From an uncultured Mesonia sp. (GTDB lineage: Bacteria; Bacteroidota; Bacteroidia; Flavobacteriales; Flavobacteriaceae): a stretch of DNA of 64,000 nt. The first letter of the stretch is position 1. Each line of letters begins with the position of its first letter. The notes under the pieces were generated by a model. That model was not told the DNA's origin, made no database searches, and worked only from the letters and a program-made list of their open reading frames with translations. Shown in pieces: positions 1-64,000 of this stretch. The position numbers and the translations under genes are program-made. The stretch spans positions 372,001 to 436,000 of the forward strand of contig CANMOY010000001.1 in NCBI GenBank assembly GCA_947499595.1, given 5' to 3'.

Positions 1-54
1 TTACCCTTTGGCCCATTTTATGCCGATAAAAAATATTTACCCAATACTAAATAA

Positions 55-450
55 TTATTTTTCTGTTTTAAGCCGATCTCGCACAAACTCAACTTTGCTT
101 TTACCGTGAGGGATTGGCTTTCCATCTTCGCCTAAATTAACCATGATTATCTGATCTACAACCAGAATAGTTTCTCTTGTCATCATGTTTCTGGCTTCGC
201 TTCTTAGGGTTATAGAAGTTTTCCCAAACTTCACGACTTCAATACCTATTTCAATGATGTCTCCTTGTTTGGCAGAACTTTTAAAACTAATCTCGCTCAT
301 ATAAGCGGTAACTGTTTTAGGGTTTTCTAATTGTACTACTGTATAGAGCGCAGCCTCTTCGTCTATCCAACTTAAAAGTCTTCCGCCAAAAAGGGTGGCA
401 TTAGGGTTTAGGTCTTCTGGTTTAACCCATTTACGTGTATGAAATCTCAT
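55..450 (-). CDS. acyl-CoA thioesterase (hotdog fold)
   Basis: 131 residues, matching the single-hotdog YciA/acyl-CoA hydrolase family that hydrolyses acyl-CoA thioesters in the cytoplasm. The N-terminal signature N-A-T-L-F-G-G-R-L-L-S-W-I-D (around residues 17-30) is the family's catalytic Asn/Asp helix region, followed by the strand S-E-I-S-F-K. It is the last gene of a minus-strand group; its ATG lies inside the 3' end of the NUDIX gene (20-bp overlap), suggesting translational coupling. Chain-length preference cannot be told from sequence. Confidence 0.85.
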   Translation of the reverse strand: MRFHTRKWVKPEDLNPNATLFGGRLLSWIDEEAALYTVVQLENPKTVTAYMSEISFKSSAKQGDIIEIGIEVVKFGKTSITLRSEARNMMTRETILVVDQIIMVNLGEDGKPIPHGKSKVEFVRDRLKTEK

Positions 451-874
451 TTTTTATATTTAATTTTAAAATTGCGTCTTCTATAATTTGCTGGTGATCA
501 AAGGCTAAAGAAAAATCTTGCTTTATGGGTAAGCTCTCCCAGCTTACTTCTTTAGCATCATCGGCTGCTTTTGCGATGGGTCTTTTTGTTAATAGACTAG
601 CAAAAGCGACACTGATAATTCTTTTTCTCGGGTCACGATCCACTTTATCATAAACCCCAATTTGCGTCCAATTTTTGATCTTTAATCCTGTTTCTTCTTT
701 TAGTTCTCGTTCGCAAGCCTTTTTTAGGGTTTCTTCAGGTTCTAAGAAGCCCCCAGGTAATGCCCAGCTGTCTTTAAATGGCTGATTTTTTCTCTTAATT
801 AACAAGACAGATATGCCTGAATTAGATTTGTAAAAAATCACAGCATCGGTTGTAACTAAAATCTCCTCTCTCAT
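431..874 (-). CDS. NUDIX hydrolase
   Basis: 147 residues. A complete Nudix box is visible: G-F-L-E-P-E-E-T then R-E-L-K-E-E-T-G-L, fitting GX5EX7REUXEEXGU, which binds the divalent metal and hydrolyses nucleoside-diphosphate-X substrates. The preceding W-A-L-P-G-G-F resembles ADP-ribose/NADH-type Nudix enzymes, but the substrate cannot be assigned. Its ATG overlaps the stop of the DUF72 gene by 4 bp and its end overlaps the thioesterase gene, so it sits inside a tight operon. Confidence 0.88.
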   Translation of the reverse strand: MREEILVTTDAVIFYKSNSGISVLLIKRKNQPFKDSWALPGGFLEPEETLKKACERELKEETGLKIKNWTQIGVYDKVDRDPRKRIISVAFASLLTKRPIAKAADDAKEVSWESLPIKQDFSLAFDHQQIIEDAILKLNIKNEISYT

Positions 875-1734
875 ATTAATTCAATTGGATTTTTAATTTT
901 AATATGGTATTTCTTGTTTAATTTTTTAATAAAATAAGACAGTAATAGCTCCTTATTATCATTGTCACCTTGATGTATAAAAAAATATAATTTTTTAAGC
1001 CCTTTACTATACCAGTTTTCTATTTTATCTAACCACTCATTTATTCTCTCATAATCAATGGCATCATTCATAGCATTAAAACGAATAAACGCAGTGTTTG
1101 TGGTTAATCGCATATGTAAAACAGATCTTTCGCCTGGTGTATCGGTTATAACGCTACTTATATTATAGGCCAACAATAAATTATTCAATTGGTCAGCATA
1201 ATCTTTTTCTCTAAACCATGAGCGATGTCTCAATTCTAATGCTAATGGTAGTTCTAATGGCCAAAGTTTAATAAAATGTGCTAGTCGCAGTAAATTGGCT
1301 TCATTTGCTTGAAAATTCTCTGGCATTTGCAAAAACGTTACTCCTAAATTAGCGCTTAAATTGGCTATACCATCGATGAAGTAATTCAGTTCTAATTCAC
1401 AATTATCAAGTCTTTTATAATGCGAAATTTGCCGAGGTACTTTAGGACAAAATTTAAAATTATCGTCAACTTGTTCTTGCCATTTTTGATATTGATTGGG
1501 CGACCAATTTCTATAAAAAGAGGCATTTAGCTCTACAGCATTTAATTTTTCTTGATATTCTGATAGCTTTGTTTTTTTACCATTCGGCTTTAAGTTAGTC
1601 CAAGTTGAATCTCCGATTCGAATTTCTTCAAAAAACTTCGGTTTGTGCTTATGCAAAACATTTTGGGTTTGCTTATGATCTTTAGGAAGATATAATTTTT
1701 CAATTTCCGATAATTTTATTTTACCAAATTTCAT
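871..1734 (-). CDS. DUF72 family protein (YecE-like)
   Basis: 287 residues, the usual length for DUF72, a TIM-barrel-like family of unknown biochemical role. Family hallmarks include N-A-V-E-L-N-A-S-F-Y-R near residue 70, L-A-L-E-L-R-H-R-S-W-F in the middle and the R-F-N-A-M-N-D segment near the C-terminus. It starts 5 bp after the stop of the HD-domain gene and overlaps the NUDIX gene, so co-transcription is likely. No function is inferred beyond the family. Confidence 0.82.
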   Translation of the reverse strand: MKFGKIKLSEIEKLYLPKDHKQTQNVLHKHKPKFFEEIRIGDSTWTNLKPNGKKTKLSEYQEKLNAVELNASFYRNWSPNQYQKWQEQVDDNFKFCPKVPRQISHYKRLDNCELELNYFIDGIANLSANLGVTFLQMPENFQANEANLLRLAHFIKLWPLELPLALELRHRSWFREKDYADQLNNLLLAYNISSVITDTPGERSVLHMRLTTNTAFIRFNAMNDAIDYERINEWLDKIENWYSKGLKKLYFFIHQGDNDNKELLLSYFIKKLNKKYHIKIKNPIELI

Positions 1735-1739
1735 CTCAC

Positions 1740-3797
1740 TTATTCTGGATATTCAATCCTAAGATGGTAAATATTCTTGAGCTTTCGTTTTAAAATCTTC
1801 TTAATGTTTTGTATTTCTTTAAAAGTGATGTCGGCATTTAAAAATTGCCCTTGATCCATTTGTTTATTAATGATTTTTTCTACAAAATCATCAATAAGTT
1901 GAGCGGTGGGTTCTTTTAAACTCTTGCTGGCAGCTTCAACGCTGTCACTCATCATTAATATAGCCGTTTCTTTACTAAAGGGTTTAGGACCAGGATATTT
2001 AAATTGTTCTGCATCTATGTCTTTTAAATTGTTCTCAGCTTCTTTTTTTGCTTGTTGATAAAAATAATAAACCAATGTAGTACCGTGATGCGTTCTGATA
2101 AAATCAATTATTCGATCAGGTAAATTATGTTTTTTAGCAATCTCTATTCCGTAAACAACGTGGTTTATAATAATTTCTGCACTTTCATTTGGCGATAGTT
2201 CATCGTGTGGGTTTACCGAAGTAGTTTGATTTTCGGTAAACATAGTAGGATTGGTCATTTTTCCTATATCGTGATAAAGTGCTCCTACCCTAACCAATAA
2301 CGCATTTGCTCCAACTTCATTTGCCGCTGCCTCGGCTAAATTGGCCACATTTAAACTATGGTGAAAAGTACCGGGAGCCTTATTTGAAAGTTCTTTTAGT
2401 AAATTACTGTTGGTGTCTGATAATTCTAAAAGTGACATATCTGAAACCAATCCAAAAAATTTCTCGTAAGCGTAAATGAGAGGCTGAACGAATAAAGTAG
2501 CTAATCCACTTAATAGGAATACCAATAAAGTTTGGTAATCTATTTTACTTAAATCACCTTCTTGAATAATGGTAAATGCCGAATAAGCAAAAATATATAC
2601 CGCGGTAATTTGCCCTACAGAAATAAATAAGTTAGCTCTCTTGTATAATTCAGAAATGGTTAGAATAGTTACAATACCAGCGATAATTTGCAAAAACATA
2701 TACTCGTAACTATTGGGCACAATAAAACCAAGGATTAAAACAGTTATCACGTGAGTAAATAAACCCAACCTGGCATCAAAAAAAGCCTTTAAGGTTAATG
2801 GAAGTATACAAAGAGGCACCACATAAATATAGTCTACATTTAAACGCAAGACAGTCACCGTTAGAAAAACACTAATTAAAATATTTATAAAAATAAAGGT
2901 GACCTTGGTATTGCTCTCAAATATTTCTTCTCTATATTTTTTAATGAATAAAAATAACATCAATAAAGCTAAGGCCACTAATAAGGTATGGCCGATCAAT
3001 ACGATATAATAACTGGTAGCGCCCCAAAAATTAGATTCATATTCTTGACGTAATGAAACCAGTATCCTAAATTTATCCTGATCAATTACTTCCCCCTTTT
3101 CGATAATCTTACTTCCTTTTGAGATACTCCCCCTAGTAAACGATAAAGCCTCTAATTTAGATTGTAAATCATGTTGGGTTAAACTTTCATTTAATCGAAC
3201 ATTGGGTTTAAGTATATTAAAAAATAACTCTTTATAATAAGGGCGGTAAGCTTCTAGTTTAGATTTTTCTAATTGCACATCAAGAAAATCTCCTAAATTC
3301 TCTTGTTTTAAAATCTTTTTATATGCCACTTCTTGCGCTTCATTACCTTTTTTTAAATAAATAAGACTATTGCTATTAAATCGGACATTTTGAACAAGTA
3401 TACCGTATCGATAGATTTTATTTAAAATTTGATTACCAGACTGTTGCAGAAACTTTTTCTTTACATTACCAATTGTATCTGGAAAAACCTTATCGAATTG
3501 TTGTGGGAAACTGTTATAAACGCTTTGTGTAGCTATTGAATCATAATCGTAATAAGGAATATGATTATTTCTAATTTCTTCTCTCTCAGTAGCAATCTCA
3601 TCATCGGTTTTTAAAATTGCAAAATCAAAAGGAGCGTAAAGATTTTCATACTGCCAAGGCTTACCCTTGATTAATTCATATTTAAATTTATTACCCTTAG
3701 GAAACAGATATACAATAAGAGAAACCGCAAAGAGGTACAAAAACAATTTATAAATCAGTGCCTGCTTCTTATATATTGTGTCAACTACTTTTTTCAT
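1740..3797 (-). CDS. 7TM-HD phosphohydrolase (PgpH-like)
   Basis: 685 residues from the ATG at 3797; an upstream in-frame TTG at 3803 adds only two residues and is less likely. Order of parts: N-terminal membrane anchor (residues about 15-33), an extracytoplasmic 7TMR-HDED-type region to about residue 260, a cluster of hydrophobic membrane helices, then a cytoplasmic HD domain with H-H-S-L-N-V-A and Y-H-D-I-G-K. In Listeria, PgpH of this architecture degrades cyclic di-AMP; the same role here is an inference. First gene of the operon with DUF72, NUDIX and thioesterase, with a -7 box just upstream. Confidence 0.85.
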   Translation of the reverse strand: MKKVVDTIYKKQALIYKLFLYLFAVSLIVYLFPKGNKFKYELIKGKPWQYENLYAPFDFAILKTDDEIATEREEIRNNHIPYYDYDSIATQSVYNSFPQQFDKVFPDTIGNVKKKFLQQSGNQILNKIYRYGILVQNVRFNSNSLIYLKKGNEAQEVAYKKILKQENLGDFLDVQLEKSKLEAYRPYYKELFFNILKPNVRLNESLTQHDLQSKLEALSFTRGSISKGSKIIEKGEVIDQDKFRILVSLRQEYESNFWGATSYYIVLIGHTLLVALALLMLFLFIKKYREEIFESNTKVTFIFINILISVFLTVTVLRLNVDYIYVVPLCILPLTLKAFFDARLGLFTHVITVLILGFIVPNSYEYMFLQIIAGIVTILTISELYKRANLFISVGQITAVYIFAYSAFTIIQEGDLSKIDYQTLLVFLLSGLATLFVQPLIYAYEKFFGLVSDMSLLELSDTNSNLLKELSNKAPGTFHHSLNVANLAEAAANEVGANALLVRVGALYHDIGKMTNPTMFTENQTTSVNPHDELSPNESAEIIINHVVYGIEIAKKHNLPDRIIDFIRTHHGTTLVYYFYQQAKKEAENNLKDIDAEQFKYPGPKPFSKETAILMMSDSVEAASKSLKEPTAQLIDDFVEKIINKQMDQGQFLNADITFKEIQNIKKILKRKLKNIYHLRIEYPE

Positions 3798-3814
3798 TTT
3801 CAATACTTATCTTT

Positions 3815-3822
3815 CAAAAGTA
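3815..3822 (-). promoter_or_regulatory. -7 promoter box (TAnnTTTG) for the 7TM-HD operon
   Basis: The minus strand reads TACTTTTG, an exact Bacteroidota -7 box, 17 bp before the ATG at 3797. No clear -33 TTG was seen. Confidence 0.5.
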
Positions 3823-3909
3823 ATAAAAATAAGCTTGTATGCTTAAAAAGCATTGTGTTGTTGAACAGAAAATCGTTAAATTCGTGACTTGAAAATAAAA
3901 TACAGGAAT

Positions 3910-5091
3910 ATGAGTAAAGAAGTTGTTATTGTAAGTGCGGTAAGAACCCCTATAGGTAGTTTTTTAGGAAGCTTGTCAAGCATTCCGGCCACGCAATTAG
4001 GAGCGATTGCCATTAAAGGAGCTTTAGAAAAAATAAATTTAGACCCAAAGGAGGTGCAAGAAGTTTTAATGGGAAATGTTGTTCAAGCTGGTAACGGTCA
4101 AGCACCAGCTAGACAAGCTGCGTTGGCGGCCGGCATCTCAGAAAATGTACCTTGTACCACAGTGAATAAGGTTTGCGCTAGTGGGATGAAAACTGTTATG
4201 CAAGCTGCACAAAGTATCGCCTTAGGTGATGCCGAAGTAATTGTAGCTGGAGGTATGGAAAACATGAGCCAGATACCACATTACTTGCATTTAAGAAAAG
4301 GAACTAAATTTGGTCCTGCACAAATGATTGATGGAATGCAAAAAGACGGTTTGGTTGATGCGTACGATCAAAATGCAATGGGAGTTTGTGCCGATTTATG
4401 CGCTAACGAATATGAATTTTCTCGAGAGGATCAAGACCAGTTCGCTATAGAATCTTATGAGAGATCTAAAAAAGCTTGGGAAAGCGGAAAGTTTGACAAT
4501 GAAATTGTACCTGTTGAGGTACCACAGCGCAAAGGCGACCCCGTTGTTGTTAAAGAAGATGAGGAGTACAAAAATGTTAGAATGGATAAAATAGCTGCGC
4601 TAAGACCTGCTTTCACCAAAGAAGGAACGGTAACTGCCGCTAATGCTTCAACTATAAATGACGGCGCAGGAGCAGTAATTTTAATGAGTAGAGAAAAAGC
4701 CGAAGCATTAGGTTTAAAACCTTTGGCCATCATAAAAGGCTATGCAGATGCCGCACAAGAACCTAAATGGTTTACAACAGCACCCGCTAAGGCGCTACCA
4801 AAGGCTTTAGCGAAAGCAGGTGTAAGTCAAGATGAAATTGATTATTTTGAGTTTAATGAAGCTTTTTCTGTTGTTGGTTTGGCCAATATGAAAATTTTAG
4901 GTTTACAAAACGAGAAGGTTAATGTAAATGGAGGTGCAGTTTCCCTAGGACATCCTTTAGGCTGCAGCGGTGTAAGAATCCTTATCACTTTAATTAACGT
5001 TTTAGAACAAAATAACGCCAAACTTGGTGCAGCTGCGATTTGTAATGGTGGTGGTGGCGCCTCTGCTATGGTAATTGAAAGAAACGCTTAA
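3910..5091 (+). CDS. acetyl-CoA C-acyltransferase (thiolase)
   Basis: 393 residues from the ATG at 3910; an in-frame TTG at 3889 would add seven residues absent from thiolases. All thiolase active-site motifs are present: nucleophilic Cys89 in N-K-V-C-A-S-G-M-K, N-E-A-F-S-V with the catalytic His region, and the C-terminal G-H-P-L-G-C-S-G. The enzyme condenses or cleaves acetyl-CoA/acetoacetyl-CoA in fatty-acid or ketone-body metabolism; direction and chain length are not decided by sequence. The NlpC/P60 gene follows 10 bp downstream, so the two probably share a transcript. Confidence 0.93.
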   Translation: MSKEVVIVSAVRTPIGSFLGSLSSIPATQLGAIAIKGALEKINLDPKEVQEVLMGNVVQAGNGQAPARQAALAAGISENVPCTTVNKVCASGMKTVMQAAQSIALGDAEVIVAGGMENMSQIPHYLHLRKGTKFGPAQMIDGMQKDGLVDAYDQNAMGVCADLCANEYEFSREDQDQFAIESYERSKKAWESGKFDNEIVPVEVPQRKGDPVVVKEDEEYKNVRMDKIAALRPAFTKEGTVTAANASTINDGAGAVILMSREKAEALGLKPLAIIKGYADAAQEPKWFTTAPAKALPKALAKAGVSQDEIDYFEFNEAFSVVGLANMKILGLQNEKVNVNGGAVSLGHPLGCSGVRILITLINVLEQNNAKLGAAAICNGGGGASAMVIERNA

Positions 5092-5101
5092 GAATTAGTA
5101 A

Positions 5102-5851
5102 ATGCGTTACGGAATTTGTACTTTAAATAGTGTCGCTGTTAGGCTAGAACCTAGCGAAACCAGTGAAATGGTCACCCAACTTTTGTTTGGTGACCATTTT
5201 AAGCTTATTGAAATTAAAAAAAAGTGGGTAAAAATAAGAATTGCCTTTGACGGATATGAGGGATGGCTAGACATACTTCATTTCAATGAAATAAGCCAAG
5301 TGCAATTTGAAGAAATTGAAAAACAAAGTCCTGAATTTGCTGCCGACCTGATTGATTATATTCAAGATTCTTTTAAGCAACTGACTCCTATAACATTGGG
5401 GGCTAGCATTAAAAACTTACACTGGTTTAAGAGTGAATATGAAGGCCGAAGAATAGCAGGAGTTCAACCAAAGAAAAATCTGCTTTCCACAGCCCTGTTA
5501 TATTTAAATGCTCCTTATTTATGGGGCGGTAAAACACCTTTCGGGATTGATTGCAGTGGTTTTACACAAATGGTATACAAATTAAATGGGTATACTTTAA
5601 AAAGAGATGCCTCTCAACAAGCTAAGCAAGGTGAAGCATTAAGTTTTGTGGAAGAAAGTGAACCTGGAGACCTTGCTTTTTTTGATAATCAAGAGGGTAA
5701 TATTATACACGTGGGAATTATAATGCCCGATAATTATATTATTCACGCCCATGGAAAAGTACGAATTGACAGAATTGATCACACCGGAATATTTAATGTA
5801 AATACCAATAGGTATTCCCATAATCTAAGAGTTATAAAAAAGATTATATAA
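5102..5851 (+). CDS. NlpC/P60 (C40) peptidase with SH3b domain
   Basis: 249 residues. Residues about 5-60 form a bacterial SH3-like domain (G-Y-E-G-W-L-D); the C-terminal half is an NlpC/P60 domain with Cys151 in F-G-I-D-C-S-G-F, His203 in I-I-H-V-G and a third polar His215 (I-H-A-H-G). Such enzymes cleave gamma-D-glutamyl-diaminopimelate bonds in murein peptides. No signal peptide or lipobox is visible, suggesting a cytoplasmic role such as turnover of recycled muropeptides (inference). It follows the thiolase gene closely and ends at a strong terminator. Confidence 0.9.
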   Translation: MRYGICTLNSVAVRLEPSETSEMVTQLLFGDHFKLIEIKKKWVKIRIAFDGYEGWLDILHFNEISQVQFEEIEKQSPEFAADLIDYIQDSFKQLTPITLGASIKNLHWFKSEYEGRRIAGVQPKKNLLSTALLYLNAPYLWGGKTPFGIDCSGFTQMVYKLNGYTLKRDASQQAKQGEALSFVEESEPGDLAFFDNQEGNIIHVGIIMPDNYIIHAHGKVRIDRIDHTGIFNVNTNRYSHNLRVIKKII

Positions 5852-5852
5852 A

Positions 5853-5880
5853 AAAATCGGGTTACACAACCCGATTTTTT
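5853..5880. terminator. bidirectional intrinsic terminator
   Basis: Stem ATCGGGTT / AACCCGAT with loop ACAC, flanked by A and T runs on both sides. It lies between the convergent NlpC/P60 and TPR genes and can serve both strands. Confidence 0.88.
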
Positions 5881-5903
5881 TATATGATTACTTCACAAAT
5901 TTA

Positions 5904-7151
5904 TTAGTCTTGTAAAGCTTTAGCTTTTTGGGTTTCCCCTAATAAACTATATATCTGTTTTAAGGTTTGAGTAGCCTGTTGACGTAACCCAGTCCCCTTC
6001 TCTTCCTTTTCTAACACCTTTTCTAGATAAGGAACTGCCTTTTTATATAACTCAAGGCGTTGTTCCTGTAATTTATTGTATTTTCTAGTGTCGGCATCAG
6101 ACATTCCTAATTTATTCATTTCCTCAACAATTGGCTTCTCTTGATCAAGTATCGCTGAAGCAAGATTTACATAGGCATTAGTAAAGTCTGGATCTAACTT
6201 AATAGCTTGCTTATAGTAATTAATGGCTTTTTGTGTAGCGCCCATACTCATTGAGCTTACACCAAGATTATAATACAATACCGGATTGTTTGGTTCAATT
6301 TCAAGAACTCTTTCTACCGTTTCTGAATATTTATCCATCTTATCCATTTTATGATAAATATCGGCTTCAGATAGTAATAATGCAGTATCATTCGGGCTTT
6401 CTTCTTTTGCCTTTGCAATAGCAGTCATAGCTTTTTCTTGATTACCTTGCTCAACATAAATAAGGGCGATGTTTTTAATAATCTCTGGTCGTCTCGATTC
6501 AGATTGCTTTGTTTCAGGTTTGATATGAGATCCTGATTTTAAATAAATATCACGTTGATTTTTGTTAGCAAAAGATTCTACTTCATTCGTTTCTTTATTT
6601 ACGGCTGTATAAATAGTACTAGTACCTTCGTAGCCCATTTCGTCAAGCTGTAGGTAATACTCTAATGCCTTATCATAATCTTTTCCTGCCACAGCTAGAC
6701 TGGCCGCGTTATACAAGCTCAATGTATCACTTTTGTCTAACTCATATAAAGCAATTAATTTTTTAGAACCTTCACTAAATTTTGAAGCTTTCTGGTCTTC
6801 AACAGCAGAATTAATCATTTTAGCTTTAAGTAAAGCTAATTTCTGTTCTGCATCTTTTTCACCTAAGTCAATTGCTTTTTTATACGCCTTGGCAGCCATA
6901 ACCAATTCTGATGTATTATCTGTAGTGGCCTTAGGATCTCCCATAAAAGCATTTCCTTTTGCTAAGTAAAAATCTGCTTTAACTTTATCTTTTTCTGTTT
7001 CTACCATGCTTTCTACAGATTGTAGTAAGTTTTTTGCTTCACTATACTTTCCTGCTTCGGTAGCTTTAAGCGCATTCTTTATCTCTTTTTTCTGAGCAAA
7101 AGCGCCCACGGTTAAAAAGGCTAAACCTATAGTAATTATACTCTTTTTCAT
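5904..7151 (-). CDS. secreted tetratricopeptide-repeat protein
   Basis: 415 residues. A Sec signal peptide covers residues 1-19 (lysines, hydrophobic core, cleavage after A-F-A-Q). The rest is helical TPR-type sequence; the clearest repeats are near residues 280-345 (Y-Y-N-L-G-V then A-I-N-Y-Y-K-Q-A-I-K-L-D-P). TPRs mediate protein-protein contacts, so a periplasmic scaffold role is likely, with unknown partners. It lies 21 bp downstream of gyrA on the same strand and is probably its last co-transcribed gene. Confidence 0.8.
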   Translation of the reverse strand: MKKSIITIGLAFLTVGAFAQKKEIKNALKATEAGKYSEAKNLLQSVESMVETEKDKVKADFYLAKGNAFMGDPKATTDNTSELVMAAKAYKKAIDLGEKDAEQKLALLKAKMINSAVEDQKASKFSEGSKKLIALYELDKSDTLSLYNAASLAVAGKDYDKALEYYLQLDEMGYEGTSTIYTAVNKETNEVESFANKNQRDIYLKSGSHIKPETKQSESRRPEIIKNIALIYVEQGNQEKAMTAIAKAKEESPNDTALLLSEADIYHKMDKMDKYSETVERVLEIEPNNPVLYYNLGVSSMSMGATQKAINYYKQAIKLDPDFTNAYVNLASAILDQEKPIVEEMNKLGMSDADTRKYNKLQEQRLELYKKAVPYLEKVLEKEEKGTGLRQQATQTLKQIYSLLGETQKAKALQD

Positions 7152-7172
7152 AATTAATAAATTGCTAATAAA

Positions 7173-9746
7173 TTATTTTTCATCATCCGATTCAATAGTT
7201 GTGCCATTTTCATTGGCACTATCTTGAACTTCATTGTTAATCCCAGATTCATTTGGGTTGATTTCTTCTAAAGTTTCTTCTTCCTCTTCATTTGCCACCT
7301 TAGCCACGGCAGCAATAGAATCATCGCCTTTTAGGTTAATTAAACGAACCCCTTGCGTGGCTCTACCCATAGTTCTTAAATTTTTAACCTCAATACGAAT
7401 TGCTAATCCAGATTTATTAATAATCATTAAATCGTCATTATCGGTCACGCTTTTTATGGTAACCAGCTCGCCTGTTTTCTCGGTTATAGAAATGGTTTTA
7501 ACTCCTTTTCCACCTCTATTGGTAACGCGATAAATATCTTCACCATTCTCAGGATCCTGAATAAATGTTCGTTTACCATATCCGTTCTCTGAAACCACTA
7601 AAACAGTTTCTTCGTCAGGATTTTCAATGGTAATCATGCCAACCACTTCATCTTTATCGTGACCTAGGGTAATTCCTCGTACACCAGAGGCATTTCGGCC
7701 CATAGGTCTGGTTTTACTTTCTTCGAATCGGATACATTTACCGCTTTTAAGAGCAAGCATTACATGACTGTCTCCATTAGTTAATTTTGCAGAAAGCAAC
7801 TCATCACCTTCCTTAATGGTTATGGCATTAATACCATTGGCTCGAGGTCTTGAATATTGCTCTAATGATGTTTTCTTAACCTGACCTTTTTTAGTTGCCA
7901 TTATGACATAATGACCGTTTATGTAGTCTTCGTCTTTAAGGTCTTGAGTACAAATAAAGGCTTTTATTTTATCCTCTGGATCAATATTAATTAAGTTTTG
8001 TATCGCTCTACCTTTGGAAGATTTGCTACCTTCTGGTATTTCGTAAACACGCATCCAATAACATTTTCCTTTTTGGGTAAAAAACAACATATATTGATGG
8101 TTGGTCCCTACAAATAGATCTTCTAAGAAGTCCTCATTACGCGTAGTACTAGCTTTTGATCCTACACCACCTCTTTTTTGGGTTTTATACTCAGATAAAG
8201 AAGTACGTTTAATGTAGCCTGCATGAGAGATGGATATCACCACTTGTTCGTCGGGGATCATATCTTCAATACTTAAATCGCCTCCCGCGAAATTAATCTC
8301 AGATCTACGTTCGTCTCCATATTTTTCTTTTACTTCAAGCAACTCTTCTTTAATAATCTCCATTCTCTTTTCCTTGCTAGCTAATATAGCTTTCAATTCC
8401 TCAATGGTTTTCATTAAATCTTCATATTCTGCCCTTAGTTTATCTTGCTCTAGACCAGTTAATTGTCTTAATCGCATTTCAACAATAGCCTTTGCTTGGA
8501 GTTCACTTAACTCAAAACGATCAATTAACTTTTGTCTCGCTTCCTCGGCATTTGATGAGCTTCTTATTAAAGCAATAACTTCATCAATATTATCTGATGC
8601 TATGATTAAGCCTTCTAAAATATGAGCTCTATCTTCGGCCTTCTTTAATTCGAACTCGGTTCTTCTTACCACTACTTCGTGGCGGTGTTCTACGAAATAC
8701 TGAATCATATCTTTTAAATTCAGCATTTGCGGTCTTCCCTTCACTAATGCGATATTATTCACACTAAAAGTAGACTGTAGGGCCGTATGTTTATATAGTA
8801 AATTAAGGACTATATTAGGGATTGCATCACGTTTAAGTATATATACAATACGCATCCCATTTCTATCAGACTCATCTCGAATTAACGAAATACCTTCTAT
8901 TTTTTTGTCGTTAACCATGTCTGCAGTTTTCTTAATCATATCTGCTTTATTGACTTGGTAAGGAATTTCGGTAACCACTATACACTCACGTCCTTTAACC
9001 TCTTCAAACGTAGCTTTAGCTCGCATCACTACGCGCCCTCTTCCAGTTTTAAACGCTTCACGAACTCCATCATACCCATAGATAATACCACCTGTAGGAA
9101 AATCAGGAGCCTTTACATGTTCAATAAGCTCGTCTACTTCTATTTCAGGATTATCAATGTAGGCCACGGTCCCATCCACAACTTCGGTTAGGTTATGCGG
9201 TGGCATATTTGTAGCCATACCCACGGCAATACCACTTGCCCCATTCACCAATAAATTCGGAATTCGAGTAGGTAATACAGTAGGCTCTTTTAAGGTATCG
9301 TCAAAGTTTAAAGAATGATCAACCGTATCTTTATCAATATCGGCCAACATTTCTTCACTAATCTTTCGCATTCTTGCCTCTGTATAACGCATCGCAGCGG
9401 GACTATCTCCATCTACAGAACCAAAGTTACCCTGACCATCTACCAACATATAACGTAAACTCCACTCTTGCGCCATACGCACCATAGTATCGTAAACTGA
9501 AGTATCTCCGTGAGGGTGATATTTACCTAACACCTCTCCCACAATTCTTGCTGATTTTTTATAGGCTCGGTTTGAGAGTACACCTAATTCATACATTCCA
9601 AACAAAACTCTACGGTGTACGGGCTTTAATCCGTCACGCACATCGGGTAAAGCACGGGAAACAATAACCGACATAGAATAATCTATGTAAGCCGATTTCA
9701 TTTCTTCCTCAATATTAATAGGAATTAACTTTTCTCCTTCAGCCAT
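7173..9746 (-). CDS. gyrA: DNA gyrase subunit A
   Basis: 857 residues. The breakage-reunion domain carries the catalytic tyrosine Tyr121 in A-M-R-Y-T-E-A, the K-P-V-H-R-R motif, and the quinolone-resistance region [10 protein letters not shown], with Thr at the position of E. coli Ser83. The C-terminal beta-pinwheel contains a GyrA box (Q-K-R-G-G-V-G), the feature that separates GyrA from ParC and gives negative supercoiling. The C-terminus ends in a long acidic tail. It is divergent from clpC and followed by the TPR gene; gyrB is not in the window. Confidence 0.97.
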
Positions 9747-9983
9747 AAATCTAGTATATTATAGTTTAATTTTTCTAACGTGCCAATGTAAGCAAATTTG
9801 GCTTGTTTTTAAAGCCTTTTACATCAAAATTATTAACAAAGTTTTATGGGCTTTCGAATGTAATTTTATATCGTATTTTTTTGATTTCTGCCATTTATTT
9901 TGTCTATTAGCATGTAGCCTAAAAAAAGGAATGCTTTTTGAAATAGGTAAATTGAATTTTTGAGAAAAGGAATATTTTGAATT
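9747..9983. other. gyrA-clpC divergent intergenic region
   Basis: 237 bp between two divergent start codons, AT-rich. It must hold both promoters, but I found no exact TAnnTTTG box well placed for either gene. No small ORF with coding character was seen on either strand. Confidence 0.5.
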
Positions 9984-12554
9984 ATGGACGATAATTTTTC
10001 ACCCCGAGTAAAAGATGTAATTACATACAGTAAAGAGGAAGCTCTACGCTTAGGCCACGATTTCATAGGAACAGAGCACCTGGTCCTAGGCTTAATTCGT
10101 GATGGAAACGGAAAAGCTATAGATATTTTAGAAGCCTTAGAAATTGATTTGGATTTACTTCGGCGTAAGGTTGAGATTTTGAGTCCGGCAAATCCCGATA
10201 ACGCATTTATTAGCAACGAGAAAAAAAACCTTCATCTTACAAGGCAAGCAGAACGCGCTTTGAAAACAACTTTTTTAGAAGCCAAACTTTTTCAAAGCTC
10301 AACAATTAACACCGCGCATTTATTGCTGTGTATTTTAAGAAATGAAAACGACCCGACCACCAAATTATTGAACAAATTGAAAATTGACTATGATAATGTG
10401 AAGGGAGAATTTAAAGCTATGATAACACAAGATAACGATTATATAGACCCCACCCCCACCGCAAATTTCCCGAATGAGGGTGCCAGTGAAGGCGATAGTA
10501 TGCGTAAAAACCCGTTTGACACAAATAGTGGATCAAAAACAGGTAAAGTAAATAAAAAATCGAAAACACCAGTTCTCGATAATTTTGGTCGCGATTTAAC
10601 TGCTATGGCAGATGAAGGAAAATTAGACCCCGTAGTAGGTCGTGAAAAAGAAATAGAAAGAGTTTCGCAAATATTAAGTAGACGAAAAAAGAATAATCCG
10701 CTACTCATAGGTGAACCAGGAGTGGGTAAAAGTGCCATTGCAGAAGGTTTAGCTTTACGGATTGTACAACGTAAAGTTTCGAGAATTTTGTTTGATAAAC
10801 GGGTGGTAACCCTAGATTTAGCAAGCTTAGTGGCGGGTACAAAGTACCGTGGTCAATTTGAAGAACGTATGAAAGCAGTGATGAATGAATTAGAAAAAAA
10901 TGATGATATAATTCTTTTCATTGATGAAATTCATACCATTGTAGGAGCCGGTGGAGCAACAGGCAGTTTAGACGCTAGTAATATGTTTAAACCTGCATTA
11001 GCACGTGGTGAATTACAATGCATAGGGGCCACAACTTTAGACGAATACCGACAACACATAGAAAAAGATGGTGCATTAGAACGTAGATTCCAAAAGGTAA
11101 TCATAGAACCTACTACGGTAGATGAAACCATAGAAATTCTAAATAATATAAAACCAAAGTATGAGTCACATCATAATGTGACCTATACTCCCGAAGCTAT
11201 TGAGGCTTGTGTCAAATTAACAAATCGTTATATGACTGACAGGTTCTTACCCGATAAAGCCATAGATGCATTAGACGAAGCAGGATCGCGAGTACATATC
11301 ACCAATATTGAGGTACCTAAACGCATTTTAGATCTCGAACGCCAACTTGAAAAGGTGCGAGAAACTAAAACCTCTGTGGTTAAAAAACAGAAATATGAGG
11401 AGGCTGCCAAGCTCCGTGATGACGAAAAAAACTTAGAACAAGAATTACAGGTTGCACAAGAAAAATGGGAAGAAGAAAGTAAAAAACACAGAGAGCTTGT
11501 AAATGAAGAAAATGTAGCTGATGTAGTCTCAATGATGACGGGAATACCTGTAAATCGTATAGCTCAAACTGAAAGCAATAAATTAGCCAAATTACCAGAC
11601 CGAATCAAAGGAAAGGTTATTGGCCAAGATCAAGCAGTATCTAAAGTAGTTAAAGCCATACAACGTAACCGTGCAGGCTTAAAAGACCCTAACAAACCTA
11701 TTGGATCATTTATCTTTTTAGGACAAACAGGCGTAGGAAAAACGCAGTTAGCGAAAGTCTTAGCAAAAGAACTTTTTGATAATGAGGACACCCTTATTCG
11801 AATTGATATGAGTGAATATATGGAGAAATTTGCTATATCACGGCTAGTTGGTGCTCCTCCAGGATATGTTGGCTACGAAGAAGGCGGCCAACTGACCGAA
11901 AAAGTACGTAGAAAACCTTATGCCGTTATCTTATTAGATGAAGTTGAAAAAGCACATCCAGATGTATTTAATATGTTGCTTCAAGTTTTGGATGATGGCT
12001 ATTTAACCGATAGTCTTGGACGAAAAATAGATTTTAGAAATACCATTATCATCATGACGTCAAATATCGGAGCACGTAAATTAAAAGATTTTGGTCAAGG
12101 AGTTGGGTTTGGTACTAAAGCTAGAAAAGAGCAAGCCGATGCCAACACAAAAAGTGTAATAGAAAACGCACTAAAGAAAGCCTTTGCTCCAGAATTTTTA
12201 AATAGAATTGATGATGTAGTTATTTTTAATGCGCTAGAGCGAAAAGATATTCATAAGATTATAGATATTGAGCTTGCTAAACTATTTACTCGCGTTAAAG
12301 ATTTAGGTTACAATTTAGAGCTCACAGAGAAAGCCAAAGATTATATTGCCGATAAAGGTTTTGATCAGCAATATGGTGCCAGACCGTTGAAAAGGGCAAT
12401 TCAAAAATACGTTGAAGATGCCTTAGCGGAAGAAATTATAAATACCAAATTAGAAGAGGGAGACCTTGTTGTTATGGATCTAAATGAAGACAACAAACAA
12501 CTTGTTGTACAAATCACTAAAAAAGAAACACCAGAACAACAAGAAGACTCTTAG
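9984..12554 (+). CDS. clpC: ATP-dependent Clp protease ATPase subunit ClpC
   Basis: 856 residues. Order: Clp-N repeat domain (about 1-145), linker, first AAA+ module with Walker A G-E-P-G-V-G-K-S at 243-250, a UVR-containing coiled middle region (about 455-510), second AAA+ module with Walker A G-Q-T-G-V-G-K-T, and a C-terminal D2-small domain ending with Y-G-A-R-P-L-K-R. The short middle domain with UVR motif marks ClpC rather than ClpB. It unfolds substrates for ClpP in protein quality control. Single-gene unit ending at a strong terminator. Confidence 0.95.
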
Positions 12555-12573
12555 TTTAAGGTATAATTAAATT

Positions 12574-12609
12574 TAAAAAGCCTCAACTTTTAAAGTTGAG
12601 GCTTTTTAA
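12574..12609. terminator. bidirectional terminator after clpC
   Basis: Near-perfect palindrome: AAAAAGCCTCAACTTT followed directly by its complement AAAGTTGAGGCTTTTT. It lies between convergent clpC and the small secreted-protein gene. Confidence 0.88.
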
Positions 12610-12632
12610 ATTTAAACCTTACATAACCAAAC

Positions 12633-13004
12633 TTAATTGGTTTGTTTTTTATGGGTTGTATAATCGGATTCTGTAAGAATAACTGTATTAATTTTATTAT
12701 ATAAAAATTCCTTCAGCTCCTCACCTCGTAAAATCTTAAATTTAATATTTTCTTTTAACCTTAAACTGTCTATATAATTATCAAATTGATAAAATTTATT
12801 ATTATGATAAATTAGGATTTTAGAATTAACATTTTTTCTGTTCTTCTCTACGAATATCATATTTCCTAAACTAGAGTTATCTATTAAAACCGCATTTTCT
12901 ACCGATTTATCCAATAGAAAAGATGTCTTGGTTGAGTCTATTTGAGAGAATAAATTGTAACTCACAAACGAAAAACCTAACATTAAAATAATTTTATTTT
13001 TCAA
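12633..13004 (-). CDS. small secreted protein of unknown function
   Basis: 123 residues if translation starts at the TTG at 13004, preferred because it supplies the basic residues (K-N-K) and full hydrophobic core of a signal peptide ending near F-S-Q. The ATG at 12983 would leave no positively charged N-region. The mature part is rich in Asn, Lys and Ile and has no family I recognise. It sits downstream of hutH but may be transcribed separately. Its reading frame is open, but coding status is less certain than for its neighbours. Confidence 0.6.
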   Translation of the reverse strand: MKNKIILMLGFSFVSYNLFSQIDSTKTSFLLDKSVENAVLIDNSSLGNMIFVEKNRKNVNSKILIYHNNKFYQFDNYIDSLRLKENIKFKILRGEELKEFLYNKINTVILTESDYTTHKKQTN

Positions 13005-13046
13005 AATATATAATTTTACAACTAAGCTCTAAGTTAATGAATATTT

Positions 13047-14561
13047 TTAACTGCAAAACAACAATTCTTCATCGATTGTAAACTGATTTATAAAGTCTAC
13101 CGCTTTATGGATCTCATTTGCCATTACCTTATCTTGTTTAACCACGGGAACCTCAGTTCTAAACGCCGTGATTAATTGCTCAACAAACGGTGAAGATTTT
13201 AAAGGCTCTCTAAAATACAAGGCCTGAGAGGCGTTAAATAGCTCAATTGCCAGCACTGTAGCTAGATTATCAACCACTTTAATTAACTTTGTAGCTGAGT
13301 TAGCCCCCATACTTACGTGATCTTCTTGACCATTTGAAGAAACAATAGAATCTATACTTGCAGGTGTACAAAGTTGTTTATTTTGACTCACAATACTAGC
13401 TGCAGTATACTGCGGAATCATAAAACCGTTATTCAATCCTGGGTCATTCACCAAAAACATAGGAAGCTGTCTTAAACCTGATACCAATTGATAAATTCTT
13501 CTTTCAGAAATATTGGCTAATTCCGCGCAAGCAATCGCTAAATAATCCATTCCTAATGCTAATGGCTGGCCGTGAAAGTTACCTCCTGAAATAATTTCAT
13601 CTTCTTCAACAAAAATATTCGGATTATCGGTAACGCTATTTATCTCTGTTTTTACCGTTTTGTATACAAAACGCAAGGTATCTTTACTAGCTCCGTGAAC
13701 TTGTGGGATACATCGAAAAGAGTAAGGATCTTGTACACTTTCTTTGGCTTGTTGTGCAATTTCACTTCCGCTAAGGAAATCAAGCATACGTTCGGCTGTT
13801 TTAATCTGCCCTCGATGCGGTCTCACATAATGAACCAATTCATTAAATGGTGATAAATTACAATCAAAGCCGTCTAGAGAGGCAGCACTTATGGCATCTG
13901 CCATATAACTTAACTTATAGGTTTTTATTAAAGCATACACAGCATGTGCACTCATAAACTGAGTTCCGTTTAGCAATGCTAGTCCTTCTTTTGACTGTAA
14001 AACCAGTGGTTCAAGATTATGTTTTTTTAAAATTTCTTCACCTGTTAATCGTTCGCCCTTATACCAAGCTTCTCCTTTACCTAAAAGAGGTAGGCATAAA
14101 TGCGCTAAAGGTGATAAATCTCCAGATGCCCCTAAAGATCCTTGTTCATATACAACGGGTAAGATATCATTATTAAAGAAAAACATCAATCGCTCTACGG
14201 TAGACATAGACACACCTGAATGCCCATAGCTTAAAGATTGAATCTTCAGCAAAAGCATAATTTTCACTATTTCAGAATCAATAACAGCACCGGTCCCACA
14301 CGCATGAGAAACCACTAAATTCTCCTGCAACTGAGCCAATTTTTCTTTTGAAATTTTCACGTTGCAAAGAGAACCAAATCCGGTATTAATTCCGTAAAAC
14401 GGTCTTTCGCTCTCAGCTAGTTTATCATCTAAGTATTTTCTAGCCTTATTTATAGCACTTTTCGCTTCTTCACTAAGATCTAATTTATAAGACTGGGTTA
14501 TAATTTGTTGTATTTTAGGTAGGTCTAAAATATCTTTACTAATGTAATGTATTTGTTTCAT
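13047..14561 (-). CDS. hutH: histidine ammonia-lyase
   Basis: 504 residues, normal for the family. The MIO electrophile is formed from Ala145-Ser146-Gly147 in G-S-L-G-A-S-G-D-L-S-P-L-A-H; the substrate-binding Y-G-I-N-T-G-F-G and the S-G-G-N-F-H-G-Q motif are present. It deaminates L-histidine to urocanate, the first step of histidine degradation. No other hut gene is in the window, so the pathway is split or hutH acts alone here. The nnrD gene lies 42 bp upstream on the same strand, with a small hairpin between. Confidence 0.93.
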   Translation of the reverse strand: MKQIHYISKDILDLPKIQQIITQSYKLDLSEEAKSAINKARKYLDDKLAESERPFYGINTGFGSLCNVKISKEKLAQLQENLVVSHACGTGAVIDSEIVKIMLLLKIQSLSYGHSGVSMSTVERLMFFFNNDILPVVYEQGSLGASGDLSPLAHLCLPLLGKGEAWYKGERLTGEEILKKHNLEPLVLQSKEGLALLNGTQFMSAHAVYALIKTYKLSYMADAISAASLDGFDCNLSPFNELVHYVRPHRGQIKTAERMLDFLSGSEIAQQAKESVQDPYSFRCIPQVHGASKDTLRFVYKTVKTEINSVTDNPNIFVEEDEIISGGNFHGQPLALGMDYLAIACAELANISERRIYQLVSGLRQLPMFLVNDPGLNNGFMIPQYTAASIVSQNKQLCTPASIDSIVSSNGQEDHVSMGANSATKLIKVVDNLATVLAIELFNASQALYFREPLKSSPFVEQLITAFRTEVPVVKQDKVMANEIHKAVDFINQFTIDEELLFCS

Positions 14562-14577
14562 TATAAATTTTAAAATT

Positions 14578-14593
14578 AACCCATTATTGGGTT
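14578..14593 (-). terminator. possible weak terminator between nnrD and hutH
   Basis: Six-bp hairpin AACCCA / TGGGTT with a 4-nt loop, followed on the minus strand by TTAATTTT. Short stem, so partial termination at best. Confidence 0.35.
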
Positions 14594-14603
14594 GTAAGAT
14601 AAA

Positions 14604-16139
14604 TTATTTTGAATTCTTTGCTTCTTGGGGTTTTTCAAACAGATAACGTAGGGCTTTACCTTGATGAGCAATTATGTCTGAGGCCAAAAGCGCATCGGGT
14701 ATGGTATTTTGTATGGCTAAATCTCCTGCTAAAGCATGGATATAGACACCAAAAACACAACTAATGGCGGGGTCATAACCTTGGGCTAATAAACCGATTA
14801 AAATACCCGACAACACATCGCCACTTCCTGCCGTTGCCATGCCAGGGTTACCGTTCGTATTAATATAAACGTGGTCACCACTTACCGTTAAAGTATAAGT
14901 TCCTTTAACAATCACACTTACTCTGTATTTTTTTGAAAAAGTTTTTACTTTACGGATTTTATCAAAGTCATCATCCCAGTCTCCAATTAAATTTAACAGC
15001 TCCTTAGGGTGCGGGGTTAATATAGATTTTTCTGGAATCAATTTTAATAATTCAGGGGCTTTACCGAGCATATTGATACCATCTGCATCTATTACTATAG
15101 GGGTTTTTACTTGATGCAGCAAGGTTGTAAACATTTCGATAGATTTCTCTTCTTGCCCTGCTCCTACACCAAAACAAATCCTATCCTTACTTGAAAACTC
15201 AAAATTATCCTCTACAAGATATTCATCGTGCGCTACGGTTTTCACCATTACCTCTGGATTAACGGTTTGCAAGGGTATGTAAGCACAAGTAGGTACTACC
15301 GCAGAAACTTTTCCAGCCCCCATTCTTAAGGCTGCTTTTGTGGCTAAAATCACGCTTCCAATCATGCCGTATTTACCACCTATAACATAAGCGTGTCCAT
15401 AATCTCCTTTATGCGAAAAACGAGACCTAGGCTGATATAAAGCAGCCGCCTGTTCTTTAGTAATCAAGGTTGCTACCGCTTTTTGATTGTGTAAAAATTG
15501 TTGATCTAAACCAATATCTATAATTTGAATATTTCCGGCATAGGGTGCAGTTTCGGGTAGAAAGAAAGGTAATTTAGCTGCTTGAAATGTAAGGGTATAA
15601 TTAGCTCTTAAAATAGGTTGTTTTGAGTTATAACTATCCAACTGCATACCCGATGGCACATCTATAGCAAAGGTGTATGCACCAGCATCATTTATATGAG
15701 TTATAACTTTATTTACCCAAGAAGCTAAGGGTCGGTTTAAGCCAATTCCAAAAATAGCATCAATAACCACATCATTGGCTTGAACTGTGGGAAGTTCAGA
15801 TTCTTCGTTCACCATTACAGGCCATTTATTCAATAACTCTTTAATGGCATTATAATTAGATAAGAATCCTGCTGTTCTTTGTTCAGAATAATTTATGATA
15901 AACACCTGTACGGCATAACCCTTTTCAATCAATTTTCTGGCTATGACTAAGCCATCTCCGCCATTATTTCCAACACCACAAAAAACCTTGATTTGTACAG
16001 CTGCTTTCCCCAATCGGGCATGGATTTGCTCAAAAGCACTAGTGCCAGCTCTTTCCATTAACTGTATCCCATCAATTTTCTGGTTTTTCTGGGTGATTTC
16101 TTCGGCTTGATATAATTGTTTTGCACTAAAAATTTTCAT
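14604..16139 (-). CDS. nnrD: bifunctional NAD(P)HX epimerase / ADP-dependent NAD(P)HX dehydratase
   Basis: 511 residues, the usual fused length. The N-terminal half is a YjeF_N epimerase domain with G-V-G-N-N-G-G-D-G-L (about residues 55-65); the C-terminal half is the ribokinase-like dehydratase with the Thr/Pro-rich L-T-P-H-P-K-E and the nucleotide motif N-P-G-M-A-T-A-G-S-G-D-V-L. It repairs hydrated NADH and NADPH in the cytoplasm. It is upstream of hutH on the same strand with a -7 box just before its start. Confidence 0.94.
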   Translation of the reverse strand: MKIFSAKQLYQAEEITQKNQKIDGIQLMERAGTSAFEQIHARLGKAAVQIKVFCGVGNNGGDGLVIARKLIEKGYAVQVFIINYSEQRTAGFLSNYNAIKELLNKWPVMVNEESELPTVQANDVVIDAIFGIGLNRPLASWVNKVITHINDAGAYTFAIDVPSGMQLDSYNSKQPILRANYTLTFQAAKLPFFLPETAPYAGNIQIIDIGLDQQFLHNQKAVATLITKEQAAALYQPRSRFSHKGDYGHAYVIGGKYGMIGSVILATKAALRMGAGKVSAVVPTCAYIPLQTVNPEVMVKTVAHDEYLVEDNFEFSSKDRICFGVGAGQEEKSIEMFTTLLHQVKTPIVIDADGINMLGKAPELLKLIPEKSILTPHPKELLNLIGDWDDDFDKIRKVKTFSKKYRVSVIVKGTYTLTVSGDHVYINTNGNPGMATAGSGDVLSGILIGLLAQGYDPAISCVFGVYIHALAGDLAIQNTIPDALLASDIIAHQGKALRYLFEKPQEAKNSK

Positions 16140-16153
16140 AATCTGGTTTTGTA

Positions 16154-16161
16154 CAAATATA
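16154..16161 (-). promoter_or_regulatory. -7 promoter box for nnrD
   Basis: The minus strand reads TATATTTG, an exact TAnnTTTG match, 14 bp before the ATG at 16139. Confidence 0.5.
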
Positions 16162-16237
16162 CTATTCTTTATAGGAATTCATATTTAATACTAAGCTAAT
16201 AGGAGGGGCAAATGCCGATTTTCTTAAAGCTAAATAC

Positions 16238-16268
16238 TTGGTCATACTGCTACAAACAACTACCTTTG
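16238..16268 (+). promoter_or_regulatory. Bacteroidota promoter of gcvT (-33 and -7)
   Basis: TTG at 16238-16240, a 20-nt spacer, then TACCTTTG at 16261-16268: both elements of the Bacteroidota housekeeping promoter at the expected spacing. The ATG of gcvT follows at 16286. The TTG could be read as an in-frame start codon, but the promoter explanation is better. Confidence 0.75.
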
Positions 16269-16285
16269 CTAAAATTTTTAAACCA

Positions 16286-17368
16286 ATGAAAAAAACAGCT
16301 TTAAATTCAATACATAAAGGTTTGGGAGCAAAAATGGTTCCTTATGCTGGTTTTGAGATGCCTGTATCTTATGCTGGAGTTAATGAAGAACATCAAAACG
16401 TACGCGAAAACTTAGGTGTTTTTGATGTATCCCATATGGGGGAATTTTTAATTAGTGGACCAAACGCTTTAGCCTTAATACAAAATCTTACCACCAATGA
16501 TGCTTCTAAGCTGGTAGATGGTAAAGCTCAGTACTCTTGCCTGACCAACCACGAGGGCGGTATCATAGATGATTTGATTATTTATAGGTTTAATAGTGAA
16601 AAATATCTATTGGTAGTAAACGCTTCTAATATCGAAAAAGACTGGAGCTGGATAGCAGAGAACAACACCGTAGATGCAGATATTAAAGATATCTCTGATG
16701 AGTATTCTTTATTGGCTATTCAGGGACCTAAGTCTATCGAAGCTATGCAAGCACTTACCCCTATTGATTTAAGCGCTATTAAGTTTTATAATTTTGAAGT
16801 AGGTGAATTTGCCGGCGCAGAAAATGTTATTATTTCGGCAACTGGATACACCGGAAGCGGTGGGTTTGAAATTTATTTTAAAAACGAAGAAGCTCCCGAA
16901 ATATGGAAACGTGTTTTAGAGGCAGGGAAAGATTTTGGCATTCAGCCAATAGGTCTGGCTGCCCGAGACACTTTAAGATTAGAAATGGGCTTCTGTTTAT
17001 ACGGCAATGATATAGATGAAGAAACAACCCCTATTGAAGCTGGCTTAGGTTGGATTACAAAATTCAATAAATCGTTTAAAGGAGATGAAGTGCTTAAAAA
17101 GCAAAAAGAAGAAAAACCAAGTCGTAAATTAATTGGTTTTGTATTATCTGAAAAAGGTATACCACGTAAGGGATATAGTATAGTTAATGACCAAGGTGAA
17201 GAAATTGGAGTGGTAACTAGTGGTACCATGTCTCCTTCAACAGGTAAAGCAATAGGGATGGGATATGTAAAACTTGAACACGCCAAAGAAGGTACACCCA
17301 TAAAAATTCAAATAAGAAAGAAAAGTGTGGCTGCTGAAATAACCAAACCTCCTTTTCACAAAAAATAG
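16286..17368 (+). CDS. gcvT: aminomethyltransferase (glycine cleavage T protein)
   Basis: 360 residues from the ATG at 16286, matching the family; a TTG 48 nt upstream is the -33 promoter element. Conserved parts include the N-terminal L-G-A-K-M-V-P-Y-A-G-F-E-M-P, the folate-site G-G-I-I-D-D-L (catalytic Asp) and A-A-R-D-T-L-R-L-E in the C-terminal half. It transfers the aminomethyl carbon from the H protein to tetrahydrofolate. The other glycine cleavage genes are not in the window, so gcvT is a separate unit. Confidence 0.95.
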   Translation: MKKTALNSIHKGLGAKMVPYAGFEMPVSYAGVNEEHQNVRENLGVFDVSHMGEFLISGPNALALIQNLTTNDASKLVDGKAQYSCLTNHEGGIIDDLIIYRFNSEKYLLVVNASNIEKDWSWIAENNTVDADIKDISDEYSLLAIQGPKSIEAMQALTPIDLSAIKFYNFEVGEFAGAENVIISATGYTGSGGFEIYFKNEEAPEIWKRVLEAGKDFGIQPIGLAARDTLRLEMGFCLYGNDIDEETTPIEAGLGWITKFNKSFKGDEVLKKQKEEKPSRKLIGFVLSEKGIPRKGYSIVNDQGEEIGVVTSGTMSPSTGKAIGMGYVKLEHAKEGTPIKIQIRKKSVAAEITKPPFHKK

Positions 17369-17389
17369 TAGGTATTTCATATTACAATC

Positions 17390-17458
17390 AAAGCTGTTTA
17401 TTTTTTGTTTATGCCTTTGAGTCTTCAAAGATTACGCAAAGCAGAGATAAACAGCTTT
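17390..17458. repeat. 12-bp inverted repeat with nested hairpin
   Basis: Perfect arms AAAGCTGTTTAT (17390-17401) and ATAAACAGCTTT (17447-17458) enclose 45 nt that contain a second hairpin, CTTTGA-GTCT-TCAAAG (17415-17430). It lies between the stop of gcvT and the reductase reading frame that lacks an ATG. It may terminate gcvT, although only a short T run follows, or be a small repeated element. Confidence 0.6.
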
Positions 17459-17480
17459 TACATTAAATAGACTTTTTAGT

Positions 17481-18311
17481 ATTAAAAACAACAAGAACAT
17501 ATTAATTTTAGGAGCTAGCGGCTTTATTGGTAGAACGCTTTACAAAGAACTATCCCCTTATTTTAACGTTTACGGTACATATCGAACTCCTCTACGAATC
17601 TATAATGAAAATCAGCAATACATACATTGGAATTTTCATTATGATGACCTACAAGATTTGCTCAAGCAAATTCAACCTAAAATAATAATACATTGTTTAA
17701 AAGGTGACTTTAAGGCTTTGCACGAAAACTATCAAACTTTGTTGTTTTATCTCCGAAAAAACGAGGCAAAATTCATTCAGTTTTCTACAGCAAATGTATT
17801 TGATGCATTTACAAATTATCCTAATTACGAATACGATAAAACCTTTTCTACCAGCATATACGGCAAGTTTCAAATACAAATAGAAAATGCCCTTTTAAGA
17901 CTGCCTACCTATAAGTATATAATTGCCAGAGTACCTATGCTTTACGGATTAAATTCGCCTAGAATTCAAGAAATACGGAATAATTATAAAAACAAGGAAG
18001 CCATTGAAGTTTTCCCAAAGGTTATAATAAATGCGGCCAGCGTGAATAGGCTTAGTCTTCAAATCCATTTTATGATAAACCAGCATTATGGTGGAGTTTA
18101 CCATTTGGGTAGTAAAAATTTAGTTCACCATGAAGATTTAATTTTAGAAATATGCGAAAAATTAAATTTAGACAATCCGTTACTAAGAAGAATCTACAAT
18201 TCAAATCAAGATAGGTTTTTAGCCTTATTAACTAAAAACAAATTACCGCAACAATTTCGATATGACTTAGATAAGGTTATAACAGATTCTACCAATAGCA
18301 TAAAGTTTTAG
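17481..18311 (+). CDS. RmlD/SDR-like reductase, probable ATT start, degenerate active site
   Basis: The frame is open from the TAA at 17448 to 18311. Translation from ATT at 17481 gives 276 residues beginning K-N-N-K-N-I-L-I-L-G-A-S-G-F-I-G, the expected N-terminal Rossmann NAD(P)-binding motif of the extended SDR / dTDP-4-dehydrorhamnose reductase family. No ATG, GTG or TTG precedes that motif in frame; the first TTG (17658) would remove it. The catalytic Y-x-x-x-K reads Y127-G-K-F-Q131, so the Lys is replaced by Gln, while Ser102 (S-T-A-N-V-F) is kept. It may be a real gene with an ATT start, or a decaying one. Substrate unknown. Confidence 0.65.
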   Translation: MKNNKNILILGASGFIGRTLYKELSPYFNVYGTYRTPLRIYNENQQYIHWNFHYDDLQDLLKQIQPKIIIHCLKGDFKALHENYQTLLFYLRKNEAKFIQFSTANVFDAFTNYPNYEYDKTFSTSIYGKFQIQIENALLRLPTYKYIIARVPMLYGLNSPRIQEIRNNYKNKEAIEVFPKVIINAASVNRLSLQIHFMINQHYGGVYHLGSKNLVHHEDLILEICEKLNLDNPLLRRIYNSNQDRFLALLTKNKLPQQFRYDLDKVITDSTNSIKF

Positions 18312-18366
18312 TACAAATTTAACCTACGCTAATTATTTCCGCTTTAAGCGATAGAAATAAAATTTA

Positions 18367-18384
18367 TGTAAAACTATTTTTACA
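18367..18384. promoter_or_regulatory. possible operator palindrome upstream of pterin dehydratase gene
   Basis: TGTAAAA-CTAT-TTTTACA: 7-bp perfect arms around a 4-nt centre, 75 bp before the ATG at 18459. Same 7-4-7 layout as the XRE operators further on but different arms. It could also be a weak hairpin. Confidence 0.3.
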
Positions 18385-18458
18385 CAAATTAAAATCAATT
18401 TACCTATTTATAATGCTCAGCCTTTCTTAATTTTAAGGCAAATAAAAAACCTGAAGCG

Positions 18459-18746
18459 ATGAGAAAACTGAATGAGCAAGAAATAAAAGATAAATTAAAA
18501 GATTTAGAGGGTTGGCAACATCAAGAAAATGCGATACAAACCAAGTTTGAATTTGAAAATTTCAAAGAAACATTTTCTATAATGACTCGAATAGCTTTTG
18601 AAGCCGAAGCTTTAAATCATCATCCTGATTGGAGCAACGTTTATAACGAATTAAGTATTTCGCTCTCTACACACGATGCTGGCGGAGTGACAGAAAAGGA
18701 TATTCATTTAGCACAAATTATAGAAGCTATAATAGACACCGAGTAA
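18459..18746 (+). CDS. 4a-hydroxytetrahydrobiopterin dehydratase (pterin-4a-carbinolamine dehydratase)
   Basis: 95 residues, the full length of the PCD/DCoH family. The signature is visible: E-A-E-A-L-N-H-H-P-D-W-S-N-V-Y, then L-S-T-H-D-A-G-G-V-T-E-K-D, with the three catalytic His residues. It dehydrates 4a-hydroxytetrahydropterin formed by aromatic amino acid hydroxylases and thereby recycles the cofactor. No hydroxylase gene is in the window. It is followed by the yebC gene after 70 bp with its own -7 box. Confidence 0.9.
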   Translation: MRKLNEQEIKDKLKDLEGWQHQENAIQTKFEFENFKETFSIMTRIAFEAEALNHHPDWSNVYNELSISLSTHDAGGVTEKDIHLAQIIEAIIDTE

Positions 18747-18783
18747 TTTTAAATAAAATTTACCTAGAATTTTTAGATTTTGT

Positions 18784-18791
18784 TAAATTTG
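18784..18791 (+). promoter_or_regulatory. -7 promoter box of the YebC gene
   Basis: TAAATTTG, an exact TAnnTTTG match, 25 bp before the ATG at 18817. Confidence 0.55.
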
Positions 18792-18816
18792 CCGACTAGA
18801 ACAATGGAAACAAATT

Positions 18817-19539
18817 ATGGGAAGAGCATTTGAATTTCGTAAAGCACGTAAAATGAAAAGATGGGCAGCAATGTCTAAAGCCTTTACACGTATAGGCAAA
18901 GATATTGTTATGGCTGTAAAAGAAGGTGGACCCGACCCCGATTCAAATGCCCGCTTGCGGGCTGTTATACAGAATGCAAAATCTGTTAATATGCCCAAAG
19001 ATAATATTGAGCGAGCAATTAAAAGGGCCAGTGATAAAAATCAAGATGATTATAAAGAAGTATTGTTTGAAGGTTATGCACCGCATGGTATCGCCATTTT
19101 GGTTGAAACCGCAACTGATAATAATACAAGAACGGTAGCTAATATTCGATCATACTTTAACAAATGTAACGGGAATTTAGGCACCTCTGGTTCTGTAGAG
19201 TTCATGTTTGATCACACTTGCAATTTTAGAATTAAAGGAGACGGGTTAGATCCCGAAGAATTGGAGCTTGAATTTATTGACTTTGGTGCTGAGGAAGTTT
19301 TTGAAGATGAAGACGGGATTTTGATCTACGCTCCCTTTGAAAGTTTTGGTGCTATTCAAAAAGAATTAGAAGATCGCAGTATTGAAATTTTGTCTTCTGG
19401 TTTTGAGCGAATTCCCACTACAACCAAAAGCCTTAGTTCAGATGAACAAGCGGATGTAGAGAAATTAATAGAAAAAATAGAAGAAGATGATGATGTACAA
19501 AATGTATATCACACTATGGAAGAAAGCACCGAAAATTAA
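18817..19539 (+). CDS. YebC/PmpR family DNA-binding / translation-associated protein
   Basis: 240 residues, the normal length. It starts M-G-R-A-F-E-F-R-K rather than the commoner M-A-G-H-S-K-W, typical of the Bacteroidota branch, and contains the conserved N-M-P-K-D-N-I-E-R-A-I and Y-E/F-G-Y-A-P-H-G-I-A motifs. Members have been described as transcription regulators and, more recently, as factors helping ribosomes at difficult sequences; which applies here is not decided. It ends at a strong bidirectional terminator shared with the Lrp gene. Confidence 0.9.
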   Translation: MGRAFEFRKARKMKRWAAMSKAFTRIGKDIVMAVKEGGPDPDSNARLRAVIQNAKSVNMPKDNIERAIKRASDKNQDDYKEVLFEGYAPHGIAILVETATDNNTRTVANIRSYFNKCNGNLGTSGSVEFMFDHTCNFRIKGDGLDPEELELEFIDFGAEEVFEDEDGILIYAPFESFGAIQKELEDRSIEILSSGFERIPTTTKSLSSDEQADVEKLIEKIEEDDDVQNVYHTMEESTEN

Positions 19540-19546
19540 TTGGTTA

Positions 19547-19585
19547 TTATAAAAAAGGAGTCAAAAATTGACTCCTTTTTTATAA
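19547..19585. terminator. bidirectional intrinsic terminator
   Basis: Long stem AAAAAAGGAGTCAA / TTGACTCCTTTTTT with an AAA loop, extended by TTAT/ATAA. It lies between the convergent yebC-family and Lrp genes. Confidence 0.88.
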
Positions 19586-19601
19586 CTAAATCTATTTAAA
19601 A

Positions 19602-20084
19602 CTATTGTAATTCTTTAAATATAGAGTGCATTAAACGCTTCTTATCATTTAGACTCTCCTCCATTGAAATCATTGTTTCTGTGCGATAAACCCCTTCAAT
19701 ATCATCAATCATAAAAATGATCTTTTTGGCATGTTCTGTATTTTTAGCTCTAATTTTACAGAAAATGTTAAATTTTCCTGTGGTAACGTGTGCCACCGTT
19801 ACAAATGGTATTTCGTTTATGCGTTCTAATACAAACTTTGTTTGTGATGTTTTTTGTAAAAACACCCCCACATAAGCAATAAAAGAATAACCTAATTTTT
19901 TATAATCTAGCGATAAGGACGAACCCGTAATTATACCTGCCTCTTCCATCTTTTTAACTCGTACATGAACCGTACCTGCAGATATATCTAAACGTTTTGC
20001 AATATCTGTAAATGCTGTTCTAGAATTATCGATCAAAATATCTAATATTTGGTGATCAATATCGTCTAACTTAAACTTTGCCAT
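19602..20084 (-). CDS. Lrp/AsnC family transcriptional regulator
   Basis: 160 residues. N-terminal winged HTH with D-D-I-D-H-Q-I-L and A-K-R-L-D-I-S-A-G-T-V-H-V-R-V-K-K-M-E-E-A-G-I-I (residues about 7-53), followed by the ligand-binding RAM domain (about 68-150). Such proteins sense amino acids and control amino acid metabolism genes. Its own target is not visible; the neighbouring M14 peptidase is on the same strand upstream, 94 bp away, and has its own operators. Confidence 0.92.
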   Translation of the reverse strand: MAKFKLDDIDHQILDILIDNSRTAFTDIAKRLDISAGTVHVRVKKMEEAGIITGSSLSLDYKKLGYSFIAYVGVFLQKTSQTKFVLERINEIPFVTVAHVTTGKFNIFCKIRAKNTEHAKKIIFMIDDIEGVYRTETMISMEESLNDKKRLMHSIFKELQ

Positions 20085-20132
20085 AATTTTTCTTTTACGT
20101 AATATCTTAAATTTCTTCCATTAAAGAATATG

Positions 20133-20140
20133 CAAAAATA
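20133..20140 (-). promoter_or_regulatory. -7 promoter box of the Lrp gene
   Basis: The minus strand reads TATTTTTG, an exact TAnnTTTG match, 48 bp before the ATG at 20084. Confidence 0.45.
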
Positions 20141-20178
20141 ATACTTTATTTTTGATAAATCATAAAGAAAAATTAAGT

Positions 20179-21291
20179 TTATGTTAAATTGAGTGAGAAT
20201 AAACCACTTGTACCGCTTAAGTATTTCAATTCATCACCTACTTTAAGTAACTTTCCATTCAAAACACTTAAGTCGAGCTGTTTAGCGCAAATATACCTTA
20301 GACCTTTTCTGCTTAATTTTGATCCTATTTCGGCTATAATAGGTATAAAATGAATCTCCCCCTCCGTTAAACGTTCCTCGTACTGAATACCTATTTGACA
20401 AATTTTTGATTCTTGTTCTATGTTTTCAATAATCAAATCATAAAATTGTTTTTCATTTTCAGGAATAGTAAGGTAGTTTTTCTCTGTAAATTTCTTGTAA
20501 GCATGGCTATTTATTAAATCTAAGCCTCTCCATAAAGCTTTAAAGACAAATTGGCGCGTTTGTTCACGTTCATAATCATCAGGAAAATGTCCTGCTTCAA
20601 ATAATATAGTAGAAATTCCCCTATTCATTAAAGTATCTCCTATACAATTTAGGTTAAAGGTGTCATCGTAGCGACCAATACCACCAGGTAAATCTTCACT
20701 TAATTCTTTGTATATGCCTGCTATAATTTGCATAGCCTTTAAACGCTGAGAATTCATCTCTCTAGCTTCATTGAATGCAGGTGCCAAAAAAGATAAAGTA
20801 GCTGGTTTATTAAATCCTTTTGTACCAAAAATAGTTCTTTGGTCATGTAAATTAAAACAAAAGTCAGGTGCATAATTGATGTATACATTCTTTAGAATTT
20901 GACTTTCTACTTGAGTTAAGTTCTGGGCATCTCTATTAAGATCTACCTGATTTGCATTTTGCCGGGTATAGGCTTTCAAACCATCGGGATTTAACACAGG
21001 AATAATCAAAATATTCAAGTTCTCAAAAGATGCTGAAAATGTTACTTTTCTTAATTTTTCAAATAGATCAAAAACAGCTTTTGTGGTCGTACTTTCATTT
21101 CCATGCATTTGCGACCACATCAATACCTTGGTTGGACCATTTCCAAGTTCAACTTGGTAGATTTTCTCATTTTTTTCAGAATGCCCTATAACCGATACCT
21201 TAAAATCTGTAGGTAAGTTTTGAAGGTATCTACTTAAATTGGTATAGGATAAATAACGCCCTTTTATTTTATTGTAATGTTTTAGGCTCAT
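20179..21291 (-). CDS. M14 family zinc carboxypeptidase
   Basis: 370 residues. The zinc-binding H-x-x-E is H-G-N-E in W-S-Q-M-H-G-N-E-S, the third zinc ligand lies in F-N-L-H-D-Q-R, and a candidate catalytic Glu is in L-F-E-A-G-H-F-P-D-D. No signal peptide is seen, so it appears cytoplasmic, perhaps acting on peptides or peptidoglycan fragments (inference). It is divergent from an XRE regulator; the intergenic region carries five palindromic operator copies, three of them before this gene, with its likely -7 box inside the nearest. Confidence 0.88.
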   Translation of the reverse strand: MSLKHYNKIKGRYLSYTNLSRYLQNLPTDFKVSVIGHSEKNEKIYQVELGNGPTKVLMWSQMHGNESTTTKAVFDLFEKLRKVTFSASFENLNILIIPVLNPDGLKAYTRQNANQVDLNRDAQNLTQVESQILKNVYINYAPDFCFNLHDQRTIFGTKGFNKPATLSFLAPAFNEAREMNSQRLKAMQIIAGIYKELSEDLPGGIGRYDDTFNLNCIGDTLMNRGISTILFEAGHFPDDYEREQTRQFVFKALWRGLDLINSHAYKKFTEKNYLTIPENEKQFYDLIIENIEQESKICQIGIQYEERLTEGEIHFIPIIAEIGSKLSRKGLRYICAKQLDLSVLNGKLLKVGDELKYLSGTSGLFSLNLT

Positions 21292-21310
21292 TTTGAAATT
21301 GCTTTTTTAT

Positions 21311-21328
21311 TGTTTACAAAAGTAAACA
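21311..21328. promoter_or_regulatory. operator 1 of the XRE/M14 array (perfect palindrome)
   Basis: TGTTTAC-AAAA-GTAAACA, perfect 7-bp arms, 20 bp before the M14 start codon. On the minus strand it contains TACTTTTG (21317-21324), a -7 promoter box for the peptidase gene. A bound repressor would therefore cover the promoter. Confidence 0.75.
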
Positions 21329-21334
21329 TTCTTT

Positions 21335-21352
21335 TATTTACATTTGTGAACG
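21335..21352. promoter_or_regulatory. operator 2 of the XRE/M14 array
   Basis: TATTTAC-ATTT-GTGAACG, an imperfect copy of TGTTTAC-N4-GTAAACA, centred 24 bp from operator 1. Confidence 0.6.
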
Positions 21353-21368
21353 GGGATAAATTTTAAAA

Positions 21369-21386
21369 ATGTTACAAATGTAAATC
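21369..21386. promoter_or_regulatory. operator 3 of the XRE/M14 array
   Basis: ATGTTAC-AAAT-GTAAATC, an imperfect copy centred 34 bp from operator 2. On the minus strand it also contains a TAnnTTTG-type box (21375-21382). Confidence 0.6.
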
Positions 21387-21525
21387 TATTCTGCTATTGG
21401 TTTCTTAGTTGATTGGAAAGTATCCTAATGAATATTTTTTATTTATTAATTGTTTGGTTTTGAGTTTTTTAATTGTGTTAGGTTAAAGTTTTAGTTTAAT
21501 TTATATTGAGTTATTACGTTTAGGG

Positions 21526-21557
21526 TTTGATAGTATTGTATTTATTTATTACATTTG
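21526..21557 (+). promoter_or_regulatory. promoter of the XRE regulator
   Basis: TTTG at 21526-21529, a 20-nt spacer, then TACATTTG at 21550-21557. This is the Bacteroidota -33/-7 arrangement. The -7 box lies within operator 4, pointing to autoregulation. Confidence 0.7.
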
Positions 21558-21563
21558 TAAACA
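21546..21563. promoter_or_regulatory. operator 4 of the XRE/M14 array
   Basis: TTATTAC-ATTT-GTAAACA; the right half-site is perfect. It overlaps the -7 box of the XRE promoter. Confidence 0.65.
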
Positions 21564-21580
21564 ATCAATTTTAAGTATAT

Positions 21581-21598
21581 TGTTTACAATGGTGAACG
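21581..21598. promoter_or_regulatory. operator 5, over the XRE start codon
   Basis: TGTTTAC-AATG-GTGAACG; the left half-site is perfect. It is centred 35 bp from operator 4 and covers the ATG at 21589. Confidence 0.65.
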
Positions 21599-22008
21599 CG
21601 GAAAAGTTTACAAAACGACTCGATAAAATTTTAGAATATTACGACTTATCGGCCGCTGCCTTTGCCGAAGAAATTCAAGTAGGTCGTTCTTCCATATCTC
21701 ATATTTTATCTGGCCGTAACAAACCTAGTTTAGAATTTGTATTAAAAGTAATCAATCGGTTTCCCGAAGTGAATCTGTATTGGCTGCTTAACGGAAAAGG
21801 AAATTTTCCAAGTAGTAAAGAATCAGATCCTTCCACTCCCCCAACTTTAGAACAAAAAAATATTCCTGAATTATTCCAAACGAAACAAAATTCAGAAGCA
21901 GCAAAAGGGTCAGAATTGAATACCTCTGAAAGCTTTCTAAAAAACAAATCCATCAGTCGGATTGTTATCTTTTATAAAGATGGAACTTTCGAAAGTTTTA
22001 CTAATTAA
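21589..22008 (+). CDS. XRE-family helix-turn-helix regulator
   Basis: 139 residues from the ATG at 21589 (a TTG at 21580 is possible but lies in operator 5). Residues about 8-65 form a Cro/C1-type HTH: D-L-S-A-A-A-F-A-E-E-I-Q-V then G-R-S-S-I-S-H-I-L-S-G-R-N-K-P-S. A Ser/Pro/Gln-rich linker leads to a conserved-looking C-terminal strand pair R-I-V-I-F-Y-K-D-G-T-F-E-S-F. Two operator copies flank its start and three lie before the divergent M14 gene, so it probably represses both (inference). Confidence 0.85.
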   Translation: MVNAEKFTKRLDKILEYYDLSAAAFAEEIQVGRSSISHILSGRNKPSLEFVLKVINRFPEVNLYWLLNGKGNFPSSKESDPSTPPTLEQKNIPELFQTKQNSEAAKGSELNTSESFLKNKSISRIVIFYKDGTFESFTN

Positions 22009-22048
22009 TTGGCGTTATATTACTTAAATTAGCGGTTAAAAAAGTTCA

Positions 22049-22420
22049 ATGAAAAATACACTTCTTTTACTGATATTTTTAGCTATGGTTTCTTGCTACA
22101 GCCCTAGTCGTAATTGCACCGATTTTAAAACGGGTAGTTTTGAGTTTGAAACCTATCTTAATGGAGAGTTGGTTAAAACCCGATTTGTGCGCAATGACAG
22201 TATTGAAATTGATTATTTTAAAAATGAAATAGATAGTAGTAGTATAAGATGGATCAATGATTGTGAGTACATACTTAAAAATTTGAATCCGAAAAATATG
22301 GCTGAAGAAAAGCCATTACATATGAAAATACTTACCACCAAAGGCAATACCTATACCTTTGAATATTCGATTGTAGGAGAAACCAAAAAGCAAAAAGGAA
22401 CTGTTATTAAAGTAGATTAA
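22049..22420 (+). CDS. small lipoprotein of unknown function
   Basis: 123 residues with a lipoprotein signal peptide: K-N then a hydrophobic stretch ending A-M-V-S-C, cysteine at residue 16. The mature part contains two further Cys (in R-N-C-T-D-F and N-D-C-E-Y) and reads as a compact beta-rich domain, resembling small Bacteroidota lipoproteins near DNA topoisomerase genes, but I do not recognise a named family. It lies 40 bp after the XRE gene on the same strand and may be co-transcribed. Confidence 0.75.
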   Translation: MKNTLLLLIFLAMVSCYSPSRNCTDFKTGSFEFETYLNGELVKTRFVRNDSIEIDYFKNEIDSSSIRWINDCEYILKNLNPKNMAEEKPLHMKILTTKGNTYTFEYSIVGETKKQKGTVIKVD

Positions 22421-22449
22421 AGGGGATTATTTTCTTTTTATACAAAACG

Positions 22450-22917
22450 CTAGCGATTATCGTTACTTTTATCTTTTAATAAAGCATTCTGTTCTTGCAA
22501 AAGTAATTTTAAATCACTTAACAGCTCTATATTCTTTGGGGTTGATACTTGCTTATTTCGTGTATCCTCTGCATTCTTACGAAGTTTATTAAAAACTCTA
22601 ATCACTATAAAAACCGTAAATGAAATTATTAAGAAATTAAGTAGAACCGTAAGCAGCTCACCATACCCAATATAGACTTCTTCTTTAATTATTTTGTCTC
22701 CCTTTTTAAGGGCATGACGTAATATTATTTTTTTGTCTATAAAATTTATGCCGTCGATAAGTAATGACAAGGGTGGCATAATAACCTTTTTTACCATTAC
22801 ATCAATTACTTGATTAAAAGCGCTTCCTATTATCACACCAACAGCAATGTCAATCATATTGCCTTTTATGGCAAACTCTTTAAACTCCTCTAAAATATTT
22901 TTTCCTTTAAAGAGCAT
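22450..22917 (-). CDS. mscL: large-conductance mechanosensitive channel
   Basis: 155 residues, slightly longer than the E. coli protein. The N-terminal F-K-E-F-A-I-K-G-N is followed by TM1 (I-D-I-A-V-G-V-I-I-G-S-A-F), a periplasmic loop, TM2 (about residues 72-95) and a C-terminal helix bundle (L-L-S-D-L-K-L-L-L-Q). It opens under membrane tension to release solutes during osmotic downshock. Its start follows the parC stop by 3 bp, so it is the last gene of the topoisomerase IV operon. Confidence 0.95.
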   Translation of the reverse strand: MLFKGKNILEEFKEFAIKGNMIDIAVGVIIGSAFNQVIDVMVKKVIMPPLSLLIDGINFIDKKIILRHALKKGDKIIKEEVYIGYGELLTVLLNFLIISFTVFIVIRVFNKLRKNAEDTRNKQVSTPKNIELLSDLKLLLQEQNALLKDKSNDNR

Positions 22918-22920
22918 GTT

Positions 22921-25557
22921 TTATTCTTTACTATTTTCTTCCTCATCAAACAAACTGGCTTGTTTCTCTTTTTGTGCTTTAGTTTGTTTCTCTAACGTGC
23001 CAATATCTAACTCTTCTTCTTGTAGATCATCCTCTAAAGAAGGATCTGCTTTTGATGAAGGAACAATAGGTTCTATTAATTGCAATTGAGTAACTTTTTC
23101 TGTGGTTAACTGGTTTCCTTGGGCTTTTATACCTTTAACCGCAATGAATTCTTCTAGGTTTACGGTATCATTGGGTCTCTGTTCTTTACCCCTTTGTTTC
23201 CTATACTTAATTTCCAATACAGGAATTAGATCGGTAGATATTAACTCTAATTGTGATTTGGGATGGTCTGTAATTATTAATTCTTCTTTCTCTTCATTCT
23301 CAATAAAAAATCGTTTAACATAGTACCTTTCTTTTTCTCCTTCCCAATAAACTGCAGTCAATGGAATTTCTGGATTCCATTTTTCTAGAACTACATAATT
23401 ATCATCAAAGCGTGTAATCAATTCGGGTTTAATGGTAGAAACAACTCCCTTTTGAGTAACTAAAAGAATACGATCTTCTCCTTTAAATTCTCCTAACAAT
23501 TCACCTCTTTCTTCAACATTTAATCGTTTAATAGTTTCATCAAACCAAATTTTTCGTGGTTTTAAAGTAGATACGCCCTCTTCTTTAAGTTCAACTTTTT
23601 TAATTGGGTGTTTACTGACTAAATTACCTTTTGCCGTTCTTCCTTTAATTAATTGGTCGGCAAAATCTAATTCGAATCGTAATTTTTTAAGTGCCCCTAT
23701 TTGTCGAAGATAAATGGCTACCTTTTCAGCCTCCCCATTAGGATTAGCCGAAAAGTAAAGAATTTTTGTTCCGGGTTTACCCTTACCAACACTGTACTCT
23801 TTATCTCTAGTTATAGATGTTACCGCAAATCTTTTTACATAAGCGTTGCCACCTGTACCATTACGGTAAATTAAATTGTAAATTGTTCGTTTGTCTTTTT
23901 TCTTAAAAACAGCTACATGAATAATATTTTTACCGATGAAGGTTTTGCTATCTACCCTTGTAACCTTCATAATTCCATCTTGTGTAAAGCAAATGATATC
24001 ATCTATATCACTGCAATCACCTACATACTCATCCTTTTTTAGTGAGGTACCTATAAATCCTTCTTTTCGATTGACGTAAAGTTTTGTGTTTCTGATAACA
24101 ACTTTTGTAGCTTCAATATCTTCAAAGAGGCGTAATTCTGTTTTACGCTCTTTGTCTTTTCCAAAGTTCTTTTTTAGACGATTAAAATAATCAACAGCAT
24201 AATCTATAAGGTTCGCTAAATTATGTTTTATTTTTGCTATTTCATCTTCTAATGCTTCTATCTTTTGTTGAGCTTTATCTAGATCAAACTTAGATATACG
24301 TTTAATTTTTATTTCGGTTAATCGTATTAAATCCTCTCGAGTCACCGCTCTTTTTAAATGTTGTATATGTGGCTTCAAACCATCATCTATAGCCTGAAGA
24401 ACCCCTTCCCAGGTGTCTTGATTTTCTATATCGCGATAAATTCTTTTCTCGATAAAAATCCGCTCAAGCGAAGCAAAATGCCATTGTTCTTCGTGCTCAT
24501 CAAGTTTTATTTCTAAATCTTTTTTAAGTAACTCAAGCGTATGGTTAGTACTTAATCTTAGAATTTCAGAAACACCTAAAAAATGAGGTTTATGGTCAAT
24601 GATAATACAAGATAATGGTGATATTGAAATTTCGCAATTGGTAAAAGCATAAAGCGCATCGATGGTTTTATCTGGAGAGATACTGTTAGGCAAGTGAATT
24701 AAAATTTCAACCTGCTCGGCAGTATTGTCTTCAATATGCTTTACTTTAATTTTACCTTTCTCATTGGCTTTAATGATAGATTCTATTAACGTGCCAGTTG
24801 TGGTTCCATAAGGAATCTCATTTATTACTAAAGTATGCTTGTCTAATTGATTTATTTTAGCGCGTATACGCACCTTGCCTCCTCTTAGACCGTCGTTGTA
24901 ATTGCTAACATCCATAATTCCCGCCGTAGGAAAATCAGGATATAATTTAAAGCGTTTACCTCTAAGGTGTTGAATGCTAGCATCTATCAACTCATTAAAA
25001 TTATGAGGCAATATTCTGGTACTTAAACCAACTGCAATTCCTTCTGCTCCTTGAGCCAACAGCAAAGGAAACATTACTGGCAAAGCAATAGGTTCTTTTC
25101 TTCTACCGTCATAAGAGGCTTGCCAGTTGGTAATTTTAGGATTATAAATTACTTCTAATGCAAATTTTGAGAGTCTGGCTTCAATATATCTTGGTGCTGC
25201 CGCCCGATCGCCAGTTAAAATGTTACCCCAGTTACCTTGTGTATCAATGAGCAAATCTTTTTGCCCTATTTGAACTAAAGCATCTGCGATACTAGCGTCG
25301 CCGTGAGGGTGGTATTGCATCGTGTGTCCCACAATATTAGCCACTTTATTGTACCTGCCATCATCTAAGTCTTTCATAGATTGCATAATACGTCTATGAA
25401 CAGGTTTGAATCCATCTTCAAGCGCTGGTACTGCTCTTTCTAGAATTACGTAAGAGGCGTAATCAAGAAACCAGTCTTTATACATACCCGTAACCCGGGT
25501 TATTTCTTGATTATTATTGGTCTCAAAATTATTTTCTGGTGACTCTTTTTCGCTCAT
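22921..25557 (-). CDS. parC: DNA topoisomerase IV subunit A
   Basis: 878 residues from the ATG at 25557; an in-frame TTG at 25572 lies in the upstream gene and is less likely. The catalytic Tyr124 is in A-A-A-P-R-Y-I-E-A, with K-P-V-H-R-R and H-P-H-G-D-A before it. No GyrA box is seen in the C-terminal domain, and parE lies two genes upstream, supporting ParC. The C-terminus ends in an acidic, Lys/Glu/Gln-rich tail. Topoisomerase IV decatenates daughter chromosomes. Confidence 0.93.
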   Translation of the reverse strand: MSEKESPENNFETNNNQEITRVTGMYKDWFLDYASYVILERAVPALEDGFKPVHRRIMQSMKDLDDGRYNKVANIVGHTMQYHPHGDASIADALVQIGQKDLLIDTQGNWGNILTGDRAAAPRYIEARLSKFALEVIYNPKITNWQASYDGRRKEPIALPVMFPLLLAQGAEGIAVGLSTRILPHNFNELIDASIQHLRGKRFKLYPDFPTAGIMDVSNYNDGLRGGKVRIRAKINQLDKHTLVINEIPYGTTTGTLIESIIKANEKGKIKVKHIEDNTAEQVEILIHLPNSISPDKTIDALYAFTNCEISISPLSCIIIDHKPHFLGVSEILRLSTNHTLELLKKDLEIKLDEHEEQWHFASLERIFIEKRIYRDIENQDTWEGVLQAIDDGLKPHIQHLKRAVTREDLIRLTEIKIKRISKFDLDKAQQKIEALEDEIAKIKHNLANLIDYAVDYFNRLKKNFGKDKERKTELRLFEDIEATKVVIRNTKLYVNRKEGFIGTSLKKDEYVGDCSDIDDIICFTQDGIMKVTRVDSKTFIGKNIIHVAVFKKKDKRTIYNLIYRNGTGGNAYVKRFAVTSITRDKEYSVGKGKPGTKILYFSANPNGEAEKVAIYLRQIGALKKLRFELDFADQLIKGRTAKGNLVSKHPIKKVELKEEGVSTLKPRKIWFDETIKRLNVEERGELLGEFKGEDRILLVTQKGVVSTIKPELITRFDDNYVVLEKWNPEIPLTAVYWEGEKERYYVKRFFIENEEKEELIITDHPKSQLELISTDLIPVLEIKYRKQRGKEQRPNDTVNLEEFIAVKGIKAQGNQLTTEKVTQLQLIEPIVPSSKADPSLEDDLQEEELDIGTLEKQTKAQKEKQASLFDEEENSKE

Positions 25558-25558
25558 A

Positions 25559-26038
25559 TTAATTGGCTTCAAATGTTTTGTTCTCTAAAATTCTATGCAG
25601 CTCATTCTGCAAGTATCCAATTTTCTTTTTGCTTAAAAAGCTAATATTAAATTGAATAGCTCGCCTGCGTTTAGTTGTTTTTGAACAAATTTGTAATTCT
25701 AATATTTTAATAAAAAAATAGTTCTTTATTTTAAAATTATCTAGTTTCTGTTTAGGGAATTCGGCTTTTTTGTTTTTATAATTCCAATACTCCGACAAAA
25801 ATCCCCCTCTATTGGTAAAACTTAAGGTTGCTCCTAATCCATCATATTCAAAATATTTTAAATTAAAATAGCAATACATAAAGAGCAACAAGAAAAATAA
25901 ATTTATACTGGTAAACCAATCCGTAAAGAGAAAATTATGTAAACTAAAATAGAGTATGCAAACCGCAATGTACGACACCAGTATTAAAAAGTAAATCACT
26001 GGCACGTATTGGGTTAGCTTTAGATTGTTAAAGCGCAT
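25559..26038 (-). CDS. two-TM membrane protein between parE and parC
   Basis: 159 residues from the ATG at 26038, five bases after the parE stop; the frame stays open to a TTG at 26059. Two hydrophobic helices occupy residues about 11-32 and 39-60, followed by a basic cytoplasmic domain of about 95 residues. It resembles small PH-like membrane proteins in shape only; I do not recognise the family. One base separates it from parC, so it is part of the operon parE / this gene / parC / mscL. Confidence 0.72.
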   Translation of the reverse strand: MRFNNLKLTQYVPVIYFLILVSYIAVCILYFSLHNFLFTDWFTSINLFFLLLFMYCYFNLKYFEYDGLGATLSFTNRGGFLSEYWNYKNKKAEFPKQKLDNFKIKNYFFIKILELQICSKTTKRRRAIQFNISFLSKKKIGYLQNELHRILENKTFEAN

Positions 26039-26042
26039 ATTT

Positions 26043-27899
26043 TTAGGCGGATTCTTCAATGGGATCTAACTCTACTTTTAAATTTTCAATTATAAAGTTT
26101 TGCCTATCGGCTGTGTTTTTACCCATATAAAAACTTAACATTTCTTCTATACCCATATCTTTATCAAGCATCACGGGGTCTAAACGGATATCTTCTCCTA
26201 TGAAATTTTTAAATTCATCGGGAGAAATTTCACCTAAACCTTTAAACCTAGTTATTTCTGGATTCCCTTTTAATTTAGCAATGGCAGCTTGTTTCTCTTC
26301 TTCAGAATAGCAGTAAATAGTTTCTTTTTTATTGCGTACTCTAAACAAAGGAGTTTGTAGAATATACAAGTGACCTTCTTTAATCAATTCTGGAAAGAAT
26401 TGTAAAAAGAAGGTAATTAACAGTAATCTAATATGCATACCGTCTACATCGGCATCTGTAGCAATTACAATATTATTGTAACGCAAATCTTCCATAGAGT
26501 CTTCTATGTTCAAAGCGGCTTGAAGCAGATTAAATTCCTCATTTTCGTAAACAATTTTTTTAGTTAAACCGTAACTGTTTAAAGGTTTACCTTTTAGACT
26601 AAAAACGGCTTGTGTATTTACATCTCTAGACTTGGTAATACTACCACTTGCTGAGTCTCCCTCGGTAATAAATAAAGTTGTTTCTAAGTTACGTTCTTTT
26701 TTCACATCGCCTAGGTGTATTCTACAGTCACGCAATTTTTTATTATGCAAACTAGCTTTTTTTGCTCTTTCACGAGCTAATTTTCGAATACCCGATAAAT
26801 CCTTTCGTTCCTTTTCGGCTTGCAAGATTTTCTTGTGTAATTTCTCTGCCGTTTCCGGATTTTTATGCAGATAATTATCAAATTTTCGTTTTACGAAATC
26901 TACAATGTAGGTTCTCACCGTTGGCAGGTCACCACCCATTTCTGTACTACCCAATTTAGTCTTGGTCTGGCTCTCAAAAACAGGCTCCATCACCTTAATG
27001 CTTACGGCAGAAACGATACTTTTTCTAATATCACTAGCGTCAAAATTTTTATTATAAAACTCACGAATGGTTTTGACTATAGCTTCTCTAAAAGCCGCTA
27101 AATGTGTACCTCCTTGCGTGGTATGTTGTCCGTTAACAAAAGAATGATACTCTTCGCTATACTGCGTCTTGTTGTAAGTAATCGCTACCTCAATATCGTT
27201 GCCTTTGAGGTGTGCAATAGGAAACAAACGATTTTCTTCATTTATATTCTCTGCTAATAAATCTTTTAATCCATTTTCAGAAAAGTACTTTTCACCATTG
27301 AAAACAATGGTTAAACCCGGATTTAAGTAAACATAGTTTTTTAGCATTTTCGACACATATTCGTGTCGATACTTATAATTTTTAAAGATTTGCTCATCAG
27401 GTATAAAACTAACTTTCGTACCTTTTCTTCTTGAGGTCTCTTCTAAAAATTCTTGTTCAAGTAATTCTCCTTTCTCAAATTCGGCAGAAGCAGACTTCCC
27501 TTCTCGAGTCGATTCTACTCGAAAATAGCTGGAGAGCGCATTTACTGCTTTAGTACCAACACCATTAAGTCCTACAGACTTTTTAAAAGCTTTGGTATCG
27601 TATTTACCTCCAGTGTTCATTTTAGAAACTACATCTACCACCTTTCCTAAAGGTATACCTCTACCGTAATCTCGTACAATTACTCGGGTTCCTTGTATAG
27701 AAATTTCTATAGTTTTACCCGCACCCATGACATATTCATCAATAGAGTTGTCTAATACTTCTTTTAAAAGAATATAAATCCCATCATCGGCGCTAGAGCC
27801 ATCACCAAGCTTACCGATATACATACCAGGACGCATACGAATGTGTTCTTTCCAGTCTAAAGATCTAATATTGTCTTCGGTATACTTTGTTTCCTCCAT
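26043..27899 (-). CDS. parE: DNA topoisomerase IV subunit B
   Basis: 618 residues, ParE length. The GHKL ATPase domain has E-V-L-D-N-S-I-D-E and G-R-G-I-P; the Toprim domain has T-E-G-D-S-A-S-G-S and D-A-D-V-D-G-M-H. It pairs with ParC. It is the first gene of the operon, with the small membrane-protein gene, parC and mscL downstream in close spacing. Confidence 0.94.
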
Positions 27900-27987
27900 A
27901 ATTTACTTGCTTGATGCTAATATAGTAAGCTTTCCCTAAAAATGAAACCGTTTATTGAAGTTTTAAAGCCTTAAAATAGAAGTTTTT

Positions 27988-30174
27988 TTACAGGTATTTC
28001 TGTAGTAAATCGATTAAGGTTTCTTTGTTAAAAGGTTTGATTAGAATATCTGTGATGCCAACTGTATCAGCTAGACTTTGAATTTCTTTTAATTCTGAGG
28101 CAGTTACCGCAATAATTGGTATTTCTTGATTAGTTTTTCTTATTTCTCCGGTGATATCAAAACCGTTCATTCCCGGAATGTTAATATCTACCAAGAGTAA
28201 ATCATATTTATTTTTATGATAAAGCGCTAGACCTTGATTACCTTCTGATGCGATATCTAGTTTAACTTCTTGACTGGATAAAAATTTAGAAACAACCATT
28301 TTATTAATCTCGTTATCTTCTATTAATAAAATTCGTTTTTGAGCCAATCTCGAAACTTTTTCAGCTTTATTCTCACTCAAATCGGGTTGTACAACAATTG
28401 GCGTTTCTAAATCGAAGTAAAAAGTAGCACCCTTACCTATTTCACTATCGATATTTATCTTAGAGCCCAAAAGCTCCACTAAATTTTTAACAATAGACAA
28501 GCCTAAGCCTATCCCCTCTAGGTTTTTCTTCTCTGCAGATACCTGTGTAAATTCTGTAAAAATCTCTTGATGCTTTTCCTCTGGAATACCTGGGCCTTGA
28601 TCAATAACTTTAAAACGTATTTTGGCCTTATCACTTGTCTTTTCTTGCAGAGAAACTTCTAGTCTAACTTCTTGCTTTTGCTGACTAAATTTAATTGCAT
28701 TTTCTATAAGATTGACTAAAATTTCAAATAGAACAACTTGATCTAATTTTAACAAATTAGGAACACCTTTTTCTAATTTCCATTTTACATCAACACCTTT
28801 TTTATCTCCTATAAAGGATACCGACTGAATTACATTTTCTAAAAATCCTTTTATTTTGGTTTCTCGTGGTCGTACCACAACTTTATTATTGTCAATTTTA
28901 CTAATTAGCAAAACATTACTTATAAGACCCAATAAGTAGTTACCCGAAAATTTTAAGGATTTTAAAAGCTTTTTATTACTGTTTGAGGTATTTTCATCTT
29001 CCAATAACAATGAAGTTATTCCTATTACCCCGTGTAAAGGAGTCCTTATTTCATGGCTTATACTGTTTATGAACTGGGTCTTTATCTTTGCTGCTTGTAA
29101 GGCTGCTTCGCGAGCTTCTTTTAATGCCCGGTTATTTTTAGCTAAACCAGAAATCAATTTCTTTTTAGCTATATTTTGCCTGTAAATAATTACTGAAAAG
29201 ACCAATAATACACTAAACGCAACTGCATAAATCACAATTAATTTTCTTCTACTATCCGCCAAAGAGCTAACCAGTAAATGTTCTCTTTCTGAATTGTTTA
29301 AGGCGCGTTCGTATTCTCCTATTTGAAGTTTCACTTTTTCGGCCCGTAAACTTTGAATGGCTTTATTATCTAAGAATAAATTATTATAAGCGATATATTT
29401 TTTAAGCTGTTCGTGGGCCTTTTCGTAATTTTCTTGAACTTCGTATAATTTAGTAGTTTGCCAGTAAATATCTCTTAAATGTTCTAAATTTTTAATCTTT
29501 TTGGCATACCCAATACTTTTATTAAAATAAATTTCGGCTCGTTCAAAGTTATTTGTTTCTAAATAGTATCGACCCAATATATAACCACTAGTGGCTTGAG
29601 TTAAAGTTTCTTCACCATCTTGAGGAGGCGACTTTAAATAGTTATTTAGTTTTGAAAGATAAGGTTTTACCTGATTTGTTTTTTGTTGATCTAGAAAATT
29701 CCAACAAAGATTAATCGTTAAAGTTGTTATGAAAGGTGAGTTAATCTGTTCTGCAAAACTTAAAGCCTCTGTATAATAGTTTTCAGCTTTTTGGTAATTG
29801 CCATCTTTTAATGCCGCTATAGAACCCAAACCATTGTATAGGTCAATAATAAAAAGCGTGTCCTTATTTTGGGTAGTAATTTCAAGAGCTTTTAGGTATT
29901 TTGTTTCGGCACCTTGATAGTCACGGGAGGTCTCATCGATTAGTCCTAGAAAATAATAAGCCTCCGCAATATATTCTTCAGATTCTTTTTCACGCGCTCG
30001 CTCTAAAAGCAAATTTGCTTGCTTAACCCCATCTAAATAACGGTTTTCTTCAAGGTGCTCATAACAAGTCTCTAATTGTTTCCGTAATGCTGCATTACCA
30101 ACTTCATTTTGAGCTACTGCGGCACATATCAAAAAAAGAGTAGTAAAAAGAGTGAATGTTATTTTTTTTAACAT
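27988..30174 (-). CDS. hybrid sensor histidine kinase with periplasmic TPR domain
   Basis: 728 residues from the ATG at 30174; a TTG three bases upstream is not needed. Signal peptide (residues 1-22), TPR-type helical sensor (about 30-300), one TM helix (about 312-331), a short coiled linker, HisKA with the phospho-acceptor His in S-H-E-I-R-T-P (residue 374), HATPase_c with G-I-G-L-G-L-S, and a C-terminal receiver domain with the phospho-accepting Asp in L-L-V-D-I-N-I-P-G-M and the conserved Lys in L-I-K-P-F. No response regulator or output gene is adjacent, so targets are unknown. Confidence 0.92.
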   Translation of the reverse strand: MLKKITFTLFTTLFLICAAVAQNEVGNAALRKQLETCYEHLEENRYLDGVKQANLLLERAREKESEEYIAEAYYFLGLIDETSRDYQGAETKYLKALEITTQNKDTLFIIDLYNGLGSIAALKDGNYQKAENYYTEALSFAEQINSPFITTLTINLCWNFLDQQKTNQVKPYLSKLNNYLKSPPQDGEETLTQATSGYILGRYYLETNNFERAEIYFNKSIGYAKKIKNLEHLRDIYWQTTKLYEVQENYEKAHEQLKKYIAYNNLFLDNKAIQSLRAEKVKLQIGEYERALNNSEREHLLVSSLADSRRKLIVIYAVAFSVLLVFSVIIYRQNIAKKKLISGLAKNNRALKEAREAALQAAKIKTQFINSISHEIRTPLHGVIGITSLLLEDENTSNSNKKLLKSLKFSGNYLLGLISNVLLISKIDNNKVVVRPRETKIKGFLENVIQSVSFIGDKKGVDVKWKLEKGVPNLLKLDQVVLFEILVNLIENAIKFSQQKQEVRLEVSLQEKTSDKAKIRFKVIDQGPGIPEEKHQEIFTEFTQVSAEKKNLEGIGLGLSIVKNLVELLGSKINIDSEIGKGATFYFDLETPIVVQPDLSENKAEKVSRLAQKRILLIEDNEINKMVVSKFLSSQEVKLDIASEGNQGLALYHKNKYDLLLVDINIPGMNGFDITGEIRKTNQEIPIIAVTASELKEIQSLADTVGITDILIKPFNKETLIDLLQKYL

Positions 30175-30261
30175 CAAAAAAATTTAATCAGAAACCTTAA
30201 TTTAGCCTGGTAAATATAGTAGTTTTAAACCTTTAATCGCAGTTCTTTTTAGAAATTGTAC

Positions 30262-30299
30262 AAAAAAAGCTCAAATTAGAATAAAATTGAGCTTTTTTT
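30262..30299 (-). terminator. intrinsic terminator after ychF
   Basis: Stem AAAAAAAGCTCAA / TTGAGCTTTTTTT with an 11-nt loop, 19 bp beyond the ychF stop on the minus strand. Confidence 0.82.
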
Positions 30300-30317
30300 A
30301 CAGATTTATTTCGCTCT

Positions 30318-31412
30318 TTAAACATTAAACCTGAAGTGCATTACGTCACCATCTTGTACAATATACTCCTTGCCTTCTACTTTTAATTTACCGGCTTCTT
30401 TTATTTTAGCCTCGCTACCATAGGTTACATAATCATCATAAGCAATAACTTCTGCTCTAATAAAGCCTTTTTCAAAATCTGTATGTATAACTCCTGCAGC
30501 TTGAGGTGCTGTAGCTCCTACTGGTATAGTCCAGGCTCTGACTTCTTTAACTCCAGCAGTAAAATAGGTTTGTTGATTTAACAGTTTATAGGCTGCTCGA
30601 ATTAATTTGGCAGAACCCGCTTCATCTAGACCAATATCGCTTAAAAACATTTGCCTCTCTTCATAATCATCCAACTCGGTAATATCTGCTTCAATTCCCA
30701 CAGCTAAGATCAAAACTTCGGCATTTTCGTCTTTCACAGCCTCCTTTACTTGATCTACATACTTATTACCCGATACAGCCGAAGATTCATCAACATTACA
30801 TACATACAAAACAGGTTTATCAGTAATCAACTGTAAAGGCGTCACAAAATCCTGACGATCATCTTCATTTATTTGTATGCCTCTTACCGATTTGCCCTCC
30901 TCTAATCCACTTTTAAGCTGCAATAAGGCATCTTGTTCTTTTATGGCTTCTTTATTCCCTGTTTTTGCGGCGCGCTTAACTTTTTCTAATTTTTTCTCAA
31001 CCGTTTCTAAATCTTTTAATTGCAACTCGATATCAATGGTTTCCTTATCTCTAATAGGATTTACATTTCCGTCTACATGCACTACGTTTTCATCATCAAA
31101 GCAACGTAGTACGTGCAAAATAGCATCGGTTTCTCTAATATTACCCAAAAATTGATTTCCTAGTCCTTCACCTTTACTAGCCCCTTTCACTAACCCCGCA
31201 ATATCAACTATTTCTACTGTAGCGGGCAAAACACGTTCTGGATTAACCAATGATTCTAATTTCTCTAAACGGTGGTCGGGAACATTTACCACTCCTATAT
31301 TTGGCTCGATAGTACAAAAAGGAAAATTCGCACTCTGGGCTTTGGCATTGGATAAACAATTAAACAATGTCGACTTACCTACATTGGGTAAACCTACTAT
31401 ACCTGCTTTCAT
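30318..31412 (-). CDS. ychF: redox-regulated ATPase YchF (Obg-family, OLA1)
   Basis: 364 residues, the exact family length. Starts M-K-A-G-I-V-G-L-P-N-V-G-K-S-T-L-F-N with the P-loop; G3 is D-I-A-G-L-V-K-G, and the G4 region reads N-V-D-E, as usual in YchF, which prefers ATP. A coiled-coil insert (about 130-170) and a C-terminal TGS domain follow. It associates with ribosomes. Single-gene unit with a -7 box upstream and a terminator downstream. Confidence 0.96.
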   Translation of the reverse strand: MKAGIVGLPNVGKSTLFNCLSNAKAQSANFPFCTIEPNIGVVNVPDHRLEKLESLVNPERVLPATVEIVDIAGLVKGASKGEGLGNQFLGNIRETDAILHVLRCFDDENVVHVDGNVNPIRDKETIDIELQLKDLETVEKKLEKVKRAAKTGNKEAIKEQDALLQLKSGLEEGKSVRGIQINEDDRQDFVTPLQLITDKPVLYVCNVDESSAVSGNKYVDQVKEAVKDENAEVLILAVGIEADITELDDYEERQMFLSDIGLDEAGSAKLIRAAYKLLNQQTYFTAGVKEVRAWTIPVGATAPQAAGVIHTDFEKGFIRAEVIAYDDYVTYGSEAKIKEAGKLKVEGKEYIVQDGDVMHFRFNV

Positions 31413-31431
31413 CTTTTAAAATTTTGAGTTG

Positions 31432-31439
31432 CAAATATA
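31432..31439 (-). promoter_or_regulatory. -7 promoter box of ychF
   Basis: The minus strand reads TATATTTG, an exact TAnnTTTG match, 19 bp before the ATG at 31412. Confidence 0.55.
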
Positions 31440-31510
31440 TTAAATGATTTAAACATAAGCTTTAAAATAACCTTAGGCTTTACTTATTAATTATTAACAT
31501 TTCTAAGTTG

Positions 31511-31518
31511 TATTTTTG
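31511..31518 (+). promoter_or_regulatory. -7 promoter box of the secreted-protein gene
   Basis: TATTTTTG, an exact TAnnTTTG match, 21 bp before the ATG at 31540. Confidence 0.55.
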
Positions 31519-31539
31519 ACTAAACAAAATAAAAATGTT

Positions 31540-32025
31540 ATGAAAAAGATTTTAATTACAGCTTTATGTTTATGTTTTTCTTTGGGAATGATGGCCCAAC
31601 AAGACCGATTAGAAAAAACGGTTACCACTAAAACAAAAGTTAAAACTAATAAAGGCGAAGAAGTAGCTATTAAAAAGCAAAAGGTAAGTGAAAATAGAGA
31701 CCTAAAACTCTCTGAAACTGGTGCAACCAACCAGATGCTTATGCGAGGTGATAAAGTAATCCAATCATCTACTTTATTTATTGAAAACGATATCAACTTT
31801 AGTATAGAACCAGATGACAAAGGCTATGTTATAAAAAAGCAAACCGATGGTAAGATGGTAAACTATGGAGTTATTAGAAAATTACCGAATAAAGACCTTT
31901 ATTTATTACACACACCAAAATTTGACGCAGTAGGATATTTTGATTTATCGGGGAATTTTGTTGTGGGTAGTTACGATGACAATACCGATGCGGTTGTTCT
32001 TAAAAAATACAAACTAAAACGATAA
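31540..32025 (+). CDS. secreted protein of unknown function
   Basis: 161 residues from the ATG at 31540; a TTG at 31516 overlaps the -7 promoter box and is rejected. A Sec signal peptide ends at M-M-A-Q. The mature part is Lys- and Thr-rich near its N-terminus, then reads as a beta-rich domain with a GxYDDNTDxxV motif near the C-terminus. No family recognised. Single gene between its own promoter and a bidirectional terminator. Confidence 0.78.
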   Translation: MKKILITALCLCFSLGMMAQQDRLEKTVTTKTKVKTNKGEEVAIKKQKVSENRDLKLSETGATNQMLMRGDKVIQSSTLFIENDINFSIEPDDKGYVIKKQTDGKMVNYGVIRKLPNKDLYLLHTPKFDAVGYFDLSGNFVVGSYDDNTDAVVLKKYKLKR

Positions 32026-32054
32026 CTAAAAAGATTGAGAGAAAAAGAAAATTG

Positions 32055-32088
32055 AAAAAAACGGATAGTACTTTACTATCCGTTTTTT
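32055..32088. terminator. bidirectional intrinsic terminator
   Basis: Stem AAAAAACGGATAGTA / TACTATCCGTTTTTT with loop CTT, between the convergent secreted-protein and ferredoxin genes. Confidence 0.9.
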
Positions 32089-32100
32089 ATGATATACAAT

Positions 32101-32451
32101 TTAGCTCCCATGCATAAAACTCTGTTTTTCTAAAAGCTTTTCTTCACTTTCTACGTGATCTTCATCAGGAACACAACAATCTACGGGACAAACAGCGGCA
32201 CATTGTGGTTCATCGTGAAACCCTTTACATTCTGTACATTTATCGGGTACAATATAATAGAATTCATCACTTATAGGTTCTTGGGTTTCTTCGGCATTAG
32301 CCTCTTTACCATCAGGTAAAACAATTTCTCCAGACAAGTCGGTTCCATCTGCATAGCGCCAATCATCTGCACCCTCATATATAGCGGTATTGGGACACTC
32401 TGGTTCACAGGCCCCACAATTTATGCATTCATCGGTGATTATAATAGCCAT
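32101..32451 (-). CDS. 4Fe-4S dicluster ferredoxin
   Basis: 116 residues. First cluster motif [12 protein letters not shown], second [18 protein letters not shown], separated by an acidic insert. This is the 2[4Fe-4S] ferredoxin fold of the Allochromatium/YfhL type; it transfers electrons in the cytoplasm. Its 5' end faces the divergent acyl-CoA reductase gene 67 bp away, an arrangement I associate with flavobacterial genomes, but the electron partner is unknown. Confidence 0.9.
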
Positions 32452-32471
32452 AATTAATAGTTTATATTACG

Positions 32472-32479
32472 TAACTTTG
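32472..32479 (+). promoter_or_regulatory. -7 promoter box of the acyl-CoA reductase / serC operon
   Basis: TAACTTTG, an exact TAnnTTTG match, 39 bp before the ATG at 32519. Confidence 0.6.
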
Positions 32480-32518
32480 CACAAAAATAAAGCCATTGGC
32501 ATAGATAACCAAATAAAT

Positions 32519-33556
32519 ATGGATTTAGAAACTCGAATAAATTCTTTTGTTGAACTGGGTAAATTTTTAAATGATTACTTAAACGGTAGAGCACAACATA
32601 AATTACACGATAAATTAGATCAAACGGTAAGTTCAGCCATTCATCACAACGGCTGGTTTACAGAAGAAAATATAAAATTTGCCTTAAAGAATTGGGCCGA
32701 CTTGTTAACGCAGGAAAAATTGAAACAATGGATTGATTCTTACCAGTTAAATACTCCTACCCAACCTAAAACCATAGCGGTGATTATGGCAGGGAACATT
32801 CCGTTGGTTGGCTTTCATGATTTTTTGTGTGTGCTATTAAGTGGAAATAACATTTTAGTAAAGCAATCAAGTAACGACCAAACATTACTTCCGGTTTTGT
32901 CTGAATATCTTATTTCAAATAATGATAATTGGAGTTCTAAAATTGAGTTCACAAGGGAGAAACTAGAATTTTTTGACGCCGTTATTGCCACAGGTAGTAA
33001 CAATACAGCAAGATATTTTGAATACTATTTCTCTAAAAAACCAAATATCATACGTAAAAACCGAAACAGTGTAGCCTTAATTTCTCGGGATGACACCAAA
33101 GAAGACCTTAAAAAACTGGGAGAAGACATTTTTAGATATTACGGTTTAGGCTGTAGAAATGTTTCTAAAATTTATATTCCTCACGATTTTAAAATTGATA
33201 AGTTTTATGAGGCTATTTTTTCTTGGCAAAATTTGTTAGACAATCATAAATACGCCAATAATTACGATTACAATAAAGCGATTTACCTGATGAGTGAATT
33301 TTCAATTTTTGATAACGGCTTTTTATTGTTAAAAGAAGATACTAACTTTTCTTCACCTATAGGTACACTGTTTTTTGAGCGTTACAATCAGCTTGAACAA
33401 GTAAAGGATTTATTAAACGAACATCAAGAAAAACTTCAATGCATCGTATCTAATCAGCTAGAAAAAAACCACATAGCTTATGGCCAAACACAAAGGCCAT
33501 CGCTAAGAGACTATGCTGATAATGTAGATACACTTAATTTTCTAAAACAACTATAA
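32519..33556 (+). CDS. acyl-CoA reductase (LuxC-like)
   Basis: 345 residues from the ATG at 32519. The open frame extends to 32390, but that part overlaps the ferredoxin gene and the promoter. The core resembles LuxC/aldehyde dehydrogenase-like acyl reductases: I-M-A-G-N-I-P-L-V-G, an A-T-G-S nucleotide segment near 157-160, and candidate catalytic Cys212 in G-L-G-C-R-N-V-S. It would reduce acyl-CoA to aldehyde; the physiological substrate is unknown. Its TAA shares one base with the serC ATG, so it heads the operon. Confidence 0.85.
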   Translation: MDLETRINSFVELGKFLNDYLNGRAQHKLHDKLDQTVSSAIHHNGWFTEENIKFALKNWADLLTQEKLKQWIDSYQLNTPTQPKTIAVIMAGNIPLVGFHDFLCVLLSGNNILVKQSSNDQTLLPVLSEYLISNNDNWSSKIEFTREKLEFFDAVIATGSNNTARYFEYYFSKKPNIIRKNRNSVALISRDDTKEDLKKLGEDIFRYYGLGCRNVSKIYIPHDFKIDKFYEAIFSWQNLLDNHKYANNYDYNKAIYLMSEFSIFDNGFLLLKEDTNFSSPIGTLFFERYNQLEQVKDLLNEHQEKLQCIVSNQLEKNHIAYGQTQRPSLRDYADNVDTLNFLKQL

Positions 33557-34641
33557 TGATGTCTAAGCATAACTTTTGTGCAGGTCCCGCCAAGCTACCA
33601 GATGTTGTTTTTCAACAAGCTGGTAAAGCTGTGGTAAACTATAACGAAAGCGGTTTATCTATTTTAGAAATATCGCACCGAAGTAATGCCTTTACAGCCA
33701 TTATTGAAGAAGCCAGAGCATTGGTGCTCGAACTTTTAGGGCTAAATACTAAAGATTATGTTGCCTTATTTTTACACGGTGGCGCCAGCGCACAGTTTCA
33801 CCAAATCCCATTTAATTTTCTAAGCAAACGAGCAGGTTATTTAAATACGGGCGTATGGTCGCAAAAAGCCATTCACGAAGCTCGTTTCTTTGGTGAAGTA
33901 GTTGATATAGGCAGTTCAAATTACCAGGCCTTTTCCTATATTCCTGAAAATACTATTCAAAATAGAAGTGATCTAGACTATATTCACTACACGAGCAATA
34001 ACACCATTTACGGAACACAAATTAAAAATTTCCCTGAACAAAAAGTACCGGTAGTGGTCGATATGAGTAGCGATATTTTTTCTAGATCTTTAGATTTTTC
34101 GCAGTTTCAACTCATTTATGCCGGAGCGCAAAAAAATATAGGCGCAGCGGGCACAACCCTAGTAATAATCAATAGAAAGGCCTTTTCTCAAGCAAATCGA
34201 AAAATACCAAGCCTGCTAAACTACGACTATTTAATACAGAAAGAAAGTTTAGCTAACACGCCAACCGTTTTCTCCATTTATGTTTCTTTACTTAATTTAC
34301 GTTGGCTTAAAGCTCAAGGCGGAATTAAATCCGTTGAAAAACGTAACGAAATAAAAGCAAATTTACTGTATAATTATCTCGATGCCTCAAATCTATTCAC
34401 CCCTTTAGTTAAGAAAAACTCGCGATCAAATATGAATATTACTTTCGCTTTAAATAAGCCTGATTTAACTTCTGATTTTGATAGATTTTTAGAGCATCAT
34501 AATATCATTGGACTAAAAGGACATCGCAGTGTGGGTGATTATCGCGCTTCACTTTATAATGCCTTAGAATTAGATAGCGTTAAAGTTTTAGTGTCTTGCT
34601 TGCAACAATTTGAAGAAAACTATGAAAATATTAAATCTTAA
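33556..34641 (+). CDS. serC: phosphoserine aminotransferase
   Basis: 361 residues from the first ATG (a second ATG follows immediately). N-terminal H-N-F-C-A-G-P-A-K-L-P, the PLP lysine in Y-A-G-A-Q-K-N-I-G, the T-S-N-N-T-I-Y-G-T-Q segment and the substrate-binding G-H-R-S-V-G-D-Y-R-A-S near the C-terminus are all intact. It makes 3-phosphoserine from 3-phosphohydroxypyruvate. It overlaps the downstream SerA-like gene by 20 bp, so the two are translated from one message. Confidence 0.95.
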   Translation: MMSKHNFCAGPAKLPDVVFQQAGKAVVNYNESGLSILEISHRSNAFTAIIEEARALVLELLGLNTKDYVALFLHGGASAQFHQIPFNFLSKRAGYLNTGVWSQKAIHEARFFGEVVDIGSSNYQAFSYIPENTIQNRSDLDYIHYTSNNTIYGTQIKNFPEQKVPVVVDMSSDIFSRSLDFSQFQLIYAGAQKNIGAAGTTLVIINRKAFSQANRKIPSLLNYDYLIQKESLANTPTVFSIYVSLLNLRWLKAQGGIKSVEKRNEIKANLLYNYLDASNLFTPLVKKNSRSNMNITFALNKPDLTSDFDRFLEHHNIIGLKGHRSVGDYRASLYNALELDSVKVLVSCLQQFEENYENIKS

Positions 34642-35581
34642 GGTTTTACAAGAAAACCAAGAACGCTCACTACAATCTTTAGGTATTGAAGTGGTGACCA
34701 AAACTGTTTCCCATAATCAAATCGTGAATTATTGTGCCAATCATGATTTTGACGGCTTATTGGTTGACGCAAATTATAAGATTACTACTACACTACTCGA
34801 CCAACTGAATTCTTTAAAATTTATTATCGTAGTGGGTAAAAGTTTAGCGCATATCCCTTTTGAATATGCAAAAAAACTAGGTATACAAATTTATACTACC
34901 GAGCAAGCCTATATTCAAACCGAGGCAGAGCTTATTATTGCTCACAGCCTTAGTTGTTTAAGGAATTTAAAAGACTGTAATAGAGAAATGCCTTTAGAAG
35001 GAGATATTCGATTTAATCAAATGCATAAACTATTTAGTCAGGGAGACTCGTTATGGGGTCAAACTTGGGGCTTTTTAGGTTTTGATGCGGTGGCAGAACG
35101 CGTAGTACAATTATTACAAAACTGGGGAGTAAAATTTATGGTCGCAGGCGAAGCTAAACCTTATACTACAAACAATTCTCAAGGGCAGAATAAAGAATCT
35201 TCTATCGAGCCTAAATCTTGTTCTGAAGAAACGCTTTACCGTGAAGCGGATATTATAAGTGTTCACAAATATGATGATGACGAATATTTGATTGATGCAT
35301 CGAGTTTAAATCTAATGAAAAAGACTGCAGGTATAATTAATACCTATCATCCTAGAGTTATTGATGAAGTTGCTCTGATCGATGCCTTAAATGATGAAAA
35401 AATTGGATTTGCCGCGCTCGATGTTTTTGAAAATCAACCTAAACCCGAAATCCAGTTACTTATGCAACCTAGAATATCGCTAAGTCCTAATATAGCTAAT
35501 CATTCTAAACAAGCAGATTACTTGGCTTCAAAAATGGCTACCCAACAAATTATTAATATATTTGAGAATTTAAAAAAGTAA
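34622..35581 (+). CDS. SerA-like 2-hydroxyacid dehydrogenase homologue lacking catalytic residues
   Basis: 319 residues from the ATG at 34622, within the serC 3' end. Fold and length match flavobacterial D-3-phosphoglycerate dehydrogenase (N-R-E-M-P-L-E-G-D and A-L-D-V-F-E-N are retained), but key positions differ. The Rossmann motif G-x-x-G-F-G-R-I-G reads G-F-L-G-F-D-A-V-A (150-158); the N-A-A-R-G-G motif reads N-T-Y-H-P-R (Arg to His243); the E-x-E-P Glu is Gln272; and the T-P-H-I-G-A His is Asn290. Arg, Glu and His are the catalytic triad of the family. It may be a non-catalytic partner of SerC, an enzyme of changed function, or decaying. Confidence 0.85.
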   Translation: MKILNLKVLQENQERSLQSLGIEVVTKTVSHNQIVNYCANHDFDGLLVDANYKITTTLLDQLNSLKFIIVVGKSLAHIPFEYAKKLGIQIYTTEQAYIQTEAELIIAHSLSCLRNLKDCNREMPLEGDIRFNQMHKLFSQGDSLWGQTWGFLGFDAVAERVVQLLQNWGVKFMVAGEAKPYTTNNSQGQNKESSIEPKSCSEETLYREADIISVHKYDDDEYLIDASSLNLMKKTAGIINTYHPRVIDEVALIDALNDEKIGFAALDVFENQPKPEIQLLMQPRISLSPNIANHSKQADYLASKMATQQIINIFENLKK

Positions 35582-35583
35582 AA

Positions 35584-36336
35584 ATGAATAGAGTTTTAAT
35601 TTTACTAGGTTTTTTGTTATTTGGCTTAAACAGTTTCGCACAAGTACAAACGGGAAAAGCTTCTTTTTATGCCGATAAATTTGAAGGAAGACGAACGGCC
35701 AACGGCGAAAAGTACACCCATACCAAAGCCACTGCTGCACATAGAAATTTACCCTTCGGCACACATTTAAAGGTAACTAATCTCGCCAATAATATGGCAA
35801 TTGTTGTTAGAGTTAATGATAGAGGGCCTTTTGTTAAAGATAGAATTATAGATTTATCTAAGTCTGCAGCAACACAGTTGGGTTTTATAGATGAAGGTGT
35901 GACTGATGTAGCAATTGAGGTAATTGATCAACAAGATGCCAGGGTTACAGCGCCTATTGTTGCGAGTAATGATGAGCCTGTGAAAATGGAAGAGATTGAA
36001 AGTGCAGTTACAAATACTTCTAAAGTGATTGACACCTCAGATAAGGTAGAGGCCCTAGAATTTTATGAGCTATCCATAAAAAGGGTACAACCCGATTGGT
36101 ATGGTGTACAAATCGGAAGTTTTCAAGAATTAGCCAATCTGATAAGATTAGCCGAGAACTTAAAAGCTAGTTATCAAAAAAATGTGGTCGTACAGGTAAA
36201 AACTATACAAGAAGTAAAGGTGTACACTTTGGTATTAGGCGAATTTTCGCAAAGAGATAAGGCTGAGCGATTTAGAGATAAAGTGCAGAAAAAGTATCCT
36301 GGAAGTTTTATTGTAGATTTTAAAGCTTTTAACTAA
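35584..36336 (+). CDS. RlpA-like septal ring protein with SPOR domain
   Basis: 250 residues. Signal peptide ends at F-A-Q (residues 1-19). A double-psi beta-barrel (RlpA) domain follows: G-K-A-S-F-Y-A-D-K-F-E-G-R-R-T-A-N-G-E and V-R-V-N-D-R-G-P-F. The C-terminal third is a SPOR domain (about residues 175-250), which binds denuded glycan at the septum. RlpA can be a lytic transglycosylase; activity here is likely but untested. It follows the SerA-like gene by 2 bp and overlaps the next gene by one base. Confidence 0.93.
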   Translation: MNRVLILLGFLLFGLNSFAQVQTGKASFYADKFEGRRTANGEKYTHTKATAAHRNLPFGTHLKVTNLANNMAIVVRVNDRGPFVKDRIIDLSKSAATQLGFIDEGVTDVAIEVIDQQDARVTAPIVASNDEPVKMEEIESAVTNTSKVIDTSDKVEALEFYELSIKRVQPDWYGVQIGSFQELANLIRLAENLKASYQKNVVVQVKTIQEVKVYTLVLGEFSQRDKAERFRDKVQKKYPGSFIVDFKAFN

Positions 36337-36701
36337 TGCGTAGATTGGTTTTTGGTTTGAAGTTTTTGCTTTCTTTATCTTTATTTGCTTGTACATCATT
36401 AAATAAGCCAACCCAAGATCCTCAGTCAGTCAATCAAGATTTTAGTTATGAAGTTGTCATTAACGATTCCGAATTCAAGAAATGGATGCAGACGCAAACA
36501 AACTTTCAAAATATGGAAGTGTCTAATATGAGAAATGAGCTTCTGAAGAAATTATCTAATTATAGAATTTGGGTCAAATCAAATCTTGAAAAACCACAAA
36601 ACATAAATTATTTCAAAAACAAAACGTACAGTCAAGAGGTAGATTCTGTGATCTATCTATACTTGATTTATTTTGAAAAGAAGCATAACATTACATTATG
36701 A
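36336..36701 (+). CDS. small lipoprotein of unknown function
   Basis: 121 residues. Lipoprotein signal: R-R, then a hydrophobic core ending L-S-L-F-A-C, cysteine at residue 19. The mature part is mostly helical and charged. It shares a TAATG stop-start with the rlpA-like gene and overlaps the next gene by 4 bp, so it belongs to that operon. Family not recognised. Confidence 0.78.
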   Translation: MRRLVFGLKFLLSLSLFACTSLNKPTQDPQSVNQDFSYEVVINDSEFKKWMQTQTNFQNMEVSNMRNELLKKLSNYRIWVKSNLEKPQNINYFKNKTYSQEVDSVIYLYLIYFEKKHNITL

Positions 36702-37024
36702 GAAAGCTGAAAGAGCATTGGGGAATTACTTCAAATTTTCAATTGGTAATTATTTTTATTGTTTTTGGACTTACAGGTTCAACTGCTGTATATGTGGCCA
36801 AACCCATTTTAGATTTCTTAAACTTAAGCAGAGAGAATTTTCCAGACAATTTTATTTGGGGTGGATTACTTTATTATACCTTACGTATTTTACTAATTTT
36901 CCCAGTTTATCAAGTATTGTTAGTTGTTCTGGGCAGCCTATTCGGACAATTTAAGTTCTTTTGGGCTTTCGAGAAAAAAATGCTAAAGCGTTTGGGACTC
37001 GGCTTTTTATTTGAGAAAGAATAA
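36698..37024 (+). CDS. small membrane protein, DUF6787-like
   Basis: 108 residues. Two hydrophobic helices (about 14-34 and 52-80), with the conserved-looking W-G-I-T-S-N-F-Q-L at the start and a short basic tail. This matches a small membrane-protein family that I recall as common in flavobacteria; function unknown. It is the last gene of the operon that starts at the acyl-CoA reductase and ends at a strong terminator. Confidence 0.8.
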   Translation: MRKLKEHWGITSNFQLVIIFIVFGLTGSTAVYVAKPILDFLNLSRENFPDNFIWGGLLYYTLRILLIFPVYQVLLVVLGSLFGQFKFFWAFEKKMLKRLGLGFLFEKE

Positions 37025-37057
37025 AAAAAACATCCCGAAAACTCGGGATGTTTTTTT
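37023..37057. terminator. bidirectional intrinsic terminator
   Basis: Stem AAAAAAACATCCCGA / TCGGGATGTTTTTTT with loop AAAC, between convergent genes. Confidence 0.9.
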
Positions 37058-37074
37058 ATTGTCAATTCTGTTAA

Positions 37075-37623
37075 TTAAGCGTGTTGAAGATCATGTTTTC
37101 CTTCTTTAATCTCTTCAATCACCTTAGCGTTGAAGGCTTCTAAATCTCCTGGATTTCTAGAAGTTACGAGTGCTTCATCTACAACAACCTCTTGATCAAC
37201 CCAAAGGGCACCTGCATTTTCTAAATCTTTTTTAATTGACTTGTAAGAGGTCATTGTTCTACCTTCAACCACATCTGCATTAATTAAAGGCCAAGCTCCG
37301 TGGCAGATAGCAGCGACAGGCTTGCTCTGTTTAAAGAAGTCTCGAATAAAGATAAGAGCATCCTCCTCTACTCTCAACAAATCTGGATTAATAACTCCAC
37401 CTGGTAAAACCAAGGCGTGATAATCTTTTGCACTAACATTCTTTAACGATTTGTCTACATCAAAAGATTTGCCCCAATTTCCATCTTTCCAACTTTTGAT
37501 GCTCCCTTCCTCTAAGCTTACAATTTCCACATTAAAGCCCTCATTTTTCATGGCATTTAAAGGAGATTCCAACTCGCTTTCTTCAAACCCGTTTGTTGCT
37601 AAAATAGCTACTTTCTTTTCCAT
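37075..37623 (-). CDS. DJ-1/PfpI family protein (type 1 glutamine amidotransferase-like)
   Basis: 182 residues. The nucleophile elbow is A-I-C-H-G-A with Cys107, with Glu in N-G-F-E-E-S-E near residue 15, as in PfpI/YhbO-type proteins. Such proteins act as general stress proteins; reported protease and deglycase activities are debated, so none is assigned. Single gene with no partner on the same strand. Confidence 0.88.
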   Translation of the reverse strand: MEKKVAILATNGFEESELESPLNAMKNEGFNVEIVSLEEGSIKSWKDGNWGKSFDVDKSLKNVSAKDYHALVLPGGVINPDLLRVEEDALIFIRDFFKQSKPVAAICHGAWPLINADVVEGRTMTSYKSIKKDLENAGALWVDQEVVVDEALVTSRNPGDLEAFNAKVIEEIKEGKHDLQHA

Positions 37624-37737
37624 AATAATTTTTCTTTTTTTTGATTCACCACTAAATTAGAGAATATGTATGGAAAAGGCTATTAAAGCTATTTTAAAAA
37701 ACAATCCAAAGAAGTTAAATACTATTAAAATAAGTTT

Positions 37738-38706
37738 TTAAGTGCTCGAATCAGACAATACATCTAAATCTTTTTTGTTTTGTTCAATGATTCGCTTCTT
37801 TTCCTTCAATTCTTCAATTTCTTGGTAATAGGCAGGTTCAGCAAATTTATTTGGCTGTATGGTATCGTTTTTAAACAAAGCGTATTGTACGGTAAATTCA
37901 GCTCCGAAAAATAAGATTAAGCAAGAATAATAAATCCACAACAATATGAGCACTACCGAAGAAGCGCCTCCATAAATAGATGCAGGATTAGATTGACCAA
38001 AATAATAGCCTAATGCGTATTTACCTAGTAAAAACAACAAGGTAGTGAGTGAAGCGCCTATGAAAGTAGTTCGCCATTTAATTATTATATCTGGCAATAA
38101 TCTAAATATACTCGCAAATAAAAATCCGATAAAGGCATAACTCAATAAAAAATTTAAAACCTCTACTGTATAACTTGTCAATTGCGGTGCAAACTGCCCC
38201 AGATACTCACTTAAATATGAAATTGCAGAACTAAGTATAAGAGATATTAAAAGTAAAAAAGCAATAAAAAACACCATACCCAATGAAATTACTCGATCTA
38301 AAATAATTCCTTTTAGATTATCGTTTTTAGTGCGAACACTCCAAATATTATTCATCGCTCTTTTAAGTTGAAAAAAAGCACCTGTAGCACCAAAAAACAG
38401 CAATCCTAAACTAATAATAATCATCAAGGTCTTATCTTGACTCAATTGTGCTTTTTCAATCATATCCGCTATAGCTTCCGCAGTATCGGATCCTATAAAA
38501 TTGGCGATTTCGTTTAAAATTTTTTCTTCTGCACTTTCTCTATTAAAAAAGTAACCAGTAATACTTATAACAATTACCAGCAAGGAGGGTAATGAAAATA
38601 ACGCATAATAAGCGATAACCGCACTTTGTTCGAAGGGGTTATTACCCATCCAACGCTGATAGGTTTGTTTTAACAAGGCTAATCTTTTCATTACCGTTAC
38701 CTTCAT
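37738..38706 (-). CDS. YihY/BrkB family inner-membrane protein
   Basis: 322 residues with six predicted hydrophobic helices and the family signature A-L-F-S-L-P-S-L and W-x-V-R-T-K-N. The ATG at 38706 is used here; another at 38691 is possible. Formerly annotated as ribonuclease BN by mistake; function unknown. It starts 6 bp after the stop of the proline dehydrogenase gene and is probably co-transcribed. The charged C-terminal tail is a likely cytoplasmic coiled segment. Confidence 0.88.
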   Translation of the reverse strand: MKVTVMKRLALLKQTYQRWMGNNPFEQSAVIAYYALFSLPSLLVIVISITGYFFNRESAEEKILNEIANFIGSDTAEAIADMIEKAQLSQDKTLMIIISLGLLFFGATGAFFQLKRAMNNIWSVRTKNDNLKGIILDRVISLGMVFFIAFLLLISLILSSAISYLSEYLGQFAPQLTSYTVEVLNFLLSYAFIGFLFASIFRLLPDIIIKWRTTFIGASLTTLLFLLGKYALGYYFGQSNPASIYGGASSVVLILLWIYYSCLILFFGAEFTVQYALFKNDTIQPNKFAEPAYYQEIEELKEKKRIIEQNKKDLDVLSDSST

Positions 38707-38712
38707 AATACG

Positions 38713-39903
38713 CTATTTTACACGTTTAACAAAATTACCTTCTCGACGATGTTTTTCTTCCATAAGTAAAGCATACTCCCTTCCCGTTTGACCGGCTACA
38801 GAGGTGTTCTCCTCTGCTCTTCTAATTAAATAAGGTATAACTTCTCGAATAGGTCCATAAGGCACTAGTTTGACCGTATTGTATCCGTTTAGTGCCAAAT
38901 TATAGGAAATATGGTCGCTCATACCGTACAATTGAGCAAACCAAATTCGCGGATCGTTTTTTTCTATTCCGCGTTCTTCCATTAAACGCATGGCAGAGTA
39001 GGTACTTACCTCATTATGCGTACCTATATATAAACTAATTTCATCTAGATTTTGAATACCATAATAAAGTGCGGCATTAAAATTAACATCTGTAGCTTCT
39101 TTATCTTCGCATATTGGCGTGGGGTAATTCATTTTTGATGCTCTTATATTTTCTTTTTCCATATAAGCACCACGCACTAATTTAGCGCCAACCTTAAAAC
39201 CTTTATTTTGAGCTCGCACGTGAAGATCTTTAATGTACTGTAACCTGTCCCAACGATAACATTGTAGGGTATTAAATACGATGGCTTTTTCTTTGTTATA
39301 TTTAGCCATCATTTCCTCCATCAAATCATCCGCTGCATCTTGCATCCAAGACTCTTCGGCATCAGCCAATATCACAACATCTAATTCGTGTGCTAAAGCA
39401 CAAATTTTATCTACTCTATTCTTTATACGCTCCCACTCTTTTTGTTCTTCTTGTGAGAGCTGCTCATTGGCCGAAACTTTTTCCCAAATTGCAAACCTCC
39501 CAATGCCAGTAGGTTTAAAAACGGCAAAAGGAAGTTCATCATTTTCTTTAGTAAAGGCTATAAGGTCTTTTTTAATTTCTAAATCCTTATCAAATTCGGC
39601 TTCTTCATCTTTACCTTCGCTTGAATAATCTAAAATACTAAAAACATTCTTTTCATGCATTTTACGTATGGTAGGCAAGCAGTCTTCCTTGGTTATTCCT
39701 CCACAAAATTGCTCAAAAATAGTTTTCTTAATCAATCCCTCAATGGGTAAATGCAAAGCAAGTCCTAGTTTAGTTAATTTTGTGCCTACACTAACTAAGG
39801 CGGGTTGATTCATTAATTTAAAAATAAAGAGCGCTTTCTTTAAGTCTTTGTCACTTTTTAATGCAAAAGCCCTCTTGGTATTATTGAAGATTTTTGTAAC
39901 CAT
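38713..39903 (-). CDS. putA: proline dehydrogenase
   Basis: 396 residues, a stand-alone PRODH beta-alpha barrel without the P5C dehydrogenase half of long PutA. Recognisable parts are L-D-Y-S-S-E-G near the start, K-L-V-R-G-A-Y-M-E-K-E and the C-terminal Y-L-I-R-R-A-E-E-N substrate-binding helix. It oxidises proline to pyrroline-5-carboxylate with FAD and feeds electrons to quinones. It has its own -7 box and is followed by the YihY gene. Confidence 0.93.
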   Translation of the reverse strand: MVTKIFNNTKRAFALKSDKDLKKALFIFKLMNQPALVSVGTKLTKLGLALHLPIEGLIKKTIFEQFCGGITKEDCLPTIRKMHEKNVFSILDYSSEGKDEEAEFDKDLEIKKDLIAFTKENDELPFAVFKPTGIGRFAIWEKVSANEQLSQEEQKEWERIKNRVDKICALAHELDVVILADAEESWMQDAADDLMEEMMAKYNKEKAIVFNTLQCYRWDRLQYIKDLHVRAQNKGFKVGAKLVRGAYMEKENIRASKMNYPTPICEDKEATDVNFNAALYYGIQNLDEISLYIGTHNEVSTYSAMRLMEERGIEKNDPRIWFAQLYGMSDHISYNLALNGYNTVKLVPYGPIREVIPYLIRRAEENTSVAGQTGREYALLMEEKHRREGNFVKRVK

Positions 39904-39922
39904 TACAGATATTTAATTTTTG

Positions 39923-39930
39923 CAAATATA
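39923..39930 (-). promoter_or_regulatory. -7 promoter box of proline dehydrogenase
   Basis: The minus strand reads TATATTTG, an exact TAnnTTTG match, 19 bp before the ATG at 39903. Confidence 0.55.
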
Positions 39931-39995
39931 GCTTTCGATTTAGGAATAATATATTTTTCTCATTAATTTCGAACCATAATTAACATGCATTTATA

Positions 39996-41063
39996 ATGAA
40001 AGCCATTCCCTCGGTAAATAACACAGTTTATTTTGTTGAAGAAGCCTATCAAAAACTAAACGATTGTCTAGCGACAAATTGCTTTTCTAAGGTTTTTATA
40101 TTGGTGGATACACAAACCCAGATAAATTGTTTACCCCAATTTTTGCCTCTACTACAAACCAATATCACCATTGAAGTGATTGAAATTGACAGTGGTGAAC
40201 AAAATAAAAATTTGCAAACCTGTAAAGGAGTTTGGGAAGCTTTAGCCGATTTAGGGGCAGATCGAAAGTCTATATTAATAAATTTAGGTGGCGGTGTAGT
40301 AACCGACCTTGGCGGATTTGTTGCTTCTACTTATCAGCGCGGTATAGCATATATTAATATACCAACTAGCTTATTAGCAATGGTTGATGCTTCTATAGGC
40401 GGTAAAACCGGAATTGATTTGGGAAATTTAAAAAATCAAATCGGGGTGATAAATGATGCTAAAATGGTGTTGATCGATCCTAAATTTCTAGCCACCCTGC
40501 CCGCCAACCAGATGCGTAGCGGTCTTGCCGAAATGCTAAAACACGGACTCATTGCTGATAAAAATTATTGGAAAAAAATGACCGATTTGTCTCAATTAAA
40601 TCTAACACATTTAAATGAGCTAATTTACAGAAGCATTGAAATAAAAAATAAAATTATAACTGAAGATTTATTTGAAGATGGAATTCGAAAAACATTAAAT
40701 TTTGGGCATACTCTCGGGCACGCGATTGAAGCTCATTATTTAAATCAACCTAATGAAAATGTTTTACATGGTGAAGCCGTTGCCGCAGGTATGATAATGG
40801 CTGCTTTTTTATCGCATAAGCTTACACAATTCCCAAAAGAAGATTTAGAAGAGTTGAGTAAAGTGATTAAGAAATACTATGGCACTCTTTCAATTAAAGA
40901 GGAAGACGTGCCAGAAATCCTAGACCTTTTAAAACACGATAAAAAAAACAGCCACGGAAAGGTACTTTTTGTTTTATTAAGCCAAATTGCACAACCTCAA
41001 ATAGATTGTAAAATTCCTAAAAACTTATTAAAAGAAGCTTTCACCTTTTATCTGCAAGTTTAA
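39996..41063 (+). CDS. aroB: 3-dehydroquinate synthase
   Basis: 355 residues. NAD-binding G-G-G-V-V-T-D-L-G-G-F-V-A-S, the substrate loop N-I-P-T-S-L-L-A-M-V-D-A-S-I-G-G-K-T-G and the zinc-ligand segment N-F-G-H-T-L-G-H-A-I-E are all present. It closes DAHP to 3-dehydroquinate in the shikimate pathway. It is divergent from proline dehydrogenase and convergent with bcp, with no gap; a TAATTTCG at 39964 is a possible imperfect -7 box. Confidence 0.95.
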   Translation: MKAIPSVNNTVYFVEEAYQKLNDCLATNCFSKVFILVDTQTQINCLPQFLPLLQTNITIEVIEIDSGEQNKNLQTCKGVWEALADLGADRKSILINLGGGVVTDLGGFVASTYQRGIAYINIPTSLLAMVDASIGGKTGIDLGNLKNQIGVINDAKMVLIDPKFLATLPANQMRSGLAEMLKHGLIADKNYWKKMTDLSQLNLTHLNELIYRSIEIKNKIITEDLFEDGIRKTLNFGHTLGHAIEAHYLNQPNENVLHGEAVAAGMIMAAFLSHKLTQFPKEDLEELSKVIKKYYGTLSIKEEDVPEILDLLKHDKKNSHGKVLFVLLSQIAQPQIDCKIPKNLLKEAFTFYLQV

Positions 41064-41513
41064 TTACAGAATCTGTGCTGCGTGATCTTTGGTTTTCACC
41101 TTCTCTATGATGTTCTCTATAACTCCGTTCTCATCGATTATAAAAGTTTTTCGGTGAATACCGTCATATTCTTTCCCCATAAATTTTTTTGGTCCCCATA
41201 CACCAAAAGCATTAATTAAACTTTTGTCTTCATCTGCAATAAGAGGAAATGGCAACTCATGTTTCTGTTTGAAATTCTCTTGACGTTTGGCCGAATCGGC
41301 ACTCACGCCCAATAAAGCGTAATTTTTATTTGTAAAATCTTCAAAGTTATCACGTAAATTACAAACCTCATTGGTACAACCTGGTGTACTTGCTTTTGGA
41401 TAAAAGAATACCACTAGTTTTTTACCGCTATAATCTTTTAATTCGTGGAGATTACCACTTTGATCTTTAACTTTAAAATCTGGAGCCTTATCTCCTACTT
41501 TTAATGTATTCAT
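41064..41513 (-). CDS. bcp: thioredoxin-dependent peroxiredoxin (Bcp/PrxQ)
   Basis: 149 residues. Peroxidatic Cys46 in T-P-G-C-T and resolving Cys51 in E-V-C-N, the C-x4-C spacing of atypical 2-Cys PrxQ enzymes. It reduces peroxides in the cytoplasm with thioredoxin. Its stop abuts the aroB stop with no intergenic space, and it is divergent from nth. Confidence 0.93.
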   Translation of the reverse strand: MNTLKVGDKAPDFKVKDQSGNLHELKDYSGKKLVVFFYPKASTPGCTNEVCNLRDNFEDFTNKNYALLGVSADSAKRQENFKQKHELPFPLIADEDKSLINAFGVWGPKKFMGKEYDGIHRKTFIIDENGVIENIIEKVKTKDHAAQIL

Positions 41514-41519
41514 ATTTGT

Positions 41520-41527
41520 TATTTTTG
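41520..41527 (+). promoter_or_regulatory. -7 promoter box of nth
   Basis: TATTTTTG, an exact TAnnTTTG match, 16 bp before the ATG at 41544. Confidence 0.5.
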
Positions 41528-41543
41528 CTTAAAAATAGATAAA

Positions 41544-42206
41544 ATGAATAAGCAAGAGAAGGTTGAATTTGTTATAAATACGTTAAAGCAACTCTATCCA
41601 AACATTCCGGTTCCTTTAGATCATAAAGATCCTTACACCTTATTGATAGCGGTACTTCTTTCTGCGCAAAGCACCGATAAGAAAGTTAATGAAATAACCC
41701 CCCAACTATTTGCCTATGCAGATAACCCTTATGATATGGTACGCTTATCGGTAGAACAAATTAGAGAAATTATTAAACCTGTAGGACTTTCTCCTATGAA
41801 GGCAAAAGGCATATTTGGATTATCAAAAATTTTAATTGATGAATATCACGGAAAGGTACCAAAAAGCATTGAAGCTTTAGAAAAATTGCCTGCAGTGGGC
41901 CATAAAACGGCTAGTGTAGTAGTGGCTCAGGCATTTGGAATTCCTGCATTTCCTGTAGATACACACATTCACCGGCTCATGTACAGGTGGAATCTGAGCA
42001 CGGGAAAAAATGTTGTACAAACCGAACGTGATGCAAAACGCTTATTTCCTAAATCTTTATGGAATGATCTACATTTGCAAATTATTTGGTATGGTCGGGA
42101 ATATTCTCCCGCACGCGGGTGGAAACTTGAAAAAGATATTATTACTAAAACGATAGGAAGAAAAAGTGTTATCCAGGATTATTATAAAAAGAGCAGTAAA
42201 AAATAA
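41544..42206 (+). CDS. nth: endonuclease III without the iron-sulfur cluster
   Basis: 220 residues. The helix-hairpin-helix and catalytic pair are intact: Lys121 in L-P-A-V-G-H-K-T-A and Asp139 in P-V-D-T-H-I-H-R. The C-terminus, where the usual C-x6-C-x2-C-x5-C [4Fe-4S] loop should be, reads Y-G-R-E-Y-S-P-A-R-G-W, and the whole protein has no cysteine. It should still act as a base-excision DNA glycosylase/AP lyase. Its stop codon lies inside a hairpin shared with the small gene on the other strand. Confidence 0.9.
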   Translation: MNKQEKVEFVINTLKQLYPNIPVPLDHKDPYTLLIAVLLSAQSTDKKVNEITPQLFAYADNPYDMVRLSVEQIREIIKPVGLSPMKAKGIFGLSKILIDEYHGKVPKSIEALEKLPAVGHKTASVVVAQAFGIPAFPVDTHIHRLMYRWNLSTGKNVVQTERDAKRLFPKSLWNDLHLQIIWYGREYSPARGWKLEKDIITKTIGRKSVIQDYYKKSSKK

Positions 42207-42219
42207 ATTTACTGCTCTT
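42189..42219. terminator. hairpin overlapping the ends of nth and the small gene
   Basis: Perfect 12-bp arms AAGAGCAGTAAA / TTTACTGCTCTT with a 7-nt loop. It covers the nth stop codon and the stop of the small minus-strand gene, so it may end both transcripts. The flanking T runs are short. Confidence 0.55.
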
Positions 42220-42373
42220 AATTTAATATAAACTCATACTTTTTATCTTCTTTATCTAAAACCCGTAAGGCCTTAGAATAATTCAATAAAAAAGCTATTG
42301 TTTCTTTTTTTGGCTTACGTGAGCCAGTATTTTCGTTATTTTTTTTTGGATTATTGAGGTAAAGCTGCGCCAT
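42218..42373 (-). CDS. small protein (51 residues), likely real
   Basis: ATG at 42373 to TAA at 42218: begins M-A-Q-L-Y-L-N-N-P-K-K-N-N and ends K-K-Y-E-F-I-L-N. The sequence is lysine/asparagine-rich at the start, then an amphipathic helix (I-A-F-L-L-N-Y-S-K-A-L-R-V-L). It occupies the otherwise empty gap between nth and the sigma-factor gene on the latter's strand, 54 bp downstream of it. The composition resembles small conserved flavobacterial proteins, but conservation cannot be tested here. Confidence 0.62.
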   Translation of the reverse strand: MAQLYLNNPKKNNENTGSRKPKKETIAFLLNYSKALRVLDKEDKKYEFILN

Positions 42374-42427
42374 TTATCTTATTGGTTTTGTTCTAGATAA
42401 AAACGGCAATATTATCTCTTTATTGTA

Positions 42428-43015
42428 TTAGTTGGTCAAAATAATATTATGGGCTTCTATAACCTTCCTCAGATTAATTAAAGCATAACGCATTCTTCCT
42501 AGTGCTGTATTTATGCTAACATCAGTTTTTAAAGCAATTTCTTTAAAACTCATATCCTTGTAAATTCGCATAAGTAAAACCTCTTTTTGATCCTCAGGTA
42601 ATTCAGCTATCAAATCAGTAACATCTCTTTCTATTTGATCTTTGATTAGTGCATTCTCAACATCTAAACTTGAATCTTTTAAAACGTCAAAAATATCAAA
42701 ATCTCCCGTTCCTTCAAACTTAGGCATTCGTTTGTTTTTCCTAAAATGATCTATAACTAAGTTGTGAGCAATACGCATAACCCAGGGTAAGAACTTCCCT
42801 TCTTCATTGTATTTACCTCGTTTTAGGGTGCGAATTACCTTAATAAAGGTATCTTGAAAAATATCCTCGGTTAAATCACGATCAAAAACTTTAGAGAAAA
42901 TAAAATTGTAAATTCTAACTTGATGCCTTTCAATTAAATGAGACAAAGCCGTCTCATCGCCATTAATATACTCCTTTACCAAAACAGCATCACTGGTAGT
43001 ATTATTCCTTTTCAT
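42428..43015 (-). CDS. RNA polymerase sigma factor, ECF/sigma-70 type
   Basis: 195 residues. Region 2 (about 25-95) has D-L-T-E-D-I-F-Q-D-T-F-I-K-V and region 4 (about 130-185) has D-M-S-F-K-E-I-A-L-K-T-D-V-S-I-N-T-A-L-G-R-M-R-Y-A. No anti-sigma gene is adjacent. It is divergent from uvrA, which suggests but does not prove a link with stress responses. Its likely partner downstream is the 51-residue gene. Confidence 0.92.
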   Translation of the reverse strand: MKRNNTTSDAVLVKEYINGDETALSHLIERHQVRIYNFIFSKVFDRDLTEDIFQDTFIKVIRTLKRGKYNEEGKFLPWVMRIAHNLVIDHFRKNKRMPKFEGTGDFDIFDVLKDSSLDVENALIKDQIERDVTDLIAELPEDQKEVLLMRIYKDMSFKEIALKTDVSINTALGRMRYALINLRKVIEAHNIILTN

Positions 43016-43250
43016 ACGTGTTACTTTAGTTATAAGCCATCAGAAGAAAGCTTATTTTGATTATTAAGTTATTTTAGTTGTAAGTAACAGTATGCTATAG
43101 GCAGATATTATTGGTTTTTACTTGTGTAAATATATAAAAGAATTTTAATCCCACCCATAAAAGTTAATCTTTTTAACACTTTTTGAATGGAGTGCTTGCT
43201 TTTTTTCTCGTTTAGGTTTAATTAACTTTGACCCTTTATTCAAATACTGC
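43016..43250. other. sigma factor - uvrA divergent intergenic region
   Basis: 235 bp between divergent start codons. Apart from the -7 box of uvrA, no hairpin, palindrome or small ORF with coding character was seen. Confidence 0.5.
43223..43230 (+). promoter_or_regulatory. -7 promoter box of uvrA
   Basis: TAACTTTG, an exact TAnnTTTG match, 20 bp before the ATG at 43251. A TTG at 43196 is a possible but slightly distant -33 element (24-nt gap). Confidence 0.6.
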
Positions 43251-46043
43251 ATGAGAAAATCAAACCAAGAAATAGACCTAAAGAAAAATATCATCATTAA
43301 AGGAGCCAAACTACATAATCTAAAAAATATAGATGTTGTAATTCCTAGAAACAAACTGGTGGTTATCACCGGTCTTTCTGGCTCTGGTAAATCAAGTTTG
43401 GCTTTTGACACCCTTTATGCCGAAGGTCAAAGAAGATATGTAGAGAGCTTATCTTCTTACGCGAGGCAATTTTTAGGCCGCTTAGATAAACCCAAAGTAG
43501 ATGACATAAAGGGGATAGCACCCGCCATTGCAATAGAACAAAAGGTAAATGCTACCAACCCTCGTTCTACCGTAGGTACATCTACAGAAATTTACGATTA
43601 CCTCAAACTGCTTTATGCTAGAATAGGCAAAACCTACTCTCCTATCTCTGGAAATGAAGTTAAAAAAGATTCGGTGGCTGATGTAGTTGAATACATAAAA
43701 AGTTTACAAGAACGCGAAAAATTGCTGCTTTTAAGTCCGGTTTTTGTCGAAGAAGGTAGAAGCATTCAAGAGAAATTAAAAATTCTTCTGCAACAAGGTT
43801 TTAGCCGAGTGAAAATAGATCAAGACGTATTGCGAATAGATGAAGTTGAGAATCTAAATTCAAAGACCAAAGTTGAATTGGTTGTAGACCGTGTGGTAAA
43901 AAAGGATAATGAAGATTTTTACAATCGACTAGCAGATGCGATTCAAACAGCATTTTATGAAGGAAAAGGAGAACTATTTGTAGAGCATGTCAAATCGAAC
44001 AAGCGTAGACAATTTAGCAATCGATTTGAGTTAGATGGGAAAACCTTTCTAGAGCCGAATATACACCTATTTAGTTTCAATAATCCATTCGGTGCCTGCC
44101 CTACTTGTGAAGGTTACGGTGATGTAATAGGTATAGATGAAGATTTAGTTATACCCAACACCTCCTTATCTATTTATGACAATGCAATTTTCCCGTGGCG
44201 TGGAGATAGTTTAAGCTGGTATAGAGACCAACTGGTAAATAACGCAAGCAAGTTTGATTTCCCTATTCACAAACCATATTTTGAACTGTCAGATAAGCAT
44301 AAAAAGTTGATTTGGGAGGGTAATAAATACTTTGAGGGCCTAAATGATTTTTTTGCCCATTTAGAAGCGAAAGCTTATAAAATTCAAAACAGGGTTTTAT
44401 TGTCTCGCTATCGCGGAAAAACAAAATGCAAAACCTGCAATGGATTGCGTTTAAGACCAGAGGCTAATTATGTAAAGGTTAGCCACACTCCTATTTCGGA
44501 ACTGGTTGAACTTCCTTTAAACGAATTACGCGAATTTTTTGAAAATTTAAACCTTAGTATTAACGATAAGAAAATTGCCAAGCGCCTTCTAAAAGAGATT
44601 CAAAACCGATTAAATTTTTTATGTGATGTCGGGTTGAGTTATTTAACCTTAAATCGAAAATCAAATAGTCTTTCTGGGGGTGAATCGCAGCGAATCAATT
44701 TAGCCACCTCATTAGGAAGCAGCCTAGTAGGATCTATGTATATATTAGATGAACCCTCTATTGGTTTACACGCCAAAGACACCGAGCGTTTAATTGGTGT
44801 GTTACAAAAGCTACGCGATCTGGGTAACACCGTAATTGTTGTCGAACACGATGAAGATATTATGAAGGCTGCCGACGAAATTATCGATATTGGTCCAGAG
44901 GCTGGAACCCATGGCGGACAAGTGGTGGCAACCGGTAATTTTAAAAGCATTCTCAAAAGTGATTCGCTAACAGGTAAATATTTAAGTCAAAGACTACAAA
45001 TTGAAATTCCAGGAAACCGGCGTAGCTATAAAAATTATATCGATTTAAAAGGATGTAGGCATAATAACCTAAAAAATATAGATGTGCGCTTTCCATTAGG
45101 GGTTTTCACCTGCGTTACCGGAGTATCGGGCAGCGGAAAAAGTACCTTGGTTAAAAATTTACTATACCCAGCTATTTTAAAAGAAACCGGAGGATATGGA
45201 GCGAAAATTGGACAATTAACCGAGGTTTCGGGAAAATTTGAAAACATTAAAAATGTAGAATTTATTGACCAAAACCCTATTGGTCGTTCTTCTCGTTCAA
45301 ATCCTGTAACCTATGTAAAAGCCTATGACGCCATTAGAAGTCTATTTGCAGATCTTCCTTTAGCTAAAGCAAGAAATCTTAAAACCAAACATTTCAGTTT
45401 TAATGTTGACGGAGGTCGATGCGAAACCTGTAAGGGAGAAGGCGAAGTTACCATTGAAATGCAATTCATGGCAGATGTTCAATTAGAATGTGAAACTTGT
45501 AAAGGAAAACGGTTTAAAAGAGAAATTTTAGAAATTAAATTCGAGCAACAAAATATTGACGATATACTCAATATGACCATTGATGATGCGATTGATTTTT
45601 TCACTGCAAAAAAACAAAGCAAAATCGCTAAAAAATTAAAACCTTTACAAGATGTAGGATTGGGGTATGTCCGTCTAGGACAAAGTTCATCCACTTTATC
45701 GGGTGGAGAAGCACAACGAATAAAACTAGCCTCATTTTTGGGAAAAGCTACGAGTAAAGATAAAGTGCTATTTATATTTGATGAGCCCACCACAGGATTA
45801 CATTTTCACGATATTAAAAAATTACTCAAGTCTTTTCAAGCATTGATTGAAAAGGGACACAGCATAGTGGTTATAGAGCATAATATAGATCTCATAAAAT
45901 GTGCAGATTACATTATTGATCTAGGCCCAGAAGGGGGAAAACATGGAGGCTACTTATTGGCAGCAGGTACACCCGAAGAAATAATTAGAAACAAAGAAGG
46001 ATTTACCACTAAGTATTTAAAAGACAAACTAGTAATGGCATAG
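43251..46043 (+). CDS. uvrA: excinuclease ABC subunit A
   Basis: 930 residues. Two ABC ATPase modules with Walker A G-L-S-G-S-G-K-S and G-V-S-G-S-G-K-S, signatures L-S-G-G-E-S-Q-R and L-S-G-G-E-A-Q-R, and zinc motifs C-P-T-C / C-K-T-C in the first half and C-E-T-C / C-E-T-C in the second. It finds DNA lesions with UvrB in nucleotide excision repair. It is divergent from the sigma-factor gene; uvrB and uvrC are not in the window. A nested hairpin terminator follows. Confidence 0.97.
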
Positions 46044-46096
46044 AAATTGTGTTTTATAAATTATATTTTCATAATATTTTATTTAGTTGGTTATAG

Positions 46097-46138
46097 AAAA
46101 CAAGTGTAATTTCAAGTGAAATCTGCACTTGTTTTTTT
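46097..46138 (+). terminator. nested hairpin terminator after uvrA
   Basis: Outer arms ACAAGTG / CACTTGT, inner hairpin ATTTCA-AG-TGAAAT, then a T7 run. It lies 54 bp after the uvrA stop. Confidence 0.75.
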
Positions 46139-46212
46139 ATCTTATGCACCCTATTGTTAAAATTTTGGCACGTTAATTGGTTTTCTGCTAATGAATCATA
46201 AAACTACAAGCC

Positions 46213-47010
46213 ATGAAAACACTTATTAAATTTACAATAGCATTTTTATTACCCATAGGCTTGGCTTTTGCTACAAACAAAGTTCATCCTAATTTCTATC
46301 ACAATCAAGGTCCAATTATTTTTATCGAAAACAACATCGAATTTGCGGTGTTTCAAGATGGGCAATTTGATTTTAATTACTTACCAAATAAAAGAAGATA
46401 CAGCTATTTTAACCAGCACATTAATATAACTTACAACGGAGGCTATAACTACATTCCACATATTCGGGTTAACCGTTACGGAAGTATAATTCAAATTAGA
46501 AACACTCCTATTTTCTACGATTTCTATGGTCGAGTAACCCAAATTGGGCAGATAAATTTAAAATATAATCGTTTCGGTTATTTAAAACGAATTGGCAATA
46601 TGCACATTCGTTATAATAGGCATTTTAATCGTTATTACCTTAACGGATTTATAAATAGGTATAACAAAAGCTATACTTATAGACCTTGGCATCGAAACTT
46701 TAGAAGACCAAAGTATGCTCATCATCCTGATTATAGATTACCAATTAGTGATCCTAGAGCTAAGCATCCTAAATACAGAAAACCGAGAATAAAGGGAAAT
46801 AAAGGGAGAATTACCAACCGGAACAATTATAGAGCAGAAAAACAGAAAGACCTTAGACGTGATGCTCAAACTAATAGAAAGCCATTGAATCGTCGCAAGG
46901 CACCAACTAAAAATTTCCGCAAAGAAATAGATAATAAACCCAATACCGTACGGAAAAGAAGCTACCATCAAAAAAGACCTTTAGGTGCTAGCACTAGAAG
47001 TAATCGCTAA
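46213..47010 (+). CDS. secreted Tyr/Arg-rich repeat protein of unknown function
   Basis: 265 residues. Signal peptide ends near A-F-A (residue 20). Residues about 33-60 form a conserved-looking I-F-I-E-N-N-I-E-F-A-V-F-Q-D-G block. Three repeats of 16-17 residues follow (86-102, 103-118, 119-134) on the pattern [N/D]-x-[Y/F]-G-x-x-x-x-I-x-x-x-x-I-x-Y. From about residue 140 the chain is extremely basic (Arg, Lys, His, Asn), with no hydrophobic core. It is probably an exported protein binding an acidic surface partner (inference). Confidence 0.78.
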   Translation: MKTLIKFTIAFLLPIGLAFATNKVHPNFYHNQGPIIFIENNIEFAVFQDGQFDFNYLPNKRRYSYFNQHINITYNGGYNYIPHIRVNRYGSIIQIRNTPIFYDFYGRVTQIGQINLKYNRFGYLKRIGNMHIRYNRHFNRYYLNGFINRYNKSYTYRPWHRNFRRPKYAHHPDYRLPISDPRAKHPKYRKPRIKGNKGRITNRNNYRAEKQKDLRRDAQTNRKPLNRRKAPTKNFRKEIDNKPNTVRKRSYHQKRPLGASTRSNR

Positions 47011-47038
47011 AAAAAAGCTCCATTTAGGAGCTTTTTTT
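47011..47038. terminator. bidirectional intrinsic terminator
   Basis: Stem AAAAAAGCTCC / GGAGCTTTTTT with loop ATTTA, overlapping the 3' end of the flippase gene on the minus strand. Confidence 0.88.
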
Positions 47039-48502
47039 ATTTTGAAAATGTTTTAATTTATATTTAATCCCTTTAAGAAATAAGCTCAGTTCTTCTGATG
47101 GCTTTAAAAATAAAATTCCTATAAAATAAACTATAGCCAAACTTATAGATTGAATAATAAGATTTATAAAAGGATTAAAGGGTAACGTTAAAAACCTTGA
47201 AATAAACAATAGTTTAAAGATAAACACAATAACATAAAATGTTTTCCTGCTAAAGGGATGAAGCTTGTAAAATTTATAAACCATAAAAATTTTTGCTAAA
47301 TCGTACATCAAAAAAACAATGAGTGATGCGACTGCTGCTCCAATTAAACCAAAGCGCGGAATAAGATAAATATTAAGTCCAATAGCTAATAAAATTACAA
47401 AGACCCCTGTGATTAAAAGCAATTTATAAAACCGAGAATTTAAAATGATGCTGTTAGAAATGCCTAAAAGATTATCTAATAATTTAATACTACTAAGCAT
47501 ACATAAAATCTCGAAAGCTAAGGTATAAACCGGTGGTAGTAACCGATATATTTCGCTTGCGTTCACCAAAATCAATAAAAAAATAAAACCACTTATAACC
47601 AATAAATTTATACTGCTTTTAGTATACAAGCTTTTTAAATTTTCATTTTGATTTTCGTTTAAGTACTTTGCCGTAAGCGGTAAAGTAATTTGATGCATCG
47701 CTCGAGAAGGTACGGCGATCACTGAGGCCATATATACACCAATTCCATAAATAGAAACTTGCTCAATAGGCATAAAATGTTCTATCATTACCTTATCCAA
47801 ATCCAATAAGGCAGAAGCCACAAAACTAGCTAAAAGCATCAAAGCCGAATAGGTGAAAATTTTCTTATGATTTTTGGGTAAACGCAAATCAATTTTTGGA
47901 GGTAGCAGGTAAAAAGCGTATAACTTAATTATTAGGGTGCGCAGCAAATAGACGATTGTTAAGGCATATAAAAACTGCGTAACATTGAGTAATTTAATAT
48001 ATACCATATACAATAAAACACTGATTAAAACACGATGAAAAACCTCCTTCATAAAATTACCGAAAACGCTTTTTAATTTGAGCTTGCTCCAAGCAAAAAA
48101 CAACTCAAAATAAGCGATAGCAAAAGCAATTAAAAAAATTAACCAGAAATAAGGTTTTATCCAGTCTTCGGTAATTAAAAGTATAAATTGATCCTTGAAA
48201 ATAGCAGTAGTAATCCCTAATATTAGGGCTACTCCTAAAGGATAAAACAATACCATACTTAACAATTGGTTTTGCTCATCACGCTTTTTAAAGGAAGAGT
48301 AAAATCGAATTATAGTATTGTTTAAACCAAACCCTAGAAAGGGCCATAACAAAGTTCCGGCCGATAGCAAAAAAGTAACCAATCCGTAGTATTGAGGGCT
48401 TAGAATTTTCGGATATAAAATTAATACATTAAAAGCCCCAATACCAAAGCCAAAATAAGTTACAAGGGTGTTCTGTAAAGATTGTTTTAAAACCACTCCC
48501 AT
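47024..48502 (-). CDS. polysaccharide flippase (MATE/Wzx-like, oligosaccharide transporter)
   Basis: 492 residues from the ATG at 48502, which overlaps the stop of the glycosyltransferase gene by one base (TGATG); a GTG just upstream is less likely. About 12-14 hydrophobic helices spread along the length, with the N-terminal Y-F-G-F-G-I-G-A-F-N-V-L and a polysaccharide-synthase-type layout. It probably flips a lipid-linked oligosaccharide across the inner membrane. Last gene of the surface-polysaccharide group. Confidence 0.85.
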   Translation of the reverse strand: MGVVLKQSLQNTLVTYFGFGIGAFNVLILYPKILSPQYYGLVTFLLSAGTLLWPFLGFGLNNTIIRFYSSFKKRDEQNQLLSMVLFYPLGVALILGITTAIFKDQFILLITEDWIKPYFWLIFLIAFAIAYFELFFAWSKLKLKSVFGNFMKEVFHRVLISVLLYMVYIKLLNVTQFLYALTIVYLLRTLIIKLYAFYLLPPKIDLRLPKNHKKIFTYSALMLLASFVASALLDLDKVMIEHFMPIEQVSIYGIGVYMASVIAVPSRAMHQITLPLTAKYLNENQNENLKSLYTKSSINLLVISGFIFLLILVNASEIYRLLPPVYTLAFEILCMLSSIKLLDNLLGISNSIILNSRFYKLLLITGVFVILLAIGLNIYLIPRFGLIGAAVASLIVFLMYDLAKIFMVYKFYKLHPFSRKTFYVIVFIFKLLFISRFLTLPFNPFINLIIQSISLAIVYFIGILFLKPSEELSLFLKGIKYKLKHFQNKKSS

Positions 48503-49794
48503 CACTCTTGTTCATTTAAAAAACAAGCTAAATTTCGGGTAAGATTTCTGCGATGAAAATCTTCTATTTTATTGGTAGAGTTAAAATCGGTTTTGCCTTG
48601 TAAAAAACAATTAAATTGATTGCGAATATAAGCTTTAATTTTAGCCTTCTCTGTGTATTCAAAGGCTGGCTCATACCCTAATTGTTCAAATATTTTATTA
48701 ACATCCCAGTTCTGAGGTCCTATTGCCAAAATAGGTCGTTGGGCTTTTAAATAAGCAAATAATTTGCCTGGAATAATACTAGCATGTTGGGGAGAGTTAA
48801 TTTCAATCAAACTTAACAAGTGTGCTTCACTCATAAATCTAAATGCTTTTTTTACAGACACATAACCCTCGTTAATTAAACAATCGCTTAAACCTGATTC
48901 AACTATAGATTTTACTACTTCTTCACTTACTTTACCACTTAATTGAAGTTCAAAATATTCTAAAAATTTATCGTTTTCTTGCCTCAATTCGGCTAAAGCC
49001 TGCCAAAGATTTTGAGGATTACGATTGGTTAAGAGGGACCCTACGTGGGCCAAAATAAATTTATCTTTTTTAAGCGGCATCTGTTTTTTTATATCCCCAT
49101 CATAACCATTAGTAATGACCCGAATAGGACGACTGCTTTTGTTTTTAAATTCTTCCGCAGTCCCATAACTCGTAGTAATAATAGCATCGGCCTGCTGCAA
49201 TACAGTTGTTTCTAATCTTTGGTGTCTTTTTTGAGATGCGGGTAATAAAAATAAGTCCTTATGATACCCTATATGCGTCCAAGGATCTCTAAAATCGGCC
49301 AACCAGGTTATATTCAATTTACGCTTTAAAGCTAAACCAATTAGGTGCAAACTATGCGGCGGACCTGTAGTAATAATTTTTGTAATGTTATTTTCCTTTA
49401 GATAAGACTCGAGAAATTTGGTTGCTGGCTTCACCCAACCTACTCGTGCATCTGGAATAAAAATATTTCCACGGATGAATAGTAACAATTTTTCTATGAA
49501 TCCCTGTTTATCCTTTTCTGAAATAATACCACTACTAATGGTTTGCGTTTTGTCCTTATTAAATATTTTAGCATAGGCATAAGGCTCACGAATAGGATAT
49601 TTAACCACCTGTACATCATTAGAAACCTCTTTTAGTAACTCAACATCTTCCAAAGGATAAAAAGGATTTTCTGGTGCAAAAACAATAGGTTCATACCCAA
49701 AATCTGGCAGGTATTTTACAAACTTCAACCAACGTTGAACACCCGGACCTCCAGCAGGTGGCCAATAATATAATACAATGAGAACCTTAGTCAA
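48502..49794 (-). CDS. glycosyltransferase family 4 protein (TTG start)
   Basis: 430 residues. N-terminal nucleotide-sugar-side motif V-L-I-V-L-Y-Y-W-P-P-A-G-G-P-G-V-Q-R-W and C-terminal GT-B features (G-K-L-F-A-Y-L-K-A-Q-R-P). The start must be the TTG at 49794: no ATG or GTG precedes the conserved N-terminal strand. It overlaps the YfhO gene by 8 bp, consistent with coupled translation. It builds a cell-surface glycan with the neighbouring flippase and YfhO protein. Confidence 0.88.
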   Translation of the reverse strand: MTKVLIVLYYWPPAGGPGVQRWLKFVKYLPDFGYEPIVFAPENPFYPLEDVELLKEVSNDVQVVKYPIREPYAYAKIFNKDKTQTISSGIISEKDKQGFIEKLLLFIRGNIFIPDARVGWVKPATKFLESYLKENNITKIITTGPPHSLHLIGLALKRKLNITWLADFRDPWTHIGYHKDLFLLPASQKRHQRLETTVLQQADAIITTSYGTAEEFKNKSSRPIRVITNGYDGDIKKQMPLKKDKFILAHVGSLLTNRNPQNLWQALAELRQENDKFLEYFELQLSGKVSEEVVKSIVESGLSDCLINEGYVSVKKAFRFMSEAHLLSLIEINSPQHASIIPGKLFAYLKAQRPILAIGPQNWDVNKIFEQLGYEPAFEYTEKAKIKAYIRNQFNCFLQGKTDFNSTNKIEDFHRRNLTRNLACFLNEQE

Positions 49795-52222
49795 TTGAAG
49801 CGCTTTTTTTCTTCATCCATTTAAAATAAATTCCACCTAAGAGTAGAAGTAAAAACAATACGCCACTAATTAAAGTATAGGTACTACCTTTTTGAATAAC
49901 TTCTGGTTCAAATTTGAAAATAAGTTCATGTTCACCTGCAGGAAGCTCTGCTGCTCTCAACGTATAATTTGCTCTAAAATGTGGTACTAACCTTCCATCT
50001 AAATAAGCGTTCCATCCGTAAGGATAGTAAATTTCAGAAAATACTGCCAATTGATCTTTATTGGTTTTATATTCATAAATCAACTCATTGGCTTTATAGC
50101 TTTTTAAATAAATTGTATCTTGTGTGGAGGGCTTAAATGAATTTTTCTTCAATTGTGCTGCAAATTCCTTGTGAATCACAGCTGTATTTTTAGTATTCAG
50201 CGTGTCGAGCATCCTTATCACAGCATCCGCATCTTGAGCCACAACTACCTCCTTAATGAACCATGCATTACCGTTTGCATCCGGATTTAGTTGTGCTAAA
50301 TCTTCTCCTTGGTTATTCATTAAAATATATTTGGTGTTTAGCATATTCAATACCTCCTGATTTCCTTTACTAATGTGATATTCAAATAAATCTTGCATTC
50401 TTTGAGGCTTGGCTGCATGGTATCCGCCAATAGAATGATGAAAATAAGAAGCTACCGAGGAGTTGAATGGACTATTAGCAAGATCTAAAACACGGTAGTG
50501 TGTTTCATCTTGCAAAACTTGTTGATTAGCGGAGTTAGGTTGGAATGGTTGCTCCATAAATCGCTTTGAAACAAAAGCATCATTATTTACATATCGCCTA
50601 TCTACAACTACTAAATCAAATACAATTATAATCCCGAGTATCAAAATACTTGTATTTCTTTGCAATTTTTGCTTCAAAAACAACCATATTGTTCCGGCAA
50701 CGGCCAGAACTAAAATTAAGCTTCTTAAGCTGTCTTCATTAAAAATACGCTTGCGATCTTCCTTTAAAGAACGAACAAAATCTGGTCCAAATTGTTCTAA
50801 AAAAATTCTATCTTGAGCACCAGAAAAGTCAAAAAACAAGCCTTTGAGCAGTAAAAACCCTAAGGCTATACCAGCTGTAATAAAAGTTGACTTTTTAAGA
50901 GCTTCAAGCATTTCTGTTCGACGGCCTTTTTGTTTAAATAAAACCGAAAGTCCTATAATTCCCAATACGGGGACACATAATTCAAGAATCACTTGAATAC
51001 TCGAAACGGCACGAAATTTATTGTACAAGGGTACATTATTTACAAAAAACTTTGTAAGCAAAGCCAAGTTATCACCCCAAGAAAGCAATAATGCTAAAAT
51101 ACTACCTCCTAACAGCCACCATTTTAATCTACCTTTCACTAAATATAGGGCGAAAACGAATAGAAAAAGTACGCTAGCACCAATATAGGCTGGTGCGCCG
51201 ATATAAGTTTGATCTCCCCAATAGGTTGGTGCTCGTTTTACAAATTCTTTTGCTTGGGCAGGTGAAGCTCCCATCTGTAATAAACTATTGTAGGTAGCCG
51301 AATCATTACTGAGCTTTTCGGCACTAGCACCGCCCATAAAACGCGGAATAAACAAATTAAAACTCTCAAGAATTCCGTAACTATATTCAGTAATATAATC
51401 GTAATCTAAGCCTGAATTTTCTTTTTCACTACCATCAGGATTTAAAGTTAACACAGATGGGCCTCGCGTACTAAAATCTGTATACTCTTTAGTGGCTAGC
51501 AAATTAGTGGCATTAGCTCCTATTGCCAGTAAAACAGGTACAATCATTATTCCCACCCGACTAAAGAAAGATTTAAGTTTATTTTTTTTATAAAAATCAA
51601 TAAGGTAGGCCACTCCTAAAATTAAGGTCAAGGCTAACAAATAGTATGTCATTTGAAAGTGATTGGCGTTAATTTCCAGGGCCATACCGGCAAACAAAAG
51701 TAAACTACCCCAAAAATACTTTTCCCTAAAGACTAGTATAATCCCGGCAAGCACCCAAGGCATATAAGCAATAGCATGTGCCTTGGCGTTATGCCCAACA
51801 CCCAAAATAATAATCATATAAGTACTAAAACCGAAAGCAAGAGCACCTAAAATAGCCAATTTATAATCTATTTTTAACGCTAATAATAAAATATACAGCC
51901 CTATAAAGTATAAAAATAGATAATCGGCAGGTCGAGGTAAAAATCGAACGAGACGGTCTACTTGCTTTACATAATTATAAGGATAATTAGCTCCAAGTTG
52001 GTAGGTTGGCATACCGCCAAATGCAGAATCTGTCCAGTAAGGCTCTTCATCAAAAGATTTGATGTGATCTTTCTGCTGCTTAGCCATCCCAATATATTGC
52101 ACAATATCACTTTGCTGAATAACCTTACCTTGTAAAACTGGGTTAAAATAGGCCAAGGCCAATATTATAAACAGAGCCAAGGCACTTAAATGGGGTAAAA
52201 ACCGCTTCAATGCTAAATTCAT
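49787..52222 (-). CDS. YfhO-family integral membrane protein (glycosyltransferase-like)
   Basis: 811 residues with about 12 hydrophobic helices in the first two-thirds and a large soluble segment near the C-terminus, followed by a final TM helix and a basic tail. This matches the YfhO family, thought to transfer sugars to lipid-linked or wall polymers using undecaprenyl-linked donors. Catalytic residues are not certain. It lies in the group DUF4834 / YfhO / glycosyltransferase / flippase on the minus strand. Confidence 0.86.
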   Translation of the reverse strand: MNLALKRFLPHLSALALFIILALAYFNPVLQGKVIQQSDIVQYIGMAKQQKDHIKSFDEEPYWTDSAFGGMPTYQLGANYPYNYVKQVDRLVRFLPRPADYLFLYFIGLYILLLALKIDYKLAILGALAFGFSTYMIIILGVGHNAKAHAIAYMPWVLAGIILVFREKYFWGSLLLFAGMALEINANHFQMTYYLLALTLILGVAYLIDFYKKNKLKSFFSRVGIMIVPVLLAIGANATNLLATKEYTDFSTRGPSVLTLNPDGSEKENSGLDYDYITEYSYGILESFNLFIPRFMGGASAEKLSNDSATYNSLLQMGASPAQAKEFVKRAPTYWGDQTYIGAPAYIGASVLFLFVFALYLVKGRLKWWLLGGSILALLLSWGDNLALLTKFFVNNVPLYNKFRAVSSIQVILELCVPVLGIIGLSVLFKQKGRRTEMLEALKKSTFITAGIALGFLLLKGLFFDFSGAQDRIFLEQFGPDFVRSLKEDRKRIFNEDSLRSLILVLAVAGTIWLFLKQKLQRNTSILILGIIIVFDLVVVDRRYVNNDAFVSKRFMEQPFQPNSANQQVLQDETHYRVLDLANSPFNSSVASYFHHSIGGYHAAKPQRMQDLFEYHISKGNQEVLNMLNTKYILMNNQGEDLAQLNPDANGNAWFIKEVVVAQDADAVIRMLDTLNTKNTAVIHKEFAAQLKKNSFKPSTQDTIYLKSYKANELIYEYKTNKDQLAVFSEIYYPYGWNAYLDGRLVPHFRANYTLRAAELPAGEHELIFKFEPEVIQKGSTYTLISGVLFLLLLLGGIYFKWMKKKSASID

Positions 52223-52247
52223 AAACTAGTATTTTGGAGCTCACAAG

Positions 52248-52502
52248 CTAATCAATTTCTTCGTAATCGATATACTCTCCTACTTTCTTTTCAGACTTTT
52301 CTAAATTTTCCTTTTTTGCTTGTTGTGGTCGATTAAAATCTGCTTGTTGTTTAAACTGATCCTGCATTTTCTGATTTACTTTGTTCAGTATATACTTCAG
52401 TAAAAACGGTTTAAGCCACTTAAAAATTATTTTAAGTCCAAAATAAACCAATAAAATAATTAATACAGTCTTCAATAAGCCCATAAATGATGCGTAAGCC
52501 AT
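52248..52502 (-). CDS. DUF4834 family small membrane protein
   Basis: 84 residues. One hydrophobic helix (about 8-25), a second weaker one up to residue 37, then a charged Gln/Lys-rich tail ending I-D-Y-E-E-I-D. This is the DUF4834 pattern of the Bacteroidota; function unknown. It is the first gene of the polysaccharide group, 25 bp before YfhO. Confidence 0.82.
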   Translation of the reverse strand: MAYASFMGLLKTVLIILLVYFGLKIIFKWLKPFLLKYILNKVNQKMQDQFKQQADFNRPQQAKKENLEKSEKKVGEYIDYEEID

Positions 52503-52513
52503 TTTTTTTAGTG

Positions 52514-52521
52514 CAAAATTA
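52514..52521 (-). promoter_or_regulatory. -7 promoter box of the DUF4834 / polysaccharide group
   Basis: The minus strand reads TAATTTTG, an exact TAnnTTTG match, 11 bp before the ATG at 52502. Confidence 0.5.
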
Positions 52522-52573
52522 GGGATTGTTCTATTAAAGCCTATTTATTTAATTAAAAATTACCAAAAATATA

Positions 52574-52581
52574 TACCTTTG
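52574..52581 (+). promoter_or_regulatory. -7 promoter box of the outer-membrane protein gene
   Basis: TACCTTTG, an exact TAnnTTTG match, 18 bp before the ATG at 52600. Confidence 0.55.
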
Positions 52582-52599
52582 GGTGTTTAACAAAATACT

Positions 52600-53559
52600 A
52601 TGAAGCAACTATTTTTAACGATTAGCTTGAGCCTGTTATGTTTTCACGGATTTGCTCAGTATACAGAAACCATAAACTCAAACCGACCTGGAGCCTCTCA
52701 AGGAGCATTTTCTGTAGGTCACAAGGTCATACAGTTCGAAATGGGTGGCCTATATGAACAAAACCAACACGATTTAACGCAGATTGATGCAACACAATGG
52801 GGTGTAGATTACGAATTCCGTTTCGGGATCATAATGGAGCAACTTGAACTCAATTTAAAAGGTAGATACTTAAGCACAACCGAAGAATATATTCAAGGTG
52901 GCCAGAATATAGAAAACAGTTATAGCAACTTTCAATCGAACACCTTGGCGATAAAGTATTTGGTCTATGACCCTTATAAAAAACGAGCTTTTGAAAAACC
53001 TAATATTTACAGCTGGAAAGCTAACAATAGCTTTCAATGGCGTGATTTAATTCCTGCGGTTTCAATTTATGCAGGTGCCAATATACTTTTAGGAAAAAAC
53101 AATCCTTATTTAGCGCCTGGTGTGGGCAAACTTACCCCTACCGCCGCTTTAGTTACGCAAAACAATTGGGGAAAATGGGTATTTGTTATGAACTTTATTG
53201 CGGATAGATTTACTAGCGATGATCCTTATTATTCAGGAATTTTCACAATGACGCATACCCTTAACGCTCAGTTCTCTGTATTTGCTGAGTACCAGGCTAT
53301 AAAAAACGATTTCTACGCAGATGATTTAGTACGCTTGGGTGGCGCCTATTTATTTTCTAAGGATTTGCAGCTAGACCTTTACGGATTAACTAATTTTAAA
53401 GACACTCCTGCTCGTTGGCAAGTAGGTTTAGGTCTTTCTTACCGTTTGGATAGTAAGCATGAAGATGAAATAATAATGGAAAAGAAACAACCTAAGCAAA
53501 AGAAAAATAAAAAGGTAAAAAACAGTGAATTAGTTGATCCAGAAAACGACCTAGATTAA
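52600..53559 (+). CDS. outer-membrane beta-barrel protein, phenol-degradation-transporter-like
   Basis: 319 residues. Signal peptide ends at F-A-Q (residues 1-20). The mature part shows alternating amphipathic beta-strands and starts with I-N-S-N-R-P-G-A-S, as in the Phenol_MetA_deg / transporter family of outer-membrane barrels. The C-terminal 30 residues are a highly charged Lys/Asp tail, unusual for a barrel end and probably periplasmic. Substrate unknown. Single gene ending at a strong terminator. Confidence 0.8.
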   Translation: MKQLFLTISLSLLCFHGFAQYTETINSNRPGASQGAFSVGHKVIQFEMGGLYEQNQHDLTQIDATQWGVDYEFRFGIIMEQLELNLKGRYLSTTEEYIQGGQNIENSYSNFQSNTLAIKYLVYDPYKKRAFEKPNIYSWKANNSFQWRDLIPAVSIYAGANILLGKNNPYLAPGVGKLTPTAALVTQNNWGKWVFVMNFIADRFTSDDPYYSGIFTMTHTLNAQFSVFAEYQAIKNDFYADDLVRLGGAYLFSKDLQLDLYGLTNFKDTPARWQVGLGLSYRLDSKHEDEIIMEKKQPKQKKNKKVKNSELVDPENDLD

Positions 53560-53570
53560 ATATTGAATAA

Positions 53571-53599
53571 AAAAAAATCCGCTTTAAGCGGATTTTTTT
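53571..53599. terminator. bidirectional intrinsic terminator
   Basis: Near-perfect palindrome AAAAAAATCCGCTT / AAGCGGATTTTTTT around a central T, between convergent genes. Confidence 0.9.
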
Positions 53600-53621
53600 T
53601 CTTAATGAAATTCTGTTTATA

Positions 53622-54881
53622 TTAATTACCCATTGCAGCAGCAACTCCTGCAGATAATCTTTTATAAGTACCATTTTCTAAACGCTCACGAATAGATGAA
53701 AAGGCTTCTAAAGTTTCTTCGATATCTTTCATAGTATGTGAAGCTGTAGGTATCATTCTAAGTAGTATTAAACCTTTTGGAATTACAGGGTATACTACAA
53801 TACTGCAGAATACACCGTGATTTTCGCGCAAATCCTTAACCAAGGCCATTGCTTCGGGTATACTTCCCTTTAAATAAACTGGAGTTACACAACTTTGCGT
53901 TGTACCAATATCAAAACCTCTTTCTTTAAGTCCGTTTTGCAAGGCATTTACATTTTCCCAAAGTTTCTCTTTCAATTCAGGCATGCTTCGCAGCATATCC
54001 AAACGCTTAAGCGCCCCTACTACTAATTGCATTTGCAAAGATTTTGCAAACATTTGCGATCTTAAGTTATATTTCAAATAATCTATTACCTCTTGATCAC
54101 CAGCTATAAATGCCCCTGTGCTTGCCATAGATTTTGCAAAAGTAGCAAAGTAAACGTCAATTTGATCTTGTACTCCTTGCTCTTCACCAGCACCAGCACC
54201 AGTCTTACCTAAGGTACCAAAACCGTGCGCATCATCTACAAATAATCTAAAGTTGTACTTTTCTTTTAAGGCAACAATTTCTTTTAGTTTTCCTTGTTCT
54301 CCACGCATACCGAATACACCTTCAGAAATCAGTAAAATTCCGCCTCCGGTTTGTTGTGCAATTTTTTCGGCTCTTTGTAAGTTTTTCTCAATACTTGCTA
54401 CATCATTGTGTTTGTAGGTAAAACGTTTACCCATATGTAAGCGTACCCCATCAATAATACAGGCGTGCGCATCTACATCATAAACAATTACATCATCTTT
54501 CCCCACCAAAGCATCAATGGTACTTACCATACCCTGATAACCAAAATTTAACAAATAAGCCGCTTCCTTATTAACAAATTCGGCTAACTCATTTTGAAGT
54601 TGTTCATGCAAATTGGTATGACCACTCATCATTCTTGCTCCCATAGGATAAGCAGAACCATATTGTTTGGCTGCCTCGGCATCTACTTTTCTAACTTCAG
54701 GGTGATTAGCCAGGCCTAAATAATCATTCACACTCCAAGTAATTACTTCTTTACCTTGAAATTTCATTCGGTTACCTATTTCTCCTTCTAGTTTAGGGAA
54801 TACAAAATAACCTTCAGCTTGGTCTGCCCATTTTCCTAATGGCCCCTTATCTTTATATATTTTATCAAATAAATCTTTCAT
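53622..54881 (-). CDS. PLP-dependent alpha-oxoamine synthase (serine palmitoyltransferase-like)
   Basis: 419 residues, aminotransferase class I/II fold. PLP-binding Lys in T-F-A-K-S-M-A-S-T-G, preceded by D-D-A-H-G-F-G (the usual second Glu of D-E-A-H-G is Asp). The N-terminal part has W-S-V-N-D-Y-L-G-L and G-A-R-M-M-S-G. This group includes serine palmitoyltransferase, KBL and BioF; the sphingolipid role is plausible because many Bacteroidota make sphingolipids, but the acyl-CoA substrate is not proven. Confidence 0.85.
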   Translation of the reverse strand: MKDLFDKIYKDKGPLGKWADQAEGYFVFPKLEGEIGNRMKFQGKEVITWSVNDYLGLANHPEVRKVDAEAAKQYGSAYPMGARMMSGHTNLHEQLQNELAEFVNKEAAYLLNFGYQGMVSTIDALVGKDDVIVYDVDAHACIIDGVRLHMGKRFTYKHNDVASIEKNLQRAEKIAQQTGGGILLISEGVFGMRGEQGKLKEIVALKEKYNFRLFVDDAHGFGTLGKTGAGAGEEQGVQDQIDVYFATFAKSMASTGAFIAGDQEVIDYLKYNLRSQMFAKSLQMQLVVGALKRLDMLRSMPELKEKLWENVNALQNGLKERGFDIGTTQSCVTPVYLKGSIPEAMALVKDLRENHGVFCSIVVYPVIPKGLILLRMIPTASHTMKDIEETLEAFSSIRERLENGTYKRLSAGVAAAMGN

Positions 54882-54906
54882 AGAATAATTTTTATAAAAC
54901 AGAATG

Positions 54907-54914
54907 CAAAAATA
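54907..54914 (-). promoter_or_regulatory. -7 promoter box of the oxoamine synthase gene
   Basis: The minus strand reads TATTTTTG, an exact TAnnTTTG match, 25 bp before the ATG at 54881. Confidence 0.5.
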
Positions 54915-54975
54915 ATCAAATAAATATCAATTTGATTATTTAAAAAGCAATTCGTGGATTTAACTGTATAGAATA

Positions 54976-55010
54976 AATTTAAAAGCACCCGATAAGGATG
55001 CTTTTAAATT
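54976..55010 (-). terminator. terminator overlapping the cysteine synthase stop codon
   Basis: Perfect 12-bp arms AATTTAAAAGCA / TGCTTTTAAATT with an 11-nt loop. The right arm includes two bases of the stop codon. It separates this gene from the oxoamine synthase gene downstream. Confidence 0.7.
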
Positions 55011-56049
55011 ACTTAATATATTGAATTTTTTCAGCATCAACTAAGTTTTCAGAATCTGAGAAACCTTGTTCTTGCATCCAATCATCACTGTAGATTTTGC
55101 TCATATAGCGAGAGCCATGATCGGGAAAGATAATAACTACTTTGCTATTAGCATCAAAAATTCCTTCATCGGCCAATTGCTTAACTCCTTGAAAAGCGGC
55201 ACCACTTGTGTACCCTACAAAAAGACCCTCGGTCTTAGAAATCATTCTGGCTGTGTGGGCGCTCTCTTCGTCAGAAACCTTTACAAAACGATCTATAACA
55301 TCAAAATCTGTCGCTGTCGGAATCAAATTTTTACCTAAACCTTCAATACGGTACGGATAAATTTCATTTTCATCAAACTCACGCGTTTCGTGGTACTTTT
55401 TTAATACCGATCCGTAGGCATCTATACCTATAATTTGAATATTGGGATTTTGCTCTTTTAAAAATCTTGCGGTTCCAGAAATGGTTCCTCCTGTCCCACT
55501 ACACGCCACCAAATGGGTTATTTCTCCTTCAGTTTGTTTCCATATTTCAGGACCAGTGGTGTTGTAATGCGCATCAATATTTAATTCATTAAAATATTGA
55601 TTGATATAAACAGAACCTTTAATTTCTTGATGTAACCTTTTTGCTACCTCATAATACGATCTTGGGTCATCGGCACTTACGTGAGCTGGACAAACATATA
55701 CTTTAGCTCCTAAGCTTTTAAGCATATCTATTTTATCTGCAGATGATTTTGAACTAACCGCTAAAATGCACTCGTACCCTTTGATCACCGAAACCATTGC
55801 AATACTAAATCCTGTATTACCCGATGTGGTTTCAATAATGGTATCTCCTGGTTTTAATATCCCTTTGCGCTCAGCTTCTTCGATAATATAAAGGGCTATT
55901 CTGTCTTTTGTTGAGTGACCGGGATTAAATGCTTCTACTTTGGCATAAAAATCTCCAGTTAAATCTTTAGTTATTCGGTTTAATTTAATGAGTGGTGTAT
56001 TTCCTACTAGCTGTAAAGCGTCATTATAAACCTTTAAGTCTTCTTTCAT
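55009..56049 (-). CDS. PLP-dependent cysteine synthase / cystathionine beta-synthase-like enzyme
   Basis: 346 residues from the ATG at 56049; the frame stays open to 56124, but the added part is not family-like and covers the probable promoter. [13 protein letters not shown] lysine in [14 protein letters not shown] and G-T-G-G-T-I-S-G are conserved. The H-S-T-K-D-R form, rather than P-S-x-S-x-K-D-R, suggests a branch between CysK/CysM and CBS. It makes cysteine or cystathionine; the exact acceptor is not decided. Confidence 0.88.
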
Positions 56050-56121
56050 AAAATGTGAAGTTCTTATTAACTTTCCTTTCGTGTTTTGATTCCAAAAAAT
56101 TAAGGAATTCGCAAAACAAGG

Positions 56122-56129
56122 CAAATTTA
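56122..56129 (-). promoter_or_regulatory. -7 promoter box of the cysteine synthase gene
   Basis: The minus strand reads TAAATTTG, an exact TAnnTTTG match, 73 bp before the ATG at 56049. The implied 5' leader is about 65 nt. Confidence 0.4.
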
Positions 56130-56144
56130 CATGTTTTTTTTTAA

Positions 56145-58208
56145 TTATTGGTTAATTCCTTCCAAGTCTAATAAAAATGCATAGTCTTCGGCTAGCTCTT
56201 TTAAGCTTTCAAATCGCCCTGAAGCACCGCCGTGGCCTGTATCCATATTGGTGTTTAAAAATAATTTGGTCGCATTACGTTTATGGGTTCTTAACTTAGC
56301 AACCCATTTAGCGGGTTCCCAATATTGCACCTGAGAATCATGGTAACCTGTAGTGATCAACATATGCGGATAGTCCTGTTCTTTCACATTATCATAGGGT
56401 GAATAGTTTTTCATATAATCATAATACTCCTTTTTATTAGGGTTTCCCCACTCATCATACTCGCCAGTTGTTAATGGTATACTATCATCGAGCATTGTGG
56501 TTAACACATCTACAAAGGGTACCGCTGCAATAATACCGTGATACAATTTTGGAGCCATATTGGCCACCCCACCCATTAACATACCTCCTGCCGATCCGCC
56601 GTAAGCATAAAGGTGTTTTTCTGAAGTGTATTTATTGGCGATTAAGTGTTTTGAAACCGAAATAAAATCGGTAAAGGTATTCATTTTATGAAGTAACTTA
56701 CCATTTTCATACCAATTACGCCCCATATACTCCCCGCCTCTTACATGGGCGATAGCATATACAAAACCACGATTTAATAAGCTTAAACGATTACTAGAAA
56801 AATAAGGGTCTGTGGTATGTCCATAACTTCCGTAAGCATATTGAAGTAATGGTGCACTGCCATCCCTTTTTAATCCTTTTTTATAAACTAAAGATATCGG
56901 AATTTTAGTCTCGTCATCGGCAATGGCCCAAATACGTTCTTCTATATAATTATCTTTATTAAAACTTTTATCCAAAACAGCTTGCTCTTTCATTAAAGTA
57001 GTTGTCTTTGCTTGCATGTTAAAATCAAAAACAGCCGCTGGTGAGGTCAAACTCGAATAACTATATCGAAGTACCGGGGTGTCAAAGTCTGGATTTGCTC
57101 CAGTATTTGCAGTGTATGTTTCTCCTTTTAAGGGCACATAAAAATCTTCCTGCTCGTCCCATCGCATCACTCTCAATTTGTTTAATCCTTGAAAACGCTC
57201 GGTTACCACTAAGTAATCTTTGAAAATATCTACATCTTCAAGCAAAACTTCTTCACGATGAGCAATAACTTCTTCCCAATAATCGTAACCTGTTTGTGTA
57301 ATGGGTGTTCGCATTAATTTAAAATTGTAAGCCTCATCTTTATTGGTTAACAAATAAAAATGATCTCCAAAATGAGCCAAACCATATTCTACACCCCGTT
57401 TTCTTGGTGCGAATAGTTTAAATGAATCATTAGGGGTGTCGGCATTTAAAATACGGTACTCATCGCTTAAAGTGCTGCTACTCCCAATAACCAGATAGGC
57501 TTGTGATTTTGTTTTATAGATATAGGTGTTAAAAGTTTCATCGTCTTCTTGATAAACCAAAGCATCGTAATTTGGCGATGTACCTAATTCATGCTTGAAA
57601 ATCTGATTTGATCGTAATGTTTTCTCATCTTTTCGGGTATAGTAAAGGGTTTTGTTGTCGTTGGCCCAAATTGATCCTCCGGTGGTAGATTCTATTTGAC
57701 TGGGATAAACTTCTCCTGTAACTAAATCTTTCACGTATAGGGTGTATTTACGTCGGCTTACAGTGTCTACTCCATAAGCCACCAAATTGTTATTCGGACT
57801 TACATTTATGCCGGTCAAATGAAAATAACTATTCCCTTTTGCCATTTCATTGCAATTAAACAGCACTTCTTCATCTGCATCTAACTCGCCTAGCTTACGA
57901 CAATATATAGGGTAATCACCTCCCTTCTCAAAGCGTACATAATACCAATATCCATTTTTTTTATACGGCACAGAAGCATCATCCTCTTTAATACGCGATT
58001 TCATTTCCTGAAATAACTTTTCTTGAAACGATGAAGTATGCTCAGTTTGCGTTTTATAGTACTCATTTTCGGCTTCAAGATAAGCTAACACATCTGGATG
58101 ATCACGTTCATTCATCCAAAAATAATTATCAATACGTTCGTTCCCATGAATACTTAAAGTTTTAGCTATCTGTTTCGCTCGTGGCGGATTTATTTTCGTA
58201 GAGATCAT
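56145..58208 (-). CDS. S9A oligopeptidase (oligopeptidase B-like)
   Basis: 687 residues, standard for the family. N-terminal P-P-R-A-K-Q-I-A-K and seven-bladed propeller (about 75-405), then the alpha/beta hydrolase domain with the nucleophile Ser in Y-G-G-S-A-G-G and the catalytic His in D-T-G-H-G-G-A-S-G. No signal peptide, so it is a cytoplasmic peptidase cutting short peptides, usually after basic residues. It is divergent from ebfC with its own -7 box. Confidence 0.92.
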
Positions 58209-58228
58209 ATGCTATTTTTTAAACGCCG

Positions 58229-58236
58229 CAAAATTA
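58229..58236 (-). promoter_or_regulatory. -7 promoter box of the S9 oligopeptidase
   Basis: The minus strand reads TAATTTTG, an exact TAnnTTTG match, 20 bp before the ATG at 58208. Confidence 0.5.
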
Positions 58237-58319
58237 AACTATCCCACGTATTTTATTAAATTCTTAATCATATTATTAGGTTAAATTTATTAATTTGCAC
58301 CACATAAAAAAAGTAAGTT

Positions 58320-58634
58320 ATGTTTGGAGATATGATGAATAAACTGCAGGAAACGCAGAAAAAAGTTGAAGAGACCAAGGAGCGTCTTAAAAATGTTAGT
58401 TTACAAGAGTCTACTACAGATGATTTGTTAAAGGTAACCATCTCTGCAGCTAGAGAAATTAAACAAATCGAAATTGCTGATGAATTAGTTGAAGACAAGG
58501 AGCAATTAGAAGATTATCTTATTCTTACGCTTAACAAGGCAATTCAAAAAGCAAACGATATGCACGAGGCCGAGATTGCTGCAGTAGCCAAACAAGGTAT
58601 GCCTAATATTCCAGGAATGGATATGTTCAAATAA
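58320..58634 (+). CDS. YbaB/EbfC family nucleoid-associated protein
   Basis: 104 residues, the normal length. Helical N-terminal half ([14 protein letters not shown]) and central beta-strands with the [12 protein letters not shown] segment. The usual G-N-G-x-V region is replaced, as in the Bacteroidota branch. It binds DNA as a dimer. Here it stands alone, not with dnaX/recR. It ends at a bidirectional terminator. Confidence 0.87.
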
Positions 58635-58649
58635 TAAACTAGAAAACAA

Positions 58650-58676
58650 AAAAAGAGGCGCTTAGCGCCTCTTTTT
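58650..58676. terminator. bidirectional intrinsic terminator
   Basis: Stem AAAAAGAGGCGC / GCGCCTCTTTTT with loop TTA, between convergent ebfC and the threonine aldolase gene. Confidence 0.9.
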
Positions 58677-58680
58677 CTTA

Positions 58681-59712
58681 TTAAACCCTTGTATTCAAAC
58701 TTTCGAGTTCTTGCAGAACAAACTCGTGCATCTCCTGGGTATAATCTAGGTGCGTTACTAAACGGAGTTTACCTTGGCCCATGGAACTAAGACCTATTTC
58801 TTTTTCTCTCATGGCTTGCAAAAAGGTTTGTTCAGGCATTGAGTTTTTTAGGTAAAAGATAACAATATTGGTTTCTACCGGTTCAACTCTAGCTACATAG
58901 CTAGCTTTTAACAGCAAAGCACCCAACTCTTTGGCTCGCCTATGGTCTTCTGCAAGTCGAGCTACGTGATGGTCTAATGCATAAGTTCCTGCAGCCGCCA
59001 TATAACCTACCTGGCGCATACCTCCGCCTAAAACTTTACGTACTCGAATAGCATTTTTCATCCATTTTACATCGCCAACCAAAACCGAACCCATAGGCGC
59101 ACCTAATCCTTTTGACAAACAAATTGAAATGGTGTCGAACAATTTCCCATACTCGGTTGGCTGTTGACCAGTGGCTACTAAGGCATTGAACAAGCGAGCG
59201 CCATCTAAGTGTAAACCTAATTGATGTTGATCGCAAACTTTTCTAATTTTTTTTATTTCATCTAGATCATAACAAGCACCTCCCCCTTTATTGGTAGTGT
59301 TTTCAAGACAGACCAAAGCGCTAAGTGGACTGTGATAAAAATCGGGTGGATTTATGCTTTCTTCTACTTGCTTGGCAGTGATCATTCCGCGATCGCCACC
59401 TATTAATTTACACGAAACTCCACTATTGAAAGCAACCCCTCCTCCTTCATAATTAAAAACATGGGCCCATTTATCACAAATAAGCTGTTCACCAGGTTGG
59501 GTATGTAATTTTATTGCGGCTTGATTGGCCATAGTGCCACTAGGAAAAAATAGAGCACAATCTTTATCAAAAAGTGCCGCCACTTTTTCTTCTAACTCAT
59601 TTACGCTGTAATCTTCTTTATATACATCGTCTCCTACCCGAGCATTGAGCATGTATTCTAACATGTTAGGCGTTGGTCGGGTAACCGTGTCGCTTTTCAA
59701 ATCTATTCGCAT
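58681..59712 (-). CDS. ltaE: low-specificity L-threonine aldolase
   Basis: 343 residues. N-terminal M-R-I-D-L-K-S-D-T-V-T-R-P-T, G-T-M-A-N-Q-A-A and the PLP lysine in S-I-C-L-S-K-G-L-G-A-P-M-G are all present. It splits threonine and allo-threonine into glycine and acetaldehyde. Single gene, divergent from prfB. Confidence 0.94.
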   Translation of the reverse strand: MRIDLKSDTVTRPTPNMLEYMLNARVGDDVYKEDYSVNELEEKVAALFDKDCALFFPSGTMANQAAIKLHTQPGEQLICDKWAHVFNYEGGGVAFNSGVSCKLIGGDRGMITAKQVEESINPPDFYHSPLSALVCLENTTNKGGGACYDLDEIKKIRKVCDQHQLGLHLDGARLFNALVATGQQPTEYGKLFDTISICLSKGLGAPMGSVLVGDVKWMKNAIRVRKVLGGGMRQVGYMAAAGTYALDHHVARLAEDHRRAKELGALLLKASYVARVEPVETNIVIFYLKNSMPEQTFLQAMREKEIGLSSMGQGKLRLVTHLDYTQEMHEFVLQELESLNTRV

Positions 59713-59805
59713 CGTTATTTTTAGTTAAAAGTAAGAATTGTGATGAAAACATTTTTAAAAAGCTTGGTAAATTTTAAATTTGAAAAAAAATAAATCCGTA
59801 AAGTC

Positions 59806-60907
59806 ATGCAAATTACCCAAGACAACATAAAAGAACTCAATACACGTGTAACCGCCTTAAACCAATATCTTTGACTTAGATGCCAAAAGAATTGAAATAA
59901 GCAACCAAGAAGAAAAAACCTTTGCACCAGATTTTTGGGACAAACCCCAAGAAGCTCAAAAAGTGGTTCGAGCTTTAAATCAAGAAAAAAAATGGGTTCA
60001 AGATTTTGAAGAAATAAAAGAATTAACCGAAGAGTTAGAAATTTTATTTGAGTTCTATAAAGAAGGAGAAGCAAACCAAGATGAGTTACTTAAAAAATAT
60101 GAGTTGAGTCTTGATAAAATTGAAACCTTAGAATTTAAAAATATGCTTTCTGATGAAGGCGATGATCTCACCGCTATATTGCAAATAACAGCAGGAGCAG
60201 GCGGAACAGAGAGTTGCGACTGGGCTTCAATGCTTATGCGGATGTATATAATGTGGGCAGAAAAGCACGGGTACAAAATTAAAGAGCTGAACCATCAAGA
60301 TGGTGATGTAGCCGGAATAAAAACCGTTACTCTAGAAATTGAAGGCGACTTTGCCTTTGGTTGGCTCAAGGGTGAGAATGGTGTACATCGTTTAGTTCGT
60401 ATTTCTCCCTTTGATAGTAATGCGAAAAGACATACTTCTTTTGCATCGGTTTACGTTTATCCGTTGGTAGATGATTCTATTGAAATTACCATTAATCCCG
60501 CCGATATTGAAATTACAACTGCACGTTCTAGTGGAGCAGGCGGACAAAATGTAAATAAGGTAGAAACCAAGGTGCAGCTGGTTCATCACCCCACGGGAAT
60601 ACAGATAAGTTGCTCAGAAACACGATCGCAACATGATAACCGTGAAAGAGCAATGCAAATGCTGAAATCACAATTGTATGAGCTTGAACTACAAAAACAG
60701 TTAGAGCAAAGAGAAGGTATTGAGGCTAGCAAGAAAAAAATTGAATGGGGTTCGCAGATTCGTAATTATGTAATGCACCCTTACAAACTGGTGAAAGATG
60801 TGCGAACGGGAGAGGAAACCGGAAATGTTGATGCGGTGATGAACGGTGACCTAGATGCCTTTCTAAAAGCATATCTTATGCTTATGGGGCAAAAAGAGAA
60901 ATTGTAA
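59806..60907 (+). CDS. prfB: peptide chain release factor 2, expressed by programmed +1 frameshift
   Basis: Two overlapping parts: ATG at 59806 to CTT (59869-59871), then in-frame TGA at 59872, with reading resumed one base on at GAC (59873) to 60907, giving 366 residues (E. coli RF2: 365). The shift site TAT-CTT-TGA-C matches the classical RF2 slip site. Downstream the stop-recognition motif S-P-F and the peptidyl-release motif G-A-G-G-Q are intact. RF2 reads TGA and TAA, so low RF2 raises shifting. The six bases where E. coli has an internal Shine-Dalgarno lack any G-rich sequence. Confidence 0.95.
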
Positions 60908-60970
60908 TAAAGCAAAATTCTTATTATATTCCCCCTATCAGACTTATATAATTTTTATAAAAAAAATAAA

Positions 60971-61312
60971 ATGATTAAAATTTACCATAACCCTAGATGC
61001 AGTAAATCTCGAGAAGGCTTAGCCATTTTACAGGAATCTGGTCAAGATTTTCAAATTGTAAAATACCTAAACCAACCCCTTCGTGAAGAAGAAATTAAAG
61101 ATCTTTTACAAGCTCTAGGTTGTGATCCTATCGACCTAATACGAACAAACGAAAAAATCTGGAAAGAAGAATTTAAAGGTAAAGAATTAAGTAAAGATCA
61201 AATTATCAAAGCAATGCATGATAACCCGAAACTAATTCAACGACCAATTGTTATGCAAAAAGACAAAGCGATAATTGCTAGACCACCAGAAAAAATAAAA
61301 GAATTTTTATAA
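60971..61312 (+). CDS. ArsC/Spx family thioredoxin-fold protein (arsenate reductase-like)
   Basis: 113 residues. Y-H-N-P-R-C-S-K-S-R with Cys10, and the R-P-I-V segment near residue 94, match glutaredoxin-linked arsenate reductase ArsC. No arsB, arsR or other arsenic gene is nearby, so the role may be general. It follows prfB by 63 bp on the same strand. Confidence 0.88.
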   Translation: MIKIYHNPRCSKSREGLAILQESGQDFQIVKYLNQPLREEEIKDLLQALGCDPIDLIRTNEKIWKEEFKGKELSKDQIIKAMHDNPKLIQRPIVMQKDKAIIARPPEKIKEFL

Positions 61313-61369
61313 TTGTTTTAGTAAATTTTATGGACAAAACTTGTTAGCTTTAAGCGTTTAATATTTAAA

Positions 61370-61801
61370 ATGTTTATGATGAAAAAGTATGCATTTTTTC
61401 TATTCTTCGGTTTATTAAGTCTTGGCTTACAAGCTCAGCATCATCTTTTATTAATGGAGGCTACTCCTAAGATAAAAAAAAAGGCCGATGCTGAGTCTAA
61501 AAAAATTGCTAAGCTCTTAGCTTTAGGTCCAGATGAACGCCTAATGGTTCGCAATGCTTTAATGGTACACGAAGTACAGAAGCAAAAAATTGAAAAAACT
61601 ACTTGGAGTGCTGCACGAAAAAAAGCCATGTATGATAGGATTGACGCAACCCTGACGGGCGAATTTGCCAATATTCTCACGCGATATCAATTTAATTTTT
61701 TCATGCGCTATCAAGAAGATCAACGCCAAAAACTGCGCCAACAGCAAGGAGTTGAAAATGCCGATAAAATAAGAACCCAGGGACAAATGAATAAACTTTG
61801 A
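61370..61801 (+). CDS. small secreted helical protein (paralogue A)
   Basis: 143 residues from the first ATG; the ATG at 61379 (M-K-K-Y-A-F) gives the more usual 140-residue start. Signal peptide ends near L-Q-A-Q. The mature chain is charged and helical: E-A-T-P-K-I-K-K-K-A-D, then a segment rich in Lys/Glu/Arg, ending Gln-rich. It looks like the next gene in order of motifs, suggesting a tandem pair; a CpxP/Spy-like periplasmic role is possible but unproven. Confidence 0.75.
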   Translation: MFMMKKYAFFLFFGLLSLGLQAQHHLLLMEATPKIKKKADAESKKIAKLLALGPDERLMVRNALMVHEVQKQKIEKTTWSAARKKAMYDRIDATLTGEFANILTRYQFNFFMRYQEDQRQKLRQQQGVENADKIRTQGQMNKL

Positions 61802-61872
61802 CCAATGGAATTAACGGAGTTTTAACGAGCTAAGCGCCTGTATTTTATTAAATTACCATAAAAATTTAAATT

Positions 61873-62226
61873 ATGAAAAATATTATTAGTTTATTACTAA
61901 TTGGGTTTTTGGCATTTAATATGCAAGCGCAGCAAGTATTGGCAAGTGAAGTAACACCACAAATTGAGCAACAAGTTGAAAAGGAAGTACAAATCTTGAA
62001 AAACAAATTGGCGCTAACTGGGAAACAAGAAAGCCTCATAACTTTAAAACTTAAAAATTTTGGAGTTAGAGAACAAGAAATTATTAAGAGTTCAATTAGT
62101 CCAGAAGAAAAGAAAAAAGCCATATTGGCTTTAAAACAAAATGAAGTACTCGAAATGCGTAATATTCTAACCGATGCTCAGTACAACCAATATGTATCAA
62201 TGATATTAGAAAAAAATAAAAAGTAA
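61873..62226 (+). CDS. small secreted helical protein (paralogue B)
   Basis: 117 residues. Signal peptide ends near M-Q-A-Q (residue 19). The mature part has S-E-V-T-P-Q-I-E-Q-Q-V-E, L-A-L-T-G-K-Q-E and L-T-D-A-Q-Y-N-Q-Y near the end, parallel to E-A-T-P-K-I, L-A-L-G-P-D-E and L-T-R-Y-Q-F-N in the gene before. The L-T-x-x-Q type end resembles Spy/CpxP repeats. Ends 28 bp before a strong terminator. Confidence 0.78.
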   Translation: MKNIISLLLIGFLAFNMQAQQVLASEVTPQIEQQVEKEVQILKNKLALTGKQESLITLKLKNFGVREQEIIKSSISPEEKKKAILALKQNEVLEMRNILTDAQYNQYVSMILEKNKK

Positions 62227-62250
62227 ATTACTTAAATAGTTCATTTGCAA

Positions 62251-62288
62251 AATCATAAAGCCACTTCGAGTGGCTTTATGATTTTTTT
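62251..62288 (+). terminator. intrinsic terminator
   Basis: Stem AATCATAAAGCCACT / AGTGGCTTTATGATT with loop TCG, followed by a T run. It ends the transcript of the two small secreted proteins before the TonB-receptor gene. Confidence 0.9.
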
Positions 62289-62368
62289 ATGAAAGTATAA
62301 TTAAACCTTTCAATGCTTAAAAGGTCTTACACACATAAACAAAACAATAAACAGCTAATTGTAACTTC

Positions 62369-64000
62369 ATGAAACTTCAAAAAAAATTACTAACCTTATT
62401 TGCTATAATAGCTTGTAGCTTAGGTTATGCACAAAAAAATTATCAGATTTCAGGAAAGGTAGTCGATAAGGATGCCGGGATACCACTAGAATATGCTACT
62501 ATTACTCTTAAAGATACAAAAGGGAACCTACCCCCCCAAGGTGGTGTAACCGATTATGATGGTAATTTTAAGTTTGAGGTTAAAGAAGGTACTTATGATA
62601 TAGTGGTTGAGTATATTTCTTTTGAACCCAAAAAATATAACAACCGTACCATTGATAAAGATACAAAAATGGGTACGGTAAGTTTAGGCCTTAAATCAGA
62701 TTCGCTCGATGAGGTAGTCGTTCGCGCCGAGACTACCCAAGTAGATATTCGGTTAGATAAAAAAATATACAATATAGGTAAAGATCTTACTACCCAGGGA
62801 GCTACTGTAAGCGATGCATTAAATAACGTTCCTTCTGTATCTGTAGATGTTGAAGGGGGTATCAGCTTACGCGGAAATGAAAACGTTCGAATCTTAATTA
62901 ATGGTAAACCATCGGCTATGGCCGGATTTGGAAATACCGATGTTTTTCAGCAACTACCTGCAGATGCGATTGAGCGTGTTGAGGTAACTACAAGCCCCTC
63001 TGCCCGCTACGATGCCGAAGGAAGTGCAGGTATTCTAAATATTATTTTGAAGAAAGAAAAAACCCTAGGTTTTAATGGATCAATCACAGCAAACGTAGGT
63101 TATCCAACAAATAGTAACCTATCGGCCAACGTAAACCTAAGAACCGATAAGTTTAATGTGTTTAATACCACGGGAGTTTACTATAGAGAATCACCAGGAA
63201 ACGCCAACTTTAATAACCGATATTTTGGCGATGATGTAAGCGTAGATAACACACTAGAAGATAGAGAGTATGACCGTAGAAGAAAAGGAATCAATACCAA
63301 TATTGGTATGGAATATTTTCTTACCGAAAGTTCATCTATAACTGGTAGCGCTTTTATGCGTTGGGGCGACGACAAAGACATTAGCACCAATAAAACTTCA
63401 CGATTTTTCGAAAACAATTTAGTGAATAGAACCGAACGAAAAGAAATTGAAAAGGAAGAAGATGCTAGTTACCAGTTCTCATTAAATTATCAGAATAAAT
63501 TTGATGATAAGGGCCATAAATTAACCGCCGATTTTCAATATTCTTTTGACAATGAAGATAAACCTACAAGTATTATAGAAAATATCTTAGAACCCAATGA
63601 AGATATTCTAGACCAAGAGAGAATCTTTGAAAACGAAAAACAAAATCAATTCTTAGCTCAAGTAGATTATGTGCTCCCTATGGGGGAAGCACAATTTGAA
63701 GCGGGTTACCGAGGAACTTTTGAAAACACCGATACAGATTATAATTTAGAGCGTTTTAATTTTGACACCAATCAATTCGAAATTGACAAAGGATTAACCA
63801 ACTTATTCAAATATACCGAGAATGTAAACGCCATTTACACACAATACGGAAATAAATTTGGTGACTTTTCATTCTTGCTTGGCTTGCGTTTAGAGCATAC
63901 CTTATTAAAAGGAGAAGTTTTTTCTGAGTTTGGCGACGAACAAGCCTTAGAAGAAGCGCTAGGAATAAACGTAGATACCAATTTTGAAAAAGATTATCTA
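62369..64000 (+). CDS. TonB-dependent outer-membrane receptor, incomplete at the window end
   Basis: The first 544 codons are open; the stop lies beyond the window. Signal peptide ends at G-Y-A-Q (residue 22). A carboxypeptidase-regulatory-like (Ig-type) domain covers about 24-110 (I-S-G-K-V-V-D then V-T-D-Y-D-G-N-F), then D-E-V-V-V and a plug domain with S-L-R-G-N-E-N-V-R-I-L-I-N-G-K-P and I-E-R-V-E-V, then barrel strands. The lack of a clear TonB-box and the short plug match the OMP_b-brl_3 group. Substrate unknown. Confidence 0.9.
   Translation, partial: MKLQKKLLTLFAIIACSLGYAQKNYQISGKVVDKDAGIPLEYATITLKDTKGNLPPQGGVTDYDGNFKFEVKEGTYDIVVEYISFEPKKYNNRTIDKDTKMGTVSLGLKSDSLDEVVVRAETTQVDIRLDKKIYNIGKDLTTQGATVSDALNNVPSVSVDVEGGISLRGNENVRILINGKPSAMAGFGNTDVFQQLPADAIERVEVTTSPSARYDAEGSAGILNIILKKEKTLGFNGSITANVGYPTNSNLSANVNLRTDKFNVFNTTGVYYRESPGNANFNNRYFGDDVSVDNTLEDREYDRRRKGINTNIGMEYFLTESSSITGSAFMRWGDDKDISTNKTSRFFENNLVNRTERKEIEKEEDASYQFSLNYQNKFDDKGHKLTADFQYSFDNEDKPTSIIENILEPNEDILDQERIFENEKQNQFLAQVDYVLPMGEAQFEAGYRGTFENTDTDYNLERFNFDTNQFEIDKGLTNLFKYTENVNAIYTQYGNKFGDFSFLLGLRLEHTLLKGEVFSEFGDEQALEEALGINVDTNFEKDYL

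Follow-up and report, generated by a model that had tools for sequence, protein, structure and literature searches.

In the window (the whole 64-kb stretch of DNA that was analysed, from a genome of 2.72 Mb), a gene for an XRE-type regulator and a gene for an M14 zinc carboxypeptidase diverge from a gap of 297 bp (21292-21588), the extent that a sequence-only reading had assigned to it. This gap and the first codons of the XRE gene hold five related sites in two clusters, and the locus raises the question of which protein binds them, what this does to the two promoters and whether the distant clusters act together.

Genes and sites of the divergent region

The features of the locus are as follows.

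20179-21291, minus strand: M14 zinc carboxypeptidase gene, 370 aa (PF00246; Foldseek fold)
21311-21328, no strand: site 1, 22.8 bits, containing the M14 -7 box
21317-21324, minus strand: M14 -7 box TACTTTTG, inside site 1
21335-21352, no strand: site 2, 24 bp from site 1, over the M14 -33 region
21369-21386, no strand: site 3, core match, 14.8 bits, 34 bp from site 2
21387-21545, no strand: spacer between the clusters, about 80% AT, weakly conserved
21415-21425, no strand: GGA-N5-TCC box in the spacer, equal to the Flavobacteriaceae SOS (LexA-like) box motif
21526-21529, plus strand: XRE -33 element TTTG, 20 nt upstream of the -7 box
21546-21563, no strand: site 4, containing the XRE -7 box
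21550-21557, plus strand: XRE -7 box TACATTTG, inside site 4
21581-21598, no strand: site 5, covering the XRE start codon (ATG at 21589)
21589-22008, plus strand: XRE gene, 139 aa, putative repressor (HTH_19 and HTH_3 matches), with a CI-type HTH, a disordered linker and a conserved C-terminal beta-hairpin
22049-22420, plus strand: small lipoprotein-like gene (named by eye)

The XRE protein matched PF12844 (33.3 bits; cut-off 30.2) and PF01381 (33 bits; cut-off 23), resembled phage repressor families (best PHROG E 2.7e-12) and had one match in its own genome at E 0.001. In the AlphaFold monomer model, helices extend up to residue 68, residues 81-120 have a pLDDT of about 46-56, and strands 124-128 and 134-138 (pLDDT about 90) form a C-terminal hairpin, which is conserved among relatives and is a candidate for a bridging contact between repressors. 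The 50 best Foldseek matches of XRE covered 52-78 alignment columns of its 139 residues, which is the size of an HTH domain. C.AhdI, C.BclI, SinR and the 434 repressor share the HTH fold with XRE (TMt about 0.7-0.86 for most chains), although their overall likeness to it is weak (best E 0.004 of any chain). XRE contains no PF00717 (S24) domain, the single S24 match of its genome lying elsewhere (C8:12445), and no known looping domain was found in it. Three other assignments were rejected, namely a HigA antitoxin (TIGR02607; 22.5 bits, under the cut-off of 47.7), a toxin-antitoxin pair, the neighbours of XRE being M14 and the lipoprotein-like gene, and a defence system, the similarity of XRE to the PADLOC models HTH_VI, RmrA and PDC-M64B being weak (E 1e-4 to 5e-3). 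PADLOC gave no match for M14 or the lipoprotein-like gene. The M14 protein matched PF00246 (E 1.1e-10) and has a carboxypeptidase fold according to Foldseek; its score against MpaA (26.6 bits) was under the cut-off of 157. The lipoprotein-like gene, without a Pfam or NCBIfam match, follows XRE after 40 bp, and the two therefore probably form one operon. With tblastn, it was matched in 53 of the 63 loci of the second set described below.

All five sites were found at the positions read from the sequence beforehand, including site 5 over the XRE start codon (21581-21598, with ATG at 21589). The pattern TGTTTAC-N4-GTAAACA, proposed for all of them, fitted them with 0, 3, 5, 2 and 2 mismatches (sites 1-5), so that it describes four of the five at up to three mismatches, site 3 (ATGTTACAAATGTAAATC) having five and retaining just the core TTAC-N4-GTAA. 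Site 1 had been called a perfect palindrome, which holds for its arms and not for its AAAA centre. At up to three mismatches the 64-kb window contained 12 matches, where 6.7 are expected on average by chance, and 4 of 100 shuffles reached 12; the 18-bp pattern alone is thus weak evidence. Four of these 12 matches are concentrated in 288 bp. Elsewhere in the window, a lone weaker palindrome (TTTTTACTTGTGTAAATA; 43115-43132; 10.7 bits) is located between two divergent ORFs.

Distribution of the array among relatives

Matches to XRE were retrieved from 51 of 60 genomes (E 0.001) and from 358 of 397 genomes of the same family (E 1e-15), the own genome being counted in both cases. A first set of 185 loci, sampled from the better-scoring part of the matches, was assembled in four rounds (30, 20, 26 and 109 loci), the 26 representing the better-scoring part of the family-wide matches listed; one matching genome (G055) and four entries with a match starting at residue 2 were left out. 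A divergent M14 gene was present in 172 of these 185 loci and in all 63 loci of the second set. Among the 13 loci without it, five lay less than 400 bp from a contig end, two (L064 and L111) had 552 bp and 900 bp of upstream sequence, respectively, and six from other families (L055, L056, L058, L059, L061 and L065) had no M14 in about 3 kb upstream.

In an alignment of 15 members of the genus, the five sites were the main conserved islands, with few weaker ones besides. A motif matrix trained on 72 sites from these 15 loci found 827 sites of at least 6 bits in the 169 non-training loci, compared with 28.9 in Markov shuffles, so that the array exceeds chance; the density of sites in these loci was 13.95 per kb, versus 0.11 per kb in M14-side sequence. 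The consensus of the 18-bp operators is TGTTTACA-WW-TGTAAACA. At least two sites of at least 10 bits occurred in 171 of the 172 XRE/M14 loci (156 of 157 outside the training genus), the sole exception, L060, having one strong site; the sequence-only reading had named absence of the motif before orthologous XRE/M14 pairs as grounds for its refutation, and it passes this test, the motif being present there. The layout is conserved too, with a 24-bp pair of sites on the M14 side in 153 of 184 loci (31 loci being without it) and a gap of 34 or 35 bp between sites 2 and 3 in 111 of the 138 loci for which site 3 was called. Among the distant homologues from other families, L055 and L061 had no site of 10 bits, and L056, L058, L059, L064 and L065, for which M14 was not found, had one or two sites of at least 10 bits. 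In four of the latter (L056, L058, L064 and L065), the XRE homologue is located upstream of a pyrD-like gene (by eye) and has two sites that are 191-202 bp apart, so that the layout with two clusters may predate the partnership with M14.

The counterpart of this comparison is provided by 27 genomes without XRE in the first searches, a sample that excluded G051 (0.3 Mb) and 19 further such genomes of the family. M14 was found in 13 of them. A profile search gave an XRE-like match in eight, seven of which were counted as XRE, the match in G018 being discounted because it lies beside an S24 domain in the same 263-aa frame. In G176 and G102, the XRE gene found by profile lies beside M14 and the sites are present. 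Furthermore, G132 was not counted as lacking XRE because its contig ends after 261 bp, with the sites present, and G234 was kept outside the count, its M14 gene itself being cut. Nine genomes had M14, no XRE match by protein or profile search, and more than 1.4 kb of upstream sequence. None of these nine loci had two or more sites of at least 10 bits within 500 bp of M14, one (G189) having a single site of 11.8 bits. Fisher's test of 171/172 versus 0/9 gave a P of 2e-14, which is too small a value because the loci are related. In G189, G145, G088, G221 and G188, M14 directly faces the lipoprotein-like gene (by eye), as if XRE had been excised, the gap between the two genes measuring 52-236 bp in five XRE-less genomes; the loss of the sites is not fully independent evidence, since one deletion may remove gene and operators together. 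Across the genomes compared, the array goes with XRE and not with M14 alone.

Within the own genome, the two best matches of the motif model both lie at the XRE/M14 locus (150 of 3470 candidates scored). A global regulon was rejected, as the own-genome pattern and model matches examined comprised no second array and, at 10 bits or more, single sites only. The best of these single sites (19.7 bits; L043/L299, G000:C4:48883) precedes a sugar-phosphate-mutase-like gene (by eye), which is present in 27 of 31 genomes. This gene was rejected as a conserved target, a site being found in three of the 25 loci scanned (G000, G005 and G012). In G012, a genome about 90% complete, the lone site is kept and XRE and M14 are both undetected.

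These distributions bear on the identity of the binding protein. A repressor other than XRE, for instance of the BlaI/CopY type, could be considered, given that the motif resembles TACANNTGTA, the core of the CopR-CopY operator (PMC7253601). This is highly unlikely, as the array accompanies XRE rather than M14 alone, sites precede XRE homologues for which no M14 was found (L056, L058, L059, L065 and L064), the XRE start codon is built into a site, and the XRE locus holds the best matches of the own genome. XRE is thus the probable binder of the sites and a putative repressor.

Promoter boxes and cluster spacing

In flavobacteria, the -7 promoter box TAnnTTTG spans positions -12 to -5 (PMC9723704), which would place the transcription start of M14 near 21312 and that of XRE near 21562. 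The boxes noticed beforehand inside the operators were indeed found there, that of M14 within site 1 (21317-21324, minus strand) and that of XRE within site 4 (21550-21557), with TTTG exactly 20 nt before the latter (21526-21529). The XRE promoter of the window fits the Bacteroidetes sigma-A pattern (-7 TAnnTTTG and -33 TTG about 20 nt upstream), and a TTG at a spacer of 19 or 20 was present in 58 of 127 loci. Among relatives, a TAnnTTTG within site 1 faced M14 in 145 and XRE in one of 153 loci, and one within site 4 faced XRE in 127 and M14 in three of 140 loci. Sites 2 (27 loci facing XRE and 47 facing M14, out of 153) and 3 (20 and 11, respectively, out of 138) are without the orientation bias seen for sites 1 and 4. 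In addition, site 5 had AATG as its centre in 134 of 153 loci, and a site was centred at most 2 bp from the place of site 5 in the window in 147 of 172 loci. Relative to the expected M14 start, the two members of the 24-bp pair have their centres near -7.5 (site 1) and -31.5 (site 2), so that the pair spans both promoter elements. As to the M14 mRNA, a leaderless form is hinted at in members of the genus, the extrapolated starts being uncertain.

Together, the conservation of the array and the orientation of the boxes support the earlier proposal of a self-limiting XRE repressor that would also control M14. An XRE protein bound to site 1 would cover the -7 box of M14 and one bound to site 2 its -33 region; on the other side, binding to site 4 would cover the -7 box of XRE itself, and occupation of site 5, over its own start codon, would be a further block. 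Alternatively, XRE might act as a two-way switch that represses itself and activates M14. The M14 promoter has no -33 box at the usual spacing, as no TTG occurred at a spacer of 17-22 from its -7 box in any of the 145 loci, a TTG being found at spacer 16 in 102 and at spacer 26 in 64 of them, derived from site 2, and the plasmid regulator RcoLS20 has several roles, activation among them (PMC4207663). Activation is disfavoured by the position of the operators: the M14 -7 box falls directly within site 1 in 145 of 153 loci and the -33 region is covered by site 2, so that both sites, when occupied, should exclude the polymerase; a two-way switch is the least probable of the readings considered.

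The M14-side and XRE-side clusters are separated by about 180 bp. Their distance was defined by two sites, the one closest to XRE and site 2 of whichever 24-bp pair scored better, and was measurable in 153 of the 184 scored loci (L029, at a contig end, having been dropped before). The values gathered near 237, 247, 258 and 268 bp, at intervals of about one helical turn, with 13 loci at 233-241 (mean 237.1), 83 at 242-252 (mean 247.4), 45 at 253-263 (mean 258.5), 6 at 264-274 (mean 267.5) and 6 elsewhere, and the weighted slope across the classes was 10.6 bp. The troughs at 240-243, 250-256 and 261-267, whose limits were set post hoc with the counts already seen, contained 1, 2 and 3 loci, respectively (6 of 153). 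The Rayleigh R of the 149 loci in the range 225-285 was 0.71 (best period 11.2), compared with a maximum of 0.27 in 2000 blurred copies; similarly, the 66 loci outside the main peak had an R of 0.70 at period 11, the 99.9% point of the null being 0.37. In six loci (L074, L075, L081, L103, L106 and L186), the proximal pair is shifted upstream by about one turn (-45 and -10; usual positions -34 and +1), and the distance to site 2 stays in phase (257-258).

The second set started from 80 loci, from which 16 that were identical around the start to loci of the first set, as well as L290, the contig of which ends 64 bp upstream, were dropped; of the resulting 63 loci, with exact duplicates removed and close relatives retained, 54 were measurable. 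Their R was 0.68, and 49 of the 54 fell within 2.5 bp of 247.5 + 11n, five being out of phase. The expectation was 29.5, because the band spans 6 of every 11 positions, and P was 9e-9 if the loci are taken as independent. The sequence between the clusters is hardly conserved, with an identity of 40% between loci of the same length versus 33% after shuffling. A static bend of the spacer is not claimed, as the A-tract power, raised at 10.5 bp (1.23 versus 0.83 +- 0.06), was non-specific, being raised at 9.5 and 11.5 too. Because the cluster spacing occurs in whole helical turns in a spacer of weakly conserved sequence, a DNA loop is proposed; the helical phasing between the clusters suggests that both must lie on matching faces of the helix.

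Without a loop, the two clusters would be independent and XRE would repress each promoter locally, the quantised distance being a relic of a few ancestral lengths or of an indel process of about 11 bp. Local occlusion alone accounts for the boxes inside sites 1 and 4, related loci have common ancestry, and the distance intended as a negative control (site 1 to the M14 start) was not flat but periodic as well (R 0.33; 99.9% point of the null 0.25). A relic of this kind fits poorly with the changes of phase class, at least 32 of which were counted on a quick tree for 150 loci, a figure that tree error inflates, and with closest relatives, whose distances are nearly equal or else about 11, 23 or 33 bp apart, intermediate values being rare. 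When 75 disjoint closest pairs were compared (median tree distance 0.6), the two loci differed by 0-3 bp in 59 pairs and by 8-13 bp in 11, the remaining pairs differing by 23 bp (two), 33 bp, 5 bp and 57 bp (one each). Moreover, the troughs are almost empty in both sets of loci, while the spacer sequence itself is hardly conserved. Local repression without a loop is therefore regarded as unlikely.

Accounting for the sites, the boxes and the phasing at once, XRE is probably an autorepressor that blocks both divergent promoters and bridges the two clusters by a phased DNA loop. In this mechanism, XRE molecules bound to the M14-side cluster would contact those at the other cluster across about 180 bp, perhaps via the C-terminal hairpin. 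With sites 1 and 2 as well as 4 and 5 occupied and the loop closed, both promoters would be shut together, so that one protein could control the M14 promoter and that of the XRE-lipoprotein operon jointly and cooperatively.

Related switches and an SOS-box motif in the spacer

The earlier statement that no system of this form has been described is too strong, since lambda CI and RcoLS20 of plasmid pLS20 work similarly. Lambda CI combines a CI-type HTH domain with a multi-site operator cluster, long-range cooperativity and autoregulation, and carries an S24 C-terminal domain. XRE shares the CI-type HTH and the multi-site cluster with it, and long-range cooperativity and autoregulation are proposed for XRE as well; unlike CI, it has a linker and a hairpin instead of an S24 domain. 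Lambda CI acts as an octamer with a loop of 2.3 kb (PMC4207663). In the case of RcoLS20, one regulator serves divergent promoters through two multi-site operators and a loop, and an addition of 5 bp to the spacer abolishes regulation (PMC4207663). The XRE/M14 locus likewise has two multi-site operator clusters at divergent promoters, as in switches of the RcoLS20 and lambda type. RcoLS20 controls conjugation genes of a plasmid, has a 75-bp spacer with a static bend and was found to be a tetramer by ultracentrifugation (PMC4207663), whereas the XRE/M14 locus is chromosomal and family-wide, with a spacer of about 180 bp and a loop that is proposed from natural spacing; the case for its dependence on helical phase is a comparative one. 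The kind of system, an autorepressing CI-like regulator with a loop, is thus already known. New are its chromosomal, family-wide occurrence, the operators that enclose promoter boxes and a start codon, and the phase signature in natural sequences. The top-ranked titles and the beginnings of abstracts in the open-access literature contained no description of the XRE/M14 locus.

A second regulator may be involved in part of the family. GGA-N5-TCC, the SOS motif assigned to Flavobacteriaceae (PMC8565304), was found in the spacer of 30 of the 172 loci, against 0.8 expected, with 26 of these 30 boxes centred at -167 to -170, and was absent from 142. As it occurs in 14 of the 15 loci of the genus, the box is, by its distribution, a clade trait. 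The non-canonical LexA proteins of Bacteroidetes share the CI-type HTH with XRE; they are S24 peptidases that bind GGA-N5-TCC or CTAA-N5-TTAG, and one diverged member binds TTAC-N5-GTAA (PMC8565304), whereas XRE has no S24 domain and is associated with an array of TTTAC-N4-GTAAA sites. The main text of that study never uses the word carboxypeptidase (PMC8565304). A candidate SOS regulator of the own genome is a 253-aa HTH protein with an S24 domain (L217; G000:C8), which is separated from a divergent ORF by a region with two GGA-N5-TCC boxes. The presence of such a regulator was rejected as an explanation of the box in the spacer, because 54 of 60 genomes have S24, irrespective of the box. The box suggests SOS control of the locus, which is a lead only, because the presence of S24 does not track it. 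A bolder, rather doubtful extension is that a domesticated phage-type repressor has served as a lambda-like loop switch since the ancestor of the Flavobacteriaceae, with insertions of one, two or three whole turns surviving and those of half turns being purged, and that in the Mesonia-like clade, with an SOS box in the loop, DNA damage and the repressor would jointly control M14.

Regulatory DNA loops have been demonstrated conclusively in remarkably few systems (PMC4207663). The locus offers a signature by which a loop may be recognised from sequence alone, namely a site spacing in helical turns while the spacer drifts, and hence an approach for finding regulatory loops by comparative genomics. 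It also provides a candidate for a chromosomal loop in a phylum with little-studied promoters and repressors, as well as a proposed operator for a repressor family that is present in 358 of 397 genomes of the family and is linked to a peptidase and a lipoprotein-like protein. If the proposed loop is real, the natural variation of this family would amount to a test of helix phasing in a regulatory loop that nature has already carried out.
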